From Flavobacterium frigidimaris (GTDB lineage: Bacteria; Bacteroidota; Bacteroidia; Flavobacteriales; Flavobacteriaceae), in NCBI GenBank assembly GCA_900129595.1, contig FQWG01000003.1:1-64000 (forward strand): a stretch of DNA of 64,000 nucleotides, written 5' to 3'. Of this stretch, positions 1 through 64,000 are shown piece by piece (the first letter of the stretch is position 1; each line of letters begins with the position of its first letter). The notes beneath the pieces are model-generated. The model ran no database searches and was not told where the DNA came from. It worked only from the letters and a program-made list of their open reading frames with translations. A program made the position numbers and the translations under genes.

Positions 1-21
1 TAAATCATCAAACGAATAAGG

Positions 22-29
22 CAAAAGTA
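22..29 (-). promoter_or_regulatory. -7 promoter element pointing out of the window
   Basis: The minus strand reads TACTTTTG, a match to the Bacteroidetes -7 consensus TAnnTTTG. It points left, so it may serve a gene beyond the left edge. No good -33 TTG is visible. The first 130 bases hold no recognisable gene. Confidence 0.3.
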
Positions 30-132
30 CCGTTTGTTGTTGGTTATAATGCTTGAATCTCATATATAATCAGCTGTTAATCACTGATTAAATATACAAA
101 ATTCACCAGAAAAAAACAAGCTCAAAAAAAAA

Positions 133-158
133 TAGCTGCCTCAGTTGTGAGACAGCTA
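133..158. terminator. Bidirectional hairpin terminator
   Basis: An 11-bp stem with one mismatch (TAGCTGcCTCA paired with TGAGaCAGCTA) closes a GTTG loop. It has an A-rich tract on the left and a T-run on the right. It ends the ParB-like gene on the minus strand and could also stop transcription coming from the left. Confidence 0.8.
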
Positions 159-196
159 CTTTTTTGTTATCGCTTTTTACTCCGTTTAATATCAAC

Positions 197-574
197 TCAA
201 TAAGGCAAATCATCAACCGGGATATTAATAAAATCCGGTTCAGGAGTAACATCAAACTGAACTGCCTGAATATCCTGATGACCTTCCAGCAAAGCCCTAA
301 TTATTCTGTGCATTCCATCCATTAAACGTCCATCTGAACATAAAATAATGGGATATTGTAAATCTACTTCCTGAACAAGTTTCATATGATGAAGAACATC
401 TGCACAAGTTGGCAAATTAGTATTGTGTTCAAACCAATAGGGCTCATTTACTTCCTTAATATCAGATAATAAAATATTTTTGACTGGCAACTTTTTGGAT
501 AATTCAATTAGTCGATGAACATCCCAGGCTTTTAATCCTTGTTCGCTTTTACGTAAGTTATATTGTTTTCTCAT
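197..574 (-). CDS. Small ParB-like domain protein (orphan)
   Basis: This 125-residue protein resembles the ParB/sulfiredoxin-type domain seen in small stand-alone ParB-like proteins. The best sign is the DGMHR motif at residues 86-90, after the strand PIILCSDGRLM, which matches the nucleotide-binding segment of that fold. No helix-turn-helix or dimerisation domain of a true chromosome-partitioning ParB is present, and no parA lies nearby. The N-terminus is basic, with RKQYNLRKSE. There is no signal peptide. It sits alone between two terminators, so it is probably a single-gene unit. The domain is inferred from the motif, and I can assign no function. A role in segregation is unlikely. Confidence 0.6.
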   Translation of the reverse strand: MRKQYNLRKSEQGLKAWDVHRLIELSKKLPVKNILLSDIKEVNEPYWFEHNTNLPTCADVLHHMKLVQEVDLQYPIILCSDGRLMDGMHRIIRALLEGHQDIQAVQFDVTPEPDFINIPVDDLPY

Positions 575-691
575 GATATTGTTTAATAATATAATTTACA
601 AAAATAACCCACTTTATCGTTCTTTTGAATTCTTAATCATCAGTAAATAGATATTAATCTGAAAGAATATAGGCTAATTAAAATAAACTAT

Positions 692-699
692 TATATTTG
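692..699 (+). promoter_or_regulatory. -7 promoter element for the 25-residue peptide
   Basis: TATATTTG matches TAnnTTTG and ends 37 bases before the ATG at 737, giving a leader of about 30 bases. No clear TTG is seen at the -33 position. Confidence 0.5.
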
Positions 700-736
700 T
701 TACTCCCAGCAAATAATTAATTTAAAATATACTTCT

Positions 737-814
737 ATGCAAACATCAAAATACACGAGATACGCAGTTATCGTTTTGGTAATTCTATTTGTAGTTCTTA
801 GCGTTATTAGCTAA
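737..814 (+). CDS. 25-residue single-pass membrane peptide
   Basis: The ORF encodes a basic N-terminus (MQTSKYTRY) followed by one uninterrupted hydrophobic stretch of about 15 residues, and stops at TAA. It is too short for most gene callers. Three things support it as a real gene: a TAnnTTTG promoter element 38 bases upstream, a strong terminator starting 28 bases after the stop, and no other gene in the 316-base gap. The length of the helix suits insertion in the inner membrane. I recognise no family, and the function is unknown. It could be a regulatory or toxin-like small membrane protein, but the sequence does not show which. Confidence 0.5.
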   Translation: MQTSKYTRYAVIVLVILFVVLSVIS

Positions 815-841
815 ATAAACTGGATACCACATAACACAAGA

Positions 842-866
842 AAGCCTTCTAAAACTCAGAAGGCTT
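842..866 (+). terminator. Hairpin terminator after the small peptide
   Basis: A perfect 9-bp stem (AAGCCTTCT with AGAAGGCTT) with a 7-base loop is followed by a T-run on the plus strand. It also lies just past the end of the first LamG gene on the minus strand. Confidence 0.8.
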
Positions 867-890
867 TTTTTTATGTAAAAATACACGAAC

Positions 891-1796
891 TTACTTTTTA
901 GCTGTATTACTAATTTTCAATAAATATGTCCCTTCCGGCAAATCACCAATATTAGAAGCATTACTTCCCATTATTTTTTTTCCTTGCGAGAAAACCTCAA
1001 CATTTTTAGATCCCATATTTGTCTCAACTGAAGACACAGGAGAAGCTGCTGTTTTTGTTGCAGTTTTAGAAGTTGTTGTTGCCGGAATCCCTTTTTTGAC
1101 CGTAGCTGAAGCTGAAATCGTTTCAGTTATAGCGGCAGTAGGTTTCGAACTATTATAGGATTCCAAAACTTGCTCATCTGTCATCGCAACACTGTATATC
1201 CTGAGGTCATCTATATCTGCATTGATTGCAGTTGTCGCGTTTAGTGCGCCCAGTCTCAAAATATAACCTTTCGTTAAACGCGGAATTCCTTCAGCACTTT
1301 TTAATAATTCACCATTTCGGTATATTTTTGAAATAGCACCATCATAAGTGATACTATATTGGTACCAGACTTCTTTTTGCAAAGGAACGGCAACTATCAT
1401 ATTATTGGTATCTCCCCAACCTACAAGACTTAAATCTGAATTTCCGGCAGATGCTGATTGTTGCACCAAACCAAAATATTGCGTATTTACTGCACTACCA
1501 TAACCCAAAATATAGTTGGCTGAACTGATAGCATTAAATTTTACCCAAATAGATATTGTTCTCTGTTTATTTCCTTGCGGAAGATCACCTACCACGCCCT
1601 GCAAAAATTTGTTCGTAAGCCTTTGAGCTCCTTTGGCAACTCCCATTCTATCGTTTACAAAATTGGGAATTCCTAAAAGTGAAATTGTATTATCAGTATT
1701 ACTTAAAGTTCCGTCGAAAGTGAACTCCTGAACCGGATTTTGAGCATTAGCAGTTAAAAAACTTACGAACATTAATGTCAGTAATAATTTTTTCAT
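891..1796 (-). CDS. Secreted LamG-like protein with type IX-like tail (copy 1)
   Basis: I place the start at 1796 (301 residues), because the ORF opens there with the signal peptide MKKLLLTLMFVSFLTANAQ. An upstream in-frame extension would mask it. Residues of about 25-225 look like a LamG/concanavalin-type jelly roll: GVAKGAQRLTNKF, RTISIWVKFNA, WYQYSITYDG, SKIYRNGELL and NADIDDLRIYS are typical strands. A Thr/Ala/Ser-rich linker follows. The end has VFSQGKKI and LPEGTYLLKI, which resemble the last strands of a type A type IX secretion tail, here shorter than the usual 70-80 residues. Export across the outer membrane or surface attachment is inferred. The ligand is unknown. The next gene upstream is a close paralog. 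Confidence 0.8.
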   Translation of the reverse strand: MKKLLLTLMFVSFLTANAQNPVQEFTFDGTLSNTDNTISLLGIPNFVNDRMGVAKGAQRLTNKFLQGVVGDLPQGNKQRTISIWVKFNAISSANYILGYGSAVNTQYFGLVQQSASAGNSDLSLVGWGDTNNMIVAVPLQKEVWYQYSITYDGAISKIYRNGELLKSAEGIPRLTKGYILRLGALNATTAINADIDDLRIYSVAMTDEQVLESYNSSKPTAAITETISASATVKKGIPATTTSKTATKTAASPVSSVETNMGSKNVEVFSQGKKIMGSNASNIGDLPEGTYLLKISNTAKK

Positions 1797-1890
1797 ATTT
1801 AAAGATTTAGGGGATTTAAATGTGTTTATAAAAAACACCAAACTATATTGATAATTGATAAGAGTCAAAAGAGAACAAAACTCTAAAATC

Positions 1891-1927
1891 AAAAAGCCAA
1901 CTAAAGTCAAAATTCAGAAGGCTTTTT
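1891..1927 (-). terminator. Probable terminator of the second LamG gene
   Basis: AAAAAGCC and GGCTTTTT form an 8-bp stem around a 21-base loop, giving a T-rich end on the minus strand downstream of the gene that stops at 2016. Confidence 0.5.
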
Positions 1928-2015
1928 CACTACTCAAAAAATAATTGCTTACCAAACAACATAAAAAAAATAAAAATTAATTAACTAACAATTTCTATAA
2001 ACCTGAATTTTGTTT

Positions 2016-2945
2016 TTAGTTTGAAGTTATTTTTTTAGAAGGTGTATTTGTTATTTTTAACAAATATGTCCCCTCAGGCAAATCATGAATACTCACGCTA
2101 TTATTATTGTTGCCATAAATTTTTTGTCCCTGTGAGAATACTTCAACATTTTTAGCAGCTTCATTAAGATCGCCTGTTGTAATAATGTTAGATGAAGCCG
2201 TTTTTGCAATCATCTTTGTTTTTACTTCTCCTTTTTTTACTGTTTTTGCAACAGCGCCAGACTCGGCAACAGTAAGAGCTTTTACAACGAATTTAGAGCT
2301 GTCATAAGATGCTGTAACTTGTTCTGCAGTCAAAGCGACATTATAGATCTTTAAATCATCTATATCTGCATTAATACCTACAGTAGTATTGATTTCTCCT
2401 AATCTGAAAATATTTCCTTTGGTAGAACGCGTAATTCCATCAACTGATTTAAGCAATTCGCCATTACGGTATATTTTAGAAATCTTTCCGTCATACGTTA
2501 TTGTATATTGGTACCAAACGTCTTTTGCAAGAGGTGTCGAAACGATAACATCATTACTCGCCCCCCAGCCTGCCAGACTTAAATCTGAATTTGAAGTAGT
2601 CGTTCCCTGCTGCAATAATCCACAATATTGGGCACTATAAGCAGTTCCGTAACCCCATATATAATTGGCAGAAGTAATATCATTTAGTTTGATCCAGATA
2701 CTTACTGATCGCGCATTATTACCCTGAGGAAGATCATCAATAACAGCTTCAAGAGCTTTATTGGTCAATCGTTGTGCTCCTTTCATTACTCCGGCTCTAT
2801 CGGTAACAAAATTATTTGTCCCCATAAAAGAGGTCGTATTAGCGGTATTATTTAAAGTCTCATTGAAATTAAACTCCTGAATTGGATTTTGAGCATTAAC
2901 ATTCAAATAACTTACAAACATCAGAGTGAGTAGTAATTTTTTCAT
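2016..2945 (-). CDS. Secreted LamG-like protein with type IX-like tail (copy 2)
   Basis: This 309-residue protein is a tandem paralog of its downstream neighbour. It has the same signal peptide (MKKLLLTLMFVSYLNVNAQ), the same LamG-like strands (GVMKGAQRLTNKAL, SVSIWIKLND, YQYTITYDGKISKIYRNG, NADIDDLKIYN), a Lys/Thr/Ala-rich linker, and a C-terminal VFSQGQKIYG and LPEGTYLLKI. The identity is high over signal, domain and tail and low in the linker. The products are probably exported by the type IX system or held at the surface. The gene has its own upstream region and a terminator at 1891-1927, so the two copies may be separately transcribed. Confidence 0.8.
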   Translation of the reverse strand: MKKLLLTLMFVSYLNVNAQNPIQEFNFNETLNNTANTTSFMGTNNFVTDRAGVMKGAQRLTNKALEAVIDDLPQGNNARSVSIWIKLNDITSANYIWGYGTAYSAQYCGLLQQGTTTSNSDLSLAGWGASNDVIVSTPLAKDVWYQYTITYDGKISKIYRNGELLKSVDGITRSTKGNIFRLGEINTTVGINADIDDLKIYNVALTAEQVTASYDSSKFVVKALTVAESGAVAKTVKKGEVKTKMIAKTASSNIITTGDLNEAAKNVEVFSQGQKIYGNNNNSVSIHDLPEGTYLLKITNTPSKKITSN

Positions 2946-3084
2946 AGGTAGTAGATTTAGGGGTATTAAAACACTGTGTCATTTTAACACCACTAAACTA
3001 GATTATTATGCATTTGGTCGGAAATTTTCTCGATAACTAACCTAAATAATCGTTCAAATAATCAAAATTGATGATTTTACACGT

Positions 3085-3268
3085 TCAATTGTATTTAATT
3101 ATACTTTTAGTAATTTTATTAAAAGTATAAATTAACCTCAGCCAAAATGAATATTTCTTACGTAGAAATACGGTATCCGTAGCCAACCATACAATATTAA
3201 CATTTGAAACCAAATCATCTTTTACCTCTACATCGTTTGTAATTAGTACTTTAAAAAAAGTAATTCAT
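3085..3268 (-). pseudogene. Possible frameshifted small ORF in the 2946-3325 gap
   Basis: On the minus strand an ATG at 3268 leads into a run of seven T, after which one frame stays open for 55 codons to a TGA at 3085. Removing one T would join them into a protein of about 59 residues (starting MNYFFKVLITNDVEV). The segment lies just after the cysM-like terminator. It could be a decayed gene, a slippage product or chance. The rest of the 380-base gap holds the upstream region of the second LamG gene and nothing else I can name. Confidence 0.15.
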
Positions 3269-3274
3269 AAAAAA

Positions 3275-3302
3275 AGCTCCATCCGAATAAACGAATGGAG
3301 CT
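3275..3302 (-). terminator. Terminator of the CBS-like gene
   Basis: An 11-bp stem with one mismatch (AGCTCCATcCG with CGaATGGAGCT) and a 6-base loop is followed on the minus strand by a T-run. Confidence 0.85.
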
Positions 3303-3325
3303 CCTATATTTTAAAAAGTATCTTA

Positions 3326-4366
3326 CTACTTTACAAATTCAATTTTCTGAACTTCCTCTTCATTGACACTGTCAAAGAAACCTTGTTCGTTCATCCAGTC
3401 ATCACTAAATACTTTACTCATATAACGAGAACCGTGATCCGGGAAAATAGCGATAATATTACTATCTTTTGTAAACTCACCTTCTTCTGCATATTGTTTG
3501 ATTGCCTGCATTACGGCTCCGGAAGTATACCCTACAAATAATCCTTCTTTACGAGTGATTTCTCTGGCTGAGTGAGCACTTTCTTCGTCGGTAACTTTGA
3601 TAAATTTATCGATAATATCAAAATCTGTAGCTGAAGGGATCAGGTTTTTACCTAAACCTTCAATACGATACGGATAAATCTCTTTGTTATCAAATTCTCT
3701 TGTTTCGTGGTACTTCTTTAATACGGACCCAAAAGCATCAACACCTAGAATTCTAATATTTGGATTTTGTTCTTTTAGGAATTTTGCAGTTCCGGAAATA
3801 GTTCCTCCGGTTCCGCTACAAGCCACAAGATGTGTGATTTGTCCTTTAGTCTGTTCCCAAATTTCAGGACCTGTAGTGTTATAGTGTGCATCAATATTCA
3901 ATTGATTAAAATACTGATTGATATAAACTGAGCCTTTTGTTTCTTCGTGCAAACGTTTGGCTACATTGTAATAAGATCTCTCATCATCTGCTGAAACGTG
4001 AGCGGGACAAACATAAACCTTTGCTCCTAAACTTCTCAACATGTCAATCTTATCTTTGGATGATTTTGAACTTACTGCCAAAATGCAGTTATATCCTTTT
4101 ATTATACTTACCATTGCTAAACTAAATCCTGTATTACCAGATGTCGTTTCAATGATAGTATCACCTGGTGTCAGGATTCCTTTTTTCTCAGCTTCTTCAA
4201 TAATATATAACGCTATTCTATCTTTTGAGGAATGTCCTGGATTAAAAGCTTCTACCTTCGCGTAGAAATTACCTTCTAACTCTTCGGTAATTTTATTTAG
4301 CTTAATAAGTGGGGTATTACCTATTAACTCTAAAACATTATTATAAGCGTTTATTTCTTCTTTCAT
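3326..4366 (-). CDS. PLP-dependent cysteine synthase / cystathionine beta-synthase-like enzyme
   Basis: This fold-type II PLP enzyme has 346 residues. The Schiff-base lysine is in SSKDR (K48), the phosphate loop and substrate loop are TSGNTG (75-80) and SGTGGT (184-189), and TSGA (281-284) contacts the pyridine nitrogen. The stretch [23 protein letters not shown] resembles cystathionine beta-synthase more than CysK, but no regulatory CBS domain follows. It could join homocysteine and serine, or O-acetylserine and sulfide. A second, more typical CysM lies at 49156-50043 beside cysE. This favours a role for the present gene in transsulfuration, though that is inference. It is monocistronic with its own promoter and terminator. 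Confidence 0.85.
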
Positions 4367-4385
4367 AAAAAAATAGTTAATCGAA

Positions 4386-4400
4386 GGTATTTTAAATACC
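4386..4400. promoter_or_regulatory. Palindrome in the leader of the CBS-like gene
   Basis: GGTATTT and AAATACC flank a single T, giving a 15-base inverted repeat between the -7 element and the ATG. It could be an operator or a small 5' hairpin. Confidence 0.3.
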
Positions 4401-4412
4401 CTTGATAGGTTG

Positions 4413-4420
4413 CAAATTTA
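4413..4420 (-). promoter_or_regulatory. -7 promoter element of the CBS-like gene
   Basis: The minus strand reads TAAATTTG (TAnnTTTG) 47 bases before the ATG at 4366. Confidence 0.45.
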
Positions 4421-4435
4421 ACAAAAAATTTCTAA

Positions 4436-6496
4436 TTAGCTTTTAATTTTTTCTAAATCTAATAAAAAACTAAATTCTTTTGCTAAGTCTCTTAAAGCCT
4501 CAAAACGTCCTGAAGCTCCACCATGTCCGGCATCCATGTTGGTATCTAAAAATAAAAGATTTTTATTTGTTTTTAGATTTCTCAGCTTAGCCACCCATTT
4601 AGCTGGCTCCCAATACTGTACCTGAGAATCGTGCAAGCCCGTAGAAACATACATGTTAGGATAGTTTTGCGCTTTTACATTATCATACGGTGAATAGGAT
4701 AACATATAATCGTAATATTTTTTATTATTTGGGTTTCCCCATTCGTCGTATTCTCCGGTTGTCAACGGAATACTGTCGTCAAGCATCGTTGTAATAACAT
4801 CTACAAAAGGCACCTGGGCGATTACTCCGTTATATAATTCCGGGGCTTCATTTACGATAACTCCCATCAAAAGTCCTCCTGCAGATCCTCCTTCAGCATA
4901 TAAATGTTCAGGAGAAGTGTAATTTTCGCTGACTACAAATTTAGAGCAATCAATGAAATCTGTAAAGGTATTTTTCTTTTTTAACAGTTTTCCGTCTTCG
5001 TACCATTGTCTTCCTAAATCCTCTCCTCCTCTAATATGTGCGATTGCGTAAACAAAACCGCGATCTAACAAAGAAAGTCGGGTCGATGAAAAATAAGTAT
5101 CCATTGTGATTCCGTACGAGCCATAAGCATAAAGCAATAACGGATTTTTGCCGTTTTTATTTAATCCCTTACGGTAAATCATCGAAATAGGCACTTTGAC
5201 CCCGTCTCTGGCAGTTGCCCAGACACGTTCTTCGATATAATTCTCTTTATCAAATTTGCCGCCTAAAACCTGATGTTCCTTTAGGATTTCCTTGGTCTTG
5301 GTCTTCATATTAAAATCAATTACAGACGAAGGCGTTGCAAGCGATTGGTAGCTATAACGCAAAACATCAGTATCAAAATCAATATTGGTTGTAGTATAAG
5401 CATTGTAAGTCTCGCTGCCAAAAGGAAGATAATAATCAGCCTCACCATTCCATGGCATGATACGAATGTGGTTTAAACCATTTGAGCGCTCTTCAACCAC
5501 TAAATAGTTTTTAAAAATTTCGATATCTTCCAATAAAACATCTTCGCGATGCGGAATAAGATCTGTCCAGTTTTTCTTTCCGGTTTTATTCTCCGGCGTT
5601 TTCATCAACTTAAAGTTCGTCGCCTTATCTTTATTCGTTAAAATATAAAAAGAATCCTCAAAATGAGAAATACTGTATTCTAAACCACGAACACGAGGCT
5701 GGAAAACCTCAAATTCACCATCAGGATTGTCAGAATTAAGAATTCTATATTCAGTAGTCAAAGTACTTCCTGAACCAATAACAATATATTTTCTTGATTT
5801 TTCTTTGCTTACTGAAACATTAAAAGTATCATCTGTTTCATTAAAGACCAAAACATCAGCTGCAGTATCCGTATTTAGTTTATGCCTGAAAACCTTGTCT
5901 GCCCTTAAAGTAACCTCATCTTGTCTGGTATAGAAAATAGTAGTGTTATCATTTGCCCAAACTGATCCTCCGGTAGCATTTTCGATTTTATCTGACAAGA
6001 CCTCTCCCGTTTCTAAGTTTTTGATCTGAATGGTGTAAATTCTTCTTCCAACTATATCAACCCCAAAACTCGCAAACTTATTATCCGGACTCACACTTAG
6101 GCCTCCTAATTTAAAATAAGCCTGACCTTTTGCCAATTCATTACAATTGAATAATATTTCTTCCTCTGCTGAAAGGCTTCCTTTTTTCCTTGAAAATATC
6201 GGATAATCCTGTCCTGTCTCAAAACGGGTAATATAAAAATATCCATTATAAAAATAAGGAACTGATGAATCATCTTCTTTAATTCTGCTCTTCATTTCCT
6301 CATACAAACTCTCCTGAAGACCTTTTGTATGTGACGTCATACTCTCGTAATAAGAGTTTTCCTGATTCAGATAGTCAATAACCTCAGGATTTTCGCGGTC
6401 ATTTAACCAAAAATAATTATCGATTCTGGTTTCTTTATGTTTTTTTAATGATTTAGGAATTTCTTTGGCTTTTGGAGCCATTATATCGTTTTGCAT
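4436..6496 (-). CDS. Oligopeptidase B-like S9A serine peptidase
   Basis: The 686-residue protein has the S9A layout: an N-terminal helical part, a beta-propeller, and a C-terminal alpha/beta-hydrolase. The triad can be read as S538 in GGSAGG, D623 in HDSQVQYWEP and H658 in DAGHGGASGR. The oxyanion region GSYG and the NxPFVD-like segment are also present. Such enzymes cleave short peptides after basic residues. The ATG at 6496 is the first in frame, and six codons on there is a second Met. In frame upstream is a signal-peptide-like leader cut off by a TAA (see 6500-6571), so this copy would be cytoplasmic if it starts here, while relatives in the phylum are often exported. Confidence 0.9.
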   Translation of the reverse strand: MQNDIMAPKAKEIPKSLKKHKETRIDNYFWLNDRENPEVIDYLNQENSYYESMTSHTKGLQESLYEEMKSRIKEDDSSVPYFYNGYFYITRFETGQDYPIFSRKKGSLSAEEEILFNCNELAKGQAYFKLGGLSVSPDNKFASFGVDIVGRRIYTIQIKNLETGEVLSDKIENATGGSVWANDNTTIFYTRQDEVTLRADKVFRHKLNTDTAADVLVFNETDDTFNVSVSKEKSRKYIVIGSGSTLTTEYRILNSDNPDGEFEVFQPRVRGLEYSISHFEDSFYILTNKDKATNFKLMKTPENKTGKKNWTDLIPHREDVLLEDIEIFKNYLVVEERSNGLNHIRIMPWNGEADYYLPFGSETYNAYTTTNIDFDTDVLRYSYQSLATPSSVIDFNMKTKTKEILKEHQVLGGKFDKENYIEERVWATARDGVKVPISMIYRKGLNKNGKNPLLLYAYGSYGITMDTYFSSTRLSLLDRGFVYAIAHIRGGEDLGRQWYEDGKLLKKKNTFTDFIDCSKFVVSENYTSPEHLYAEGGSAGGLLMGVIVNEAPELYNGVIAQVPFVDVITTMLDDSIPLTTGEYDEWGNPNNKKYYDYMLSYSPYDNVKAQNYPNMYVSTGLHDSQVQYWEPAKWVAKLRNLKTNKNLLFLDTNMDAGHGGASGRFEALRDLAKEFSFLLDLEKIKS

Positions 6497-6499
6497 TGA

Positions 6500-6571
6500 T
6501 TAAGCATTAGTTTTTAAATACGAAGCAGCAAAAATACTATAAACACAACAGAACAGAATTAATATTTTCAT
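6500..6571 (-). pseudogene. Signal-peptide-like leader ORF, in frame but stopped before the peptidase
   Basis: ATG at 6571 encodes MKILILFCCVYSIFAASYLK plus three more residues and then TAA at 6500-6502. One serine codon later, in the same frame, comes the ATG of the oligopeptidase. The leader has a Lys, a hydrophobic core and small residues, like an export signal. The simplest reading is that a nonsense change separated the signal from the enzyme. A translated leader peptide or a sequencing error is also possible. Confidence 0.45.
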
Positions 6572-6582
6572 AAAATATTCTA

Positions 6583-6612
6583 TTGTTATCATACAGCAAT
6601 ATACTAATTTTG
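6583..6612 (+). promoter_or_regulatory. Promoter of ybaB (TTG-N19-TAATTTTG)
   Basis: A TTG at 6583-6585, a 19-base spacer and TAATTTTG at 6605-6612 match the full Bacteroidetes housekeeping promoter. The ATG is 28 bases past the -7 element. Confidence 0.7.
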
Positions 6613-6639
6613 TATGAATTAATTTAAAAATCAACAAAA

Positions 6640-6960
6640 ATGGATTTAATGGGAATGATGGGCAAACTTAAAGAAACCCAACAAAAAATTGAAGATACAA
6701 AAAAACGTCTGGATACTGTTTTGATTGATGAACAAAGCGCTGATGGATTATTAAAAGTAACATTAACAGCAAATAGAAAGATAAAATCAATTTCTATTGA
6801 TGATTCTTTGCTTGAAGATAAAGAACAACTTGAAGACTATCTTATTATAACATTAAACAAAGCAATCGAAAAAGCAACAAGCGTTAATGAACAAGAACTT
6901 GATGCTGTTGCAAAAATGGATATGCCAATGATTCCCGGAATGGATAATTTGTTTAAATAG
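6640..6960 (+). CDS. ybaB: YbaB/EbfC family nucleoid-associated protein
   Basis: The 106-residue protein begins [20 protein letters not shown], the N-terminal helix typical of YbaB, followed by the central strands ([19 protein letters not shown]) and a C-terminal helix with [16 protein letters not shown]. The Met-rich tail ([13 protein letters not shown]) is also usual. These proteins form dimers that bind DNA and affect nucleoid structure. It is not next to dnaX or recR as in many bacteria. Here it stands alone with a strong promoter and a large downstream inverted repeat. Confidence 0.9.
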
Positions 6961-6988
6961 ATTAAAAAAGGTACTTTCAAAGGTACAA

Positions 6989-7117
6989 AGGTTCAGAGTT
7001 GCAAAGGTTCAAAGGGCTTTATCTTGCAAACCTGAAGTTTCTGAACAAAAAAAGAGGCCTATTTTGCCTCTTTTTTTTTAAACCTTTGTGCCTTTGAACC
7101 TTTGCAACTCTGAACCT
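6989..7117. repeat. 27-bp perfect inverted repeat with AAAGGTTC units
   Basis: The arms at 6989-7015 and 7091-7117 are perfect reverse complements of 27 bases. Each contains repeated AAAGGTTC-type words. Between them lies a separate terminator hairpin. The right arm ends five bases before the stop of the convergent ltaE. Related word patterns recur at 50049-50209 and 56330-56400, so it looks like one member of an intergenic repeat family. Confidence 0.85.
7051..7073. terminator. Bidirectional terminator between ybaB and ltaE
   Basis: AAAGAGGC and GCCTCTTT form an 8-bp stem with a 7-base loop, with A-run before and T-run after, suited to ending both convergent genes. Confidence 0.85.
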
Positions 7118-7122
7118 CCCTT

Positions 7123-8142
7123 TTAAAATTTTTGAAGAGTTTCAATCACATAAGTATGCATTACTTCTTTATAATCTAAATGAGTTACAATCCTAAGTTT
7201 ATTGTGTCCCATTAGACTTATCAAAATATTTTTCTGCTTTAATTTTTCTACCAAAAGCTGATCACTATAACCTTCTGTCAACGAGAAAATCAAAATATTA
7301 GTTTCTACAGGTTCTATGTGCGATATCCAGGGCTTTGTACTTATTACAGCTGCAATTTCTTTCGCTCTTCTATGATCTTCTGCTAATCGTTCGATATTAT
7401 TGGCCAAAGCATACAATCCGGCTGCCGCCAAATACCCTACCTGACGCATTCCACCACCAAGTATCTTCCTGATTCTCAACGCCCTGTGAATATCAGCTTT
7501 ACTTCCTAACAAAACGGAACCAATTGGTGCACCTAATCCTTTTGACAGACAAACCGAAATAGTATCGAAAATAGCGCCAAATTCTTTCGGATTTTGCCTT
7601 TTGGCCACCAATGCATTCCAAATTCTGGCTCCATCTAAGTGGAACTTCAAATTATTAGCATCACAAACCTTTTTTATTTCTCTTAAATCGTCTAATTCAT
7701 AACAGGCACCACCTCCTTTATTGGTTGTATTTTCTACACAAACCAAACTAGTTAACGGAGCATGATAAAATTCCGGATCATTGATTGCAGCAGCCACCTG
7801 ACTTGCAGTTATCATTCCTCGATTTCCATCTAATAAACAGCATGAAACTCCGCTATTAAACGAAACTCCTCCTCCTTCATAATTGTAGACATGTGCATAT
7901 TTATCTGCAATTAACTGCTCTCCGGGTTGGGTATGTAATTTGATAGCGGTTTGATTTGCCATGGTTCCTGACGGAAAAAAAAGCCCGGCTTCCATACCAA
8001 AAAATTCAGCTACTCTGGTCTCTAACTCTATAACCGTAGGATCTTGCTTGTATACATCATCGCCAACATGAGCGTTAAACATATACTGCAACATTTCGTG
8101 CGTAGGTTTGGTAATGGTATCGCTAATTAAATTTATTTCCAT
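7123..8142 (-). CDS. ltaE: Low-specificity threonine aldolase
   Basis: The 339-residue fold-type I PLP enzyme splits threonine or allo-threonine to glycine and acetaldehyde. The PLP lysine is K201 in CLSKGLGAP, and the aspartate that contacts PLP is in HLDGAR (168-173). FFPSGTMANQ (55-64) is the family motif near the phosphate site, and GGGMRQVGYLAA also fits. The length is normal. It is a single gene facing ybaB across an inverted repeat. A TAnnTTTG element lies 32 bases upstream of the ATG. Confidence 0.92.
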   Translation of the reverse strand: MEINLISDTITKPTHEMLQYMFNAHVGDDVYKQDPTVIELETRVAEFFGMEAGLFFPSGTMANQTAIKLHTQPGEQLIADKYAHVYNYEGGGVSFNSGVSCCLLDGNRGMITASQVAAAINDPEFYHAPLTSLVCVENTTNKGGGACYELDDLREIKKVCDANNLKFHLDGARIWNALVAKRQNPKEFGAIFDTISVCLSKGLGAPIGSVLLGSKADIHRALRIRKILGGGMRQVGYLAAAGLYALANNIERLAEDHRRAKEIAAVISTKPWISHIEPVETNILIFSLTEGYSDQLLVEKLKQKNILISLMGHNKLRIVTHLDYKEVMHTYVIETLQKF

Positions 8143-8173
8143 ATTCTAAAAAGTATCTCTTTTTTTTGTAGAG

Positions 8174-8181
8174 CAAAATTA
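8174..8181 (-). promoter_or_regulatory. -7 promoter element of ltaE
   Basis: The minus strand reads TAATTTTG, 32 bases before the ATG at 8142. Confidence 0.5.
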
Positions 8182-8594
8182 CATATTACTTGGAGTTATT
8201 CTTTGTAAGTTTTACTAAAATTTAACCTGGCACTTACTATAGAACCAAATTAACGTAATATTTGCAAAAAACATATAAAACGAACACAATATTCTGCATT
8301 TAATTTACAATTTTAAAAATTAATTAATCAATTAAAAACACAGCACCCTCCTTATAATCGGGAAATATTAATGAAATTCCTGAGCACGGGAGAGAAAACA
8401 CTGTATTAAAAACCCTTTTATAAAAAACTGAATTCAAATCATTATAATGTGGCCAAATAAAAATATTCTGCTGTTTTTTATCTTTATGCAAGTTGTATTT
8501 GCTTAAATTATCGCTGTCATTATTTGATAGTTACAGTCTTTTCGTTTTCTTTTTTCTCTTGTTAAATTTATTCCTGTAATATAAAAAACTATGC
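8182..8594. other. Noncoding stretch upstream of prfB
   Basis: I see no convincing ORF, hairpin or RNA gene in these 413 bases. They are AT-rich and lie between the divergent promoters of ltaE and prfB. Confidence 0.5.
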
Positions 8595-8602
8595 TATTTT
8601 TG
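8595..8602 (+). promoter_or_regulatory. -7 promoter element of prfB
   Basis: TATTTTTG matches TAnnTTTG and lies 79 bases before the prfB ATG, giving a leader of about 70 bases. Confidence 0.45.
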
Positions 8603-8680
8603 CAGTACAAAACTACGGATTTAAAATACTTATTTTAATGCCGTATATTTATAAAAAACCTATAAAACTACTATTAATTT

Positions 8681-9779
8681 ATGACAACTACCGAACAAAT
8701 AAAAGGTATTGTGGAGCGCCTTGGTGCGTTGAGGAGGTATCTTTGACGTTGATGCCAAACTAATTGAAATTGCCAACGAAGAAGAGAAAACCTTCGCACC
8801 CGACTTCTGGAACAGTCCAAAAGAAGCTGAAGTCATTGTAAAAAACCTTCGAAACAAGAAAAAATGGATCGAAGATTACAATAAAGCAATCGAACTTACA
8901 GATGAATTGCAACTTGCCTATGATTTTTATAAAGAAGGAGAACTTTCTGCAGAAGAATTAGACGAGCACTACAATATAACGCAAACTCATATCGAAAACA
9001 TTGAGTTCAAAAACATGCTTTCTGACGAAGGGGACAGCTTAAGTGCCGTAGTACAAATTACAGCCGGAGCCGGAGGAACTGAAAGTTGTGACTGGGCAGG
9101 AATGCTAATGCGTATGTACATGATGTGGGGAGAAAGTTATGGCTACAAAATAAAAGAACTAAACTTTCAGGCTGGAGAGGTCGCGGGAATCAAAACCGTT
9201 ACTTTAGAGTTTGAAGGCGATTATTCTTTTGGATATCTCAAAGGAGAAAATGGCGTACATCGCTTGGTCCGAATCTCTCCTTTTGACAGTAATGCCAAAC
9301 GCCATACTTCATTTGCATCTGTATATGTATATCCGCTTGTTGATGATAGTATCGAAATCGACATTAATCCTGCTGATATCGAAATTACTACTTCCCGTTC
9401 CAGTGGAGCCGGAGGACAAAATGTGAATAAAGTTGAAACTAAAGTACAATTGGTTCACAAACCAACCGGAATTCAGATTCAATGTTCTGAAACACGATCA
9501 CAGCAAGACAACAGACAGCGTGCCATGCAAATGTTACGTTCTCAGTTGTACGAAATCGAATTGAAAAAGCAGCAGGCACAACGCGCCGATATCGAGGCCG
9601 GAAAAATGAAAATCGAATGGGGCTCGCAAATACGTAATTATGTAATGCAGCCTTATAAACTAGTAAAAGATGTTCGTACCGGATACGAAACCAGCGATGT
9701 CGATGGCGTTATGAACGGAAATATTGATCCTTTCCTTAAAGCGTTTTTAATGATGATGGGGCAAAAAGAGGAGGAATAA
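8681..9779 (+). CDS. prfB: Peptide chain release factor 2, made by programmed +1 frameshift
   Basis: RF2 releases the nascent chain at UGA and UAA. The reading frame starts at ATG 8681, runs 21 codons to CTT at 8741-8743, meets an in-frame TGA, and continues after skipping base 8744, so the coding parts are 8681-8743 and 8745-9779. The joined protein has 365 residues, the same as in E. coli. The SPF anticodon-like tripeptide lies near residues 199-201 and the catalytic GGQ near 244-246. Low RF2 slows termination at the internal TGA and so raises frameshifting, which gives autoregulation. The next gene starts directly after the stop, so the two are probably cotranscribed. Confidence 0.97.
8732..8747 (+). 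promoter_or_regulatory. RF2 recoding site (AGGAGG, TAT, CTT TGA C)
   Basis: The Shine-Dalgarno-like AGGAGG (8732-8737), a 3-base spacer and the slippery CTT TGAC are all at the positions known for prfB in other bacteria. The ribosome slips by +1 on CTT. Confidence 0.95.
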
Positions 9780-10634
9780 ATGAATAAATATATCAAAGGT
9801 TGTTTAGTAATATTAAGTGTTTTTATTACTCTGGCAGCAATAATGATTGGTTGGTTCTTTTGGTCATCAGATCACCGAAGAAAACAAGCCGAAATTGATG
9901 CAGTCGAGTTCTCAAGAGAATGCGACACAGTCAAACTTATTACTGAACAACCTGAGATTCAGTTCGCAAAATTCAAAAAGAATGAAATTAATATTCTTAA
10001 GTTTCAGATACTAAAACAAGGGAAATTTATTCAGGACACATTGATTAAAAATGGGTTCAACAAAAGAACCAGTTATGATGAATATAAATCCATCAATATT
10101 CCTTATAAAACATTCTTGAAAACAGACACAATTGTAGTCACCACACAAAACAAATTGCATTATTATATCTCGGGCTATCATCATTATGCTTACTTACATT
10201 ACGGAATGACGGGCTATGTTGGAAGTAATGACTGTAGATTTTCTGATAATCCTACAATTAACAATGAAGTTTTTTTGCGACCTGTACTTTTCAGGGAACA
10301 CGGTTGGATTAATCCCGAAGTATCAAAACATATTCGTAAAATTAGCGTATCAGATAGTATCGAGTATTATAATTTTGCTAAAAAAAGCAAAATAAAAATA
10401 ATAGATGCAGATCGTATCCTGAAAGAAAAAAGAAAAAATCAGGTTTTTAGATCAACTACAACTGACGGAATTGAGGTTGGCCCAAAAAATAGTTACTACA
10501 TATTTGGCGAAGAAACAGAATCAGGAACACTTCCTGATGACTTAGTTCCCAGAAACCTTAAACATTATGTGGTTAAAATAAATTGTGAAACTGGAGAATA
10601 TAAACGATATGAAAATTATCCATTTGATAATTAA
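9780..10634 (+). CDS. Unknown membrane-anchored protein in the prfB operon
   Basis: I do not recognise this 284-residue protein. Residues of about 7-29 form one transmembrane helix (CLVILSVFITLAAIMIGWFF) and the rest is hydrophilic and rich in Lys, Tyr and Asp, probably on the periplasmic side. The region SGYHHYAYLHYGMTGYVG is rich in aromatic residues and His. No catalytic motif stands out. Its ATG follows the prfB stop with no gap, so translation is probably coupled and it shares the prfB transcript. The link may be one of position only. Confidence 0.75.
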   Translation: MNKYIKGCLVILSVFITLAAIMIGWFFWSSDHRRKQAEIDAVEFSRECDTVKLITEQPEIQFAKFKKNEINILKFQILKQGKFIQDTLIKNGFNKRTSYDEYKSINIPYKTFLKTDTIVVTTQNKLHYYISGYHHYAYLHYGMTGYVGSNDCRFSDNPTINNEVFLRPVLFREHGWINPEVSKHIRKISVSDSIEYYNFAKKSKIKIIDADRILKEKRKNQVFRSTTTDGIEVGPKNSYYIFGEETESGTLPDDLVPRNLKHYVVKINCETGEYKRYENYPFDN

Positions 10635-10733
10635 TTATTTACTTTTATAAGTAACAGTAAATATTCTTATTACCTTTTAAGTATGTAAAGAATAGTAACT
10701 TTATTCAATCTTTTTAAATTTAAAATTACAACT

Positions 10734-11180
10734 ATGATTAAGTGGGCAGATATAATTCGTTTTACGAATAAAGGAAATCCAACTCCGGATAAAAGAGTGG
10801 AGAAAACACCTGAAGAATGGAAACAGCTTTTAACGCCGGAAGAATTTCAGGTAGCACGATTAAAAGGCACCGAAAGATCTTTTAGCTCTGAACTTTGCAG
10901 TTTATTCGATCCGGGAATTTATGAATGTAAATGTTGTGGCACTTTGCTTTTTGATGCAACCGAGAAATTCGAATCGGGAACAGGCTGGCCCTCTTTTACA
11001 CAACCGTTAAAAGAAAATGCAATCGCATACCTAGCCGACAAATCATACGGAATGATTCGTGTTGAGGTGGTTTGCAATACCTGCGATGCGCATTTAGGAC
11101 ACGTTTTTCCTGACGGTCCCGAACCAAGCGGTTTACGCTATTGCATTAATGCTATTTCTCTTTCTAAAATAAAAGAATAA
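10734..11180 (+). CDS. msrB: Peptide-methionine (R)-S-oxide reductase MsrB
   Basis: MsrB repairs the R form of methionine sulfoxide. In this 148-residue protein the zinc cysteines are C65 and C68 (CKCC) and C114 and C117 (CNTC). The substrate motif GTGWPSF is at 82-88, HLGHVF at 120-125, and the catalytic cysteine is C137 in RYCINA. No signal peptide is present, so it acts in the cytoplasm. It is a single gene with a weak -7-like TAACTTTA at 10695-10702 and a terminator just after the stop. Confidence 0.95.
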   Translation: MIKWADIIRFTNKGNPTPDKRVEKTPEEWKQLLTPEEFQVARLKGTERSFSSELCSLFDPGIYECKCCGTLLFDATEKFESGTGWPSFTQPLKENAIAYLADKSYGMIRVEVVCNTCDAHLGHVFPDGPEPSGLRYCINAISLSKIKE

Positions 11181-11190
11181 AAAATCTAAA

Positions 11191-11225
11191 AAAGCGATTC
11201 CTTCTCATTAAAAGTGAATCGCTTT
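11191..11225 (+). terminator. Terminator of msrB
   Basis: A perfect 10-bp stem (AAAGCGATTC with GAATCGCTTT) and a T-run follow the msrB stop by 10 bases. Confidence 0.88.
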
Positions 11226-11460
11226 TTTATTTTAATACTTCGCTAAAAATCACAAAAACACTTCTAATTAAAAAATAATCAAATAAATTATGTAGGTATT
11301 AACTTGGTAATAATGAGATTGTTTAAAGTTAAACTAAAAACACATTCGAAAAATAACTGAATCCCAACTCTGATTTTACTTATTTACCAGGAATCAAGTA
11401 TCAGTATTTTGAAAAAGCTGTATATGAAAAAGAATTACAGTAAACTTACAAAATCCAGAC

Positions 11461-11636
11461 ATGCTTGCAGAATCAATTGCACAGACATTTTAAGACGGAA
11501 ATAGCGCAAAAAGGACTGATTTAAAACCAGATACCATTATAATATTCGTCATTATATTGTAAATTCCGGAGCTTATAAAAAGGCAATCAAAAACTTACAA
11601 AAATTTCAACCAAAAAGCTCCATTTATCGCTTATAA
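11461..11636 (+). pseudogene. Possible decayed coding remnant in the 11226-11798 gap
   Basis: From ATG 11461 one frame reads MLAESIAQTF, a stop, then DGNSAKRTDLKPDT. A neighbouring frame then continues YHYNIRHYIVNSGAYKKAIK and on to a stop at 11636. With one stop and one shift repaired this would be a protein of about 55 residues with a plausible composition. It may be a gene remnant or chance. The rest of the gap between msrB and lpxD holds only a -7-like TAAATTTG at 11672-11679. Confidence 0.18.
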
Positions 11637-11798
11637 TTCAAAAAGCATCAACAAATTAATAGATTTTGTGTTAAATTTGTAATATTTAAACTATTATTTA
11701 AAATACTATTTAAAAAACTTCAGAATAAGATTAGGTAATTTAAATCTAATTGATTTTATTTGGTGCGAATTAACCCCTAAATCAATTAAATTCATTCG

Positions 11799-12797
11799 AT
11801 GAAATCCTATTCAATTCAAGAAATTAATGAAGTTATTAATGGCGTAATTTACGGCACGACTTCACAAACCATAACAGCAACAGAACAATTAGAGAAAGCT
11901 ACCACCTCTGAAATTTCATTTATAGGGAATAAAAAATATGAAAAATTCTGGGAAGGATCAAAAGCTTCAATTGCAGTTGTAAATGAAGATATTTCGATCG
12001 AGCCAGGAAATAATCGTGCTTTTATTAAAGTAAAAAATGCTGATTTAGCGATGTCTCAAATCTTGGCCCTTTTTGCTCCTCCAACTCCAATCTTTCGAAA
12101 TAATATTCATAAATCAGCAAATGTTGATGAAACGGCTATTATTGGTGAAGGTGCAAGAATTGGTGCGGGTTGTTATATTGGTCCTAAAGTTGAAATTGGC
12201 GCAAATGCAACTATTTATCCCAACGTAACGATATTAGATGAGTGTACGATTGGTAAAAACACCATCATCTGGTCAGGAACTGTAGTGCGCGAGCGTTGTC
12301 ATATTGGCAGCGATTGTATTATTCACCCCAATGCAACAATTGGAGCAGATGGTTTTGGGTTCCGTCCTTGCAGTGAAAAAGGTTTAGTAAAAATTCCACA
12401 AATTGGAAATGTAATTATCGGAAACGGAGTTGAAATAGGCGCTAACTCTTGTGTTGACCGTGGTAAATTTAGTTCAACTGTTCTTGGTGACGGATGCAAA
12501 ATTGATAATTTGGTTCAAATTGGACACAATAGCAAATTAGGTAAATTTTGTATTATGGCCGGAAATAGCGGCTTAGCCGGTTCTGTAACTTTAGGAAACG
12601 GTGTAATCATTGGCGGAAGTGCTTCTATAAAAGATCATACTACTATTGGCGATGGCGCTATTGTTGGTGCAGGTTCCGGTGTAGTTGGCGATGTTCCCGC
12701 AGGAAAAACAATGTTAGGATATCCTGCTGTTGAAGCTCGTGATGCCTTAAAACAATGGGCCATTTTAAAAAGAATGGTTTGCGATTCTAAAAAATAA
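11799..12797 (+). CDS. lpxD: UDP-3-O-acylglucosamine N-acyltransferase LpxD
   Basis: LpxD adds the second hydroxy fatty acid, from acyl-ACP, to the amine of UDP-glucosamine in lipid A synthesis. The 332-residue protein has the N-terminal uridine-binding domain (1-100) and then a left-handed beta-helix of hexapeptide repeats. The catalytic His is H243 in QIGHN, and GADGFGF (182-188) is the family motif. The C-terminal helix ends RMVCDSKK. In this phylum another lpxD is usually near lpxC and fabZ, so this stand-alone gene may be a second copy. It ends in its own terminator. Confidence 0.92.
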   Translation: MKSYSIQEINEVINGVIYGTTSQTITATEQLEKATTSEISFIGNKKYEKFWEGSKASIAVVNEDISIEPGNNRAFIKVKNADLAMSQILALFAPPTPIFRNNIHKSANVDETAIIGEGARIGAGCYIGPKVEIGANATIYPNVTILDECTIGKNTIIWSGTVVRERCHIGSDCIIHPNATIGADGFGFRPCSEKGLVKIPQIGNVIIGNGVEIGANSCVDRGKFSSTVLGDGCKIDNLVQIGHNSKLGKFCIMAGNSGLAGSVTLGNGVIIGGSASIKDHTTIGDGAIVGAGSGVVGDVPAGKTMLGYPAVEARDALKQWAILKRMVCDSKK

Positions 12798-12820
12798 TCC
12801 GATATTAAAATATATAGAAA

Positions 12821-12845
12821 AAAACAGAAGCCAGACTTCTGTTTT
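12821..12845 (+). terminator. Terminator of lpxD
   Basis: A perfect 10-bp stem (AAAACAGAAG with CTTCTGTTTT), a 5-base loop and a T-run. Confidence 0.9.
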
Positions 12846-13011
12846 TTTTTGTAATTAATTATCACATTCCGTTTATTGCATTGGGAAACCGGATAAAATT
12901 TCAGCTCTCAGGGACACTCTTTTAATTCATATCGATATTATATTTTATTATGTGGGTTTCAATTGATTTTGTAAATTAGCCAACACTATTTTGTAAAAAC
13001 AACAATATATT

Positions 13012-14640
13012 ATGGATTTAAACTTCAATAAAAACGAAGATCACAATAAACTATTACTTTCTGACTTAAAACAAAGATTCGCCAAAGTAAAATTGGGCGG
13101 AGGTGAAAAACGTATCGCAAAGCTACACGCCGAAGGTAAAATGACAGCTCGCGAACGCATCTCTTATTTACTAGATGAAGGTTCTAAAAATATCGAAATT
13201 GGAGGTTTTGTTGGAGATGGAATGTATGCTGAACACGGCGGTTGTCCTTCTGGTGGCGTTGTTATCAAAATTGGTTATATAAGAGGCAAACAATGTATTG
13301 TTGTCGCTAATGATGCTACTGTAAAAGCCGGAGCTTGGTTTCCTATTACCGGAAAAAAAAATCTTCGGGCGCAGGAAATTGCCATGGAAAATAGATTACC
13401 AATTATTTACCTGGTAGATAGTGCGGGTGTTTATTTACCGCTTCAGGATGAAATTTTTCCTGATAAAGAGCATTTTGGCCGAATCTTTAGAAACAATGCT
13501 CAAATGAGCAGTATGGGAATCACTCAGATTGCTGCTGTAATGGGCAGTTGTGTTGCCGGTGGTGCTTACTTACCTATTATGAGTGACGAAGCGCTGATTG
13601 TTGACAAAACAGGAAGTATATTCCTTGCAGGAAGTTATCTCGTAAAAGCAGCCATTGGCGAAACCATAGACAATGAAACTTTAGGAGGCGCTACAACTCA
13701 TTGCGAAATTTCAGGAGTGACAGATTATAAAGCAAAGGATGATAAAGACGCTTTAGATAAAATAAAAAATATTGTAGACAAAATTGGCGATTATGATAAG
13801 GCTGGCTATAACAGAATCAAAGCTGAAAAACCGGCTCTAGAACCTAAAGACATCTACGGAATTTTGCCAAAAGCGCGAAATGAGCAGTATGATATGATGG
13901 AAATCATCAATCGTTTGGTTGATAATTCTGAGTTCGAAGCTTATAAGGACGGTTACGGTCAAACTATAATTACGGGTTATGCCAGAATTGACGGCTGGGC
14001 AGTAGGAATTGTTGCCAACCAAAGAAAAGTAGTAAAAACCAAAAAAGGCGAAATGCAGTTTGGCGGTGTAATCTATTCTGACAGTGCTGATAAAGCAACT
14101 CGTTTTATTGCCAATTGCAATCAAAAGAAAATTCCTTTGGTATTTGTACAAGACGTCACAGGCTTTATGGTTGGATCAAAGTCTGAACATGGAGGAATCA
14201 TAAAAGACGGTGCCAAAATGGTGAATGCCGTTAGTAATTCAGTTGTTCCAAAATTTACTGTAATTGTTGGTAATTCGTATGGAGCAGGAAATTATGCCAT
14301 GTGTGGCAAAGCTTATGATCCCCGATTAATTTTTGCATGGCCAAGTGCAGAACTTGCTGTTATGGGCGGAACTCAGGCTGCAAAAGTTCTGGCACAAATT
14401 GAAGCTTCTTCGCTTAAAGCAAAAGGAGAAATTGTGGATGAAGCTAAGGAAGCTGAATTATTCAACAAAATCAAGGCAAGATATGACGAACAGACTTCGC
14501 CTTATTATGCCGCTTCAAGATTATGGACAGATGCCATTATCGATCCTTTAGACACGCGTACCTGGATTTCTATGGGTATCGAAGCCGCCAACCACGCTCC
14601 TATTCAAAAAGCTTTCAATTTGGGCGTTATTCAGGTTTAG
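13012..14640 (+). CDS. Acyl-CoA carboxylase beta subunit (methylcrotonyl-CoA carboxylase type)
   Basis: The 542-residue carboxyltransferase moves CO2 from carboxybiotin to an acyl-CoA. It has both crotonase-like halves. The segment LPLQDEIFPDKEHFGRIFRN and the following MSS and MGSCVAGGAYLP match the methylcrotonyl-CoA carboxylase beta subunit of leucine breakdown more than propionyl-CoA carboxylase. NSYGAGNYAMCGKAYDP lies in the C-terminal oxyanion region. No biotin-carrying alpha subunit is adjacent, so its partner must be encoded elsewhere. The acyl-CoA substrate is inferred from the motif similarity. Confidence 0.88.
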   Translation: MDLNFNKNEDHNKLLLSDLKQRFAKVKLGGGEKRIAKLHAEGKMTARERISYLLDEGSKNIEIGGFVGDGMYAEHGGCPSGGVVIKIGYIRGKQCIVVANDATVKAGAWFPITGKKNLRAQEIAMENRLPIIYLVDSAGVYLPLQDEIFPDKEHFGRIFRNNAQMSSMGITQIAAVMGSCVAGGAYLPIMSDEALIVDKTGSIFLAGSYLVKAAIGETIDNETLGGATTHCEISGVTDYKAKDDKDALDKIKNIVDKIGDYDKAGYNRIKAEKPALEPKDIYGILPKARNEQYDMMEIINRLVDNSEFEAYKDGYGQTIITGYARIDGWAVGIVANQRKVVKTKKGEMQFGGVIYSDSADKATRFIANCNQKKIPLVFVQDVTGFMVGSKSEHGGIIKDGAKMVNAVSNSVVPKFTVIVGNSYGAGNYAMCGKAYDPRLIFAWPSAELAVMGGTQAAKVLAQIEASSLKAKGEIVDEAKEAELFNKIKARYDEQTSPYYAASRLWTDAIIDPLDTRTWISMGIEAANHAPIQKAFNLGVIQV

Positions 14641-14761
14641 ATTTTCATAAATTCATTAAATCCGTTAAAAAATTACCAAAACACTCATTTTAAAGACTTT
14701 AAAAATGAATACTTCATTAGAAATTAGTAACTTTATACATAATTTCTAATCACGTAGCATC

Positions 14762-15184
14762 ATGGAAAATGTAAAAAGCTTAAATAAATGGGCCAATGCG
14801 CACACTTATTTACCAGTAGATTTAGTACGTATTGTTTTAGGTGTTTTTTTATTTATGAAAGGTGTCTGGTTTATCACCAACATTCAGTATCTGCATGATT
14901 TAATTTCGCCAATTGATCAATTTGGCGGCGGTATGTTTCTTGTGCATTACATCGCGCCAGCTCATATGATTGGTGGTATTATGATCGTTTTTGGACTACT
15001 TACCCGTTGGGCAATTGCAGCTCAGTTACCAATACTTTTTGGAGCAATTCTCATTAATTTTATGGGACATATGCATTCTGAAAGTTTAATTTTGGCAATA
15101 GTAGTGCTACTAGTTTGCATCTTCTTCTTATTTTATGGAAGCGGTAAACATTCAGCTGATTATTACTTCAAAATGCAAAAATAA
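14762..15184 (+). CDS. DoxX-family membrane protein
   Basis: This 140-residue protein has four hydrophobic segments in the DoxX layout. VDLVRIVLGVFLFMKGVWFI is the first, with the conserved R and G, then an amphipathic part and MIGGIMIVFGLLTRWAIAAQ. DoxX relatives are linked to redox or sulfur metabolism at the membrane, but the activity of this subfamily is not known. It stands alone, followed by a hairpin at 15190-15230. Confidence 0.85.
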   Translation: MENVKSLNKWANAHTYLPVDLVRIVLGVFLFMKGVWFITNIQYLHDLISPIDQFGGGMFLVHYIAPAHMIGGIMIVFGLLTRWAIAAQLPILFGAILINFMGHMHSESLILAIVVLLVCIFFLFYGSGKHSADYYFKMQK

Positions 15185-15189
15185 TCTTG

Positions 15190-15230
15190 TTTTATCCTCA
15201 ACAATACCTAAAGCAATGTTGAGGATAAAA
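15190..15230 (+). terminator. 14-bp hairpin after the DoxX gene
   Basis: TTTTATCCTCAACA pairs perfectly with TGTTGAGGATAAAA around a 13-base loop. No T-run follows, so it may stabilise the mRNA end as much as terminate it. Confidence 0.6.
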
Positions 15231-15305
15231 TAATAACACTATTTTTAAAGTTAATTAATTCTTTAAAATTTCTTTAATTGTATTTTATGAGTTAAATTCG
15301 CCACC

Positions 15306-15653
15306 ATGAATTGGATTCGTAAAACCGTTATTTTTGTATCACTTTTGATAATTGCCTTTTTTGCCGTTCAGGCGAATGAGTCTGCTATTCAATTTACAGA
15401 AAGTCAAAAAACGGATACTAATTTCTCTATAGATCATTCTGATTCATTAGCCTTTATTCAACCACAGGCAAGTTATCAATTTGCAGCAAACATAAAAACC
15501 AGCCCTTCTATTTTAGGGAAATGGTTTGATTCTTTATTGATGGTGATTCCTCAGCATAAAGCCGTAAAATCAACATCAAATTTTGCAAACCAATTTGCAA
15601 CACAGAGCAAAAAAGTACTTTTGATGCTCTATCCCTTCCATTTTTTCTGGTAG
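15306..15653 (+). CDS. Unknown small protein with N-terminal membrane or signal segment
   Basis: I do not recognise this 115-residue protein. It opens MNWIRKTVIFVSLLIIAFFA, a membrane or signal segment that may be cleaved after AVQANE. The rest is polar, ends in the aromatic MLYPFHFFW, and has no catalytic motif. The C-terminal aromatic end is unusual and may sit in a membrane. It could be a lineage-specific envelope protein. A short hairpin at 15675-15694 follows. Confidence 0.6.
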   Translation: MNWIRKTVIFVSLLIIAFFAVQANESAIQFTESQKTDTNFSIDHSDSLAFIQPQASYQFAANIKTSPSILGKWFDSLLMVIPQHKAVKSTSNFANQFATQSKKVLLMLYPFHFFW

Positions 15654-15674
15654 ACAATTTATGAAGTTCTCATC

Positions 15675-15694
15675 AGGAAAACAGTCGTTTTCCT
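15675..15694 (+). terminator. Short hairpin after the small envelope protein
   Basis: AGGAAAAC and GTTTTCCT form a perfect 8-bp stem with an AGTC loop, without a long T-run. Confidence 0.45.
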
Positions 15695-15766
15695 AACAAA
15701 TTGAGCTGTTTTCTATTTTGAAAACGGTTTCCTATTTCATAATAATTTACCAAATTTTAAAACACA

Positions 15767-16243
15767 ATGGAAACAAGTGTAACCATAATTGGTATTGTGA
15801 TTGCGATCATAGTAGCCATTCCTATTTATTATTCTGCACGATCAAACGCTGCAAACAAATCAAAAATTTTAGGCATAAAAAAGAAATTCAACCCCACACA
15901 TCCGGAAGAATTTGATCTGACAGAATCTCAAAGCAATAAAACGCTTACCCTGGATCAAAAAAACAGGAGATTTATCCTGATGAATTTCAATCCAAATCAG
16001 CAAGAATCTACTTATTTAGATCTAAAAAGTGTTTCCTCAAGTAAATTGGTTTTGACCACTGAAGGTCCTTCGGACACGATTATCAAAATTGACTTTGAAT
16101 TTCAGGACAAAGACACTGCTAAAAAAACTACAATACCATTCTATGATTTTGACGATGACCGCATCAAACAGATAAGCGCCTATCAAGATCATCAGTTTGC
16201 AAAAAAATGGCTTAAAATCATCCAAGATTCTATTTCACGTTAG
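15767..16243 (+). CDS. Unknown membrane-anchored protein
   Basis: The 158-residue protein has an N-terminal helix (VTIIGIVIAIIVAIPIYYSA) and a charged soluble part with IKIDFEF and IPFYDFDDD, and ends in a helix (HQFAKKWLKIIQDSI). I recognise no family. The soluble part looks like a compact alpha/beta domain and is probably cytoplasmic, given the positive residues after the helix. It lies just before hemN but is separated by a terminator. Confidence 0.65.
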   Translation: METSVTIIGIVIAIIVAIPIYYSARSNAANKSKILGIKKKFNPTHPEEFDLTESQSNKTLTLDQKNRRFILMNFNPNQQESTYLDLKSVSSSKLVLTTEGPSDTIIKIDFEFQDKDTAKKTTIPFYDFDDDRIKQISAYQDHQFAKKWLKIIQDSISR

Positions 16244-16258
16244 TTATTTAATTCAAGA

Positions 16259-16283
16259 AAAGAGGCTCCTGGTGAGTCTCTTT
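16259..16283 (+). terminator. Terminator before hemN
   Basis: A 10-bp stem with one G-U pair (AAAGAGgCTC with GAGtCTCTTT) and a T-run. Confidence 0.85.
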
Positions 16284-16297
16284 TTATTTGGTATTAC

Positions 16298-16311
16298 ATG
16301 ATATTTGTCAT
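16298..16311 (+). promoter_or_regulatory. Fnr-type box upstream of hemN
   Basis: ATGAT-ATTT-GTCAT differs at one base from the palindrome ATGAT-N4-ATCAT. Its centre is 33 bases from the centre of the hemN -7 element, as at ccoS and ccoI. This puts it near -41, where an activator would touch RNA polymerase. Confidence 0.6.
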
Positions 16312-16333
16312 TTTTCTTCCAGCTCATAAATTC

Positions 16334-16341
16334 TAATTTTG
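16334..16341 (+). promoter_or_regulatory. -7 promoter element of hemN
   Basis: TAATTTTG, 22 bases before the ATG at 16363. Its last bases include a TTG that could be mistaken for a start codon. Confidence 0.65.
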
Positions 16342-16362
16342 ATTGAAACAAATTCCGACTTT

Positions 16363-17724
16363 ATGAAAATCTCACTGACTCAAAAGTACAATGTCCCAGG
16401 TCCAAGATACACTAGTTATCCAACAGTTCCGTACTGGAACGAAAGTGATTTCACAGATCAAAAATGGATAGCGTCTTTTCAGAAAGCATTTCTAGAAAGT
16501 AATTCTCAAAACGGAATCAGCTTATACATACACTTACCATTTTGCGAAAGCATGTGTACTTTTTGCGGCTGCAATAAACGCATCACTAAAAACCACTCTG
16601 TAGAAGAAACGTACATAAATGCAGTTTTAAAAGAATGGGATTTATACTGCCAGTTATTACCGGAAAAACCAATCATCAAAGAGATACATTTAGGCGGAGG
16701 AACTCCGACCTTTTTCTCTATACAAAATTTAGAATTTCTAATCAACGGCATCCTTTCTAAAGCAAATAAAGCCGATAACTATGAGTTTAGTTTTGAAGGC
16801 CACCCCAACAACACTACCTACGAACACCTTAAAAAATTATATGATTTAGGGTTTCGCCGCGTTAGTTTTGGTGTTCAGGATTATGCTGAAAAGGTTCAGA
16901 AAGCCATTCATAGAATTCAACCTTTTCACAATGTTGCCAAAGTAACTTTTTGGGCAAAAGAAATTGGTTATACTTCTATAGGTCATGATATTATATTTGG
17001 TCTTCCTTTTCAAACAATTGAAAATGTAATTGATACTATAGAAAAAACCAACTCTCTAAAACCGGACCGTCTGGCCTTTTACAGCTATGCTCACGTGCCC
17101 TGGATAAAAGGAAACGGACAACGCGGATTTAATGACGAAAATCTTCCTAAAGATGCTGAAAAAAGAAAATTGTATGAAACCGGAAAACAAATGCTTTCTA
17201 AAAACGGGTATCACGAAATAGGAATGGATCATTTTGCCTTAGCATCTGATAGTTTGTATAAAGCAACAACAAACAAAGAATTGCATCGCAATTTCATGGG
17301 TTACAGTGCTTCAAAAACACAACTGATGATCGGTTTAGGTGTTTCATCTATTAGCGACAGCTGGTATAGTTTTGCACAAAACACAAAAAGCATAGAAGAA
17401 TATTATCAATTGCTGGAAGAAAACAAATTACCGGTCGTAAAAGGTCATATACTAAACGATGAGGATTTGATTATTAGAAAACATATCTTAAACCTGACAT
17501 GTGAATTTGAAACTTCCTGGAATAATGAATTGTATTTTAAAGAAATCCCGGCTGTTTTAGAACATCTGAAAGAAATCGAAAAAGATCAATTGATTACCGT
17601 TGAAGAAAATAAGATTAAAATCACAGCTGCAGGAAGACCTTTTGTCCGCAATATCTGTATGGCTTTTGATTTACATTTAAAAAGAAAATCACCGGAAACA
17701 AACTTGTTTTCGATGACTGTTTAG
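16363..17724 (+). CDS. hemN: Oxygen-independent coproporphyrinogen III oxidase
   Basis: HemN is a radical SAM enzyme that decarboxylates coproporphyrinogen III without oxygen. The cluster cysteines are C61, C65 and C68 in CESMCTFC, with the extra Cys two residues on as in E. coli. PGPRYTSYPTVPYW at the N-terminus and GGGTPTFF further on are family motifs. I choose ATG 16363 (453 residues). A TTG 24 bases earlier lies inside the promoter. An Fnr-type box is upstream, which fits use at low oxygen with the cbb3 oxidase. Its stop overlaps that of the convergent gene by 4 bases. Confidence 0.93.
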   Translation: MKISLTQKYNVPGPRYTSYPTVPYWNESDFTDQKWIASFQKAFLESNSQNGISLYIHLPFCESMCTFCGCNKRITKNHSVEETYINAVLKEWDLYCQLLPEKPIIKEIHLGGGTPTFFSIQNLEFLINGILSKANKADNYEFSFEGHPNNTTYEHLKKLYDLGFRRVSFGVQDYAEKVQKAIHRIQPFHNVAKVTFWAKEIGYTSIGHDIIFGLPFQTIENVIDTIEKTNSLKPDRLAFYSYAHVPWIKGNGQRGFNDENLPKDAEKRKLYETGKQMLSKNGYHEIGMDHFALASDSLYKATTNKELHRNFMGYSASKTQLMIGLGVSSISDSWYSFAQNTKSIEEYYQLLEENKLPVVKGHILNDEDLIIRKHILNLTCEFETSWNNELYFKEIPAVLEHLKEIEKDQLITVEENKIKITAAGRPFVRNICMAFDLHLKRKSPETNLFSMTV

Positions 17725-18422
17725 TGACAATCAGGAGTTCCTTGTACAAACAAACTCATAGTTGACGGAGAGATATAAGGAATTCCTAAACCAAGCCCTC
17801 TAAGGATAAACAAAACACCTATTACTACTGCTACATACGGAATTGCCTTTTGGATCTTATTTCTAAAAGGAAGCTTTATCAATGAATTTACATAAACAAC
17901 GATCGTCATTAAAGGCACCGTTCCCAACCCAAACAGTATCATATACAAAACCCCAAAACCGGCACTTTGCATTGCAATTGCACCAAATAAGGCAACATAA
18001 ACCATTCCGCAGGGTAAAAAACCGTTTAACAATCCTATTGTAAAAAGAGATTTATAGGTTTTCTTTTTGAATTGATTTCCCAGACTTGATTTTATCTTTG
18101 AAATAATTCTATAAACGGGTTTTGAAAAATTGTATTTGGAAAAAACTTTTTCAGGGACCAATACCACAAGAATCATGGCTACCCCAATAAAAACAGACAT
18201 TTTTTGTTGCAGTCCGGCCAGAAAAAAGCCTCGTCCCAATAATCCGAAAATTAATCCGATTATTGCATATGCAGTCAATCTTCCTAAATGATAGGTTATC
18301 ATCTGAGTTACTTTTTTTGCCTCATTCTGATGATCAACAGGAAGCATCATAGCAATTGGACCACACATTCCGATACAATGCAGGCTGCTAATCAAACCTA
18401 ATATGAAAGCTGAGTATAGCAT
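17721..18422 (-). CDS. TauE/UreH-like membrane protein at the end of the cbb3 cluster
   Basis: The 233-residue protein has about six transmembrane segments. SLHCIGMCGP (14-23) and LNGFLPCGMVY are paired Cys motifs known from the UreH/DsbD-like branch of the TauE family. Genes of this branch often sit beside cco genes, and relatives have been linked to copper handling for cbb3 oxidase. Here it is the last gene after ccoH, which suggests a role in metal delivery or assembly. The C-terminus ends with another Cys and His (GTPDCH). The transported substrate is inferred. Confidence 0.8.
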   Translation of the reverse strand: MLYSAFILGLISSLHCIGMCGPIAMMLPVDHQNEAKKVTQMITYHLGRLTAYAIIGLIFGLLGRGFFLAGLQQKMSVFIGVAMILVVLVPEKVFSKYNFSKPVYRIISKIKSSLGNQFKKKTYKSLFTIGLLNGFLPCGMVYVALFGAIAMQSAGFGVLYMILFGLGTVPLMTIVVYVNSLIKLPFRNKIQKAIPYVAVVIGVLFILRGLGLGIPYISPSTMSLFVQGTPDCH

Positions 18423-18497
18423 TCTTGATGTTTTTTTGTTCGGTAAACCGGTATTTTTTTACCAATATTTAACTCCTGTTGGAATTATTTTGCAGAG

Positions 18498-18514
18498 ATC
18501 AAATACAATTTGAT
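18498..18514. promoter_or_regulatory. Palindrome ATCAAAT-ACA-ATTTGAT
   Basis: A perfect inverted repeat of 7 bases with a 3-base centre lies between ccoH and the TauE-like gene. It is not an Fnr box because the half-sites face the other way. It may be an operator or a weak hairpin. Confidence 0.3.
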
Positions 18515-18544
18515 ACAGAATGTTTTTTCGACAATCTCAAGTAA

Positions 18545-18994
18545 CTAATTTACGTAAATCACTTCTTTACTCAGATACTTCGTTCCATTGTATTCCCATT
18601 CCATATTTACATCCCAACGGCCCTTAATCAATTTCTTTTGCGGAATAAGCAAAGATGAATTGGTTAAAGCAAGCTGAGTGTCAAAATCAAATTTCTTGTT
18701 TGAAGGGCGGTACAATAATACACTTCCCTTTACTTTATCACTTTCAAAAGTGGAAGGAAAAGCGATTTTCACACCACTATCACTGTACGAAATAGAAGGT
18801 TTGTACTGTAAATCATGAGCATTTTGAATTCGGGCCATTTCATCCTGAAAATGTGAATCATGTTTGTAGTACTCTTCTACTACTAAATCATTATCATACT
18901 TACTATTCGATTGTACTTCAAAAACAAAATATAATATAAAAGTCATAAACAATCCAAATGCTATGACAATTCCGGTTCCCCAATTGATTTTCAT
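18545..18994 (-). CDS. ccoH: FixH/CcoH cbb3 oxidase assembly protein
   Basis: The 149-residue protein has one N-terminal helix (GTGIVIAFGLFMTFILYFVF) and a periplasmic domain with VVEEYYKHDSHFQDEMAR, the FixH signature. CcoH assists maturation of the cbb3 oxidase. It lies 100 bases after ccoG in the same direction and is probably part of the same transcript. Confidence 0.88.
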   Translation of the reverse strand: MKINWGTGIVIAFGLFMTFILYFVFEVQSNSKYDNDLVVEEYYKHDSHFQDEMARIQNAHDLQYKPSISYSDSGVKIAFPSTFESDKVKGSVLLYRPSNKKFDFDTQLALTNSSLLIPQKKLIKGRWDVNMEWEYNGTKYLSKEVIYVN

Positions 18995-19094
18995 ATTTGT
19001 AGATTTTATTTGTTATTGGTCAAATACGGTGTCGCCTTTTTATTTGTTTTGCTTCAAAAAGTTGTACTCGTGGCGATTTCACGTTATTTTTTTA

Positions 19095-20513
19095 CTAATT
19101 AAAACTTCGTGGTCCTAAAAAATTTGTTGTGGTTGTTTCCAGCAATTCCTTGCCATTATAAACTCCAATTTTTACTTTGGTTTTATCACTTTCCAAAAGA
19201 ACTTCGTCAATTTCTATAAACAATGTTCCTTGCGAAATACCTTCTTTTAACACTTTGAAATGCTGTTTCCCTACATTTTCGATACTTCCTTTCTGATCAA
19301 TTAGTTCAAAATGAATATCATTATAATCCTTCATTGTTTTATTTACAATCTTGTAGGTATAAACATTACTGATTTTATCTCCCTTATGCTGAAATAGCTG
19401 TCCCGGCAAACGCAGAATAACGGCCTGAACATCTGTTCTTAAAAACAGCATTCCAACAAAAACACTTAAAAGGATAAACAAAACAGCCGTATAACCTTTC
19501 ATTCTTGCTGTAAACTTAAAAGGTTCTTTCCTCGCAATTTCATCTTCAGAAGCGTATCTGATAAGACCTTTTGGCAAACCAACACTATCCATAATTGTAT
19601 CGCATTCGTCGATACAAGCAGTACAATTAGTACATTCTAACTGTGTTCCGTTTCTTATATCAATTCCCATAGGGCAAACGTGTACACATTGATGACAATC
19701 GATACAATCTCCTTTTCCTGTTGTGGCCCTGTCTTCTTTTTTATTGAATTTTGCACGGCCGGCTTCTTTTTCGCCACGTACAAAATCATAGGCAACATTG
19801 ATCGATTTATTATCTAAAAGAACGCCTTGCAATCTTCCGTAGGGACAAGCAATAATACAAACCTGCTCACGAAACCAAACAAATACAAAATAGAAAACTC
19901 CGGTAAAAATTAATAATGCAATGAAATTACTAGATTGCTGAATCGGTCCTTCCTCAACCATTAAAAACAATTGATCGCTGCCTACTAAATAAGCCAAAAA
20001 CACATTTGCTATTCCAAACGAAATTAGAAAAAAGATCAACCATTTGGTGAGTCGTTTTCGGATTTTTTCGGCATTCCATTCTTGTCTGGCCAATCGGGAT
20101 TGTGCACCACGATCACCATCAATCCAATATTCGATCCGGCGAAAAACCATTTCCAGAAAAATAGTCTGCGGACAAATCCATCCGCAAAAAATCCTTCCAA
20201 ATACAACCGTAAACAAGATAATAAAAACAATCCCCACAAGCATTGATATCACGAAGAGATAAAAATCCTGAGGCCAAAATGGAAATCCAAAAATATTGAA
20301 ACGTCGCTCCATTACATTAAACATCATAAATTGGTTTCCGTTTACTTTTATAAACGGATTAGCAATTAAAATGGCCAATAAAATGTAGCTGACTATTTTT
20401 CGATATTCATAGAACTTACCAGACGGTTTTTTAGGAAAAATAAATTTTCGATTACCCCCTTCATCAATAGTTCCAATGGTATCTCTAAAAGCTTCGTCTG
20501 GTAAATTTGACAT
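19095..20513 (-). CDS. ccoG: CcoG, cbb3 oxidase accessory protein
   Basis: CcoG has been shown in other bacteria to reduce Cu(II) for insertion into cbb3 oxidase. The 472-residue protein has several transmembrane helices, with CGWICPQT and CIIACPYGR in the membrane part. Two 4Fe-4S sets, CIDCHQCVHVCP and CTNCTACIDEC, are followed by a last helix and a C-terminal domain of about 100 residues. It starts 12 bases after the ccoP stop, so it belongs to the same operon. Confidence 0.95.
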   Translation of the reverse strand: MSNLPDEAFRDTIGTIDEGGNRKFIFPKKPSGKFYEYRKIVSYILLAILIANPFIKVNGNQFMMFNVMERRFNIFGFPFWPQDFYLFVISMLVGIVFIILFTVVFGRIFCGWICPQTIFLEMVFRRIEYWIDGDRGAQSRLARQEWNAEKIRKRLTKWLIFFLISFGIANVFLAYLVGSDQLFLMVEEGPIQQSSNFIALLIFTGVFYFVFVWFREQVCIIACPYGRLQGVLLDNKSINVAYDFVRGEKEAGRAKFNKKEDRATTGKGDCIDCHQCVHVCPMGIDIRNGTQLECTNCTACIDECDTIMDSVGLPKGLIRYASEDEIARKEPFKFTARMKGYTAVLFILLSVFVGMLFLRTDVQAVILRLPGQLFQHKGDKISNVYTYKIVNKTMKDYNDIHFELIDQKGSIENVGKQHFKVLKEGISQGTLFIEIDEVLLESDKTKVKIGVYNGKELLETTTTNFLGPRSFN

Positions 20514-20525
20514 GATTTATTGTAA

Positions 20526-21464
20526 TTATTTTTTAACTTCAGTACTATCTGCTGGTGTACTTGCTGTGGTATCTTTTTTTGGAGCACTTTCGTCTACCCA
20601 TATTTCACCTTCCGGTTCTTTTGGATCCTTAGGATTAGTTCCCTGCAAGGATAAAATGTAGCTCGCTACTTTTTGAATTTCCTTTGGTTTCAAAGTTCCT
20701 TTCCAGGCAATCATTCCTTTTCCGTCACGACCTCCATTGGTTATTGTATGGAATAATTCTTTAATTCCTCCGCCCAAAATCCAATGATCGTCTGTCAGGT
20801 TTGGTCCAATTTGTCCACCACCATCAGCACGGTGACATGCAGCACAATTGGTTGTAAATATCTCTTTACCTGCTGCCAGGCTTTCAGGATCTGTTAGTAA
20901 AACTACTGTCTTTTCATCCATTAAGTCCGGTGCCGTTTTAAGATATTCGTCGACATCAATTTTTGCCTGAGCCATTTCTTTTTTAAGCTCTGTTTCCTGA
21001 TCATCTCCTCCAAACATTTCGTAACGGGCAAAATAAACAACTCCAAAAACAATACAGATATAGAATAAATAGACCCACCATGGCGGTAAATTATTGTCTA
21101 ACTCTTTAATACCATCATAATCATGATCCATTAATAAGTCACCTTCTTTTTCTATAGGCTGCGTTTTAGTCAGCTTTTGCATCAAATCTTTGTACCAAGT
21201 GCTTTCTGTTAGGCTCAAACTATTTTCGTATTCGAGTTTCGCCTTTTCTTCCGGTGACATCAATTGGTACATAACACGATTAACAGCACTTAAAGTAATT
21301 TCGATTGCAATCAGAATAAACAGAAATACAAACAAAAAGACTGAAACCATTGGATACTTTATAAAAGCAGGTCTGTCGCCTGAATCTATGAAATATTCCA
21401 TCAAACCAAAAACGATGAAGAAAATCAGCGGTACTCTTATATATGCTGGGAAAAACTTTTTCAT
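20526..21464 (-). CDS. ccoP: cbb3 oxidase subunit III with a single cytochrome c domain
   Basis: The 312-residue protein has two extra N-terminal membrane helices (about 8-24 and 38-60), then the FixP motif YDGIKELDNNLPPWWVYLFY with a third helix (128-148), and one cytochrome c domain with CAACH at 207-211 and an axial Met in GKGMIAW. Proteobacterial CcoP has two haems. This one has one. The C-terminus is an acidic Pro/Asp/Ser-rich tail. It passes electrons to the catalytic subunit. The gap to ccoQ is one base. Confidence 0.92.
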   Translation of the reverse strand: MKKFFPAYIRVPLIFFIVFGLMEYFIDSGDRPAFIKYPMVSVFLFVFLFILIAIEITLSAVNRVMYQLMSPEEKAKLEYENSLSLTESTWYKDLMQKLTKTQPIEKEGDLLMDHDYDGIKELDNNLPPWWVYLFYICIVFGVVYFARYEMFGGDDQETELKKEMAQAKIDVDEYLKTAPDLMDEKTVVLLTDPESLAAGKEIFTTNCAACHRADGGGQIGPNLTDDHWILGGGIKELFHTITNGGRDGKGMIAWKGTLKPKEIQKVASYILSLQGTNPKDPKEPEGEIWVDESAPKKDTTASTPADSTEVKK

Positions 21465-21465
21465 T

Positions 21466-21660
21466 TTACTTATCTTTTGAAATTATACTGTACCCTTCAT
21501 CTAAAGGTATTTCACTCATTTCCTGAATTTTTTCTTTATTATATGAGAATACCCAAAAACCTAATCCTACAAAGAAGAAAAAGAATATCAGGAGAGAAAG
21601 TATCGGGTAAATCTCTATACCCGAAATAGTCTCCATATTGTGTTTTATTTGTTCAAACAT
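21466..21660 (-). CDS. ccoQ: CcoQ/FixQ small cbb3 subunit
   Basis: This 64-residue protein has one helix (IYPILSLLIFFFFFVGLGFW) followed by a short charged tail (YNKEKIQEMSEIPLDEG), as in CcoQ. It lies between ccoNO and ccoP with gaps of 7 bases and 1 base. The small size means the name rests mainly on position and topology. Confidence 0.85.
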   Translation of the reverse strand: MFEQIKHNMETISGIEIYPILSLLIFFFFFVGLGFWVFSYNKEKIQEMSEIPLDEGYSIISKDK

Positions 21661-21667
21661 AGTGCTG

Positions 21668-23854
21668 TTATTTAGAAGTCTCTTTTACTTTTATATCGGT
21701 TCCAAGTCTTTGTATGTAAGCAATCAAAGCCACAATTTCTCTCTCATTCATTGGTACGAATTTTTCGCCTTTTGCAGCTGCCTTTTTCTTACTGTCTTCA
21801 TAACTTTTTACAAAGTCAGGATCGTTTTTTAAACTTGTTTCAATCGCAATTGCCTGAGCTCGTAATGTTTTTTGAGCATTTGCAACTTCATCTTCTGTAT
21901 AAGGAACACCAAGTGTCACCATTACCTGCATTTTCTTCTGAGTTAGGGATATATCCATTGGCTCATTGTCGAATAACCATTTGTAACCTGGCATAATTGA
22001 ACCTGCAGAAGTACTTTGTGGATTCCACATATGATTAAAGTGCCAGTTGTCATTATACTTTCCTCCTACTCTTAATAAATCAGGACCTGTACGTTTTGAT
22101 CCCCAAAGGAATGGATGATCGTACACAAATTCCCCTGCTTTTGATTGTGGTCCGTAACGTTCTACTTCACTTCTAAAAGGACGAACGGATTGTGAGTGAC
22201 AACCCACACAGCCTTCTCTGATATACAAATCACGTCCTTCAAGTTCTAAAGGCGAGTAAGGCTTAACACTAGAAATAGTCGGAATATTCGATTTAACCAT
22301 AATGGTTGGTACAATTTGAATAATACCTCCAATTAAAATAGCGATTGTTGCTAAAATGGTCAACTGAATTGGTTTTCTTTCTAACCAGGTGTGGAATTTT
22401 TCTCCATTTAATCGATTAGGATTTATTTTTTGTAAAGCCGGAGCCTGAGCTAATTCATCTTCAATAGTATCACCTGCTCTAACGGTCATTATAATGTTGT
22501 ATACTAAAGTAAACATTCCAATTAAATACAAAGTACCTCCAATAGCTCTCATCCAATATAATGGCATAATTGCAGTCACTGTTTCAAGGAAGTTACCATA
22601 AGTTAGTGTACCGTCCGGATTAAACTGTTTCCACATTGAGGCTTGTTGAAAACCAGCAACATACATTGGTAATGTATATAAAATGATTCCTAAAGTACCG
22701 ATCCAGAAATGGAAGTTTGCCAGTTTTTTAGAGAATAATGTGCTTTTTGTCATTCGGGGAATCAACCAATAGATGATACCAAAAGACATAAACCCGTTCC
22801 ATGCTAAAGCTCCTACGTGAACGTGTGCCACGATCCAGTCTGTATAATGCGCAATAGCATTTACATTTTTCAAAGAAAGCATTGGTCCTTCAAAAGTTGC
22901 CATTCCATAACCTGTTATGGCTACCACAAAGAATTTTAGAACTGGTTCTTCACGAACTTTATCCCACGCACCTCTTAATGTCAAAAGTCCATTGATCATC
23001 CCTCCCCAAGATGGAGCAATAAGCATTACTGAAAATGCAACACCTAAATTTTGAGCCCAGTTTGGTAAAGCTGAATATAATAAGTGGTGAGGACCTGCCC
23101 AGATATAGATAAAAATCAAAGACCAAAAGTGAATAATTGATAATCTATAAGAGTAAACGGGACGGTTAGCTACCTTTGGTACAAAATAATACATCAACCC
23201 TAAAAATGGAGTTGTCAGGAAAAATGCCACCGCATTATGTCCGTACCACCATTGTACTAAGGCATCCTGAACACCTGCATAAACAGAGTAACTTTTTAAC
23301 GCTGATACCGGAATTTCGATATTATTAAAAATATGCAAAACCGCTACTGTAACGAATGTTGCCAGGTAAAACCAAATTGCAACATATAAGTGACGCTCTC
23401 TACGACGAAGCATTGTACCTATCATATTGATTCCCATCACTACCCAAATAACAGCGATAGCGATATCAATAGGCCATTCTAATTCAGCATATTCCTTTGA
23501 AGACGTATATCCCAGAGGCAATGTAATTGCAGCGGCAACAATGATAAGCTGCCAACCCCAGAAGTGTAAGTTACTTAAAAAATCACTAAACATTCTGGCT
23601 TTTAGCAAACGCTGAAGCGAATAATACATACCTGCAAAAAAGGCATTTCCAACAAAAGCAAAAATAACAGCATTGGTATGCAGGGGTCTTAACCGACCGT
23701 AGCTAAGCCACGAAATACCATCTGTGATGTTGGGAAAAAGGTACATAACCGCTAAGGTTAGCCCTACTAACATACCTACTACTCCAAAGAGAATAGTGGC
23801 GTAAATGAATTTTTTTACAATTTTGTTGTCGTAATAAAACTGTTCCATTTCCAT
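21668..23854 (-). CDS. ccoN: Fused cbb3 oxidase subunits I and II (CcoN-CcoO)
   Basis: The 728-residue protein joins the haem-copper subunit CcoN (about 1-470) to the monohaem CcoO (about 500-728). Metal ligands visible are H59 in LHTNAV, H206 in WWYGHNAV, H256 and H257 in GPHHLL, and H344 and H346 in AHVHVGAL. The CcoO part has CVGCH at 549-553. The fusion is common in Bacteroidetes. It reduces oxygen at high affinity and pumps protons. It follows ccoS by two bases, so one transcript starting at ccoS probably carries the operon. Confidence 0.97.
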   Translation of the reverse strand: MEMEQFYYDNKIVKKFIYATILFGVVGMLVGLTLAVMYLFPNITDGISWLSYGRLRPLHTNAVIFAFVGNAFFAGMYYSLQRLLKARMFSDFLSNLHFWGWQLIIVAAAITLPLGYTSSKEYAELEWPIDIAIAVIWVVMGINMIGTMLRRRERHLYVAIWFYLATFVTVAVLHIFNNIEIPVSALKSYSVYAGVQDALVQWWYGHNAVAFFLTTPFLGLMYYFVPKVANRPVYSYRLSIIHFWSLIFIYIWAGPHHLLYSALPNWAQNLGVAFSVMLIAPSWGGMINGLLTLRGAWDKVREEPVLKFFVVAITGYGMATFEGPMLSLKNVNAIAHYTDWIVAHVHVGALAWNGFMSFGIIYWLIPRMTKSTLFSKKLANFHFWIGTLGIILYTLPMYVAGFQQASMWKQFNPDGTLTYGNFLETVTAIMPLYWMRAIGGTLYLIGMFTLVYNIIMTVRAGDTIEDELAQAPALQKINPNRLNGEKFHTWLERKPIQLTILATIAILIGGIIQIVPTIMVKSNIPTISSVKPYSPLELEGRDLYIREGCVGCHSQSVRPFRSEVERYGPQSKAGEFVYDHPFLWGSKRTGPDLLRVGGKYNDNWHFNHMWNPQSTSAGSIMPGYKWLFDNEPMDISLTQKKMQVMVTLGVPYTEDEVANAQKTLRAQAIAIETSLKNDPDFVKSYEDSKKKAAAKGEKFVPMNEREIVALIAYIQRLGTDIKVKETSK

Positions 23855-23856
23855 AA

Positions 23857-24048
23857 TTATACTTGTTTTTCTTCTGTTGTTGAATTATTATTTTGGGGAG
23901 TAATTTTTGTCTCATCGTCAAAAAGCATTCTGACGGAGGGAGTATAATCATCATCGTACTGTCCGGATTTGACGGCGACAATGAAAGCAATGAAGAAACC
24001 TATTGCTACAAAAATGCTTACTGAGATTAATAGATAAATGACACTCAT
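23857..24048 (-). CDS. ccoS: CcoS cbb3 oxidase assembly protein
   Basis: The 63-residue protein has the N-terminal helix IYLLISVSIFVAIGFFIAFI followed by the CcoS pattern KSGQYDDDYTPSVRMLFDDE. CcoS is needed for cofactor insertion in the oxidase. It is the first gene of the operon, with an Fnr-type box and a promoter directly upstream. Confidence 0.93.
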   Translation of the reverse strand: MSVIYLLISVSIFVAIGFFIAFIVAVKSGQYDDDYTPSVRMLFDDETKITPQNNNSTTEEKQV

Positions 24049-24066
24049 ACCTTAAATTTATGTTAA

Positions 24067-24074
24067 CAAAATTA
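24067..24074 (-). promoter_or_regulatory. -7 promoter element of the ccoS-ccoNO operon
   Basis: The minus strand reads TAATTTTG, 19 bases before the ccoS ATG. Confidence 0.65.
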
Positions 24075-24095
24075 GTGAGTAATCGGCGTGTAAAA

Positions 24096-24111
24096 TATGA
24101 TAATTATCATA
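24096..24111 (-). promoter_or_regulatory. Fnr-type box upstream of ccoS
   Basis: TATGATAATTATCATA is a perfect 16-bp palindrome containing TGAT-N4-ATCA. Its centre is 33 bases from the centre of the -7 element, near -41. Confidence 0.75.
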
Positions 24112-24162
24112 ATAGAAGACTTATGTTAAATTTATAAAAAAAAGAGCTCCTATTATTTATAA

Positions 24163-26550
24163 TCATTTTAAATTACTCTTACTGAAGTAGTTAGACATTA
24201 AAGTGACAAAACTCACGATCGTAATTGTACTTAAAGGCATAATAATAGCCGCCACTAAAGGAAGTAAATTGCCTGTAACCGCAAAAGACAGCCCTACAAT
24301 ATTGTATAGGAGTGACAAAACAAAACTCATTTTGATTATTGTAATTGATTTCTGTGAAAGTTTTAAAAAATAATCCAAACGCGAGAATTCAGAAGCATCG
24401 AGAATTGCATCACACGCGGGTGAGAAAACATTGACATTCTCAGAAATAGAGATTCCGACATTACTTTGTGCCAAAGCTCCGGCATCATTCAAGCCATCTC
24501 CTACCATCATCACGTTCTGGCCTTTTTCCTGAAGACTTTTGATAAAATCAAGTTTTTGTTCCGGCTTCTGGTTAAAAATCAATTCTACACCTTTTGGTAA
24601 AATACTTTCAAGATTTGCTCTTTCTCCATCATTATCACCGGAAAGTATTTTGATCTCGTAATTTTTGCTCAGCGTGACAAATAACTTTTCAAGCCCTTCT
24701 CTGTATTGGTTCTGAAAAACAAACTTGCCTAAATACTGATCATCAATTTTAATATGAAGTGCCGTCTTTTCGATATCTGATGAATCAGAAATCTCATTGC
24801 CAACGAATTCTCCCGAGCCTATTTTGATTGTACGATTTTCAACTGAAGCCTGAATTCCTTTTCCTGTTATTTCCTGAAAATCATCAATTTTAATTTTCTT
24901 TGTTTCTTTCAAAAAGTCATATAACATTCGGCTTAAAGGATGATTTGAACCCCGCAGGACATTTTTTATCAGAATATAATTCTCATCAAAAAGAGGATTT
25001 CCTTCGTATAGTATATTAGATTTTTTATTTGTGGTAATTGTACCGGTCTTATCAAAAACGATGGTGTCAACTTTCGCCAATTGTTCGATTACCAGTGCAT
25101 TTTTAAGATACATCTTTTGTTTGCCCATAATTCTCAGAATATTTCCGAAAGTAAATGGCGCCGTCAACGCTAACGCACAAGGGCAAGCAACAATTAAAAC
25201 TGCCGTAAAAACATTAAAAGCTGTATTGGCATCAAAAAAGATCCAATATCCAAAACCTGCAAAAGCAATCAATAATAATATAGGAGTAAAATAACGGCTT
25301 ATCGCATCTGTAATTGTCTTATGTTTCTGCAGTACTTTTTTCTGGAAGATTTCATTACTCCACAATTGTGTCAGGTAACTTTGCGAAACGGAATGCAGCA
25401 CCTCCATCTCGATCACTTTACCAATTTGTTTACCACCGGCAAATACCTTGTCTCCTGACTTTTTAGTAATAGGAACAGCTTCTCCGGTAACAAAACTATA
25501 ATCAATTTCAGCTTTTTCACTAATCAGTATACCATCTACTGGAATCAATTCCTGATTTCTGATGAGTAATCGGTCTCCTTTTAAAACATCATAAACAGGA
25601 ACACTTTCTTCTGATGTATCTGAATTGATTCTGGTAACGGCAATAGGAAAATAAGATTTAAAATCTCTTTCAAAACTTAAAAAACTATAGGTTTTTATCT
25701 GAAACATTTTTCCAAGCAGCATAAAGAAAACCAAACCTGTAAGGCTATCAAAAAAACCTGATCCGTAGTTCATTACAATATCAAAAGTACTGCGAACAAA
25801 CATCACTATAATCCCTAAAGCAATGGGAATATCAATATTCAGCATGCCGGATTTTATACTTTTATAAGCTGAAACATAATAGCCGCTTGCTGAATATAAA
25901 AAGCTAGGCAATGCCAGAATAAAAATTAAAATTCTAAAAAATGGTTTATAATTGTCTAGCCAAAATTCCTTTATTTCGAAGTATTCAGGAAAAGACAGCA
26001 GCATGATATTTCCGAAACAGAAAAATGCAACACCTAATTTATAGGTTAAAGTTCGATCTACGTTTGTTTTGCCTGTTTCGTAGTTTTCTAAGCTGATATA
26101 AGGCTCATAACCAATTGAACTTAATATATAAACAATCGTTTTCAGCGAAACAAGATCTGAATTGAATGTGATTCGGACTCTTTTCTCAGGGAAATTAACT
26201 TGTGAAATACTGATTCCGGGCTGAATTTTATTAAGGTTTTCAAGAATCCAAATACAGGAACTACAATGGATATGTGGTATATTCAACGAAACAATTGAGG
26301 TATTTCCTTCCTGAAATTCTAGAACTTTTGACAAAATAGCGTCATTATCCAAAAAATCATATTTTCCGTGAATGTCTTGTGGAGTGGCACCCGGCGATTT
26401 TTCAAAATCGTAATAACTTGTTAAATCATGAAGGCTAAAAATTTCGTAAACGGTCTTACATCCATTACAGCAAAACTCTTTTTCATCAAATTTGATTTCT
26501 TCATTTTTAGCAATCGTTAACCCGCAATGAAAACAATTCTGCTCACTCAT
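24163..26550 (-). CDS. ccoI: Copper-type P1B ATPase for cbb3 oxidase (CcoI/FixI)
   Basis: The 795-residue pump starts with a Cys-rich segment (CFHCG at 6-10, CCNGC at 27-31), then a heavy-metal domain with CSSC at 96-99. The membrane CPC is at 456-458, TGE at 355-357, the phosphorylated Asp in DKTGT at 500-504, and the hinge GDGLND near the C-terminus. In known systems CcoI exports copper for oxidase assembly. It lies just upstream of ccoS and has its own Fnr-type box and promoter. Confidence 0.93.
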   Translation of the reverse strand: MSEQNCFHCGLTIAKNEEIKFDEKEFCCNGCKTVYEIFSLHDLTSYYDFEKSPGATPQDIHGKYDFLDNDAILSKVLEFQEGNTSIVSLNIPHIHCSSCIWILENLNKIQPGISISQVNFPEKRVRITFNSDLVSLKTIVYILSSIGYEPYISLENYETGKTNVDRTLTYKLGVAFFCFGNIMLLSFPEYFEIKEFWLDNYKPFFRILIFILALPSFLYSASGYYVSAYKSIKSGMLNIDIPIALGIIVMFVRSTFDIVMNYGSGFFDSLTGLVFFMLLGKMFQIKTYSFLSFERDFKSYFPIAVTRINSDTSEESVPVYDVLKGDRLLIRNQELIPVDGILISEKAEIDYSFVTGEAVPITKKSGDKVFAGGKQIGKVIEMEVLHSVSQSYLTQLWSNEIFQKKVLQKHKTITDAISRYFTPILLLIAFAGFGYWIFFDANTAFNVFTAVLIVACPCALALTAPFTFGNILRIMGKQKMYLKNALVIEQLAKVDTIVFDKTGTITTNKKSNILYEGNPLFDENYILIKNVLRGSNHPLSRMLYDFLKETKKIKIDDFQEITGKGIQASVENRTIKIGSGEFVGNEISDSSDIEKTALHIKIDDQYLGKFVFQNQYREGLEKLFVTLSKNYEIKILSGDNDGERANLESILPKGVELIFNQKPEQKLDFIKSLQEKGQNVMMVGDGLNDAGALAQSNVGISISENVNVFSPACDAILDASEFSRLDYFLKLSQKSITIIKMSFVLSLLYNIVGLSFAVTGNLLPLVAAIIMPLSTITIVSFVTLMSNYFSKSNLK

Positions 26551-26572
26551 AAAATTTGTTTTTTTGATGTAA

Positions 26573-26580
26573 CAAATGTT
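26573..26580 (-). promoter_or_regulatory. -7-like element of ccoI
   Basis: The minus strand reads AACATTTG, one mismatch to TAnnTTTG, at exactly the same 33-base distance from its box as at ccoS and hemN. An activator-dependent promoter would tolerate this mismatch. Confidence 0.5.
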
Positions 26581-26602
26581 AAAAAATCAAGGGATTATAA
26601 AA

Positions 26603-26616
26603 ATGATATTTATCAT
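26603..26616 (-). promoter_or_regulatory. Fnr-type box upstream of ccoI
   Basis: ATGAT-ATTT-ATCAT has perfect half-sites (core TGAT-N4-ATCA) and lies in the region between ccoI and the divergent fnr-like gene. Confidence 0.7.
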
Positions 26617-26729
26617 GTTATAATGAAATCGAATTCTAAAATTAGCGAAATAAAACAGGCAAATTGAAATAATAGTTTTTTTCTGCGTTTTTTTCAGGAA
26701 TAATAACGCTTTTCCATGCGAATATTGGT

Positions 26730-26737
26730 TAATTTTG
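26730..26737 (+). promoter_or_regulatory. -7 promoter element of the fnr-like gene
   Basis: TAATTTTG, 19 bases before the ATG at 26756. No Fnr-type box is found at the matching distance, so the regulator may be expressed constitutively. Confidence 0.6.
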
Positions 26738-26755
26738 CAGTTAAATATTTTTGCC

Positions 26756-27436
26756 ATGAATAAATGTGACCAATGCATCGTACGACAACTTTCTTCTCTT
26801 AAAGCACTCAATAAAGATGAAGTTGTAAAATTGGCTAATAGCAAAACTACCTATAAGATAAAAAAGGGAGAAGCCATTTTTGAAGAAGGAGAAGTGACCA
26901 ATGGCGTTTTTTGTATCAAAGATGGCGTTGGAAAACTTTCTAAACTTAGTGCTAACGGAAAAGATCAGATCGTAAAGCTGGTACAATCAGGTGAACTATT
27001 GGGTCAGCGCTCTATGATTAGCAATGAACCTGCAAACTTATCAGCAAAAGCAGTTGCGGACATGGAAGTTTGCTTTATTCCTAAAACTGAAATCTTACAC
27101 TTTTTCAATAACAACAATCAGTTCTCTATGAATTTGATGCAATCTGTTTGCGAAGATCTGAAAGAATCTGAAAACAATAAAATTGCTTTAGTTCAAAAAA
27201 CGGTAAAACAACGTTTAGCAGAAACTTTGCTTCATCTGGATGATGCTTTTGGAGAAAATGCTGATAAAACCTTAAAAGTTCAACTTACAAGAGAAGAATT
27301 GGCAGGTATTATTGGTACTGCTACAGAAAGTTGCATCCGATTATTATCTGACTTTAACAAACTGGGATTAATTGAGTTGGTAGGTAAAAAAATCATGCTT
27401 AAAGATATCAGGGCATTAAAAAAAATGGCTGAATAA
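26756..27436 (+). CDS. Crp/Fnr-family transcriptional regulator
   Basis: The 226-residue protein has an N-terminal CDQC (C4, C7), a cyclic-nucleotide-type sensor domain (YKIKKGEAIFEEGE, GKDQIVKLVQSGELLGQRS), a long dimer helix and a C-terminal winged helix with TREELAGIIGTATESCIRLL. The recognition helix has ESC-R in place of the E--SR of E. coli Fnr. The cysteines could hold an Fe-S cluster, but the spacing is not that of E. coli. The start is ATG 26756, as a TTG further up is part of the promoter. It lies divergent from ccoI and is the obvious candidate to bind the boxes near hemN, ccoS and ccoI. Confidence 0.9.
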   Translation: MNKCDQCIVRQLSSLKALNKDEVVKLANSKTTYKIKKGEAIFEEGEVTNGVFCIKDGVGKLSKLSANGKDQIVKLVQSGELLGQRSMISNEPANLSAKAVADMEVCFIPKTEILHFFNNNNQFSMNLMQSVCEDLKESENNKIALVQKTVKQRLAETLLHLDDAFGENADKTLKVQLTREELAGIIGTATESCIRLLSDFNKLGLIELVGKKIMLKDIRALKKMAE

Positions 27437-28207
27437 TTACAGTTTTTTAGCTTCGTTCCAAAATACATCCATTTCTGCCAGGGTCATATCCATTAGCGGT
27501 TTACCTAATTCACCTGCTTTACTTTCAAGATACTGAAAACGCTTAATAAATTTTTTATTGGTACGTTCTAAGGCATCTTCAGGATTTACGTTTAAAAAAC
27601 GGGCATAATTGATCATAGAAAATAAGACGTCTCCAAATTCAGCCTCAATTTTATCCTGATCGCCTGACTGTACTTCTATTTGTAACTCTTCTAATTCTTC
27701 CTGCACTTTATCCCAAACCTGATGTGGTTCTTCCCAGTCAAAACCTACGCCTTTTACTTTATCCTGAATTCGGCTTGCTTTTACCAGCGCCGGTAAACTT
27801 CTTGGAACTCCCTCCAAAACTGATTTTTTACCTTCTTTAAGTTTTAATTTTTCCCAGTTTTGTTTTACTTCTTCTTCGTCTTTTACTACAGTGTCACTAT
27901 AAATATGAGGATGACGATGAATTAGCTTTTCACAAATTTCATTACAAACATCCGCCATATCAAAATCATTCGTTTCAGAACCTATTTTGGCATAAAAAAC
28001 AATGTGCAGTAACAAATCGCCTAATTCTTTTTTTACTTCATTAAGATCATTATCTAAAATAGCATCACCTAATTCATAGGTTTCTTCAATAGTCAGATGT
28101 CTCAGTGTCTGTAAAGTCTGCTTTTTATCCCAAGGACATTGTTCACGAAGTTCATCCATGATGATTAATAATCTTTCGAAAGCCTTAAGCTGAAGTTCCT
28201 TGCTCAT
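27437..28207 (-). CDS. mazG: MazG nucleoside triphosphate pyrophosphohydrolase
   Basis: The 256-residue protein has two MazG-type helical domains. CPWDKKQTLQTLRHLTIEET with EEVKKELGDLLLH is the first, and EELEELQIEVQSGDQDKIEA with EFGDVLFSM is the second. MazG hydrolyses NTPs or dNTPs to monophosphates and is linked to stress responses and nucleotide clean-up. Its stop abuts that of the convergent fnr-like gene with no gap. It is followed upstream by DUF5606 and def, a common order in the group. Confidence 0.95.
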   Translation of the reverse strand: MSKELQLKAFERLLIIMDELREQCPWDKKQTLQTLRHLTIEETYELGDAILDNDLNEVKKELGDLLLHIVFYAKIGSETNDFDMADVCNEICEKLIHRHPHIYSDTVVKDEEEVKQNWEKLKLKEGKKSVLEGVPRSLPALVKASRIQDKVKGVGFDWEEPHQVWDKVQEELEELQIEVQSGDQDKIEAEFGDVLFSMINYARFLNVNPEDALERTNKKFIKRFQYLESKAGELGKPLMDMTLAEMDVFWNEAKKL

Positions 28208-28255
28208 TTTATGAAGTTTTATCGGGTTGTAATCTAATAGCTGTAAAAGTAAAAA

Positions 28256-28284
28256 ATCCTGCTAAGAAAACATCTTAACAGGAT
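28256..28284 (-). terminator. Terminator between DUF5606 and mazG
   Basis: A 12-bp stem with one mismatch (ATCCTGcTAAGA with TCTTAaCAGGAT), a 5-base loop and a T-run on the minus strand. Confidence 0.85.
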
Positions 28285-28309
28285 CAATATATTTGAAAGC
28301 AGTAAACTG

Positions 28310-28795
28310 CTATTCTTCTTTCTTTGCTTTTTCTTTTTTAGCAGCCGGAGCTTTTTTTGGCTTTTCTTCCACTACCGGAGTTTCCTCTGCAGCTTCAGCA
28401 GCAGCTGGTGCTAAATCAGTTACTAAACCTTTTGCCTGAAGTGTATTGTACCAGTTTAATACTTTTTTAATATCAGAAGGATACACTCTCTCCTCATCAT
28501 ACTCAGGTAAAATTTCTTTGAAGTAAGCTGCTAATGTAGCATTATCTTCTTTATGAGAAATCGCCTGACCTTTGTTCTCTTTAACAGCAATACGCTGCAT
28601 TACTTCTGTCAATGGTTTTTCTCCTTCGTAAGTATAAATTGAAATTTCAGATAATAAACTTACGTTACTTTTTAAGTTTACAGTAATTTTTTTTCCGTCT
28701 GTTAATGATTCTGCCACAAAACCTGTACGAGTTTGCACTTTCAATACATATAAACCTGGTTTCCCAGAAATGGCTAAAATTTTCTCTAAATTCAT
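28310..28795 (-). CDS. DUF5606 protein
   Basis: The 161-residue protein has a compact N-terminal domain (ILAISGKPGLYVLKVQTRTG), a helical region with YPSDIKKVLNWYNTLQAKGL, and an Ala/Lys/Glu-rich tail. I place it in DUF5606, a Bacteroidetes family usually found next to def. The function is unknown. The basic, low-complexity tail could contact nucleic acid or ribosomes. It follows def by 66 bases in the same direction. Confidence 0.8.
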   Translation of the reverse strand: MNLEKILAISGKPGLYVLKVQTRTGFVAESLTDGKKITVNLKSNVSLLSEISIYTYEGEKPLTEVMQRIAVKENKGQAISHKEDNATLAAYFKEILPEYDEERVYPSDIKKVLNWYNTLQAKGLVTDLAPAAAEAAEETPVVEEKPKKAPAAKKEKAKKEE

Positions 28796-28861
28796 GTTTA
28801 TTAAAATTAGTATTAAGAATTTGATTTATTATATTTTATTGATGCTAATTTCTTAGTTCAA

Positions 28862-29452
28862 TTATCTCCCTTTTTTAGCAGCAGCAAATTTCATTCTATA
28901 TTCCTGAAATGTTTTGCCTTCTGTAATGTTTTTTAATTTCTTCTGAATCAAACGTTTTTTCAAAGATGATATTTTATCCGTAAATAAAACACCTTCGATA
29001 TGGTCGTATTCATGTTGGATAACTCTTGCAATCAAACCATCAAAAACTTCTGTTTTCATTACAAAATCTTCCTCACAATATTCTATAGTAACGGTTGGTT
29101 TTCTGTAAACATCCTCACGAACATCAGGAATACTAAGGCATCCTTCATTAAAACTCCATTCTTCTCCCTCTTCTTTAAGAATCTTAGCGTTGATAAAAGT
29201 CTTTTTAAAACCTTTTAAATCTTTTTGCTCTTCTGAAGGTAAATCATCATCATCACTAAAAGGAGTCGTATCAATAACAAACAAACGAATTGCCATACCA
29301 ACCTGCGGCGCAGCAAGTCCTACTCCGTAAGCGTTGTACATCGTCTCGTACATATTAGCGATTGTTTCTTTTAAGTTTGGATATTCCGGCGTAATTACCT
29401 CACCCACTTTTCTTAAAACAGGATCTCCATATCCTACAATTGGTAAAATCAT
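28862..29452 (-). CDS. def: Peptide deformylase
   Basis: Peptide deformylase removes the formyl group from new proteins. The three family motifs are visible in the 196-residue protein: GVGLAAPQVG (43-52), EGCLSIPD with metal Cys C105, and QHEYDH with H147 and H151. Glu148 is the catalytic acid. It probably starts the def-DUF5606 transcript from a TATTTTTG element at 29517-29524. Confidence 0.96.
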   Translation of the reverse strand: MILPIVGYGDPVLRKVGEVITPEYPNLKETIANMYETMYNAYGVGLAAPQVGMAIRLFVIDTTPFSDDDDLPSEEQKDLKGFKKTFINAKILKEEGEEWSFNEGCLSIPDVREDVYRKPTVTIEYCEEDFVMKTEVFDGLIARVIQHEYDHIEGVLFTDKISSLKKRLIQKKLKNITEGKTFQEYRMKFAAAKKGR

Positions 29453-29516
29453 TTGTATTATTTTAATGTATTATCTACTGAAAAACTCCTGAATTTAGTT
29501 CTCATAATTCAGCTGG

Positions 29517-29524
29517 CAAAAATA
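29517..29524 (-). promoter_or_regulatory. -7 promoter element of def
   Basis: The minus strand reads TATTTTTG, 65 bases before the def ATG. Confidence 0.4.
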
Positions 29525-29629
29525 GTAAAAAATAGTCAATGAATAATTCTAAAGATATATTATATCGTTTTTTTTGCCTGCTTCATAAAAACTCATCCAT
29601 AATTATGCCAAATTAATTCGTACAATTCG

Positions 29630-29637
29630 TACTTTTG
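29630..29637 (+). promoter_or_regulatory. -7 promoter element of the FUSC gene
   Basis: TACTTTTG, 18 bases before the ATG at 29655. Confidence 0.5.
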
Positions 29638-29654
29638 TTTATAAACCTCATTAT

Positions 29655-31877
29655 ATGTTTGATCGTATCTCGAAATTTACTAACAGTACTTCTTTTTTAA
29701 ACGCCTCCAAAGTTACTATCGCTTCTGTTGTACCTGTTTTAGTTTTGAATTATTATGATCTCTTCGATATCGGTTTTATAATTGCTCTGGGAGCCTTCTA
29801 CACCTACCCCAGTGACATTCCAAGCTCCTTAAGTCATAAAATAAAAGGACTAATTGTAGCTTCTTTTATTGTATCCGGCGTTAATTTATTAGTAAATCTG
29901 GCTTATCCGTATCCCATCCTATTTTATCCTTTCTTAGGGTTCCTGCTTTTTATATGTTCCATGATTTCAGTTTACGGACAACGTGCTACTTTGGTTTCGT
30001 TTTCTGCTTTACTGTCTATTTCTTTATCATTTGGACATTTGCATGAAGGTTGGGAAGCTTTTCAATATTCGGGATTTATTTTTATTGGAGGAATATTATA
30101 CCTGATTGTATCTCTTGTATTTCATTTTGTACAACCTTATAAATATGTCGAATTGCAGATTGCCGAAGGCATAAAATTAACTGCAAAGTATCTTAAACTA
30201 AGAGGCGATTTATGGAGCCCGGAAGCGAATCGTGAAAAAATTATCGAGAAACAGCTAAGTGTTCAGGTGGACCTGAATTTGATTCATGAGGATTTAAGAA
30301 GAATGCTTATTGGCAATCAGAATGCATCCGGAACTACGAGCCAAAACCGAAAAATGCTGCTTGTTTTTATCACATTGGTAGAAATTCAGGAACTTGCTTT
30401 ATATACGTCATTTGATCACAGTAAACTTCATGAAAAATTTGCCAAACATCCTGAAGTACTCAGAACTTACCAAAATGTAGCGTATAAACTGGCATCGACC
30501 TTAAAGAAACTTTCTAAAAACGTGCACCATATTAGTGTTTATGTTGATAAAAACGATTTGAAAAATGAACTCGATGCTCTTGAATTTGCCATTTTTGACT
30601 ACGAAAAAACCTTAGGCAAAGAGGAAGCCGCAGAAGGCGTTTTGATGCTGACCAATATGCTGAAATACGCCAAAAATCAGGTTGGGAAAATCAAAATTAT
30701 CCAACGTGCTTTTTCACTTGCCATGCAGTCTTTTAAATTGAAAGACAAAGACAAGGAACTTGAAAAATTCCTGACGCCACAATATTATCCTTTGCGTACT
30801 TTAATTGAAAATTTAAGTTTTTCTTCTTCTATTTTCAGACATTCCGTACGACTCACCATTACAATTTTAATAGGTTTCACTATTGGACAATTTTTAGCTT
30901 TTCAGAATGTCTATTGGATTTTATTAACTATTGTTGTCATCATGCGCCCGGGTTATGGCCTGACGAAGGAACGTTCTTATAACAGGATTTTCGGGACTAT
31001 ATTAGGAGGATTACTGGCTTTTGGAATTGTATCTGTGATTCAAAATCACGTTGCCCTGAGCATATTGTCTATTATATGTATGCTTCTTGGAATTTCTTTT
31101 ACTCAGATCAACTATAAAATAAGTGCCACTTTTGTGACTATGTATGTGGTTTTTATTTACGGAATTTTAACTCCTGACGTTGTCGAAGTAATTCAGTTTC
31201 GTGTTTTAGACACCTTAGCCGGAGCAACTTTAGCCTTTTTGGCCAATCAGTTTTTATGGCCGGCATGGGAATTCATCAATACCCCCATTCATATCGAAAA
31301 TTCGATTCGCGCCAATAGAAATTATCTTAAAGAAATTGCTGATTTTTATAATAAAAAAGGTGAAATCCCGACTTCATACCGATTGGCGAGAAAAAATGCT
31401 TTTGTTGAGATTGGCAATCTGATGACTTCCTTTCAGCGTATGATGCAGGAACCAAAGTCAAAACAAAAAACGTTACCGTTGGTCAATAAGCTGGTCGTTT
31501 TGAATCATTCGATATTGTCTGCTTTAGCTTCCCTATCCACCTATATTCAATCGCACCAGACAACTTCAGCCTCAGAATCGTTTAATTATATTATAAAAAC
31601 GATACTTTCGAACTTAGACCATTCGATTTCTATTTTAAGAAATGAAGTGATCTTAACGGATACTTTTTTTGATAAGGAAGATGTGACTTTGCAATTTGAA
31701 GAACTCAAACGTGTCAATTTTACGCGTCTGATCAAAGATGATGAACTAGACAAAGAAACGCGTCAGGCTAAAATGCAGGAAGCTCAAATGGTAATCGAAC
31801 AATTGATCTGGATGAGCAATCTTGCTGAAAAGATTTTGAAGATTACAGAAGAATTTAAAGCAACAAATCCAGATTAA
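29655..31877 (+). CDS. FUSC/YccS-type membrane protein
   Basis: The 740-residue protein has the YccS-like layout: six hydrophobic segments at 15-150, a cytoplasmic helical domain, a second group of membrane segments around 400-530, and a C-terminal cytoplasmic domain. SVRLTITILIGFTIGQFLAF and GTILGGLLAFG are typical FUSC segments. Members are related to aromatic acid efflux proteins, but the substrate is not known. It has no partner pump gene nearby. Its stop codon lies inside a terminator hairpin. Confidence 0.88.
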   Translation: MFDRISKFTNSTSFLNASKVTIASVVPVLVLNYYDLFDIGFIIALGAFYTYPSDIPSSLSHKIKGLIVASFIVSGVNLLVNLAYPYPILFYPFLGFLLFICSMISVYGQRATLVSFSALLSISLSFGHLHEGWEAFQYSGFIFIGGILYLIVSLVFHFVQPYKYVELQIAEGIKLTAKYLKLRGDLWSPEANREKIIEKQLSVQVDLNLIHEDLRRMLIGNQNASGTTSQNRKMLLVFITLVEIQELALYTSFDHSKLHEKFAKHPEVLRTYQNVAYKLASTLKKLSKNVHHISVYVDKNDLKNELDALEFAIFDYEKTLGKEEAAEGVLMLTNMLKYAKNQVGKIKIIQRAFSLAMQSFKLKDKDKELEKFLTPQYYPLRTLIENLSFSSSIFRHSVRLTITILIGFTIGQFLAFQNVYWILLTIVVIMRPGYGLTKERSYNRIFGTILGGLLAFGIVSVIQNHVALSILSIICMLLGISFTQINYKISATFVTMYVVFIYGILTPDVVEVIQFRVLDTLAGATLAFLANQFLWPAWEFINTPIHIENSIRANRNYLKEIADFYNKKGEIPTSYRLARKNAFVEIGNLMTSFQRMMQEPKSKQKTLPLVNKLVVLNHSILSALASLSTYIQSHQTTSASESFNYIIKTILSNLDHSISILRNEVILTDTFFDKEDVTLQFEELKRVNFTRLIKDDELDKETRQAKMQEAQMVIEQLIWMSNLAEKILKITEEFKATNPD

Positions 31878-31892
31878 TTCATCTGGATTTGT
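31863..31892 (+). terminator. Terminator overlapping the stop codon of the FUSC gene
   Basis: ACAAATCCAGAT and ATCTGGATTTGT form a perfect 12-bp stem. The TAA stop is in the loop, so the last four codons are part of the hairpin. Confidence 0.75.
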
Positions 31893-31916
31893 GTTTATTC
31901 TATATAAGAATTACTC

Positions 31917-33416
31917 TTAGTTGTTTCTTAGTTTCAAAACATCAGAAGTATGTTTTCTAAGTTCTGCTAAAAGCTCCGGTTTATCATTTAAAGTTTGTCC
32001 GTAAGACGGAATCATCGTTTTCATCTTCGCTTGCCATTCCGGTGTCTTCGCCTGAGCAGTAAAACATCTGCTGATTAAATCAACCATAATTGCAACTGCA
32101 GTTGATGCACCAGGAGAAGCTCCCAATAAAACGGCTAGTGTTCCGTCGTGTGTATTGATGACTTCAGTACCAAATTCCAGTACCCCGCCTTCTTTTTCAT
32201 CCTTTTTGATTACCTGAACACGTTGTCCTGCTTTCTCCAGTTTCCAGTCTTTAGAACGTGCTGTTGGCAAATACTCACGTAAAGCCGCCATTCTGTCTTT
32301 TGGAGACTGACGAACCTGCTCTATTAAATATTTGGTTAATGGTATATTATGAAATCCCGCTGATAACATCGGAATCAGATTGTTTGCTTTTATAGATAAT
32401 GGTAAATCTAAATAAGAACCATTTTTTAGGAAACGAGTCGAAAATCCTGCGAACGGACCAAAAAGCAATGCTTTTTCACCATCAATTACGCGGGTATCGA
32501 TATGCGGAACTGACATTGGAGGTGCTCCAACACTTGCTTTTCCGTATACTTTTGCCTGATGTTTAGCGATCACTTCAGGATTTGTACATTTTAACCATTG
32601 ACCGCTAACCGGGAAACCACCATAACCATTTCCTTCAACAACATTTGCTTTTTCTAATAATGGCAAAGAACCTCCACCAGCACCAATAAATACAAATTTA
32701 GTATATGCTTTTCTTGTTTTACCAGTTGTAAGATCAGTGATTTTAATTCTCCATGACTTGTCCTCACGCTGTCTTAGCTTTTTTACTTCATGATTAAAGA
32801 ATAAAGAAACGCCATCCAGCTTTTCCAGATAACTGAACATACTTCTGGTCAAAGCTCCAAAATTCACATCAGTACCAATTTCCATGTGGGTTGCTGCTAA
32901 TTTTTCGTTAGCATCTCTTCCCTCCATTACAAGCGGCATCCATTCTTTCAATTTTTCAAAATCAGAACTAAATTCCATTTGAGAAAAAATTGGATTACTT
33001 TGCAAAGCTTCAAATCTCTTTTTAAGATATTCTACGTTTTTTTCTCCCCAGACAAAACTCATGTGAGGAACGCTTTTAATAAAATTATCAGGAGATGGTA
33101 CTTTATTTTCTTGCACTAAGTAAGACCAAAACTGGCGTGAAATCTCGAAAGATTCTGCAATACTTATTGCCTTTTTAGGATCGATACTTCCGTCAGCCTT
33201 TTCTGGAGTATAATTTAGCTCACAAAAAGCTGAGTGTCCTGTTCCTGCATTATTCCAGGCATCTGAGCTTTCGGCAGCAGCAACATCTAATCTTTCGTAA
33301 ATTTCAATTTTTATATCGGGTTGCAGCTCTTTTAAAATTAATCCAAGAGTTGCGCTCATAATTCCAGCTCCAATAAGCACTACTTCACTATTGGAACGTA
33401 TTGTATTGTCAGGCAT
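31917..33416 (-). CDS. mqo: Malate:quinone oxidoreductase
   Basis: Mqo oxidises malate to oxaloacetate and passes electrons to quinone at the membrane. The 499-residue FAD enzyme has the nucleotide-binding GAGIMSATLG near the N-terminus, AWNNAGTGHSAFCELNYTPE, and the C-terminal LLGASPGASTAVAIM of the family. This links the citric acid cycle to quinone and the cbb3 chain. It has its own promoter at 33440-33447. Confidence 0.97.
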   Translation of the reverse strand: MPDNTIRSNSEVVLIGAGIMSATLGLILKELQPDIKIEIYERLDVAAAESSDAWNNAGTGHSAFCELNYTPEKADGSIDPKKAISIAESFEISRQFWSYLVQENKVPSPDNFIKSVPHMSFVWGEKNVEYLKKRFEALQSNPIFSQMEFSSDFEKLKEWMPLVMEGRDANEKLAATHMEIGTDVNFGALTRSMFSYLEKLDGVSLFFNHEVKKLRQREDKSWRIKITDLTTGKTRKAYTKFVFIGAGGGSLPLLEKANVVEGNGYGGFPVSGQWLKCTNPEVIAKHQAKVYGKASVGAPPMSVPHIDTRVIDGEKALLFGPFAGFSTRFLKNGSYLDLPLSIKANNLIPMLSAGFHNIPLTKYLIEQVRQSPKDRMAALREYLPTARSKDWKLEKAGQRVQVIKKDEKEGGVLEFGTEVINTHDGTLAVLLGASPGASTAVAIMVDLISRCFTAQAKTPEWQAKMKTMIPSYGQTLNDKPELLAELRKHTSDVLKLRNN

Positions 33417-33439
33417 AACAGTAATTTGTTTTTAAAGTG

Positions 33440-33447
33440 CAAAGGTA
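33440..33447 (-). promoter_or_regulatory. -7 promoter element of mqo
   Basis: The minus strand reads TACCTTTG, 24 bases before the ATG. Confidence 0.55.
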
Positions 33448-33538
33448 CTTTTTATAATTGCAAAAAAAAACTAATTTCACATGATAAAAGTTATGATTTT
33501 ATTAAAAATTAAAGACTATGGAATTGATGGAGAAAAAA

Positions 33539-33955
33539 TTAAAAACGTTTTGACGAAAGATAGTCCTGAAGCATTATTGTAGCTGAGATTTCATCAATCA
33601 ATCCTTTGTTCTGACGCTGTTTTTTACTGAGCCCGCTATCGATCATTGTTTGAAATGCCATTTTTGAAGTAAAGCGCTCATCAACACGAACCACTTTCAT
33701 ATCCGGAAAAATATTAGAAAAATGGGTTACAAAACCTTTAATGATAGCAGCACTTTCAGATGGCTCGCCATTCATTTGTTTGGGTTCTCCAATTAAAACC
33801 GTCTCTACTTTTTCTTTCGAAAAATAATCCTTTAGAAAATCAATTAAAGTATTTGTTGGAATCGTTGTCAGACCGGATGCTATAATCTGCATTTCATCTG
33901 TAACAGCAATTCCGGTGCGTTTTTGTCCGTAATCTATAGAGAGAATTCTTGGCAT
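33539..33955 (-). CDS. ruvX: RuvX/YqgF-family nuclease
   Basis: The 138-residue protein has the RNase H-like fold of YqgF: SIDYGQKRTGIAVTDE with the first metal Asp (D8), IGEPKQMNGEPSESA, VDERFTS and the last DEISATIMLQDYL. YqgF is needed for ribosomal RNA processing and has also been linked to Holliday junctions. In many relatives it is next to def, but here it is about 4 kb away. A promoter element is at 33970-33977. Confidence 0.93.
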   Translation of the reverse strand: MPRILSIDYGQKRTGIAVTDEMQIIASGLTTIPTNTLIDFLKDYFSKEKVETVLIGEPKQMNGEPSESAAIIKGFVTHFSNIFPDMKVVRVDERFTSKMAFQTMIDSGLSKKQRQNKGLIDEISATIMLQDYLSSKRF

Positions 33956-33969
33956 TTTGTGTTTTTTGT

Positions 33970-33977
33970 CAAAGATA
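33970..33977 (-). promoter_or_regulatory. -7 promoter element of ruvX
   Basis: The minus strand reads TATCTTTG, 14 bases before the ATG at 33955. Confidence 0.55.
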
Positions 33978-33996
33978 GAAAGGAAAAGCCATAAAA

Positions 33997-34153
33997 CTAA
34001 AGAGAATCTTTGTATTTTATAAATACAAAAGCAGAAACTGTCTGAAGATCAATATCAACTTCATAAACTGATATCTCTCCTGTCTTTTTCAAAATCAGAA
34101 TCGTCCTGAATAATCCTCAGTTCAGCTGAATAAATAAACTTAACAAAAACCAT
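33997..34153 (-). pseudogene. Possible frameshifted ORF in the 33956-34325 gap
   Basis: From ATG 34153 the minus strand reads MVFVKFIYSAELRIIQDDSD and on to a stop after 30 codons. A frame shifted by one base continues YEVDIDLQTVSAFVFIKYKD and stops at 33997. Together they make a plausible 52-residue protein with one shift. It may be a decayed gene. The rest of the gap has a short ATCCTGA/TCAGGAT hairpin (34166-34181) and AT-rich sequence before the next gene. Confidence 0.25.
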
Positions 34154-34325
34154 TGCATCTTTTTTATCCTGAAATCAGGATTTAAAATTGTCTTATCTTA
34201 TTATAATAATATTTTTTACGGACCACTTTTTAAGGAAAATACAATTTATTTTACTCGGAATTTTATTACAGTTTTAAATTAATCATTCAAAATCATTTAA
34301 AGCTTAGTATAACTTTAAATTTCTG

Positions 34326-36194
34326 ATGAATAATTATAAAAAATGTATTGTTTTATTTTTAAAAAGATTCCTTCTAATTGCTTTAATATATCAATTTAGC
34401 AGGCTTTTATTTTATTTTCTAAATCTAAATTTATTTGAACCGTTTACGTTTCAGACTTTTTTGGGAGGTCTTTTATTTGATTTTGCAGCTATTAGTTATT
34501 TAAATATTCCCTTTATTATTGCCCATCTCATTCCGGGCAATTTTAAATACAACAACCGCTATCAGCATATCTTAAAAATAAGTTTCTATTCTGCCAATCT
34601 TCTCTTCATTGCAACCAATTTTGTTGATATTATCTATTATCGTTTCACAGGACGAAGAAGTACTTATAAAATGATTACTGCTAAAGGAATGGAACATGAA
34701 GTTTTTGGGCTCATCCCCTCATTCCTGAAAGAATTCTGGTACATTGGAATACTTTTTATAATTATCAGCATCTTATTCTGGAAATTAATTCCTGATCTGA
34801 ATAAAAACCCAACACCGCAACACTTAACCAAAAGAGATTACTTTATAAAATCGAGTTATCTCATCCTCTCCATAACTGTATTGGTAATCCTGGGACGTGG
34901 AGGTTTTCAAAAAAAACCTATCAAAATTGTTGACGGAATAAAATATGGAGCTTTGGGCAATACGGCTTTAGTCCTGAATACGCCCTTTACTATTCTGACA
35001 ACAATAGCAAAAAAAGAGGATCTTGATAACGTTAATTACTATAGTTCAAAAGAGTTAAAATCTATTTACAATCCGGTTATTTCGCTGCAATCAGATAAAC
35101 CGGCAACTAAAAAAAATGTGGTGATTTTGATTTTAGAAAGTTTTGGCAATGAAAATATCGGACGCGGACAAACTCCTTTTTTAGATTCATTAATTACTAA
35201 ATCCTATTATTTCAAAAATGGATTTGCAAACGGAAAAGTATCCATTGATGCCGTTCCGTCTATACTTTCCAGTATTCCGAGTTTAATGAACAATTCATTT
35301 ATTTCCTCCAGTTTCTCTTTAAACAAAATAAACGGCCTGCCTAAAATATTAAAGAAAGAAGGATACAATACCTCTTTTTTTCATGGCGCTTTTAATGGCA
35401 GCCAGAACTTTGATCAATACACAAAAATCGCAGGTTTTGATCATTATTTTGGTAAAGACCAATATACCGGCAAGGAAGCTTTTGATGGAACATGGGGGAT
35501 TTTTGATGAAGAGTTTTTGCAATTTTACGCCACAAAACTAAGCTCATTTCAGCAGCCTTTTTTTAGTTCCTTATTTACAATTTCTTCGCACAATCCTTAT
35601 ACTATACCTGAGAAATACAAAGGAAAATTCCCAAAAGGAACTACCACTATCCAGGAGAGCATCGCTTATACTGATTTTGCATTGAGAGAATTTTTTAAAA
35701 CTGCCAAAAACCAAAGTTGGTACAATAATACTCTTTTTGTAATTTCTGCTGATCATACTTCATCCGGAGGTGACATAGATATTGACAAAACAAATATTGG
35801 AAAATTCAGAATTCCGATTCTATTCTTCGATCCTTCCAATCCTGAATTTATGGGGATCAACGAAAAAAACTTTCAGCAGATTGACATTATGCCAAGTATT
35901 CTGGACTATCTCAATATAAAAACCGAAATGGTAAGCTTTGGAAAAAGCTATAAATCTCCGAAAAACTTTGTTGTATACTATCTTCAGGGAACCTATCATT
36001 ATATACAGGACGATTATTATTTGGTTTTTGCAGACAATCAAACTAACGGTTTGTACAATTGGAAAAAAGATGTCTTATTAAAAAATAATCTGATGCAACA
36101 GGAAAAACCAAGAGTCAAAGAATATGAAAAATTCCTAAAGGCGTATATACAATCTTTCAACGAAAGAATTACCAATAATCAACTTGCCTTTTAA
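34326..36194 (+). CDS. LTA-synthase-like phosphoglycerol transferase
   Basis: The 622-residue protein has about five N-terminal membrane helices and then an alkaline-phosphatase/sulfatase-type domain outside the membrane. Visible motifs are VVILILESFGNEN (first metal site), VSIDAVPSIL, where the nucleophile is usually Thr but here would be Ser, and SADHTSSGGD (metal Asp and His). Gram-negative relatives add phosphoglycerol or phosphoethanolamine to sugars. The next envelope genes begin about 2 kb on. The substrate is inferred. Confidence 0.85.
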   Translation: MNNYKKCIVLFLKRFLLIALIYQFSRLLFYFLNLNLFEPFTFQTFLGGLLFDFAAISYLNIPFIIAHLIPGNFKYNNRYQHILKISFYSANLLFIATNFVDIIYYRFTGRRSTYKMITAKGMEHEVFGLIPSFLKEFWYIGILFIIISILFWKLIPDLNKNPTPQHLTKRDYFIKSSYLILSITVLVILGRGGFQKKPIKIVDGIKYGALGNTALVLNTPFTILTTIAKKEDLDNVNYYSSKELKSIYNPVISLQSDKPATKKNVVILILESFGNENIGRGQTPFLDSLITKSYYFKNGFANGKVSIDAVPSILSSIPSLMNNSFISSSFSLNKINGLPKILKKEGYNTSFFHGAFNGSQNFDQYTKIAGFDHYFGKDQYTGKEAFDGTWGIFDEEFLQFYATKLSSFQQPFFSSLFTISSHNPYTIPEKYKGKFPKGTTTIQESIAYTDFALREFFKTAKNQSWYNNTLFVISADHTSSGGDIDIDKTNIGKFRIPILFFDPSNPEFMGINEKNFQQIDIMPSILDYLNIKTEMVSFGKSYKSPKNFVVYYLQGTYHYIQDDYYLVFADNQTNGLYNWKKDVLLKNNLMQQEKPRVKEYEKFLKAYIQSFNERITNNQLAF

Positions 36195-36201
36195 AACAAA
36201 A

Positions 36202-36228
36202 AGTCCGTCTCGAAACTCGAAACGGACT
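36202..36228. terminator. Terminator between the LTA-like gene and the PAS gene
   Basis: AGTCCGT and ACGGACT, with inner TCGA pairs and one mismatch, form a strong stem. The T-run is on the minus-strand side, so it best serves the PAS gene. Confidence 0.8.
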
Positions 36229-36262
36229 CATCCAAAATATTCAAAACTTAAAAAAAAAAAAA

Positions 36263-36907
36263 TTACCTATTAAAAAGTCTTCTAAAAAAACCTCTTTCCT
36301 CTTCCTCTTCTTCCTCTTCCTCAGCGTTTATTTTTTCTTCATACTGAGCAAATTTCGCCTGTCCTCTTTCATGTTCGTAAATTAACTCTTTAATATACTC
36401 CACATAAGATTTCTTTCTTTCTTCTAAAAATCCAATAAGGTATTTTTCACTGTATTCGATTCCGCTTGCAGCTTCAATTTGTAATAATTTTTTATACAAA
36501 GGCTCTATATGCACAGCAATAACTTCCTGTGGCACCGCTTGTCTTCTACCAAAATAATTCACAATAACATCGTTCTCATCTACTGAAATTTCAAAATCGG
36601 TAATTACCCAGTAATACCTTCCGGACTTCGCTAAATTTTTTACAATGGCATGGAAGTTTTTTCCGTTTTTAAGGTTTTCCCAAAGCACTTTAAAAATCAC
36701 TCTTGGCATATCAGGATGACGAATAATATTATGTGGCTGTCCCATTAATTCGTAATCTTCATATCCTGAGACATTAACAAAATTTTCATTGGCATATTCA
36801 ATGATACCAAATGCATTTGTTTTACTCATAATAACCTGAGTTTTGTCCCATGAGACTTCTTTATCGATAATAGTTCTTTGTCCGAGAGGCTGATTTTCCT
36901 GATTCAT
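36263..36907 (-). CDS. Aer-like PAS protein without an output domain
   Basis: The 214-residue protein has a PAS domain at about 25-130. The PHNIIRHPDMP motif at 58-68 is the signature of the Aer redox receptor PAS domain, which binds FAD. After it comes a helical part (about 140-195) and a run of Glu (AEEEEEEEEER) before a basic end (GFFRRLFNR). There is no HAMP, methyl-accepting, kinase or GGDEF domain and no membrane segment. It may act as a soluble redox sensor that binds another protein, but this is inference. Confidence 0.8.
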   Translation of the reverse strand: MNQENQPLGQRTIIDKEVSWDKTQVIMSKTNAFGIIEYANENFVNVSGYEDYELMGQPHNIIRHPDMPRVIFKVLWENLKNGKNFHAIVKNLAKSGRYYWVITDFEISVDENDVIVNYFGRRQAVPQEVIAVHIEPLYKKLLQIEAASGIEYSEKYLIGFLEERKKSYVEYIKELIYEHERGQAKFAQYEEKINAEEEEEEEEERGFFRRLFNR

Positions 36908-37167
36908 GTGCTGCTTATTATTAGTTTGGAATGGTACTTAATTTCTTTCTGTTTGTATTTTCTGAAATTAATGGTGCAAAATTAATTAGAACAAAAAACC
37001 CAAAACCTGATTTTTGTCATATTGTGTTGTTAAAAAACCTTTTTATGGAGTCTTATCATAATAAAATCCCCTATGACAGTAAAAATTTATTTATCAAAAT
37101 AAAAACAAAATGTTATTTCTGTAACATTTTCAAAAGACTTTACCTTTTCGCATTTGTACAAATACGC

Positions 37168-37175
37168 TATCTTTG
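37168..37175 (+). promoter_or_regulatory. -7 promoter element of dapD
   Basis: TATCTTTG lies 17 bases before the ATG at 37192. Confidence 0.6.
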
Positions 37176-37191
37176 CCAAAAATTAAAACTT

Positions 37192-38007
37192 ATGAATTCT
37201 TTACAAACTATAATTGAACAAGCTTGGGAAAACAGAGCTTTATTACAAGAAACTACTACAACTGATGCTATTAGAGAAGTTATCGAATTGGTTGATGCAG
37301 GAAAATTACGTTGTGCTGAACCAGTTGGCGACAAGTGGCAGGTAAACGAATGGGTAAAAAAAGCTGTTGTAATGTATTTCCCAATTCAAAAAATGGAAAC
37401 ATGGGAATCTGGTATTTTTGAATACCACGACAAAATGTTGCTAAAAAGAGGTTATGCTGAAAAAGGAATTCGTGTTGTACCTAATGCTGTTGCACGTTAC
37501 GGAGCTTATATTTCAAGCGGTGTAATTTTAATGCCTAGTTACGTAAACATTGGTGCTTATGTAGACGAAGGAACTATGGTTGACACCTGGGCAACTGTTG
37601 GTAGCTGTGCACAAATTGGTAAAAATGTTCACTTAAGCGGTGGAGTTGGTATTGGTGGTGTTTTAGAACCATTGCAGGCTGCTCCGGTTATTATTGAAGA
37701 CGGAGCTTTTATTGGTTCGCGTTGTATTGTTGTAGAAGGAGTACACGTTGGTAAGGAAGCTGTTCTTGGGGCTAATGTTTGTTTGACCGCTTCAACAAAA
37801 ATTATCGATGTTACTGGTGATGAGCCGGTTGAAATGAAAGGTGTTGTTCCTGCTCGTTCAGTGGTAATTCCCGGAAGTTATACTAAAAAATTCGCTGCCG
37901 GTGAGTTTCAGGTTCCTTGTGCTTTGATTATTGGTACCCGTAAACCATCTACAGATCTAAAAACATCATTAAACAATGCACTTCGTGAATATGATGTAGC
38001 GGTTTAA
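37192..38007 (+). CDS. dapD: Tetrahydrodipicolinate N-succinyltransferase
   Basis: DapD moves succinyl from succinyl-CoA to tetrahydrodipicolinate in lysine and diaminopimelate synthesis. The start is ATG 37192 (271 residues, MNSLQTIIEQAWENR), directly after its promoter. An in-frame extension upstream reads through noncoding sequence. The N-terminal helical domain is followed by a left-handed beta-helix (IGAYVDEGTMVDTWATVG, GSRCIVVEGVHVGKEA) and a short C-terminal domain. The length is normal. Confidence 0.95.
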   Translation: MNSLQTIIEQAWENRALLQETTTTDAIREVIELVDAGKLRCAEPVGDKWQVNEWVKKAVVMYFPIQKMETWESGIFEYHDKMLLKRGYAEKGIRVVPNAVARYGAYISSGVILMPSYVNIGAYVDEGTMVDTWATVGSCAQIGKNVHLSGGVGIGGVLEPLQAAPVIIEDGAFIGSRCIVVEGVHVGKEAVLGANVCLTASTKIIDVTGDEPVEMKGVVPARSVVIPGSYTKKFAAGEFQVPCALIIGTRKPSTDLKTSLNNALREYDVAV

Positions 38008-38026
38008 TCTATAAATTACAATATTT

Positions 38027-38070
38027 AAAATTCCAAATTCCAATTGCTTATGATTGGAATTTGGAATTTT
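38027..38070. terminator. Long terminator hairpin after dapD
   Basis: Two 18-base arms (AAAATTCCAAATTCCAAT and its complement) pair perfectly around an 8-base loop with a T-run. The arms contain a tandem ATTCCAA word. It lies between convergent genes. Confidence 0.88.
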
Positions 38071-38094
38071 TTTTATTTGTCCTTTTTATAATTT

Positions 38095-38841
38095 TTATTG
38101 TTTTTTCTGAAGTTTTATAAGTTTTGCATATTTCATATAAGAGAAGAAACTCTGAATCATGGCGATAGACAATCCATCTATACCATTAAAAATACCTTTC
38201 TTAAAGAAATAACAACGTATAAAAGCAACTGTACCGTTAAGAACCGGTTTAAAAGCATTGACTCTTTTTCCCTGATCAAACAATTGTTGCGCATGCCAAC
38301 CGGAATATTGATTCTTTTTTGCAATAATCTGATCTAAAGATTCCCAGCCATAGTGCAATATATGTACCGCTACTTTTTTCTCATTTTGAGTTATTATTTT
38401 CTGATGTACAATAGAATCTGACGGATGTGCTGTTTGTTTGTTAAAAAAACGAACTTTATGATCCGGATACCATCCAGAAAAATCAATTAGTTTATCTGCT
38501 AAAAAGTTCTTTACCCTAAAACTAAAAGCATCGTGGTTTCCTTCTAAATATTTTTTGTTTAAAATAAATGCTTCAGCATCTTTATCCAGAAACTCATCGG
38601 CATCGAGATTTAGGATCCAGTCATTTTTGCAATATGGCAAACCATGGGTACGTTGAGGTCCGTCTCCTAAAAAAGCCTGCTGTACTACTATTGCTCCTTT
38701 TTCTTTGGCAATTTCAACTGTACGATCTTTACTAAAAGAATCTACTATGATTACTTCATCACAAACTTTTAATAAAGCATCAATACATTTTCCAATGTTT
38801 TTTTCTTCATTGAAAGTAATAACCAGACCACTAATTTCCAT
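38095..38841 (-). CDS. Family 2 glycosyltransferase (WaaE/LpcC type)
   Basis: The 248-residue protein has the GT2 fold: LVITFNEEKNIGKCI, VDSFSKDRT, and the acidic triplet LNLDADEFLD. Relatives add a glucose or related sugar to the inner core of lipopolysaccharide. It has no membrane helix at the N-terminus. The neighbouring GT9, Kdo-kinase-like and glycosyltransferase genes support an envelope polysaccharide role. The sugar donor cannot be read from the sequence. Confidence 0.85.
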   Translation of the reverse strand: MEISGLVITFNEEKNIGKCIDALLKVCDEVIIVDSFSKDRTVEIAKEKGAIVVQQAFLGDGPQRTHGLPYCKNDWILNLDADEFLDKDAEAFILNKKYLEGNHDAFSFRVKNFLADKLIDFSGWYPDHKVRFFNKQTAHPSDSIVHQKIITQNEKKVAVHILHYGWESLDQIIAKKNQYSGWHAQQLFDQGKRVNAFKPVLNGTVAFIRCYFFKKGIFNGIDGLSIAMIQSFFSYMKYAKLIKLQKKQ

Positions 38842-38864
38842 TGCAAAATTTAATTTATTAGACG

Positions 38865-38872
38865 CAAAAATA
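38865..38872 (-). promoter_or_regulatory. -7 promoter element of the GT2 gene
   Basis: The minus strand reads TATTTTTG, 24 bases before the ATG at 38841. Confidence 0.5.
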
Positions 38873-38957
38873 TAACTTTTTTATTTTAGTTTAATCTTAG
38901 CGTTGCACACTTCATAAAATAGTTTGTAATTTAGCCTTCAAATTGAATTTAAAATAA

Positions 38958-40022
38958 ATGAGGATATTAGTCATTCAGCAAAAAAGAATTGGAGACGTAT
39001 TAACGAGTACTATAATTTGCAACAACTTAAAAACAAAGTTTCCGGATGCTGCGATAGATTATATGTGCTATCCAAATTCTGTCGATGTACTACAGGAAAA
39101 TCCAAATATTGACACTATTATTCCGTTAACCAACAAGGTAAGAAAATCAATTCCCTCTTTATTCAAATTTATCTTTCAGATCCGCAGAAAAAAATACGAT
39201 GCCATTATTGATGTATACTCGAAATTAGAGACGAACCTGATCACTGTGTTTTCAGGAGCAAAATACAAAGTTTCTTATCGCAAGTGGTATACCAAAATTT
39301 TCTATAATTATACTTACGAACGTTTTGACGCTATAGCATCTGAACACGGATTGGCTATTGAAAACAGATTACTGCTTCTGAAACCGTTTATCTCAGAAAA
39401 AATCACAGATGTAAAACCTAAGATATTCCTAAAAGAATCTGAAATAAACGAGGCCAGACAACTTCTAAAAAGCTATAATATCGATAGCGAAAAGCCATTG
39501 ATTATGTTTGGAATTTTAGGAAGCGAGGTTTACAAAACATATCCTCTGGAAGGAATGGCAAAAATTATAGACTTTACAGTCGCTAAAACTAATGCCACCA
39601 TAATCTTCAATTATATTCCGGACCAAAAAGAGCAGGCACTCGAGGTATTCAATTACTGTACTGAAGAAACCAAAAAACATATTGTATTTGATCTATATTG
39701 TACTGAACTAAGACCTTTCTTAGCTTTGCTTTCACAATGCGAAATGCTGATAGGGAACGAAGGCGGAGCTGTAAATATGGCCAAAGCGCTTGATATCCCA
39801 ACTTTCTCCATCTTTACTCCTTCTGTAAGAAAGGAAACCTGGCAATTATTTGAAAATGAAGCAAAAAATGCTTCTATTCACTTAAAAGATTTAAAGCCGG
39901 AAATATACGAACAACACACAGAACAATATATTAAGGAGCATACTTTTGAATATTATGCTGAATATCCTTTACCCTTAATGCTTGAAAAACTGGAAACTTA
40001 TTTTCACGAATATAAAAATTAA
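38958..40022 (+). CDS. Family 9 glycosyltransferase (heptosyltransferase-like)
   Basis: The 354-residue protein opens MRILVIQQKRIGDVLTSTII, the GT9 nucleotide-sugar transferase start with IGDV. The C-terminal half has GNEGGAVNMAKALDIPTFSIF, the family acceptor-side motif. The donor is ADP-heptose in classical members, but in Bacteroidetes the sugar is uncertain. It lies divergent from the GT2 gene and convergent to the Kdo-kinase-like gene. Confidence 0.88.
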   Translation: MRILVIQQKRIGDVLTSTIICNNLKTKFPDAAIDYMCYPNSVDVLQENPNIDTIIPLTNKVRKSIPSLFKFIFQIRRKKYDAIIDVYSKLETNLITVFSGAKYKVSYRKWYTKIFYNYTYERFDAIASEHGLAIENRLLLLKPFISEKITDVKPKIFLKESEINEARQLLKSYNIDSEKPLIMFGILGSEVYKTYPLEGMAKIIDFTVAKTNATIIFNYIPDQKEQALEVFNYCTEETKKHIVFDLYCTELRPFLALLSQCEMLIGNEGGAVNMAKALDIPTFSIFTPSVRKETWQLFENEAKNASIHLKDLKPEIYEQHTEQYIKEHTFEYYAEYPLPLMLEKLETYFHEYKN

Positions 40023-40052
40023 GAACACAGAATAATAACCCAAAAACAATAA

Positions 40053-40097
40053 AAAAAGACAAAAACCTTATTCTTAATGAATGGTTTTTGTCTTTTT
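40053..40097. terminator. Bidirectional terminator
   Basis: AAAAAGACAAAAACC and its complement make a 15-bp perfect base with A- and T-runs outside. It sits between the GT9 gene and the convergent kinase-like gene. Confidence 0.88.
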
Positions 40098-40144
40098 TAT
40101 ATCTCGATATTAAGATTTAATCCTAATTTGACTTTAACTCTTAA

Positions 40145-40909
40145 TTACTTCTTCCAGAATTTAAGTTTCTTTTTTAAACGCTTTTTTCTATAAAACTGTT
40201 CCTGAAAATCGACTGTATATTTCCATAGAGTATCAAAAGTTTTTTGCTCAGGTTCCTTATACAGCTTAGCATACTCGTTGCTCATAACAGCAACCATTTC
40301 TTTTACGGGAGTCAAACGACATAGATTTTTCATTCTCATTTCGAAAGTCATCGAATCGTGAAATTCCATTCTGTTCAGATCAACCAGAAAGAAGTCATAA
40401 TTGCCATCCGCATTCTTTTTGATCAATGTATTTCCGGGTGAATGATCCAGAAACTCGATTCCTTTTTCATGAAGTTCAAAACTAAATCTGGTAAACTGTC
40501 TTAATATATTGTCATGATCAGGAAAATCGGGAATTTCTACAAGTTCGCGATACGTCAGATCGCACTGAAGCTGCTCGCTTACGTAAAAACTTTTCTCTAA
40601 ACCTAAAAGTGTCGAAAACTCAGCATACGCAATAGGCTTTGGAGTTCCGATTCCCAATTCTAATAATTTATTGGCAAACTCGTACGAGCGTTTTGCTTTT
40701 GATTTTCGGAAATATTTGTAGGCTATTTTATTAATGAAGTGAGGAACTTTAAACGATTTTATATTTATCGTCTGACCATTTAAATCAAAAAGTTTGATCT
40801 GATTGCGTTGGCCAATGACAAAGTCTTTTCCTTTGGTATCAAAAAACTGAATATACTCAACAAGTATATTTTCAAATTTTTCATACCCTTGATTTAATCT
40901 TAAAATCAT
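40145..40909 (-). CDS. Kdo kinase / WaaP-like lipopolysaccharide kinase
   Basis: I choose ATG 40909 (254 residues), because a promoter element lies at 40924-40931 and an earlier in-frame TTG would be upstream of it. The protein has a small kinase-like fold: YEFANKLLELGIGTPKPIAY, then FLDHSPGNTLI with the catalytic Asp, and VDLNRMEFHD for metal binding. Relatives phosphorylate core sugars of lipopolysaccharide. The basic C-terminus (KKRLKKKLKFWKK) could touch the membrane. Confidence 0.83.
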   Translation of the reverse strand: MILRLNQGYEKFENILVEYIQFFDTKGKDFVIGQRNQIKLFDLNGQTINIKSFKVPHFINKIAYKYFRKSKAKRSYEFANKLLELGIGTPKPIAYAEFSTLLGLEKSFYVSEQLQCDLTYRELVEIPDFPDHDNILRQFTRFSFELHEKGIEFLDHSPGNTLIKKNADGNYDFFLVDLNRMEFHDSMTFEMRMKNLCRLTPVKEMVAVMSNEYAKLYKEPEQKTFDTLWKYTVDFQEQFYRKKRLKKKLKFWKK

Positions 40910-40923
40910 AAAAATTGTTTCAG

Positions 40924-40931
40924 CAAATTTA
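40924..40931 (-). promoter_or_regulatory. -7 promoter element of the kinase-like gene
   Basis: The minus strand reads TAAATTTG, 15 bases before the chosen ATG. It excludes the longer start. Confidence 0.5.
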
Positions 40932-40969
40932 GTTAGTTTTACCAACTAATAAAAACAAATTAGCCGATA

Positions 40970-41932
40970 ATGCACATAACATTAATAAGTCTCGACAATT
41001 GGGGTCTCAATACACACATTGCATCTACTCTGGAAAAGCAGGGACATACTGTACATCATATCGATTTTAATGTTTTTAAATACAAATATCCATCTGTATT
41101 GCATAAAGCTTATAATTTTATTCTAAAGGCCTTCTTTAAGACGAACTTAAAACACTTGCATTACGGGAAAGAAATTATAAAGCAATTACAAAAAAACAAA
41201 GAAATCCAAGATGTTATCCTGACTATAAAAGGTGATTTTATTGATCCCGCAAGTATTCTTGAATTTAAGAAATATACTAAAAAATCAATAGGCTTTTTTA
41301 ATGATAACACCTATCGCTGTCCTAAAATCAAAAGAGTGCTGCATTGTTTTGATGAGGTGTATTCGTTCGAGAAAGACGATTGTGCCAAATTCGATCTGAA
41401 ATTTGCCCCTAACTGGATCTACAATAAAAATGCAGCTGTAAATACTGAGAAAGCTTTTGATTATGATGTTTTCAACATTAGCTCGATCGACAAAAGATTA
41501 CCAATATTAGAGCGAATTGCTAAGGAACTAAAATCTAAAGAAATAAATTTCAAGTTTATTATTTATGATAAAAAGCACAAGCAGACCGATGACATTATTA
41601 CTTATATCAATAAACATATGCCTTTAGCGGAGGTCAATGATTATATCAACCGTTCAAAAGTATTACTAGACATTAACAGAATTGGTCAGATTGGCCTGAC
41701 CTTCAGGGTTTTTGAAAGCCTGGGCTTAGAAAAAAAGCTGATCACAACGAACGCTGATATAAAAAACTATGATTTTTACAATCCTAATAACATTCTTATC
41801 ATAGACGAAAAAAATCCGGTTGTACCGGTTGATTTTTTCAAAAATGAATACGAGAAAATCCCTGATTCTGTTTTTTACAAATACACTTTAGAAGGCTGGA
41901 CTGATAACGTAATTTTCAAAAAACAGTTTTAA
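40970..41932 (+). CDS. Glycosyltransferase, CgeB-like
   Basis: The 320-residue protein looks like a GT-B glycosyltransferase of the CgeB/spore-coat type: ITLISLDNWGLNTHI at the start, FNDNTYRCPKIKRVLHCFDE in the middle and RIGQIGLTFRVFESLGLEKK in the C-terminal half. The exact class is uncertain. It sits among envelope polysaccharide genes, divergent from the kinase-like gene. The gap of 142 bases to the acyltransferase holds nothing distinct. Confidence 0.75.
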   Translation: MHITLISLDNWGLNTHIASTLEKQGHTVHHIDFNVFKYKYPSVLHKAYNFILKAFFKTNLKHLHYGKEIIKQLQKNKEIQDVILTIKGDFIDPASILEFKKYTKKSIGFFNDNTYRCPKIKRVLHCFDEVYSFEKDDCAKFDLKFAPNWIYNKNAAVNTEKAFDYDVFNISSIDKRLPILERIAKELKSKEINFKFIIYDKKHKQTDDIITYINKHMPLAEVNDYINRSKVLLDINRIGQIGLTFRVFESLGLEKKLITTNADIKNYDFYNPNNILIIDEKNPVVPVDFFKNEYEKIPDSVFYKYTLEGWTDNVIFKKQF

Positions 41933-42074
41933 ATTGTCTATTATAAAAAAACAGCCATTTTACAATCTTACTCGTTCAATTATAATGTATCATTCAGTAA
42001 GTTTGTAAAAAACAAAACGTCACTAAACTGCTTCTAAAACAATGACAGCCAGCTGCTATTCAATCTTATAAAAA

Positions 42075-43232
42075 ATGAATTTTACCGTTTACGCCTTTCT
42101 GATTCCAATATTAGCTGTACTAATTGTATCCGTTTTACTTGTAAACAAACTTGTAAAAACAGATTTAAGTGAAATTCGATATCCTGAAATTGACGGATTA
42201 AGAGGATATTTGGCTTTTTTTGTTTTTTTGCATCACAGTTACATCTGGCAGGTATTTTTGAAGACTGAAAACTGGGAAGACCCTGCTTCTAATTTGTTCA
42301 ATCAGTTTGGGGAAACAACAGTGGTTTTCTTTTTTATAATTACCGCTTTTTTATTTACAACTAAGTTATTCAATAATAAAACCGGAGAAATTGATTGGCC
42401 AGATTACCTTAAATCAAGGTTTTTCAGACTTTTCCCAATGTATTTCTTCTCGGTAATTATCATCTTTTTTCTGGTTGCTTATTTAACCCAATTCACCATT
42501 AGGGTTCCGTTTATCGAAAATTTAAAAAGCGTACTTTCCTGGTTATTTTTTAACGTAAGCAAGAAAAACTCGGATCTAAACGGACTGGAAGATACTTTTA
42601 TACTGAATTCCGGAATAACCTGGACGTTACCTTACGAATGGACGTTTTACTTTTTATTGCCACTTATCGCTTTATGGTTTAAAATAAAAGTAAACTTAAA
42701 AGCAGTATTTGCTTTTACGGCCGCGGCAGCCATCATTATGGTTATTAATAAATCATCATTAAGACACTTTATGCCTTTTGTAGGCGGTATAATCGTTGCC
42801 ATATTGCTTAATACCAAAAAATTTGAAGGAATTCTAAAACAAAAAAAATACACTATTTTAGCCATATTGCTATTGGCACTTTCCGTTTATTTTTTTAACG
42901 GGGGCCGAAAACCAATTCAGATCGTAATATCATCAGTTGTATTTTTGATTATTGCATCAGGAAACAGCTTTTTGGGAATCTTATCTAGTGCTTTCTCCCG
43001 TAAATTTGGCCAAATAACATATAGTTTGTACCTGTTACACGGTATTTTACTATTCATTATCTTCTATTTTATAATTGGTTTTGAGAAAGCAAAAATGCTA
43101 ACCAATTCTGAATTTTGGCTTATTATTATTGCATCTATTTTCCCTCTGTTGCTTATTTGCCAGCTTACTTTTAAGTATATCGAATTGCCTTTGATGTCGA
43201 TGTCTAAGAGAAACAAAACAAAAAAGCTGTAA
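42075..43232 (+). CDS. Membrane acyltransferase (acyltransferase 3 family)
   Basis: The 385-residue protein has about ten membrane helices and the family start EIDGLRGYLAFFVFLHHSYI, with the conserved Arg and His-His. FSRKFGQITYSLYLLHGILL near the end is also typical. Such proteins acylate sugars of O-antigen, capsule or peptidoglycan. Placed next to glycosyltransferases, it probably modifies surface polysaccharide. Confidence 0.87.
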   Translation: MNFTVYAFLIPILAVLIVSVLLVNKLVKTDLSEIRYPEIDGLRGYLAFFVFLHHSYIWQVFLKTENWEDPASNLFNQFGETTVVFFFIITAFLFTTKLFNNKTGEIDWPDYLKSRFFRLFPMYFFSVIIIFFLVAYLTQFTIRVPFIENLKSVLSWLFFNVSKKNSDLNGLEDTFILNSGITWTLPYEWTFYFLLPLIALWFKIKVNLKAVFAFTAAAAIIMVINKSSLRHFMPFVGGIIVAILLNTKKFEGILKQKKYTILAILLLALSVYFFNGGRKPIQIVISSVVFLIIASGNSFLGILSSAFSRKFGQITYSLYLLHGILLFIIFYFIIGFEKAKMLTNSEFWLIIIASIFPLLLICQLTFKYIELPLMSMSKRNKTKKL

Positions 43233-43281
43233 GAGTTGATTATGATCACACCCCACAAATCATTCATCTTCTTTTTATTTA

Positions 43282-43289
43282 TACCTTTG
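43282..43289 (+). promoter_or_regulatory. -7 promoter element of the Sua5/YrdC gene
   Basis: TACCTTTG, 44 bases before the ATG at 43333. Confidence 0.45.
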
Positions 43290-43332
43290 CAGCTTAAATA
43301 AGCATACAAAAACAAGTATATAATTTTATAGA

Positions 43333-43893
43333 ATGAACGAAGAAATTTTAAAAGCATACGAGGTTATCAAAGAGGGCGGCATTATACTTTACCCTACTGA
43401 TACCGTTTGGGGAATTGGCTGTGATGCTACAAATCCTGAAGCTGTTGCCAAAATATACAAACTCAAACAGCGTGCTGAAACACAAAGCATGATCGTACTG
43501 ATGAATGGGGAGAAAATGATGTATAATGTTTTTAAAAACATCCCTGAAGTAGCCTGGCAGATTTTAGACTTATCTGAAAAACCAACTACTTTGATTCTGG
43601 ACGAACCCAGAAATGTTGCCCCCAACATCATTGCAGCAGATAATTCACTTGGAATTCGTTTGGTAAAAGAGCCATTTTGCTTTAAATTATTAGAGCGAAT
43701 GAAAAAACCTTTGGTCTCAACTTCGGCTAATATTTCAGGACAGCCTACTCCTATTGCTTTCAAGGATATTAGTCCTGAAATTGTTAAAGGCGTAGATTAT
43801 GTTGTGAATCTATATCATGACAGAGTTGCAGGAAAACCTTCAACAATCATCAAACTAACGAATGATGCACAGGTAAGGGTGATTAGAAAATAG
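43333..43893 (+). CDS. Threonylcarbamoyl-AMP synthase family protein (Sua5/YciO/YrdC)
   Basis: The 186-residue protein has the YrdC-type fold: GGIILYPTDTVWGIGCDATN, KQRAETQSMIVLM, TTLILD, LGIRLV and STSANISGQPTP. Members make the threonylcarbamoyl-AMP used for the t6A modification of tRNA, although some YciO-type paralogs act otherwise. The length matches the short, single-domain class. It converges on the cysteine desulfurase across a hairpin. Confidence 0.9.
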   Translation: MNEEILKAYEVIKEGGIILYPTDTVWGIGCDATNPEAVAKIYKLKQRAETQSMIVLMNGEKMMYNVFKNIPEVAWQILDLSEKPTTLILDEPRNVAPNIIAADNSLGIRLVKEPFCFKLLERMKKPLVSTSANISGQPTPIAFKDISPEIVKGVDYVVNLYHDRVAGKPSTIIKLTNDAQVRVIRK

Positions 43894-43902
43894 TTATTTT
43901 TG

Positions 43903-43945
43903 TTTCAGGTTTCAAGTTCCAGGTTAAATAACTTGGAACCTGAAA
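43903..43945. repeat. Hairpin with CAGGTT-type words between convergent genes
   Basis: TTTCAGGTTtCAAGTT pairs with AACTTGgAACCTGAAA over 16 bases with one G-U pair and an 11-base loop. It has no clear T-run. The words recall the AAAGGTTC repeats elsewhere. Confidence 0.6.
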
Positions 43946-43976
43946 TCTAAAAACGCTGAACCTTTACACCTATTTT

Positions 43977-45101
43977 TTAAATACTTTTCAGGCTTTCGAT
44001 AAGCCAATCTATATCTTCTTTGGTATTATAATGACTGAAAGAAATTCTGAGGTTTGGTAATTTTAAATCTTCTTCTGAGAGCATCTCTTTTAAAACATGT
44101 GAAGGTTTTATACTTCCGGACTGGCATGCACTTCCTCTTGAAACGGCAATTCCTTTCATATCTAAACTGAACAATAACATGGAGGTTTTATCAGCAGAAA
44201 AAGGCAAAATAATATTGATAATATTATAAAAATCATCTCTTTTTCCATTGATTCTAAATCCCGGAAAATGTATCTCAAGCTGATCAATAAGATACGTTTT
44301 CAGCTCAGAGATGTATATCCTTTCGTGATCTAAATTCTCGTACGAAAGTGACAAAGCTTTTGCCATTCCGGCAATTTGATGTACTGCTTCAGTTCCGGCA
44401 CGAAGTCCTTTTTCCTGTTCACCTCCAAAAATCAAAGGTTGTAATCCTGAGTTTTTTCGAATAAAAGCAAATCCAACACCTTTTGGTCCGTGAAATTTAT
44501 GTGCGCTCGCAATAATAAAATCAACTGGCGTTTCCTGTAAATCAATCTCAGTTTTACCAACGGACTGAACGGTATCTGAGTGAAATAAAGTACCATATTG
44601 CTTACAGATCAGACCCACTCTATTCAGGTCTAAAACTGTTCCTGTTTCGTTGTTTACGTGCATCAGACTCACAATTGTCTTTTTTTCCTGCGCCAGTAAA
44701 TTAGACAAATGCGTTAAATCGATACTTCCGTCAGCATTTATATTGACGTAATCGACCTGAACATTATATTCAGATTCCAGCACCAAAACGGTATGCAAAA
44801 CGGCATGATGTTCTATTTTGGTGGTAATGATACGTTCTATTTTAAGGTCTTCAACTGCAGAACGAAGGATCCAGTTATCGGCCTCAGTTCCTCCTGAAGT
44901 AAAAATAATTTCCTGTGCGGAACAATTTAAATGTTTGGCAATGCTCTTTCTGGAAAGCTCCAAAATAGTCTTTCCGTTTCTTCCAAAACTATGTGTAGAA
45001 GACGGATTACCAAAATCTTCAGTCATAATTTTTGTCATTTCCTGAATAACTTCAGGACGCATAGCGGTTGTAGAGGCGTTATCGAGGTATACTTTTTTCA
45101 T
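43977..45101 (-). CDS. Cysteine desulfurase (NifS/IscS type)
   Basis: The start is ATG 45101 (374 residues, MKKVYLDNASTTAMRPEV). A promoter element at 45107-45114 lies just upstream, so a longer start is unlikely. The PLP lysine is in SAHKFHGPKG and the catalytic Cys in RGSACQSGS. The enzyme frees sulfur from cysteine for Fe-S clusters or tRNA thiolation. No iscU or suf gene is next to it, so the acceptor is unknown. Confidence 0.93.
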   Translation of the reverse strand: MKKVYLDNASTTAMRPEVIQEMTKIMTEDFGNPSSTHSFGRNGKTILELSRKSIAKHLNCSAQEIIFTSGGTEADNWILRSAVEDLKIERIITTKIEHHAVLHTVLVLESEYNVQVDYVNINADGSIDLTHLSNLLAQEKKTIVSLMHVNNETGTVLDLNRVGLICKQYGTLFHSDTVQSVGKTEIDLQETPVDFIIASAHKFHGPKGVGFAFIRKNSGLQPLIFGGEQEKGLRAGTEAVHQIAGMAKALSLSYENLDHERIYISELKTYLIDQLEIHFPGFRINGKRDDFYNIINIILPFSADKTSMLLFSLDMKGIAVSRGSACQSGSIKPSHVLKEMLSEEDLKLPNLRISFSHYNTKEDIDWLIESLKSI

Positions 45102-45106
45102 TAATG

Positions 45107-45114
45107 CAAAGTTA
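45107..45114 (-). promoter_or_regulatory. -7 promoter element, nearly leaderless desulfurase mRNA
   Basis: The minus strand reads TAACTTTG. Its last base is six bases from the ATG, so transcription would begin within a few bases of the start codon. Confidence 0.5.
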
Positions 45115-45162
45115 TGAAATATCAATTGTCTATTCTTAAATATCATTTGCCAAATTTTTCAC

Positions 45163-45170
45163 TATTTTTG
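45163..45170 (+). promoter_or_regulatory. -7 promoter element of the duplicated lipoprotein
   Basis: TATTTTTG, 19 bases before the ATG at 45189. Confidence 0.55.
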
Positions 45171-45188
45171 ACGTCAAATAAAATTACG

Positions 45189-46187
45189 ATGAAAAAATAT
45201 GCATGCCTTCTAGTATTCGCACTATTATTAAACGGTTGCGATGACGGTGACTTAACAGTTGACACTATTGATTTTGACGACCCTACTATTGCCTCTCAAA
45301 CCTGCAACACATTAACTAACAGTTTAATATACAGACTAAAGAGTCAGGAATCTTTATTAATTCAGTTACCGGACAACAAAATTATAAATGATGTAACACT
45401 ACCCGGAGCTCCAGTAACCTATGATATCGACAACAACCTATACCGTGTTGTCTACAGAGCATATAATGGTAAAGTTGAGACAGCTAACATTTGCGGCAGC
45501 ATCCCCCCAACATCACCAAGCGTGACAGAAGAATGGCAAGCTAAATCAGGGAAAATTGTAATAAACACGGCACAAATCGAAGTAACAGATGAAACTACAG
45601 GAAGTAGTAAAGTTACAGGTTACAACCATAATATTGTTTTTAACAATATCACTTTTGCCAAGCCATCAGGAATAGATCAGGTGAATGCCGAATTTGATTT
45701 TGGAAATTTTACTACAACAGTTACTCCGGTCGTGGTAGATTTTAGTGCTCAAACTGCTCAATATTGTCCAGATCAGAATAAAGTTTACATCGAAAACACA
45801 ACATCTTCTCTTGTCCTCGAAAGTCTGTCCGACAATATAATTGAAAATGTAGATACCCCAACAGGACAACCAAGAGAAAGTTTAATCAACTTAAACTCTT
45901 TAAATAATAAATTATATTACAGAACCTATGCCGGGGTGTTGCCTGTAAACGCAAGCACTTACTTCTGTACCAACCAGACACCTGCATCACCTGCCATATT
46001 AGACACATGGTTTGGCAAGGATGGACAGGCTAATGTAAGTGGTATAATACAGGTCACAACCACGAGCTCTCTTAAGGTATTTAAACATACAATAGTTCTT
46101 AAAAAAGCAACACTACAAAAAGGGAATACTACTTTTAAACTGGGAGATAATTTCGTTTTAGGCACTGTAACTGTTGTAGTGCCTTAG
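45189..46187 (+). CDS. Lipoprotein with two repeated domains of unknown function
   Basis: I place the start at ATG 45189 (332 residues), giving the lipoprotein signal MKKYACLLVFALLLNGCDDG with Cys17. Two halves look like copies of one domain: C39, C102 and W116 in the first and C193, C260 and W274 in the second. The Cys-to-Trp distance is 14 in both. The motif YRVVYRAYNG corresponds to YYRTYAGVLP. The Cys pairs may form disulfides in the envelope. The family and function are not known to me. Confidence 0.8.
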   Translation: MKKYACLLVFALLLNGCDDGDLTVDTIDFDDPTIASQTCNTLTNSLIYRLKSQESLLIQLPDNKIINDVTLPGAPVTYDIDNNLYRVVYRAYNGKVETANICGSIPPTSPSVTEEWQAKSGKIVINTAQIEVTDETTGSSKVTGYNHNIVFNNITFAKPSGIDQVNAEFDFGNFTTTVTPVVVDFSAQTAQYCPDQNKVYIENTTSSLVLESLSDNIIENVDTPTGQPRESLINLNSLNNKLYYRTYAGVLPVNASTYFCTNQTPASPAILDTWFGKDGQANVSGIIQVTTTSSLKVFKHTIVLKKATLQKGNTTFKLGDNFVLGTVTVVVP

Positions 46188-46240
46188 CAAAAAACAAGGT
46201 TTTTCATAGCTAAAAAAAACCTCTTATTTTCTTACAAAAC

Positions 46241-46295
46241 AAACGTCCGTTTTCAAACTAATCTCACTAGAGAATTAGAAAGAAAACGGACGTTT
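46241..46295. terminator. Long terminator hairpin
   Basis: AAACGTCCGTTTTC pairs perfectly with GAAAACGGACGTTT, with a partly paired inner arm and a T-run. It lies between the lipoprotein and the Smr gene. Confidence 0.88.
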
Positions 46296-46339
46296 TTTTT
46301 ATGCTTTAAAGCGAACGAATTCAGCAATAAAAAAAAGTC

Positions 46340-46891
46340 TTATTTGTTGTTTTGCCTAAAATAAACTTCGGTTGCACCTAAGCCATATTTTTGATAATTG
46401 GCGTCCTGAAAATCTATTCCGTCATAACGGCCCAATAAAAAATCAAGTTCAGATTTCAGAATTCCTTCGCCAACGCCATGAATAAAAACGATCTTAGGAA
46501 TTCTATTTCGAATTGCAAATTCAATATGTCTTTTTGCCGTTTCAGTCTGCAAAGTCAAGATATCATAATTTGACATTCCGCGTTTATTCGGAACCAGTTT
46601 TTCGATATGCAAATCAAATTCCGGAGCAGAAATTTCGCGTTTATCTTTCTTTTCTTTGACAAAACTCCTTGGTTTTGGCTCTGTTTTCTCTCTCGAAACT
46701 TCATCTAAATCAATTCTTCTGATAGAATTCATTAAATTACTGGTTTCCTGATTTTTAATTAACTCTTTGACAAAAAATGTCATCATAAATCCATCCTCAG
46801 TTTCGATCAAAACTTCATCGTTTTTCACCGAAACCACTGTTCCGTTTATCGCTTCATCTAAGACTGAAACTTTATCTCCTTTAGTCAACAT
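46340..46891 (-). CDS. Smr-domain protein
   Basis: The 183-residue protein starts with an SH3-like part (KGDKVSVLDEAINGTVVSVK), has a basic linker, and ends in an Smr domain with FDLHIEKL, HGVGEGILKSELDFLL and YGLGATEVYF. Smr domains bind or nick nucleic acid. The N-terminal part resembles the DUF2027 proteins of the phylum. It overlaps the small membrane gene by 11 bases, so the two are probably translationally coupled. Confidence 0.87.
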   Translation of the reverse strand: MLTKGDKVSVLDEAINGTVVSVKNDEVLIETEDGFMMTFFVKELIKNQETSNLMNSIRRIDLDEVSREKTEPKPRSFVKEKKDKREISAPEFDLHIEKLVPNKRGMSNYDILTLQTETAKRHIEFAIRNRIPKIVFIHGVGEGILKSELDFLLGRYDGIDFQDANYQKYGLGATEVYFRQNNK

Positions 46892-47066
46892 CCTGTTCTT
46901 CTTTATCTTGATTTTTACTTGGTGTTTTTGCGCTCAACTGCATCATTCCATACATGAAAACTGCAATCGCAATTACCATAATATAGATATTTTTTTTGTC
47001 TGAAACCTGCTCGTACATCGCAACCGAAATCGCAAGAATCATTATTAAAATTTTAAAAGCTTTCAT
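46881..47066 (-). CDS. Small two-helix membrane protein upstream of Smr
   Basis: This 61-residue protein has two helices (FKILIMILAISVAMY and IYIMVIAIAVFMYGMMQLSA) and a charged tail (KNQDKEEQDVD). I know no family. A promoter element is at 47086-47093, and the gene overlaps the Smr gene, so they form an operon. It may anchor or regulate the Smr protein, but only the position suggests so. Confidence 0.7.
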   Translation of the reverse strand: MKAFKILIMILAISVAMYEQVSDKKNIYIMVIAIAVFMYGMMQLSAKTPSKNQDKEEQDVD

Positions 47067-47085
47067 ATTTTCATGTATAAGAATT

Positions 47086-47093
47086 CAAAAGTA
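47086..47093 (-). promoter_or_regulatory. -7 promoter element of the small membrane-Smr operon
   Basis: The minus strand reads TACTTTTG, 20 bases before the ATG at 47066. Confidence 0.55.
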
Positions 47094-47350
47094 AGAAACT
47101 TTAAAATAGGAGTATATAGCCGTCAGGATTCTGTCGTCGCTTTTTTTTCAGAACAACAGAAAAAAATCCTGTTCAATTTATAACAAGACATGATCTGATT
47201 CGTATTTAAAAATACATTCCAAAACCAAACATAACTAACCTTTGATCATACTATTTTATTCCTACTTTTTTCAAAGCTCTTTTTTAGCAAAATTTCAATA
47301 TCAATTATACTCTTTCCACTTTCATTTTTTTACTTTGTCTTTTTCTAAAA

Positions 47351-47398
47351 AGGATTAAATTACCGCAACCTCACTTTATTTTTTCAGCGCTTAATCCT
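47351..47398 (-). terminator. Weak terminator in the 47094-47475 gap
   Basis: AGGATTAA and TTAATCCT form an 8-bp stem with a 32-base loop and a T-run on the minus strand, after the DUF1003 gene. A second pair, TTTCAGCG (47384) and CGCTGAAA (47468), could form a larger fold. The rest of the gap is pyrimidine-rich and shows no gene. Confidence 0.4.
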
Positions 47399-47475
47399 TC
47401 TTTTTTTCAAAGATCAGAAGTGACTTTTTTTTATCAACTTTTGTTTTGATTTTTTGCATTGAAAAAACGCTGAAA

Positions 47476-48177
47476 TTATTTTTTTATCTGGTTCAGAATA
47501 TCATTCATCATCTCGATTTGTACTTTCTGAATTTCGATTAATTCTTGTTGCTGATGCATAATTAAGTGATCGATTTTGTCGTGAATCATTCTAATTTCTA
47601 ATTCGGATTTCAGGTTGATCATATAATCTTTCTTGGCACGATTTCGGTCTTTTTCTTCCTGACGATTTTGACTCATCATAATTACCGGAGCCTGCAATGC
47701 GGCAATACAGGATAAAATCAAATTAAGCAAAATAAACGGATACGGGTCAAAACCTTTATTGACCAAAATATAAACATTCGCACCAATCCAGACTACGATG
47801 AAAAGTAAGAAGGAAATTATAAAAGTCCAGCTTCCGCCAAAGTCAGCAACTTTGTCTGCTATTTTCTGACCAAAACTCCTTACCTCCTCTTCGTCTTCTA
47901 CAATACTTACTATTGACTTATCTTCTTTGAGCGAAGTAATAACACTTTTTTCAAGATCAGAAAGTGTTCCGATTTCAGTAGACAAATAATTCGAAATGTA
48001 TTTTTGGCGGTATTCGTTTAACTCTTTTACTGCAATACAATCATCTTCACTAAAAGAAGGAAAATCCTGAATGATAAGTCCTAAAATTGGATCGTGAATC
48101 GATTTTCCCCAAATTTTCTCACTTTCAGGAAAAGAATCATTAGAAATAGCACTTTTAAAAGTCGAATTATTTTTCAT
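47476..48177 (-). CDS. DUF1003 membrane protein
   Basis: The 233-residue protein has a soluble N-terminus, two membrane helices (GSWTFIISFLLFIVVWIG and PFILLNLILSCIAALQAPVI) and a long C-terminal helix, HDKIDHLIMHQQQELIEIQK. These are the marks of DUF1003. The helices and the C-terminal coiled coil suggest an oligomer, but the function is unknown. Confidence 0.88.
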   Translation of the reverse strand: MKNNSTFKSAISNDSFPESEKIWGKSIHDPILGLIIQDFPSFSEDDCIAVKELNEYRQKYISNYLSTEIGTLSDLEKSVITSLKEDKSIVSIVEDEEEVRSFGQKIADKVADFGGSWTFIISFLLFIVVWIGANVYILVNKGFDPYPFILLNLILSCIAALQAPVIMMSQNRQEEKDRNRAKKDYMINLKSELEIRMIHDKIDHLIMHQQQELIEIQKVQIEMMNDILNQIKK

Positions 48178-48367
48178 GTTTATAAATTTTAAGGGCTAAT
48201 TTACGCATTTAACTTATTTAGAATCATATAAAAAATGTGCTTGTATGTTTCTTTTATTTATCACAAATCGAATTCTCAAAACAAAATTTCTTTATATAAT
48301 TCGTGCCTTTATTTACAAAAAACACATTACTTTTAACGTTTTAAAATATCCACTCAATTTTATAATT

Positions 48368-49159
48368 GTGACAAAAGACACTATCATACAGAATATAAAA
48401 GCTTTAAAAAGCCATTCCAATATAAATTACGGTATCAAAACCAAAACTGAAGATTTTACCGAAAAGCTTTTTTATACCCTTTTTGATTCGAACGCATCCT
48501 TAGCTCAGAGTATTGACGAGCTTGAAATACGATTCAAAGAAATTGCGGTACTCGCTTGCAAAAAACCTGAAAAATTATGCGAATCGATCTGGGACCGGTT
48601 TTTAGAAAAACTGCCCGGCGTATTAGAGAAACTAAATCAGGATGCTGAATATATTCTGGAAAATGATCCCGCATCCAATAGTATCGATGAGGTTTATTTG
48701 GGTTATCCCGGTTTTTATGCCATTGCAATTTATCGATTAAGCCACGAATTATACCATCTGGATTTATTGCTGTTCTCGAGATTAATGAGCGAATACGCAC
48801 ACCGAATTACCGGAACTGATATACATGCCGGTGCCGCTATTGATTCTCCGTTTTTTATTGATCATGCTACCGGAATCGTTATTGGGGAAACGACTGTGAT
48901 AAAAAAACACGTAAAAATATATCAGGGTGTAACTTTAGGCGCTTTGAGCGTGAGCAAAGAAATGAAAAATGCAAAAAGACATCCAACTGTCGAAGCGAAT
49001 GTTTGCATTTATGCGAATGCCACTATTCTTGGAGGCGGAACCATTATTGGCAAAAATAGTATTGTGGGAGGAAATGCATGGGTAACCAAATCGATTCCTG
49101 AAGATTCTATTGTCACCAACACCACTACAACTGAAGTTAAAATAAAAGAAAAAAAATGA
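48368..49159 (+). CDS. cysE: Serine O-acetyltransferase
   Basis: CysE makes O-acetylserine from serine and acetyl-CoA. I favour the GTG at 48368 (263 residues, starting VTKDTIIQNIKALK), because the upstream part reads like AT-rich noncoding sequence. An earlier ATG at 48245 cannot be excluded. The helical N-terminal domain is followed by DIHAGAAID, IDHATGIVIGETT and GVTLGAL, with the hexapeptide helix. It ends with ATGA, overlapping cysM by four bases, so the two form an operon and make cysteine together. Confidence 0.9.
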   Translation: MTKDTIIQNIKALKSHSNINYGIKTKTEDFTEKLFYTLFDSNASLAQSIDELEIRFKEIAVLACKKPEKLCESIWDRFLEKLPGVLEKLNQDAEYILENDPASNSIDEVYLGYPGFYAIAIYRLSHELYHLDLLLFSRLMSEYAHRITGTDIHAGAAIDSPFFIDHATGIVIGETTVIKKHVKIYQGVTLGALSVSKEMKNAKRHPTVEANVCIYANATILGGGTIIGKNSIVGGNAWVTKSIPEDSIVTNTTTTEVKIKEKK

Positions 49160-50043
49160 ATGCACAGAAATTGCTAAACCTGATTGGAAATACTCCTTTG
49201 ATGGAAACTGTCAATTTGGTTAAAAATAAAAATGTAAAACTTTTACTAAAGCTGGAAGGAAATAATCCGGGCGGAAGTGTAAAAGACAGAGCGGCGTATA
49301 ACATGATTGCTGCTGCTCTTGAAAGAGGTGATATCAAAAAAGGCGACAAGCTGATCGAAGCGACAAGCGGCAATACAGGAATTGCTCTTGCCATGATCGC
49401 ACAATTGTTTCAAATAGAGATCGAATTGGTGCTGCCGGAAGATTCTACAAAAGAAAGAACTCAAACAATGCGTGCTTATGGCGCTACAGTGATTTTAACG
49501 CCCGCTAGCGAAGGAATTATTGGTTCACGCGACTACGCAGACAAAAAGGTAGCAGAAGGCGGTTATATCATGCTAAATCAATTTGCGAATGAAGACAACT
49601 GGAAAGCACATTATAAAACTACCGGTCCTGAAATCTGGAATGACACTGACGGAACTGTAACCCACTTTGTCTCTGCAATGGGAACAACGGGAACTATCAT
49701 TGGAACTTCGACTTATTTGAAAGAAAAAAATCCCGCAATTCAGATTGTTGGCGCGCAGCCGAGCGATGGATCACAAATTCCGGGAATCCGCAAATGGCCA
49801 CAAGAATATTTACCCAAAATCTTTGATGCATCTAAAGTAGATACTGTAGTTGACGTAAGCGAAGAAGAAGCACGTATTATGACGAAACGCTTAGCTCTCG
49901 AAGAAGGTGTTTTTGCAGGAATGAGCAGCGGAGGTTCTGTTGCTGTTGCCTTAAAAATCGCCGAAGAATTAGAATCAGGAGTAATTGTTGCTGTTATCTG
50001 CGATCGCGGTGATCGTTATTTGTCTTCTGATTTATTTGATTGA
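49156..50043 (+). CDS. cysM: Cysteine synthase B
   Basis: CysM replaces the acetyl group of O-acetylserine with sulfide to give cysteine. The 295-residue PLP enzyme has GNTPLMET, the lysine in GGSVKDR, the loop TSGNTG and the glycine loop GTTGT. The C-terminus MSSGGSVAVAL binds the phosphate. The four-base overlap with cysE fits joint synthesis. The length is that of CysM and shorter than the other enzyme at 3326. Confidence 0.93.
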   Translation: MNAQKLLNLIGNTPLMETVNLVKNKNVKLLLKLEGNNPGGSVKDRAAYNMIAAALERGDIKKGDKLIEATSGNTGIALAMIAQLFQIEIELVLPEDSTKERTQTMRAYGATVILTPASEGIIGSRDYADKKVAEGGYIMLNQFANEDNWKAHYKTTGPEIWNDTDGTVTHFVSAMGTTGTIIGTSTYLKEKNPAIQIVGAQPSDGSQIPGIRKWPQEYLPKIFDASKVDTVVDVSEEEARIMTKRLALEEGVFAGMSSGGSVAVALKIAEELESGVIVAVICDRGDRYLSSDLFD

Positions 50044-50048
50044 GAAGA

Positions 50049-50209
50049 AAGGTTCAAAGGCACAAAGGTTCATAGGGACAAAGTTTTTATAAACTGATTA
50101 CATTTTTATAGTTCCCCAAAAGACGCACTGCTGCGCATCTCTACAAAAAACCTTTGTGCCTTTGTCTCTTTTAAACTCTCGAACTTGAAGAAAAGAACCT
50201 TTGAACCTT
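50049..50209. repeat. Imperfect inverted repeat with AAAGG words and a hairpin insert
   Basis: AAGGTTCAAAGG (50049-50060) mirrors CCTTTGAACCTT (50198-50209), and AAAGGCACAAAGGTT (50056-50070) mirrors 50149-50163 perfectly. Between them lies a small hairpin, GACGCACTGCTGCGCATC. The pattern resembles 6989-7117. It separates cysM from the aldo/keto reductase. Confidence 0.75.
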
Positions 50210-50216
50210 AAAAGAA

Positions 50217-51203
50217 ATGAACTACAGAAAACTAGGAAAAACCAATTTTAAGATCTCTGAAATCTCCCTTGGAACCTGGCAAGTTGGAGGAAAATGGGGA
50301 TCTGGATTTAATGATAAAACAGCCGATGAACTTATCAATACGGCTATCGATAACGGTGTAAATTTTATTGACACCGCTGATGTTTATGAAAACGGACTGA
50401 GCGAAACTGCCGTTGGACGTGTCGTGCGCTCAAGATCAGAACGTATTTATGTAGCTACAAAATGCGGCCGTCACATTAATCCTCATGTGAGTAACGGATA
50501 CCAGCCAAAAGTTCTTCAGAAATTTGTTGAAGACAGCTTGAAAAGAACGGGATTAGAAACTCTGGATTTGATTCAGCTGCACTGTCCTCCTACTGAAGTT
50601 TTTTACCGACCTGAAATTTTCGAACTTTTTGACCGATTAAAAGATCAGGGAAAAATTTTAAATCTGGGCGTAAGTGTCGAAAAAGTCGAAGAAGCGCTAA
50701 AAGCAATTGAATATTCGAATGTAACTACGGTTCAGATTATTTTCAACTTGTTTCGCCAGCGTCCTTCTGAATTATTTTTCTCTGAAGCGAGAAAAAAAGA
50801 CATCGGAATTATTGCGAGAGTTCCTTTAGCAAGCGGACTTTTAACTGGTAAATTTGATGCAAAAACTACTTTTGAAGCCCAAGATCACCGTAATTTCAAT
50901 CGTAACGGAGATGCTTTCGATAAAGGTGAAACTTTTTCAGGTATTGATTACGAATTGGGATTAAAAGCGGTTGAAAAACTAAAAGCATTATTTCCTGAAA
51001 CAACGAACCTCGCTCCTATTGCATTACAATGGATTTTGAGTTTTAAAGATATTAGTTGCATCATTCCGGGAGCTTCAACTGCAAATCATGTGATATCTAA
51101 TTTATCAGTTTATGATTTCCCTGAATTAACTTCGGAGAAAATTGAGGCAATGAATAAAATTTACGAAGAATATATAAAACCTTCTGTTCATCAGCTATGG
51201 TGA
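50217..51203 (+). CDS. Aldo/keto reductase
   Basis: The 328-residue protein has the AKR barrel. The tetrad is visible as Asp and Tyr in DTADVYENGLSE, Lys in VATKCGRH, and His in IQLHCPP. The C-terminal part, SCIIPGASTANHV, forms the NADPH site. The substrate cannot be read from the sequence. It is preceded directly by the repeat at 50049-50209 and followed by a hairpin. Confidence 0.9.
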   Translation: MNYRKLGKTNFKISEISLGTWQVGGKWGSGFNDKTADELINTAIDNGVNFIDTADVYENGLSETAVGRVVRSRSERIYVATKCGRHINPHVSNGYQPKVLQKFVEDSLKRTGLETLDLIQLHCPPTEVFYRPEIFELFDRLKDQGKILNLGVSVEKVEEALKAIEYSNVTTVQIIFNLFRQRPSELFFSEARKKDIGIIARVPLASGLLTGKFDAKTTFEAQDHRNFNRNGDAFDKGETFSGIDYELGLKAVEKLKALFPETTNLAPIALQWILSFKDISCIIPGASTANHVISNLSVYDFPELTSEKIEAMNKIYEEYIKPSVHQLW

Positions 51204-51223
51204 TTTAAAAGATACTAAGATGC

Positions 51224-51268
51224 TAAGGCGCTGAGGTTCTAAGTTTTTTTTTGAATCTCAGTGCCTTA
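51224..51268. terminator. Hairpin between the reductase and the histidine kinase
   Basis: TAAGGCgCTGAGgTTC pairs with GAAtCTCAGtGCCTTA over 16 bases, with mismatches or wobbles, and a T-rich loop. It closes two convergent genes. Confidence 0.65.
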
Positions 51269-51325
51269 TTTCAGTCAGAGAAAACAGAAAGGCGCTCAAT
51301 TCTAATTTATAACCTTTATTTTTTT

Positions 51326-52375
51326 TTACAACTCAAACTCGATTCTGAATTCAGCGCCCTTGTTTTTACCTTCACTGGTCGCACTAAGACTTCCTTTGTT
51401 TTTTTCGATGATTTTTTTACACAAATACAATCCAATTCCGGTTGAGGATTCATTTGCCGTACCCAATCGGCTCATTTTAGTAAATTTCTTAAACAGTTCA
51501 TCAATCTGACTTTTATCAAAACCAATTCCTGTATCCGTAACCGTTATAACCAACTTTGAATTGTCATTATAGATCCTAACTTTGATTTCGCTGTCAAAAT
51601 AAGAGAACTTAATAGCATTACTAATTAAGTTGACTATTACCTGAATCAACAAACCTTCATCAATTCTAAGCTGAGCTTCAGTAAGTGCTACATCAACGCT
51701 CAATTTTATATTTTTATCAATCAATCGCTGTTCTACCTGCTCATTAATAAAAGGCAAAATACCAGGAAACAAAATCGTTCTTAGTTCCAGATTTCCTTTT
51801 ACAACACGATCCTGCTCCTGAAGTAATTTTATAAAATTTTCGATGTATCTGAATTGCAAATTAGTCGATTCCCTAATTAATTCTGCCAATTGGCGTACAG
51901 ACTCAGAGGGATTTTCAGTTATAATCAAATTAGCGAGACCCTGAGGATTACCAGCGAAATTTTTTAAATCGTGCGAAAGCATGTAAATCAAATCCTGCTT
52001 TTCATTTATAAAACTTTCAGCTTCATAAATAGATTCCTGAATATTAGCCATTAACAAACCGGCTTCATCACTAAATTCCGTTGGCAAAACAGATAATTTT
52101 CTGTTATTTCTATAATCATCCAGTGCTTTTGAAGCAATAGAAATTGGTTTAATCAACTGATTCAGCACTATAAGTGTTATTGTAGTGGCCAGCAAAGTCA
52201 TCACCAAAGAGAAAATCAATATTGAAGTAGGCGAAACACTATGATTGTAATAAAGCACAAAAAATAAAATTCCGATCAAAGGGATATGGATGCCTACGAA
52301 GGCAACAAATAAAAACTTGAACGCATAACTTTTTTTCAAAAAGCTAATTTGTGAAAGATTATGATACAACTTCAT
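51326..52375 (-). CDS. Membrane sensor histidine kinase
   Basis: The start is placed at ATG 52375 (349 residues, MKLYHNLSQISF). An ATG 12 bases earlier is also possible. Two helices (AFKFLFVAFVGIHIPLIGIL and SILIFSLVMTLLATTITLIV) flank a very short outer loop, so it senses through the membrane or inside. The H-box is SHDLKNF, with the N-box NLISNAIKFS, DTGIGF and GIGLYL of the ATPase domain. No response regulator is beside it, so it is an orphan kinase. Confidence 0.9.
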   Translation of the reverse strand: MKLYHNLSQISFLKKSYAFKFLFVAFVGIHIPLIGILFFVLYYNHSVSPTSILIFSLVMTLLATTITLIVLNQLIKPISIASKALDDYRNNRKLSVLPTEFSDEAGLLMANIQESIYEAESFINEKQDLIYMLSHDLKNFAGNPQGLANLIITENPSESVRQLAELIRESTNLQFRYIENFIKLLQEQDRVVKGNLELRTILFPGILPFINEQVEQRLIDKNIKLSVDVALTEAQLRIDEGLLIQVIVNLISNAIKFSYFDSEIKVRIYNDNSKLVITVTDTGIGFDKSQIDELFKKFTKMSRLGTANESSTGIGLYLCKKIIEKNKGSLSATSEGKNKGAEFRIEFEL

Positions 52376-52500
52376 AAAAAACAACAATAATCTAAGTTAA
52401 AAATGGTGAATTTGGGCTAATTGTTAAAAACAAAGTTAACTTTTAAAGTCAATTAAAATAATAAATTAAACAATTTGATAAAATATTTTGAAATTTAAAT

Positions 52501-52529
52501 TTGAAAAAGTTTACAAACACTTATTTTTG
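52501..52529 (+). promoter_or_regulatory. Promoter of rlmD (TTG-N18-TATTTTTG)
   Basis: A TTG at 52501-52503 and TATTTTTG at 52522-52529 are 18 bases apart. Transcription would start about at 52533-52536, at the ATG itself, which suggests a leaderless mRNA. Confidence 0.6.
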
Positions 52530-52533
52530 CGCT

Positions 52534-53946
52534 ATGGGAAGAAAAAATACAGACAAAGTTGTCTTTCATCAAATTCAGGTTCTTGATGCCGGGGCAAAAG
52601 GAGTATCAGTAGCAAAGGCTCCTGACGGAAAAGTAATCTTTATACCGAACGTGGTTCCGGGTGATGTAGTTGACGTACAAACTTTCAAAAAAAGGAAAGC
52701 CTATTATGAAGGTAAAGCCGTAAAATTTCACGAACTATCAGAACATCGCATTGAACCAATCTGCGATCATTTTGGTGTTTGTGGCGGATGTAAATGGCAA
52801 AACATGAAATACAGCCAACAGCTGTATTACAAACAAAACGAAGTAAAAAATCATTTGCAGCGTATAGGAAAAGTTGAACTTCCTGAATTTGAAACTATTT
52901 TAGGTTCAGAAAAACAGTTTTTCTACAGAAATAAAATGGAGTTTTCGTTTTCTAACAGTCGTTGGTTAACAGAAAAAGAAATTGAAAGCACAGAAGATTT
53001 AGGAAACAGAAATGCTTTAGGTTTTCATATCCCGAAAATGTGGGATAAAATTCTTGACATTCAAAAATGTTACCTGCAGGAAGATCCGTCTAATGCTATT
53101 AGAAACGAAATCAGGGATTTTGCAAACGAGCATAATTTAGCTTTCTTTAATCCGAGAGAACAATCCGGTTTATTGAGAACTTTTATGATTCGTACAGCTT
53201 CGACTGGCGAAATCATGGTTTTGATTCAGTTTTACGAAAATGACAAGAAAAACCGTGAACTTCTTTTAGATCATCTTTATGAGAAGTTCCCGCAAATTAC
53301 TTCATTACAATATGTCGTTAATTCAAAACAAAACGATACTATTTACGACCAGAATATCAAACTATATAAAGGAAGAGATTATATCCTGGAAGAAATGGAA
53401 GGTTTAAAATTCAGCATTAACGCTAAGTCATTTTACCAAACCAATTCAGATCAGGCTTATGAGCTTTACAAAATAACGCGTGATTTTGCCGGACTTACCG
53501 GTGACGAAACCGTTTATGACTTATATACCGGAACCGGAACTATTGCACAGTTTGTTTCTAAAAAAGCAAAAAAAGTAATAGGAGTCGAAAGTGTTCCTGA
53601 AGCGATTATAGATGCTAAAGCTAATGCTGAACGCAATAATATAACGAATTGTGAGTTTTTTGTAGGTGATATGAAAGTCGTTTTTAACGAAAGCTTTATC
53701 GCGCAACACGGAAAACCGGATGTTATCATTACAGATCCGCCAAGAGACGGTATGCATGCAGCAGTTATTGATCAAATTCTGAAAATTGCCCCTAAAAAAG
53801 TGGTTTATGTAAGTTGTAATTCTGCGACACAAGCACGTGATTTAGCTTTAATGGACGAAAAATACAAAGTAACACGTGTGAGACCTGTTGACATGTTCCC
53901 ACAAACGCATCATGTCGAAAATGTTGTACTTTTAGAACTTCGCTAA
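52534..53946 (+). CDS. rlmD: 23S rRNA (uracil-5-)-methyltransferase RlmD
   Basis: The start at ATG 52534 (470 residues, MGRKNTDKVVFHQ) follows the promoter, while an upstream in-frame TTG is the -33 element. The protein has a TRAM domain at about 15-70, Fe-S cysteines in CDHFGVCGGCKW, and a C-terminal Rossmann fold with YDLYTGTGTIAQF, DPPRDG and the catalytic Cys in VYVSCNSATQ. It methylates uracil in 23S rRNA; which position cannot be told from the sequence. DUF6452 follows after 10 bases. Confidence 0.93.
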   Translation: MGRKNTDKVVFHQIQVLDAGAKGVSVAKAPDGKVIFIPNVVPGDVVDVQTFKKRKAYYEGKAVKFHELSEHRIEPICDHFGVCGGCKWQNMKYSQQLYYKQNEVKNHLQRIGKVELPEFETILGSEKQFFYRNKMEFSFSNSRWLTEKEIESTEDLGNRNALGFHIPKMWDKILDIQKCYLQEDPSNAIRNEIRDFANEHNLAFFNPREQSGLLRTFMIRTASTGEIMVLIQFYENDKKNRELLLDHLYEKFPQITSLQYVVNSKQNDTIYDQNIKLYKGRDYILEEMEGLKFSINAKSFYQTNSDQAYELYKITRDFAGLTGDETVYDLYTGTGTIAQFVSKKAKKVIGVESVPEAIIDAKANAERNNITNCEFFVGDMKVVFNESFIAQHGKPDVIITDPPRDGMHAAVIDQILKIAPKKVVYVSCNSATQARDLALMDEKYKVTRVRPVDMFPQTHHVENVVLLELR

Positions 53947-53956
53947 CAAAATTTAA

Positions 53957-54514
53957 ATGAAAAAAATAATCTCTCTTTTATTAGTCTTTACTTTTGGTTT
54001 ATCCAGTTGTGAGAAAGATGATATTTGTGATGCAAATACACCCACTACTCCCCGATTAGTGATTTCGTTTTATGAAATTAAAACTCCAACGTTAGCTAAA
54101 AATGTCACCAACTTAAAAGTAATTGGTAAAGATCAGCCAAATGGAATTATTTTTAATAAAAGTGGCGACAGCATTACAAAGTATCAAACCAGTGCTAATA
54201 CCATTTCTATTCCTTTAAAAACAAATGAAGATTCAGTTACATATAGTTTTATTCTGGATTCAGGAAATCCTAATCCCGCTGCAATAAATACAGATGTAAT
54301 AAAATTTAATTATACACGTCAAAATGTATATGTCTCCAGAGCCTGTGGTTTTAAAACGATCTTTCAATTAAACCCGCTATCCCTTGCAGATCCAGTATCA
54401 ACCCCTTTCGAGCAAACAGATCCAGCCAATGATGGTCTTTGGATGCAGAGAGTTATCGTATTACAATCTAACGTCGAATCTGAAAATGAAACACATATTA
54501 AAGTATTATTTTAG
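53957..54514 (+). CDS. DUF6452 lipoprotein
   Basis: The 185-residue protein starts MKKIISLLLVFTFGLSSCEK, a lipoprotein signal with lipid Cys18, then CDANTPTTPRLVISFYE. The rest is beta-rich with a Cys (RACGFKT) near the C-terminus. I place it in DUF6452, found in this phylum next to rlmD and DUF6048. The function is unknown. It overlaps the next gene by 29 bases. Confidence 0.82.
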   Translation: MKKIISLLLVFTFGLSSCEKDDICDANTPTTPRLVISFYEIKTPTLAKNVTNLKVIGKDQPNGIIFNKSGDSITKYQTSANTISIPLKTNEDSVTYSFILDSGNPNPAAINTDVIKFNYTRQNVYVSRACGFKTIFQLNPLSLADPVSTPFEQTDPANDGLWMQRVIVLQSNVESENETHIKVLF

Positions 54515-55298
54515 TCTTTGCTTATTGTTTTCAATGTTTTTGGGTCAGGCCCAGGAAACGTCAACTAAAACAATAACAAAAGAAACCACACAGCAAAAAC
54601 CAAAACCTGAAACTGCAAAACCTGCAATTCAGGAAATAAAAAAAGACAGTATCAAAACAGACCGTTATGGTCTTCGCGTAGGAGTTGATTTGTACAAACT
54701 GACTCGTGGTTTTTATGATAAAGATTATAAAGGTGTTGAGTTTACAGGTGATTTTCGTCTGACAAAAAAGTACTATCTGGCGGCAGAACTTGGCTTTGAA
54801 GATAAAACTACAGATGACACCAGACTAAATTCGACAGCTACCGGAACTTATATTAAAGGAGGTTTTGACTATAATTTATATGAAAACTGGCTCGACATGG
54901 AAAACTTAATCACAATAGGGATGCGTGGCGGTTTTAGTACTTTTAGCCAACAACTAAACAGTTATAAAATCTATAATGCAAATCCGTATTGGGGAGAACA
55001 GCCACCAATTGTCGATGGTCAAAAATACACCGGTCTTACAGCCGGATGGATAGAAGTTGCCATGGGGATAAAAGCAAAAGTTTTTAATAATGTATTTGTT
55101 GGATTTGGCGTTCAGTTAAAAATGCTGGTAGCCAATTCTAAACCATCAGGTTTTGATAATTTGTATATCCCGGGTTTCAACAGAACGTATGACGGTAGTT
55201 TTGGAGTAGGTTTCAATTACACCGTTTCTTATTTTATACCGCTTTACAAGAAAAAAGTAATTATTCCTGAACTCACAAAAGAAGCACCTAAAAAATAG
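54486..55298 (+). CDS. DUF6048 outer membrane-like protein
   Basis: The start is ATG 54486 (270 residues), which gives the signal peptide MKHILKYYFSLCLLFSMFLG followed by QAQE. A Lys/Pro/Thr-rich segment is followed by strands such as RYGLRVGVDLYKLTRGFYD and FTGDFRLTKKYYLAAELGFE, which look like a beta-barrel or membrane-edge protein. It overlaps DUF6452 and ends in a terminator. The pair may act together in the envelope. Confidence 0.83.
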   Translation: MKHILKYYFSLCLLFSMFLGQAQETSTKTITKETTQQKPKPETAKPAIQEIKKDSIKTDRYGLRVGVDLYKLTRGFYDKDYKGVEFTGDFRLTKKYYLAAELGFEDKTTDDTRLNSTATGTYIKGGFDYNLYENWLDMENLITIGMRGGFSTFSQQLNSYKIYNANPYWGEQPPIVDGQKYTGLTAGWIEVAMGIKAKVFNNVFVGFGVQLKMLVANSKPSGFDNLYIPGFNRTYDGSFGVGFNYTVSYFIPLYKKKVIIPELTKEAPKK

Positions 55299-55314
55299 TT
55301 TCTTTATAAAATAA

Positions 55315-55352
55315 AAAAGCCATGAATTTAAATTAATAAATTCATGGCTTTT
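55315..55352. terminator. Terminator after DUF6048
   Basis: AAAAGCCATGAATTTA pairs perfectly with its complement over 16 bases around AATTAA. It also faces the convergent racemase gene. Confidence 0.88.
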
Positions 55353-55368
55353 AAGTTATATGCTGATT

Positions 55369-56061
55369 TTAAGATAACTGAAAATCAACTGCTGCTTTTG
55401 AATGCAGTAAGGCAGTATCAAAAATTGGCACAGAAAGATCTTCTGGTTGTATTACTAAAGGAATTTCGGTACAACCTAAAATAATTCCTTCTGCTCCTTG
55501 TTGTATTAATTGATTGGAAATCTCCAGATAACGTTTTTTCGTTGCATCAGTAACAAGCCCTCTCCCCAGTTCCTCAAAAATTGTAGTGTGAATAAAATCT
55601 TTATCATCTTCACTTATCGGAATTATAACTTCAATTCCTTTTGCTATAAGTTTATCCTTAAAGAAATCGAGCTCCATTGTAAACTTAGTTCCTAACAACC
55701 CCACTTTTTTCAATCCTTGTTTTTCAATTTCTGCAGCGGTAACCGCAGCAATATGAATAACAGGCAAATCGATCGCTTCCTGAAGCCTGTCAGCAATAAG
55801 ATGCATGGTATTGGCACACAAAACAATTGCTTTTGCTCCGCCTTGTTTAAGAAACTCACAACCTTTTAGAAGCATGCTGAAAGTAGAATCCCAGTCATTC
55901 GCCTCATTATTCTTTTTTATATCAGCATAATTAAAAGAGTAAATCAGACATTCTGAGAAGTTAAGCCCACCCAGTTTCTCATTTACACCTTCATTTATAA
56001 GTTTATAATAATCAGCCGTAGAAACCCAGCTAATTCCGCCTATAAGTCCAATTATCTTCAT
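55369..56061 (-). CDS. Aspartate/glutamate racemase family protein
   Basis: The 230-residue protein has the two Cys motifs of the family, LCANTMHLIAD and LGCTEIPLVI, which act as the two bases. The N-terminus IGLIGGISWVSTADYY is typical of aspartate racemases. It may make D-aspartate or a similar amino acid. No peptidoglycan gene is adjacent, so the substrate is not certain. Confidence 0.88.
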   Translation of the reverse strand: MKIIGLIGGISWVSTADYYKLINEGVNEKLGGLNFSECLIYSFNYADIKKNNEANDWDSTFSMLLKGCEFLKQGGAKAIVLCANTMHLIADRLQEAIDLPVIHIAAVTAAEIEKQGLKKVGLLGTKFTMELDFFKDKLIAKGIEVIIPISEDDKDFIHTTIFEELGRGLVTDATKKRYLEISNQLIQQGAEGIILGCTEIPLVIQPEDLSVPIFDTALLHSKAAVDFQLS

Positions 56062-56075
56062 AAAAATAAAATTAG

Positions 56076-56312
56076 TTATCCTATTTCTCTAATCCCCTTC
56101 ATAAAAATCCATTTCATAAACAGCTTTTCACCATCCTTAGTTTTTACGGCCTGAAATTTAGGCGAAATCAAAGTTGCCACAATAAAAGCAGTCATTGGAA
56201 TCCAAAGTCCTGTTAATCCTGTATACATAGCCACCAAATATCTTCCTGCAATAAATAAAATTGCAAAACATCCTAATTGGAATAAAAAAGCTCTTATTTG
56301 TAATTTTGTCAT
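56076..56312 (-). CDS. Small membrane protein of unknown function
   Basis: The start is ATG 56312 (78 residues, MTKLQIRAFLFQLG). The upstream in-frame codons fall in the repeat at 56330-56400. It has two hydrophobic stretches (FLFQLGCFAILFIAGRYLVA and GLWIPMTAFIVATLIS) and a basic C-terminus. I know no name for it. It lies 14 bases from the racemase gene, in the same direction, so it could be cotranscribed. Confidence 0.65.
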   Translation of the reverse strand: MTKLQIRAFLFQLGCFAILFIAGRYLVAMYTGLTGLWIPMTAFIVATLISPKFQAVKTKDGEKLFMKWIFMKGIREIG

Positions 56313-56329
56313 TTTTTCTTTTTTAAGGT

Positions 56330-56400
56330 TCAAAGTTACAAAGATGCAAAGCAACAAAGTTTTTTCTTTTGTTCCTTTGGACCTCTGTTCCTCTGTAACT
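56330..56400. repeat. Imperfect repeat with CAAAG words
   Basis: AGTTACA (56334-56340) mirrors TGTAACT (56394-56400), and the sequence between carries CAAAG and CTTTTGTTCC words in opposite orders. It is a weaker copy of the pattern at 6989-7117. Confidence 0.5.
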
Positions 56401-56408
56401 ATTTAAAA

Positions 56409-57572
56409 CTATTCAGAAACCTGAAATTTCGTTCTCTTACTTCCTTCGTACATTTCGTATTTTACCAAACGTGCTTCAAGACTTGCGTTGAACAATTTGA
56501 TTTTACGGGAAGGTTTTAATCCAACAAATTTCAATGCTTCAAGATTTGCTGTAATAAACCAGGCGTTTGTTCCCGGATAGCTTTTCTTTAAAGTATCACC
56601 AATATTTTTATAGAATTCTTCCATATGAATATCCAGACGCTCATCATAAGGCGGATTAAAAACCATATGCAGCTTTCCTTCTACCGCTTTTTCAGTATCA
56701 AAAAAGTTTTCTTCCTGAACGGTAACATAATCTTCTAAATTGGCATTTTTGATATTATCTTTAGCTTTGTTTACAGCACTTGGCGCTTTGTCAAAACCTT
56801 TAATCGTATAATGAAATTCCTTTGTTTTTTTCATCAGACTGTTTATAATCTGTTCGAACAAATCATTATCCCAGTCTTTCCATTTTTCGAAAGCAAACTC
56901 TTTACGGTTGATATTTGCCGGAATATTACAAGCAATCATAGCTGCTTCTGCAAGGAAAGTTCCTGAACCGCACATTGGGTCCAAAAAGTGACTTTGTCCT
57001 TCCCAGCCTGATAACAACAATATTCCTGCTGCCAAAACTTCGTTGATTGGCGCAATATTGGTTGCTGTTCTGTACCCACGCTGATGCAGAGAGTTTCCGG
57101 ATGTGTCTAACGCAACCGAAACCTGGTCTTTATCGATATGAACATTGATTCTTAAATCAGGAAAAGCTTTATCAATACTTGGGCGTTGTCCCGTTCTTTC
57201 TCTAAACTGATCTACAATGGCATCTTTACATTTTTGAGAAACAAATTCAGAGTGGTTAAAATAAGTCGAATGCACAGTGGCATCAATAACAAAAGTCTGA
57301 TTGGCATTTAACAATTTAGACCAGTTTACACCAGAAATTCCTTTGTATAGTGCCTGCTCATTATTGGCTCTGAACGAGTAAATAGGTTTCAATACTTTAA
57401 GTGCAGTACGCAACGATAAATTAGCTTTATACATAAAACCTTTATCGCCTTTAAAGCTCACCATTCGCACTCCTTTTTCGACGTCCTGAGCACCAAGATC
57501 TTTTAATTCTTTTTCTAATATTTCTTCAAAACCAAAAAAACATTTGGCAATCATTCTAAAATTTTCTTCCAT
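56409..57572 (-). CDS. THUMP-domain RNA methyltransferase, RlmL/RlmK-like
   Basis: The start is ATG 57572 (387 residues, MEENFRMIAKCFFGFEEILE). A longer start would be upstream of the promoter at 57605-57636. The THUMP domain is at about 40-155, followed by the methyltransferase with DPMCGSGTFLAEAA and NPPYDERL, which carries the NPPY motif of N2-guanine methylation. In E. coli the same domain is the N-terminal half of RlmL, which modifies 23S rRNA. The exact target here is not certain. Confidence 0.9.
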   Translation of the reverse strand: MEENFRMIAKCFFGFEEILEKELKDLGAQDVEKGVRMVSFKGDKGFMYKANLSLRTALKVLKPIYSFRANNEQALYKGISGVNWSKLLNANQTFVIDATVHSTYFNHSEFVSQKCKDAIVDQFRERTGQRPSIDKAFPDLRINVHIDKDQVSVALDTSGNSLHQRGYRTATNIAPINEVLAAGILLLSGWEGQSHFLDPMCGSGTFLAEAAMIACNIPANINRKEFAFEKWKDWDNDLFEQIINSLMKKTKEFHYTIKGFDKAPSAVNKAKDNIKNANLEDYVTVQEENFFDTEKAVEGKLHMVFNPPYDERLDIHMEEFYKNIGDTLKKSYPGTNAWFITANLEALKFVGLKPSRKIKLFNASLEARLVKYEMYEGSKRTKFQVSE

Positions 57573-57604
57573 CTTTATTTTTGTATTAAAAAAAACTCCG
57601 ATCG

Positions 57605-57636
57605 CAAACGTACAACAATGCATATACACACATCAA
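57605..57636 (-). promoter_or_regulatory. Promoter of the THUMP methyltransferase (TTG-N21-TACGTTTG)
   Basis: On the minus strand TTG (57634-57636), a 21-base spacer and TACGTTTG (57605-57612) match the full promoter. This decides the start at 57572. Confidence 0.7.
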
Positions 57637-57688
57637 ACTGATTATTCAGGTATCGTTGCGAAATAGTTATTTTTCGGCAAAAATACAC

Positions 57689-57696
57689 TAAATTTG
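57689..57696 (+). promoter_or_regulatory. -7 promoter element of the class I methyltransferase
   Basis: TAAATTTG, 31 bases before the ATG at 57727. Confidence 0.5.
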
Positions 57697-57726
57697 CGGG
57701 ACTTTGAATTAATTGAAATAGAATAA

Positions 57727-58491
57727 ATGTCTGAAGCACCAAACTCATCAACACCAAATCAGGAGCGTAATACCGAAAACTGGTTTACATCATGGTTTGA
57801 CACTCCATATTACCACATACTTTATAAAGATAGAAATTACCGCGAGGCACAAATTTTTATGGATAATCTGACACATTATCTGAACCTGCCTGAAAAAGCA
57901 AAAGTTCTGGATTTAGCATGCGGAAAAGGACGCCATTCTATTTACCTGAATCAATTAGGATTTAATGTCTTAGGTGCTGATTTGTCTGAAAACAGCATTG
58001 CAGAAGCCAGTAAAAACAGTAACGAAACCCTTCATTTCAAAGTGCACGATATGCGTGAACCTTTTGAAGAGAAGTTCGATGCCATTTTTAATCTGTTTAC
58101 AAGTTTTGGTTATTTCGAAAACGACGATGATAACCTAACAACCCTAAAAGCCATCAAAGAAAGTTTATCTGAATATGGTTTTGCCGTTATCGATTTTATG
58201 AATGTGGCAAATGTTATCGAAACCTTAGTTCCCGAAGAAGTAAAAACAGTTGATGATATCGATTTTAAAATTAAAAGATATGTTCAGGACGGACATATTT
58301 TCAAAGAAATAGATTTTGAAGATCAGGGACATCAATATCATTTTACAGAAAAAGTAAAAGCTTTAACGCTAAAAGATTTCGAAGATTTAATGGCCGAAGC
58401 AGGAATTTATCTGTTGGATATTTTTGGAGATTATAAACTCAAAAAATTTCATAAAACTGAAAGCGAACGATTAATCATGATTTTTAAATAA
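57727..58491 (+). CDS. Class I SAM-dependent methyltransferase
   Basis: The 254-residue protein has the SAM-binding motif VLDLACGKGRHSIYLNQLG, then VLGADLSENSI and the aromatic-rich NLFTSFGYFENDDDN. The C-terminal part contains a second beta-sheet. Proteins of this type methylate small molecules, but the target is unknown. It is divergent from the RlmL-like gene and is followed by the repeat at 58498. Confidence 0.85.
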   Translation: MSEAPNSSTPNQERNTENWFTSWFDTPYYHILYKDRNYREAQIFMDNLTHYLNLPEKAKVLDLACGKGRHSIYLNQLGFNVLGADLSENSIAEASKNSNETLHFKVHDMREPFEEKFDAIFNLFTSFGYFENDDDNLTTLKAIKESLSEYGFAVIDFMNVANVIETLVPEEVKTVDDIDFKIKRYVQDGHIFKEIDFEDQGHQYHFTEKVKALTLKDFEDLMAEAGIYLLDIFGDYKLKKFHKTESERLIMIFK

Positions 58492-58497
58492 ATTGGT

Positions 58498-58575
58498 GAA
58501 TCGTTTAATTGTTCGACCGTTGAACCGGTAAACAAAAAAACAATTAACCGATGAAACAAATCAACGATTAAACAA
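58498..58575. repeat. Imperfect repeat with GTTTAAT and AACGATTAAAC words
   Basis: AATCGTTTAATTGTT on the left is partly mirrored by AACGATTAAACAAT on the right, and ACCGGT-like words flank the middle. It lies between the methyltransferase and the ZIP gene. It is another word-built intergenic repeat. Confidence 0.45.
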
Positions 58576-58582
58576 TAAAAAG

Positions 58583-59251
58583 ATGAATTATCTATTACCC
58601 TTATTTTCTGTACTTTTAGGTTATATAGTGGCTTTGTTTTTAAAACCAAAAAACAAAACCAATCTAAAACTATTGCTTGCTTTTAGCGGTTCATTTTTGC
58701 TGTCATTAACCGTAATGCATTTGTTGCCGGACGTTTATGAAACACACAATCATAATATAGGTATTTTTATTATGGTCGGAATTTTATTTCAGATCATATT
58801 AGAATTTTTCTCAAAAGGAGCTGAGCACGGGCACGTTCACGGGCATGCCCAAATGAGTCAGATTCCGTGGCTGCTTTTTATAAGTTTGTGTATTCACGCT
58901 TTTCTAGAAGGATTTCCGGTAAGCCACCATCATGATTTAGCACTCGGAATAGCCATTCATCACTTGCCAATTGCCGTAATTTTGACTACTTTTTTCATCA
59001 ACGCCAACCTGAACAAAAAAGCTATTTTTGCTTTTATGCTTACTTTTGCTGTTATGACACCGCTTGGCACAGTTGCGTCTGAATACTTACCTTTTCTAAA
59101 CGATTATTATACTGAAATCACCGCGATTGTAATCGGGATTTTATTTCATATTTCATCAACCATTATTTTCGAAAGCAGCGAAGGACATAAATTCAATGTC
59201 GCCAAAGTTTCTATGATTATATTGGGTATTATATTGGCCTTTTTGTTATAA
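58583..59251 (+). CDS. ZIP-family metal transporter
   Basis: The 222-residue protein has about eight helices. HGHVHGHAQ is the His-rich loop, and HAFLEGFPVSHHHDLALGIA plus HHLPIAVIL are the metal sites in the fourth and fifth helices. ZIP proteins bring Zn or other divalent metals into the cytoplasm. No metal regulator is adjacent. Confidence 0.88.
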   Translation: MNYLLPLFSVLLGYIVALFLKPKNKTNLKLLLAFSGSFLLSLTVMHLLPDVYETHNHNIGIFIMVGILFQIILEFFSKGAEHGHVHGHAQMSQIPWLLFISLCIHAFLEGFPVSHHHDLALGIAIHHLPIAVILTTFFINANLNKKAIFAFMLTFAVMTPLGTVASEYLPFLNDYYTEITAIVIGILFHISSTIIFESSEGHKFNVAKVSMIILGIILAFLL

Positions 59252-59252
59252 T

Positions 59253-59367
59253 CAGGGCGTGACCATATTTACAAAAGGCGCTGTTTAGCAAACCGTTTAT
59301 ATGCGCCTTTCGCAAATCCGGTCGGGCTATACGCACTACTTCGGTAGTGAGCTCCTATCCCTCACGC
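59253..59367. repeat. Structured dispersed repeat with UUCG hairpin
   Basis: The element has inverted ends, GCGTGA (59257-59262) and TCACGC (59362-59367). An internal 8-bp hairpin, AAAGGCGC (59274-59281) with GCGCCTTT (59303-59310), is followed by CCGGTCGGGCTAT and the tetraloop hairpin CACTAC-TTCG-GTAGTG (59334-59349). From memory, similar repeats with CGGTCGGGCTAT and CTATCCCTCACGC lie between genes in many Flavobacteria. It holds no ORF, and the role is unknown. Confidence 0.7.
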
Positions 59368-59444
59368 AAAAATAAGAACTAATCTTTTTCAAAAAAACAC
59401 CCACCAGATTTCAAAAACCCGTTAGATATTCCTATTCCTTCTAA

Positions 59445-61829
59445 TTATCTCGCTCTGTTTTTCTCATCTTCATTTCCAAAATCACGTTGACTAACATTAA
59501 TCTTTTTATTTCCAAAATTATAAACAACAGACAAACGGGCAAATCGGTTACTTTCATTTTGGTTATAAACTTGTTTTACACCATTTACAATCGAGACATC
59601 ATTTTTGAGATAAGATGTATTAAAAATATCATTTACCAAAACAGCAATCTGCAATGTTTTGTTAAGCAAATCCTGTTTAAAACCAATATTTAAACTTGAA
59701 GTATATCCTGTTTCATATAAACCGCTTTTGTAAGGCGAAGTATAGTTAAAATCTACCTGCAGTTTAGTTGCCTTGCCCAACGAAAAAGTATTATTTGTCG
59801 AAAAATTGATTTCAAGACTATTTGCCGGTATTGCATTGATATCTTTTGTAAATTTTATATCAGATCCTAAAAAATACAATGAGTTCTCACTCTGCCACCA
59901 ATCGGCAAAATTAGCTGAATACGTTTCACCAACTCCATAATTGATCCCTTTAAAATAATTCTCTCTCGATACAATTTGCGTCATTCTTTCCGGATTCGCA
60001 GTAAAAATCACACCATAGCCATCTGTAATTGCATTGACAAAAACACTGCTTCTCCATATTTTCTTATACGAATGCGAAAATTCAAAATTATCACTAAAAG
60101 AAGGCTTCAAAAACGGATTTCCTTCTGAATAACTATTACTACTGATATAAACACGAAACGGATTCAATAAAGAAAAACTCGGCCTTTGGATTCTTCTTCC
60201 GTAGTTCAAACTAAAATTATTATTTTCATTTCTATTATAAGATGCATAAAAAGTTGGAAATAATTTAAGGTAGTTGTTTATCGTTTCCTGATTCAGATTT
60301 TCCGAAAAACCATTTGTTTGTGTATTCTCTAATCGCAATCCAGCCTGCAAATTCCATTTTTCATTGATTTTTTTATCTGCACTAATATAAAACGCCTGAT
60401 TATTTTCGGTATATCTAAATTGATTCGTCTGATTCATCTCTAAAACCGGAATTCCGGTAATGGTATTAAAAAAAATAACATCGCTTTTACTTTTTGTAAA
60501 ACTCACTTTTGCTCCATACGATAAGTTGAGTGCTTGAAGCGGATGTTCCATATCAGCCTTGAAACTCAAATTATCAATACCCTGATTTGAAATATTTCTT
60601 CCGGATTGGTTGACCTCGACAAAGGTTCCGTCTGACAAATAATTGTTTGCAGTAAAATTTCTGTCGAATTTTGAATTATAATCAAAATAATCAACGTCGA
60701 ATGATAATTTTCGATTGAGAGAATCAATTTTGGTAATCAAATGCAAATTATAAGTCTGATTACCCGATTTCCTGTCTAAAAAACTCTCATTGATAATATA
60801 ACTCTCTAATTGATTCTTAGAATTATATTTATTGATTCTGATATCCGAGTCAAAATCAGGATTGCTTTTATCTTTCAGGAGCTGAAAACCAATGGTTGTT
60901 CTTTCAGAAAGATCATAATCCAGAGCTACTTTTCCGGAAAAGTTTTCCTCATTCAGTTTTGTTATAACATCCATTTTCGAAAGCCCTTCTATAAAATACA
61001 TATCCAGACCTTCCTTAATATTTTTAGCACCTGCTTTTCCATTAATACTGGCCGAAAACCTAAACTTATTTTTATTATAAAAGAAATTATTCCTTACAGC
61101 ATAAATTCCGTATTTATTTTGATCATAAGATGCCGTACTTGTATTTTTCCAGGAATTACGAGCCCCTTTTTTCATTATAATATTAATCAGTCCGCCTGTT
61201 CCTTCGGCTTCAAACTTTGAAGAAGGATTACTTATAATTTCGATGTTTTTAATATCACTTGCCGAAATAGATTTCAGGAACTCATTTAATTCTTCAGCCG
61301 TTAGCTCAATCATTCTTCCATCAATCATCACACGAGAAGTTCCTTTTCCTAATATAGTTATAGCATTGTTTTGCACTACAACTCCCGGCGCTGTATTGAT
61401 AGCGCTCAAAGCATCTCCGCCAACGTTAGTAACATTATTTTCAAGATTATATACCACACGATCTATTTTTTGTTCGATCGTATTTTTTCTGGACTGAATG
61501 ACAACTTCTCCCAAATTCGTTACATTTTCCTTTACGACAATCAACCCCAAATCAATGTTTTTTTCTATTGTGATTACTTTATCAAATTCAGCATATCCCT
61601 GAAGGCTAATTTTTACTTTATAAAATCCTTTATTCAAAATCAGTTCAAAACTGCCATCTTCTTTTGTTGTTGCTCCGTTTATAATTTTACCCTCCTGATT
61701 TAAGATTACAACATCCGTCCATGCTAATGGTATTTTTTCATCGGCAACTTTTCCGTTTAATTTAAAGGATGCTTGTGCTAAACAAAAAAGAGGTAATAAT
61801 AAAAAGATAAAGAGGTTCAGTTTTTTCAT
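59445..61829 (-). CDS. TonB-dependent outer membrane beta-barrel receptor
   Basis: The 794-residue protein has a signal peptide (MKKLNLFIFLLLPLFCLAQ), a carboxypeptidase-regulatory-like domain (FKLNGKVADEKIPLAW, DGSFELILNKGFYKVKISL), a plug with GTSRVMIDGRMIELT and GGLINIIMKKG, and a C-terminal beta-barrel with many aromatic strands. The layout is that of the outer membrane family that relies on TonB. The ligand is not evident, and no SusD partner is present, so it probably imports a small molecule or acts in sensing. Confidence 0.9.
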   Translation of the reverse strand: MKKLNLFIFLLLPLFCLAQASFKLNGKVADEKIPLAWTDVVILNQEGKIINGATTKEDGSFELILNKGFYKVKISLQGYAEFDKVITIEKNIDLGLIVVKENVTNLGEVVIQSRKNTIEQKIDRVVYNLENNVTNVGGDALSAINTAPGVVVQNNAITILGKGTSRVMIDGRMIELTAEELNEFLKSISASDIKNIEIISNPSSKFEAEGTGGLINIIMKKGARNSWKNTSTASYDQNKYGIYAVRNNFFYNKNKFRFSASINGKAGAKNIKEGLDMYFIEGLSKMDVITKLNEENFSGKVALDYDLSERTTIGFQLLKDKSNPDFDSDIRINKYNSKNQLESYIINESFLDRKSGNQTYNLHLITKIDSLNRKLSFDVDYFDYNSKFDRNFTANNYLSDGTFVEVNQSGRNISNQGIDNLSFKADMEHPLQALNLSYGAKVSFTKSKSDVIFFNTITGIPVLEMNQTNQFRYTENNQAFYISADKKINEKWNLQAGLRLENTQTNGFSENLNQETINNYLKLFPTFYASYNRNENNNFSLNYGRRIQRPSFSLLNPFRVYISSNSYSEGNPFLKPSFSDNFEFSHSYKKIWRSSVFVNAITDGYGVIFTANPERMTQIVSRENYFKGINYGVGETYSANFADWWQSENSLYFLGSDIKFTKDINAIPANSLEINFSTNNTFSLGKATKLQVDFNYTSPYKSGLYETGYTSSLNIGFKQDLLNKTLQIAVLVNDIFNTSYLKNDVSIVNGVKQVYNQNESNRFARLSVVYNFGNKKINVSQRDFGNEDEKNRAR

Positions 61830-61905
61830 AATTTCTAGTTTTTACTTGTTCGATTAATTTGAAGCAAAGTTGCCTTAGAAATTTTCTGTACGCGACCGAC
61901 AAAAA

Positions 61906-61946
61906 AAAGTCGAACCAATTTTCTCAACAGAAATTAGTTCGACTTT
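61906..61946 (-). terminator. Terminator of the AraC-type gene
   Basis: AAAGTCGAAC pairs with GTTCGACTTT, and inner AATTT bases pair with AAATT. A T-run follows on the minus strand. A near-consensus -7 for the receptor (CAACTTTG) lies at 61865-61872. Confidence 0.85.
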
Positions 61947-61982
61947 ATTAAACCTAACGTACGACTTTTTACAAACCGTTAA

Positions 61983-63128
61983 TTATGAATCATTTCTATA
62001 AGCTGTAGGCGTTAGATTAGTATATTTTTTAAAAGAAGTATTAAACGAAGATTTTGAATTAAAACCTACTTCATATAAAATTTCCAAAACCGTAAGCTGA
62101 CTTTTTGATTGATCTTTCAAAATATTCATGGCTTTCTGAATGCGATATTCGTTTACAAAATCAAAAAAATGCTGGTCGATATGATGATTAATCAAGACTG
62201 ATAAATCCCGAACCGGAATATTAATCTGGTTAGAAAGTTCCTGAATTGTAAGCGACGGATCAAGAAAAGGTTCTTTTTCTGCCATATAATCTTTCAATGC
62301 CGAGATTTGTAATGTAATTGCCTCGCTTTTATTATTTTTGACTTCAGCAATACTGGTTTCCTTAGGTAAAATATCTCTTGCCAATTGCAATTTAGAATCG
62401 ATACCTCTAAAAAGGTCAGGATGGTTTAATGCTTTTAGTACAAACCAACAAATTATGACTAGTAGTAAAAATTGCAATACTACATTGGCCCAGATCCATA
62501 ATAACTCAAAATCAGCATATCTTAAACCATTCTTTGCTATAGATAAATAATACAAAGTAAAGAGCACAGTAGATATCTGAATTAACCATTTATAAATTGA
62601 AGTCCTGGGATTGGTATAATTTTCCTGATATATCGCTCTGTACTTTCTTAAAACAGAAAAAACTGCAATACTATAAAACACGACTTGAATTGCTCCAATA
62701 GACAACAAAGAGTAGAATTCAGGCATTTGATTATGATGATCATAAAACTTCATTTTTTCTACATCATCTACAAAGTACAGTCTAAAAGCAAAAATTAGAT
62801 TTTCAGCTATAAATGGAGCTAAGTGAAGTAGATATTTGGGGCTTAATCGAAAATCAGTGAAACAAACGGATACTATATATAGGTAAAAAACAGGTAATAT
62901 TAAGGAACTGGTAGTCCATCTGAAAAATTCTAAATTGAGGTGTTCTTTAATAAAATTCTCATTAATAAAAAGCCCACTATTATCAATGGCAAAAAGCAAT
63001 AAATAGGCAGCAAATAATCTGTTTGATATTTTATTATTTGTTTCTACAGTCAACAAAAAGAAAGCTAGCAAAAGAGCAACAAAAGCTGACATCCAAGACA
63101 TTCCTATTAAAAAGCTTACTATATCCAT
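61983..63128 (-). CDS. Membrane-linked AraC-family regulator
   Basis: The start is ATG 63128 (381 residues, MDIVSFLIGMSWMSAFVALL), directly after its promoter element. About seven membrane helices fill residues 1-240. The C-terminal AraC domain has two helix-turn-helix units, LTIQELSNQINIPVRDLSVL and LTVLEILYEVGFNSKSSFNT, and ends NLTPTAYR. It may sense a ligand in the membrane and act on the adjacent TonB-type receptor. This last point is inference from position. Confidence 0.87.
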   Translation of the reverse strand: MDIVSFLIGMSWMSAFVALLLAFFLLTVETNNKISNRLFAAYLLLFAIDNSGLFINENFIKEHLNLEFFRWTTSSLILPVFYLYIVSVCFTDFRLSPKYLLHLAPFIAENLIFAFRLYFVDDVEKMKFYDHHNQMPEFYSLLSIGAIQVVFYSIAVFSVLRKYRAIYQENYTNPRTSIYKWLIQISTVLFTLYYLSIAKNGLRYADFELLWIWANVVLQFLLLVIICWFVLKALNHPDLFRGIDSKLQLARDILPKETSIAEVKNNKSEAITLQISALKDYMAEKEPFLDPSLTIQELSNQINIPVRDLSVLINHHIDQHFFDFVNEYRIQKAMNILKDQSKSQLTVLEILYEVGFNSKSSFNTSFKKYTNLTPTAYRNDS

Positions 63129-63149
63129 TAATTTTTTTAGATTATTCAA

Positions 63150-63157
63150 CAAATATA
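63150..63157 (-). promoter_or_regulatory. -7 promoter element of the AraC-type gene
   Basis: The minus strand reads TATATTTG, 22 bases before the chosen ATG. A longer start at 63212 would be upstream of it. Confidence 0.55.
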
Positions 63158-63277
63158 ATATTTTAGTTCTTTTAATAAGATTCTTAGAAACAATCGTTGT
63201 ATAAGAATTCAAAGAAAAAAAATATTCTAATCTTTACTACTTTACGTTCTAAATTTCGGGATTGCAATAAAAAAGAT

Positions 63278-63285
63278 TAATTTTG
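63278..63285 (+). promoter_or_regulatory. -7 promoter element of murQ
   Basis: TAATTTTG, 25 bases before the ATG at 63310. Confidence 0.55.
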
Positions 63286-63309
63286 AGCCGGCTTAATTAA
63301 CACAAAAAA

Positions 63310-64000
63310 ATGGCATTTACCAAAACAACAGAACAATCTTCAAAATACGAACATTTAGAGATAATGTCTCTGCATGAATTGCTGACCAACATCAATCAGG
63401 AGGACAAAACTGTTCCAAATGCAGTCGAAAAAGCAATCCCACAAATTGAAGCACTTGTGGCAAAAGTGGTCGCTAAACTAAAACTTGGCGGGAGATTGTT
63501 TTATATAGGAGCCGGAACATCCGGTCGTTTAGGTGTTGTTGATGCCTCTGAATGCCCTCCCACTTTTGGCGTTCCTTTTGATTTAGTAAATGGTATTATT
63601 GCCGGGGGTGACAGCGCTATTCGCCGTGCCGTAGAAAATGCCGAAGATAATGCCACACAAGCCTGGATCGATTTACAAAACAATAATATAGGTGCAAATG
63701 ATGTCGTTATTGGTATTGCTGCTTCCGGAACAACTCCTTATGTCATTGGCGGTTTAGAAACCTGCAATCAAAATAATATCCTTACCGGCTGTATTACCAA
63801 TAATGCAGGAAGTCCGCTGGCGCTAACAGCTCAATTTCCTGTTGAAGTAGTTGTAGGTCCTGAATTTATTACCGGAAGTTCCAGAATGAAAGCCGGAACA
63901 GCTCAAAAATTAGTTTTGAATATGATTTCTACAGCAGCAATGATTCAAATAGGAAAAGTAAAGGGCAACAAAATGGTTGATATGCAACTAAGCAATATTA
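63310..64000 (+). CDS. murQ: N-acetylmuramic acid 6-phosphate etherase, 5' part
   Basis: MurQ removes lactate from MurNAc-6-phosphate in cell-wall recycling. The window holds the first 230 codons and is open to the edge. The SIS-type fold shows GAGTSGRLGVVDASECPP with the catalytic Glu, IAGGDSAIRRAVENAED, IAASGTTPYVIGG, GSPLA and ITGSSRMKAGTAQKL. The start at ATG 63310 follows its promoter. Length and end cannot be judged here. Confidence 0.95.
   Translation, partial: MAFTKTTEQSSKYEHLEIMSLHELLTNINQEDKTVPNAVEKAIPQIEALVAKVVAKLKLGGRLFYIGAGTSGRLGVVDASECPPTFGVPFDLVNGIIAGGDSAIRRAVENAEDNATQAWIDLQNNNIGANDVVIGIAASGTTPYVIGGLETCNQNNILTGCITNNAGSPLALTAQFPVEVVVGPEFITGSSRMKAGTAQKLVLNMISTAAMIQIGKVKGNKMVDMQLSNI

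Follow-up and report, generated by a model that had tools for sequence, protein, structure and literature searches.

What is the small repeat that lies directly behind a ZIP metal-transporter gene of Flavobacterium frigidimaris, which of its strands takes up the fold, and what moves it or keeps it in place? The window analyzed here is a stretch of 64,000 nucleotides (contig FQWG01000003.1, positions 1 to 64,000 of the forward strand), for which a first-pass annotation, made from the letters alone, had proposed a dispersed structured repeat at 59253-59367 with nested hairpins and a UUCG loop, possibly moved in trans.

The element at the window locus and its copies

The element is a folded DNA repeat of 113 nt that occupies 59255-59367 of the window; the right end given in the first-pass annotation holds, and its left end lies two bases too far out. 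The window copy does have what was picked out at that stage, namely inverted ends (GCGTG/CACGC), a pair of inner hairpins and the sequence words CGGTCGGGCTAT and CTATCCCTCACGC, and no reading frame of at least 60 aa in the ORF list overlaps the element, in keeping with its description as free of an ORF. Of 200 shuffles, a single one folds at least as well as 59240-59380 (z -2.56). The features are as follows, in window coordinates.

58583-59251, + strand: upstream gene, ZIP metal-transporter family (PF02535, 52.2 bits); stop codon 3 nt before the element
59251-59254, + strand: flanking tetranucleotide ATCA (consensus A-T-Y-W), conserved in 43 context representatives; its first base doubles as the final base of the ZIP-gene stop codon
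59255-59367, - strand: whole element, predicted three-way junction (match of 117.2 bits to the R1 covariance model, whose training set includes this copy; covariation; fold)
59257-59261, + strand: P1 left strand, GCGTG, pairing with 59363-59367 (double changes in 3 of 5 pairs; other P1 sequences in phage relatives)
59262-59281, + strand: P2 left arm of a long variable hairpin (double changes in 16 of 20 P2 pairs)
59303-59322, + strand: P2 right arm (the same 16 of 20 P2 pairs)
59324-59326, + strand: P3 base GGG, pairing with CCC at 59359-59361 (double changes in 2 of 3 pairs)
59327-59330, + strand: first CTAT (minus strand ATAG) of the ATAG/ATAG motif; inner U-A and A-U pairs from RNAalifold without a supplied structure
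59335-59348, + strand: P3 terminal hairpin; loop 59340-59343, TTCG on the plus strand and CGAA on the folding strand
59355-59358, + strand: second CTAT (minus strand ATAG), partner of the first; the A-U pair covaries in 27 Flavo-1 copies
59359-59361, + strand: P3 base CCC, pairing with GGG at 59324-59326
59363-59367, + strand: P1 right strand, CACGC, pairing with 59257-59261
59445-61829, - strand: downstream convergent gene, outer-membrane beta-barrel/TonB-dependent receptor-like (PF14905, 315 bits)

Further copies in the same genome, which the first-pass annotation had expected, exist: in its 5.74 Mb, BLAST picks up 6 matches and R1 picks up 16, nine of them at 71 bits or more, with the window copy among these strong nine. 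Across 40 genomes, our own included, BLAST gives a match in 10, and an R1 match at E ≤ 0.001 occurs in 238 of 299 Flavobacterium genomes, weak short-arm matches counted; this genus scan scored 12 candidates per genome, so its copy numbers are lower bounds. A scan of named genomes yielded at least 119 stretches, and the matches listed all carry the title Flavobacterium except for one [Flexibacter] and one Flavobacteriaceae record. A literature search with five sequence words of the element returned unrelated papers only. These comparisons support a dispersed, structured, noncoding and apparently REP-like repeat with relatives across Flavobacterium, in line with the earlier suspicion of a REP-like element whose ends resemble repeats of other Flavobacteria.

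The fold and the strand that forms it

In a first alignment of 32 copies, drawn from the 44 BLAST matches listed and with ends placed by pattern, double changes fall in 22 of 28 pairs and 95.2% of cells are paired, and none of 500 shuffles reaches the observed value on any measure. To cut shared ancestry, 123 copies (these 32, the 88 top R1 matches and 3 more) were then reduced to 43 genomic contexts defined by neighboring proteins. With one copy per context, taken as its minus strand, and a structure that was partly drawn by eye from the same sequences, double changes occur in 27 of 37 pairs, 92.1% of cells are paired, and again none of 500 shuffles is as high on any measure. Paired changes in the stems, on which the first-pass annotation had staked its own reading, are abundant in both sets. 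From the 43 representatives RNAalifold, given no structure, returns 31 pairs and the same three-way junction, in which P1 is the closing stem, P2 a long arm with almost no constraint on its letters, and P3 a succession of GGG/CCC, ATAG/ATAG and a hairpin. The inner U-A and A-U of ATAG/ATAG are paired, with G·A on either side. The predicted three-armed fold is kept while its letters change.

The long arm is also the part that varies most freely. Identity within P2 is 0.72-0.75 in three of the four largest context groups and 0.88 in the fourth, compared with 0.86-0.92 for the 3' 47 nt, and identical P2 classes were seen by eye at different loci. Because P2 is more divergent than the 3' 47 nt and its classes recur across loci, we infer that arms have been exchanged between copies.

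The minus strand is shown, at the level of sequence comparison and predicted stability, to be the folding strand. It is the more stable one in 111 of the 123 copies with RNA parameters and in 119 of 123 with DNA parameters, and in the four copies printed the full junction appears as the minimum-energy RNA fold on this strand only. When the 43 representatives are read as minus strand, G-U outnumbers A-C by 66 to 22; counted per sequence, 27 representatives favor G-U, 3 favor A-C and 13 are ties, and counted per column the G-U excess of 13 versus 7 is not significant. Read on the plus strand, mismatches are A-C rather than G-T (22 versus 6 in alignment A1; 34 versus 7 in alignment A2, which holds the top-scoring R1 matches with one of 89 rows dropped), and by context the A-C lean is found in 19 of 41 groups, with the opposite in 3 and ties in 19. 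The strand tests favor the minus strand also in contexts abutting stop codons, and Rfam Flavo-1 matches lie on the same strand as the folding strand of the element. Since it is the minus strand that folds, TTCG is not a UUCG tetraloop there but reads C(CGAA)G, and the UUCG loop of the first-pass annotation is not supported as a feature of the folding strand.

Kinship with Flavo-1 and evidence on mobility

Judged by its shared core, the element belongs with Rfam Flavo-1 (RF01705) as a long-arm relative, one that the Rfam model overlooks. The RF01705 model has no match in the window at its gathering score of 42 bits, and none at the element in locus L001 at E ≤ 0.001. Relatives with a short P2 score 64.7 bits (L008, in the same genome), 57.3 (L050) and 52.1 (L052), with a fourth, L049, under the gathering score at 36.4 bits. 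The common core is ATAG/ATAG closed by a GC-rich stem on the same strand; the closing stem and P3, the folding strand and dispersal in the same genomes are likewise held in common, whereas the P2 of the element, at about 60 nt, and its short P3 set it apart. With at most 123 candidates scored per genome, Flavo-1 has 99 matches in the F. frigidimaris genome, 64 in G057 and 0-111 across 24 relatives. Across 27 Flavo-1 copies from a single genome (30 loci minus three near-duplicates), the second inner pair of ATAG/ATAG is A-U in 18, C-G in 4, G-C in 4 and U-A in 1; three of five covariation measures over these copies beat all 500 shuffles, and the measures that count pairs or pair types are not above shuffles (184 and 499 of 500).

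A table in PMC2864571, from 2010, has Flavo-1 among its candidate or probable RNAs. According to the passages on F. psychrophilum in PMC9723704, its matches are sense or antisense alike and many lie outside transcribed regions, and neither the passages on Flavo-1 there nor those in PMC9029176 assign it a function. At 30 classical Flavo-1 loci of one genome (L269-L298), we counted 14 copies sense to both neighbors and 3 antisense, some copies being 16-25 nt upstream of a reading frame. Flavo-1 copies in G057 are partly paired about 6 kb apart, and between the members of one such pair (L516, G057:C1:495000-501500) lie tRNA-Ala and tRNA-Ile, an arrangement like that of an rRNA operon.

Among known mobile sequences, REP and BIME elements with their RAYT (TnpA-REP) are also intergenic and dispersed, with a strand-specific fold and a conserved tetranucleotide at one foot. 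The element differs from them in being three-armed and 113 nt long, compared with the REP hairpin of 21-65 nt described in PMC6006769, in having ATYW as its one-sided motif and no GT[AG]G foot at a short hairpin (consensus checked), and in having no linked RAYT. With the ends of IS200/IS605 elements it shares a short one-sided motif, the lack of an exact target duplication and single-strand folds, traits of that family given partly in PMC6006769 and partly general background; unlike those elements it has no internal transposase gene, paired ends or observed excision.

The one-sidedness is clear from the 43 representatives. In the left flank, position -4 is A in 35, -3 is T in 40, -2 is T or C in 41 and -1 is T or A in 39; the right flank is conserved only as a purine at +1 (40 of 43), and no strong motif was found there in the 43 contexts. 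Exact target duplications of at least 3 nt are absent from all 43. If up to 4 nt of slack is allowed, 3-nt flank matches occur in 21 of 43, compared with 14.1 in shuffles (3 of 300 shuffles as high), and a degenerate target duplication at the flanks is possible.

We compared occupancy in two genomes that are about 90% identical, G129 and G260, which carry 10 and 7 long copies, respectively, at a threshold of at least 100 bits. All seven G260 copies have a flank-matched partner in G129, one of them on one side only, and three remain G129-only; stretches of the two genomes examined earlier had been chosen around three copies known as common, so that sharing there is no test. Flavo-1-type sites, found by pattern in about 570 kb and scored by reading, gave six scorable cases, two common and four in a single genome, with one more undetermined. 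Compared with these (2 of 6 shared), the long copies look steadier in position (7 of 10), numbers that are too small for proof. At the first G129-only site (L519), the G260 counterpart resembles, by eye, a decayed P3 half. The same gene end in the F. frigidimaris genome carries the element in opposite orientation (L044/L559), reflecting either independent arrivals or an inversion. The second G129-only copy is present in the F. frigidimaris genome (L046) and is absent from G260 and G090 along with neighboring sequence. The gene end of L045 has an element in 8 of 18 loci scanned with R1 and none in 10, the homology of distant loci being uncertain, and no clean junction was seen by eye in 16 of the 18. 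More generally, no clean empty site was found, also with the flanks of two F. frigidimaris copies searched in 20 genomes, and at sites without an element in relatives the neighboring sequence differs too. L045 itself (C30:375613-375726 of the F. frigidimaris genome) has its P1 end apparently interrupted by a repeat with inverted ends AATGTCATTAAGTTAAG and with AGCTCTATCCC on both sides, which is probably a second small mobile element.

The partner transposase that the first-pass annotation had suggested looking for did not turn up. F. frigidimaris has four IS200-like Y1 genes and one degenerate, and neither R1 nor the Rfam model finds an element or Flavo-1 copy within 1.5 kb of these five. At 32 Y1/IS200-like loci (these 5 and 27 from relatives), R1 gives one clear match about 0.8 kb off (L165) and one weak match; a Flavo-1 scan of 25 Y1 loci (the 5 and 20 of the 27) gives one match about 1.3 kb off (L174), and the density of both near Y1 genes is near the chance density as estimated. 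We therefore rejected a RAYT/IS200 partner, as copies are not enriched around Y1 genes and RAYT-type genes carry different palindromes, for example GATAGCGCGGATTTGCAATCCGTGCC at subclass 2.6-like RAYT genes of relatives, a class assigned by motifs given in PMC6006769. A dependence of copy number on the presence of Y1 genes was also dropped, there being by eye no relation among 25 genomes; G004 has no Y1 match yet 101 Flavo-1 matches. Three subclass 2.6-like RAYT genes (L164, L166 and L179) are flanked by short palindromes of their own, which at L164 and L166 begin GATAGCGCGGATTTG; the GATAG start is common with Flavo-1, the fold is not.

Gene ends, phage terminase genes and the competing readings

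The gene pairs around the 43 representatives are ++ in 14, +- in 12, -- in 11 and -+ in 5, with one undetermined, compared with 12, 9, 14 and 10 in the same order for the 45 intergenic gaps of the window; the low number of divergent contexts is no more than a hint. As the tandem contexts are balanced (14 versus 11), the element has no general orientation to genes. An apparent bias toward the sense of the upstream gene (99 of 120 copies) was due to a few conserved loci and vanished in the 43 contexts, where the close abutment remained: a gene 3' end lies within 20 nt of the left end of the element in 8 of 27 contexts, compared with 0 of 23 at the right end (Fisher p = 0.005), where the distance to genes is at least 41 nt in context medians. 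Behind the ZIP gene, the spacing from stop codon to element is 3 nt in 11 of 11 copies; in other context groups it varies from 0 to 161 nt in the rows seen. Many copies are kept in the same gene context across species; the four largest groups hold 21, 16, 15 and 11 copies, with no genome contributing twice to a group. At these four loci identity is 0.79-0.89 in the element, 0.61-0.81 in the left flank and 0.52-0.56 in the right flank, with 0.49 for unrelated right flanks; in the ZIP group the left flank is mostly coding and is conserved to the same degree as the element. No replication-strand bias was seen in the 58 matches of one complete chromosome (16/16/14/12, with the origin assumed near coordinate 0).

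Relatives of the element also occur in phages. When viral contigs were scanned by pattern, 10 stretches came up, of which 7 lie next to a single gene family (four recognized by ORFs, three by contig identity with the list of viral relatives), and R1 confirms 8 of the 9 viral loci tested, at 37-54 bits. The four viral proteins, with 24-36% identity to the first one, have no convincing Pfam or PHROG match; relatives from phages of Bacteroides, Porphyromonas and Microcystis carry the annotation terminase, and those from phages of Flavobacterium, Cellulophaga and Polaribacter are entered as hypothetical. In a sample made up of the best 80 of 95 viral relatives and 7 named records (87 loci, 425 kb, R1 at E ≤ 1), there are 16 matches, of which 15 sit 0-120 nt past the gene on the gene's strand and 1 elsewhere. 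One of the 15 is weak (L431, E 0.02), and after removal of repeats they represent 12 lineages; none of the 7 named phages has an R1 match. The contigs that carry the element are from uncultivated phages, and to call these Bacteroidetes phages would be inference. The phage loci are as follows.

L429, L431, L433, L460, L461, L464, L471, L490, L492, L499, L500, L502: phage loci with short- or long-arm relatives 0-120 nt past the terminase large-subunit gene, on the strand of that gene

Their P1 is GCGTT/AACGC, GCATT/AATGC, GCGAT/ATCGC, GTGTT/AACAC, GCGTG/CACGC or GGGAA/TTCCC, and such varied yet paired ends further support the P1 stem. Downstream of the terminase gene, TCATATTTCC ... GGAAATTTCC turns up repeatedly (L437, L464 and further terminase loci), whether or not an element is there, and could be a packaging or end site; the by-eye pass took in 71 of the 80 loci.

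The explanation that we prefer, though only tentatively, is that the element is a REP-like, non-autonomous relative of Flavo-1 whose working form would be folded single-stranded DNA of the minus strand, a three-way junction with a symmetric ATAG/ATAG in P3. The strand evidence, the weak dependence on transcription and the one-sided flank together favor such a REP-type element. Copies would have spread in trans through an enzyme that cuts single-stranded DNA, with ATYW, known as a sequence pattern, perhaps marking the entry point; they would now be inherited mostly in place, with arm exchange and some decay, and would be tolerated or of use chiefly close to the 3' ends of genes, where a stop codon can directly adjoin the left end. 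Support for this reading was lowered when further absences again came without a clean empty site. The inverted ends and dispersed copies would also fit a MITE, a miniature transposon served by a DDE transposase and bounded by short terminal inverted repeats, but the lack of exact duplications of at least 3 nt among the 43 representatives, a 5-bp terminal stem that changes freely while its pairing is kept, and flank conservation on one side only make this highly improbable. Transcription of the minus strand as a small structured RNA family, as the Rfam entry type (sRNA gene) has it, would account for a strand that folds as a unit and tolerates G-U pairs, and the distance of the right end from genes leaves room for a promoter; the table of PMC2864571, as noted, lists Flavo-1 as a probable RNA. 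We regard it as quite unlikely, because the sigma-A box TANNTTTG, the only promoter type scanned, is not enriched upstream of the folding strand (2 of 43 versus a shuffled mean of 2.75), the right flank has no strong motif, the F. psychrophilum transcription data as presented in PMC9723704 have no consistent sense, and the same fold statistics fit single-stranded DNA. Balanced tandem contexts, the lack of box enrichment and the F. psychrophilum pattern, as far as those passages go, point to DNA rather than RNA.

A role tied to the upstream gene has to be taken more seriously, if still as a doubtful alternative: the element would act at gene 3' ends on the upstream transcript, as terminator, RNA stabilizer or processing site, and be kept by selection, its mobility being old or incidental. 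The polarity at stop codons and behind terminase genes favors such a role, and this one-sided abutment, with the strict terminase orientation, suggests something that plain insertion does not predict. The constant 3-nt spacing behind the ZIP gene in 11 genomes, the conservation of elements above that of their right flanks at four loci and, by eye, the composition of some P2 classes as A-tract, GC stem and T-tract fit as well. However, the upstream gene reads the plus strand, whereas the strand tests favor the minus strand even in stop-abutting contexts; a scan of the window copy for intrinsic terminators (GC stem plus T-rich tail) found 0 sites in 58500-60200; a separate terminator-like hairpin stands ahead of the element at L519 (by eye); and the tandem orientations are balanced over contexts. 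The single-stranded-DNA, 3'-end and minus-strand-RNA readings are not fully exclusive.

What the data add is the fold of a long-arm branch missed by the Rfam model, a testable core motif (ATAG/ATAG), evidence for a folding strand opposite to the one that abutting genes read, and a link with phage terminase genes that was not expected and is fixed in orientation. The packaging RNA of phage phi29 is likewise a three-way junction tied to phage packaging genes, a resemblance to the element in shape and in the packaging-gene link only. It is a bold and on balance unlikely idea that one three-way-junction cassette serves bacterial genes and phage terminase genes alike from their 3' ends, with fixed polarity, and that a protein of host or phage recognizes its folded single strand there, be it in packaging, transcript ending or mobility. 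If true, Flavo-1 and its long-arm relatives would be a common host-phage nucleic-acid signal and not an sRNA family. The features described here offer experimental handles on Flavo-1, an old annotation with up to 111 matches per genome in our sample.
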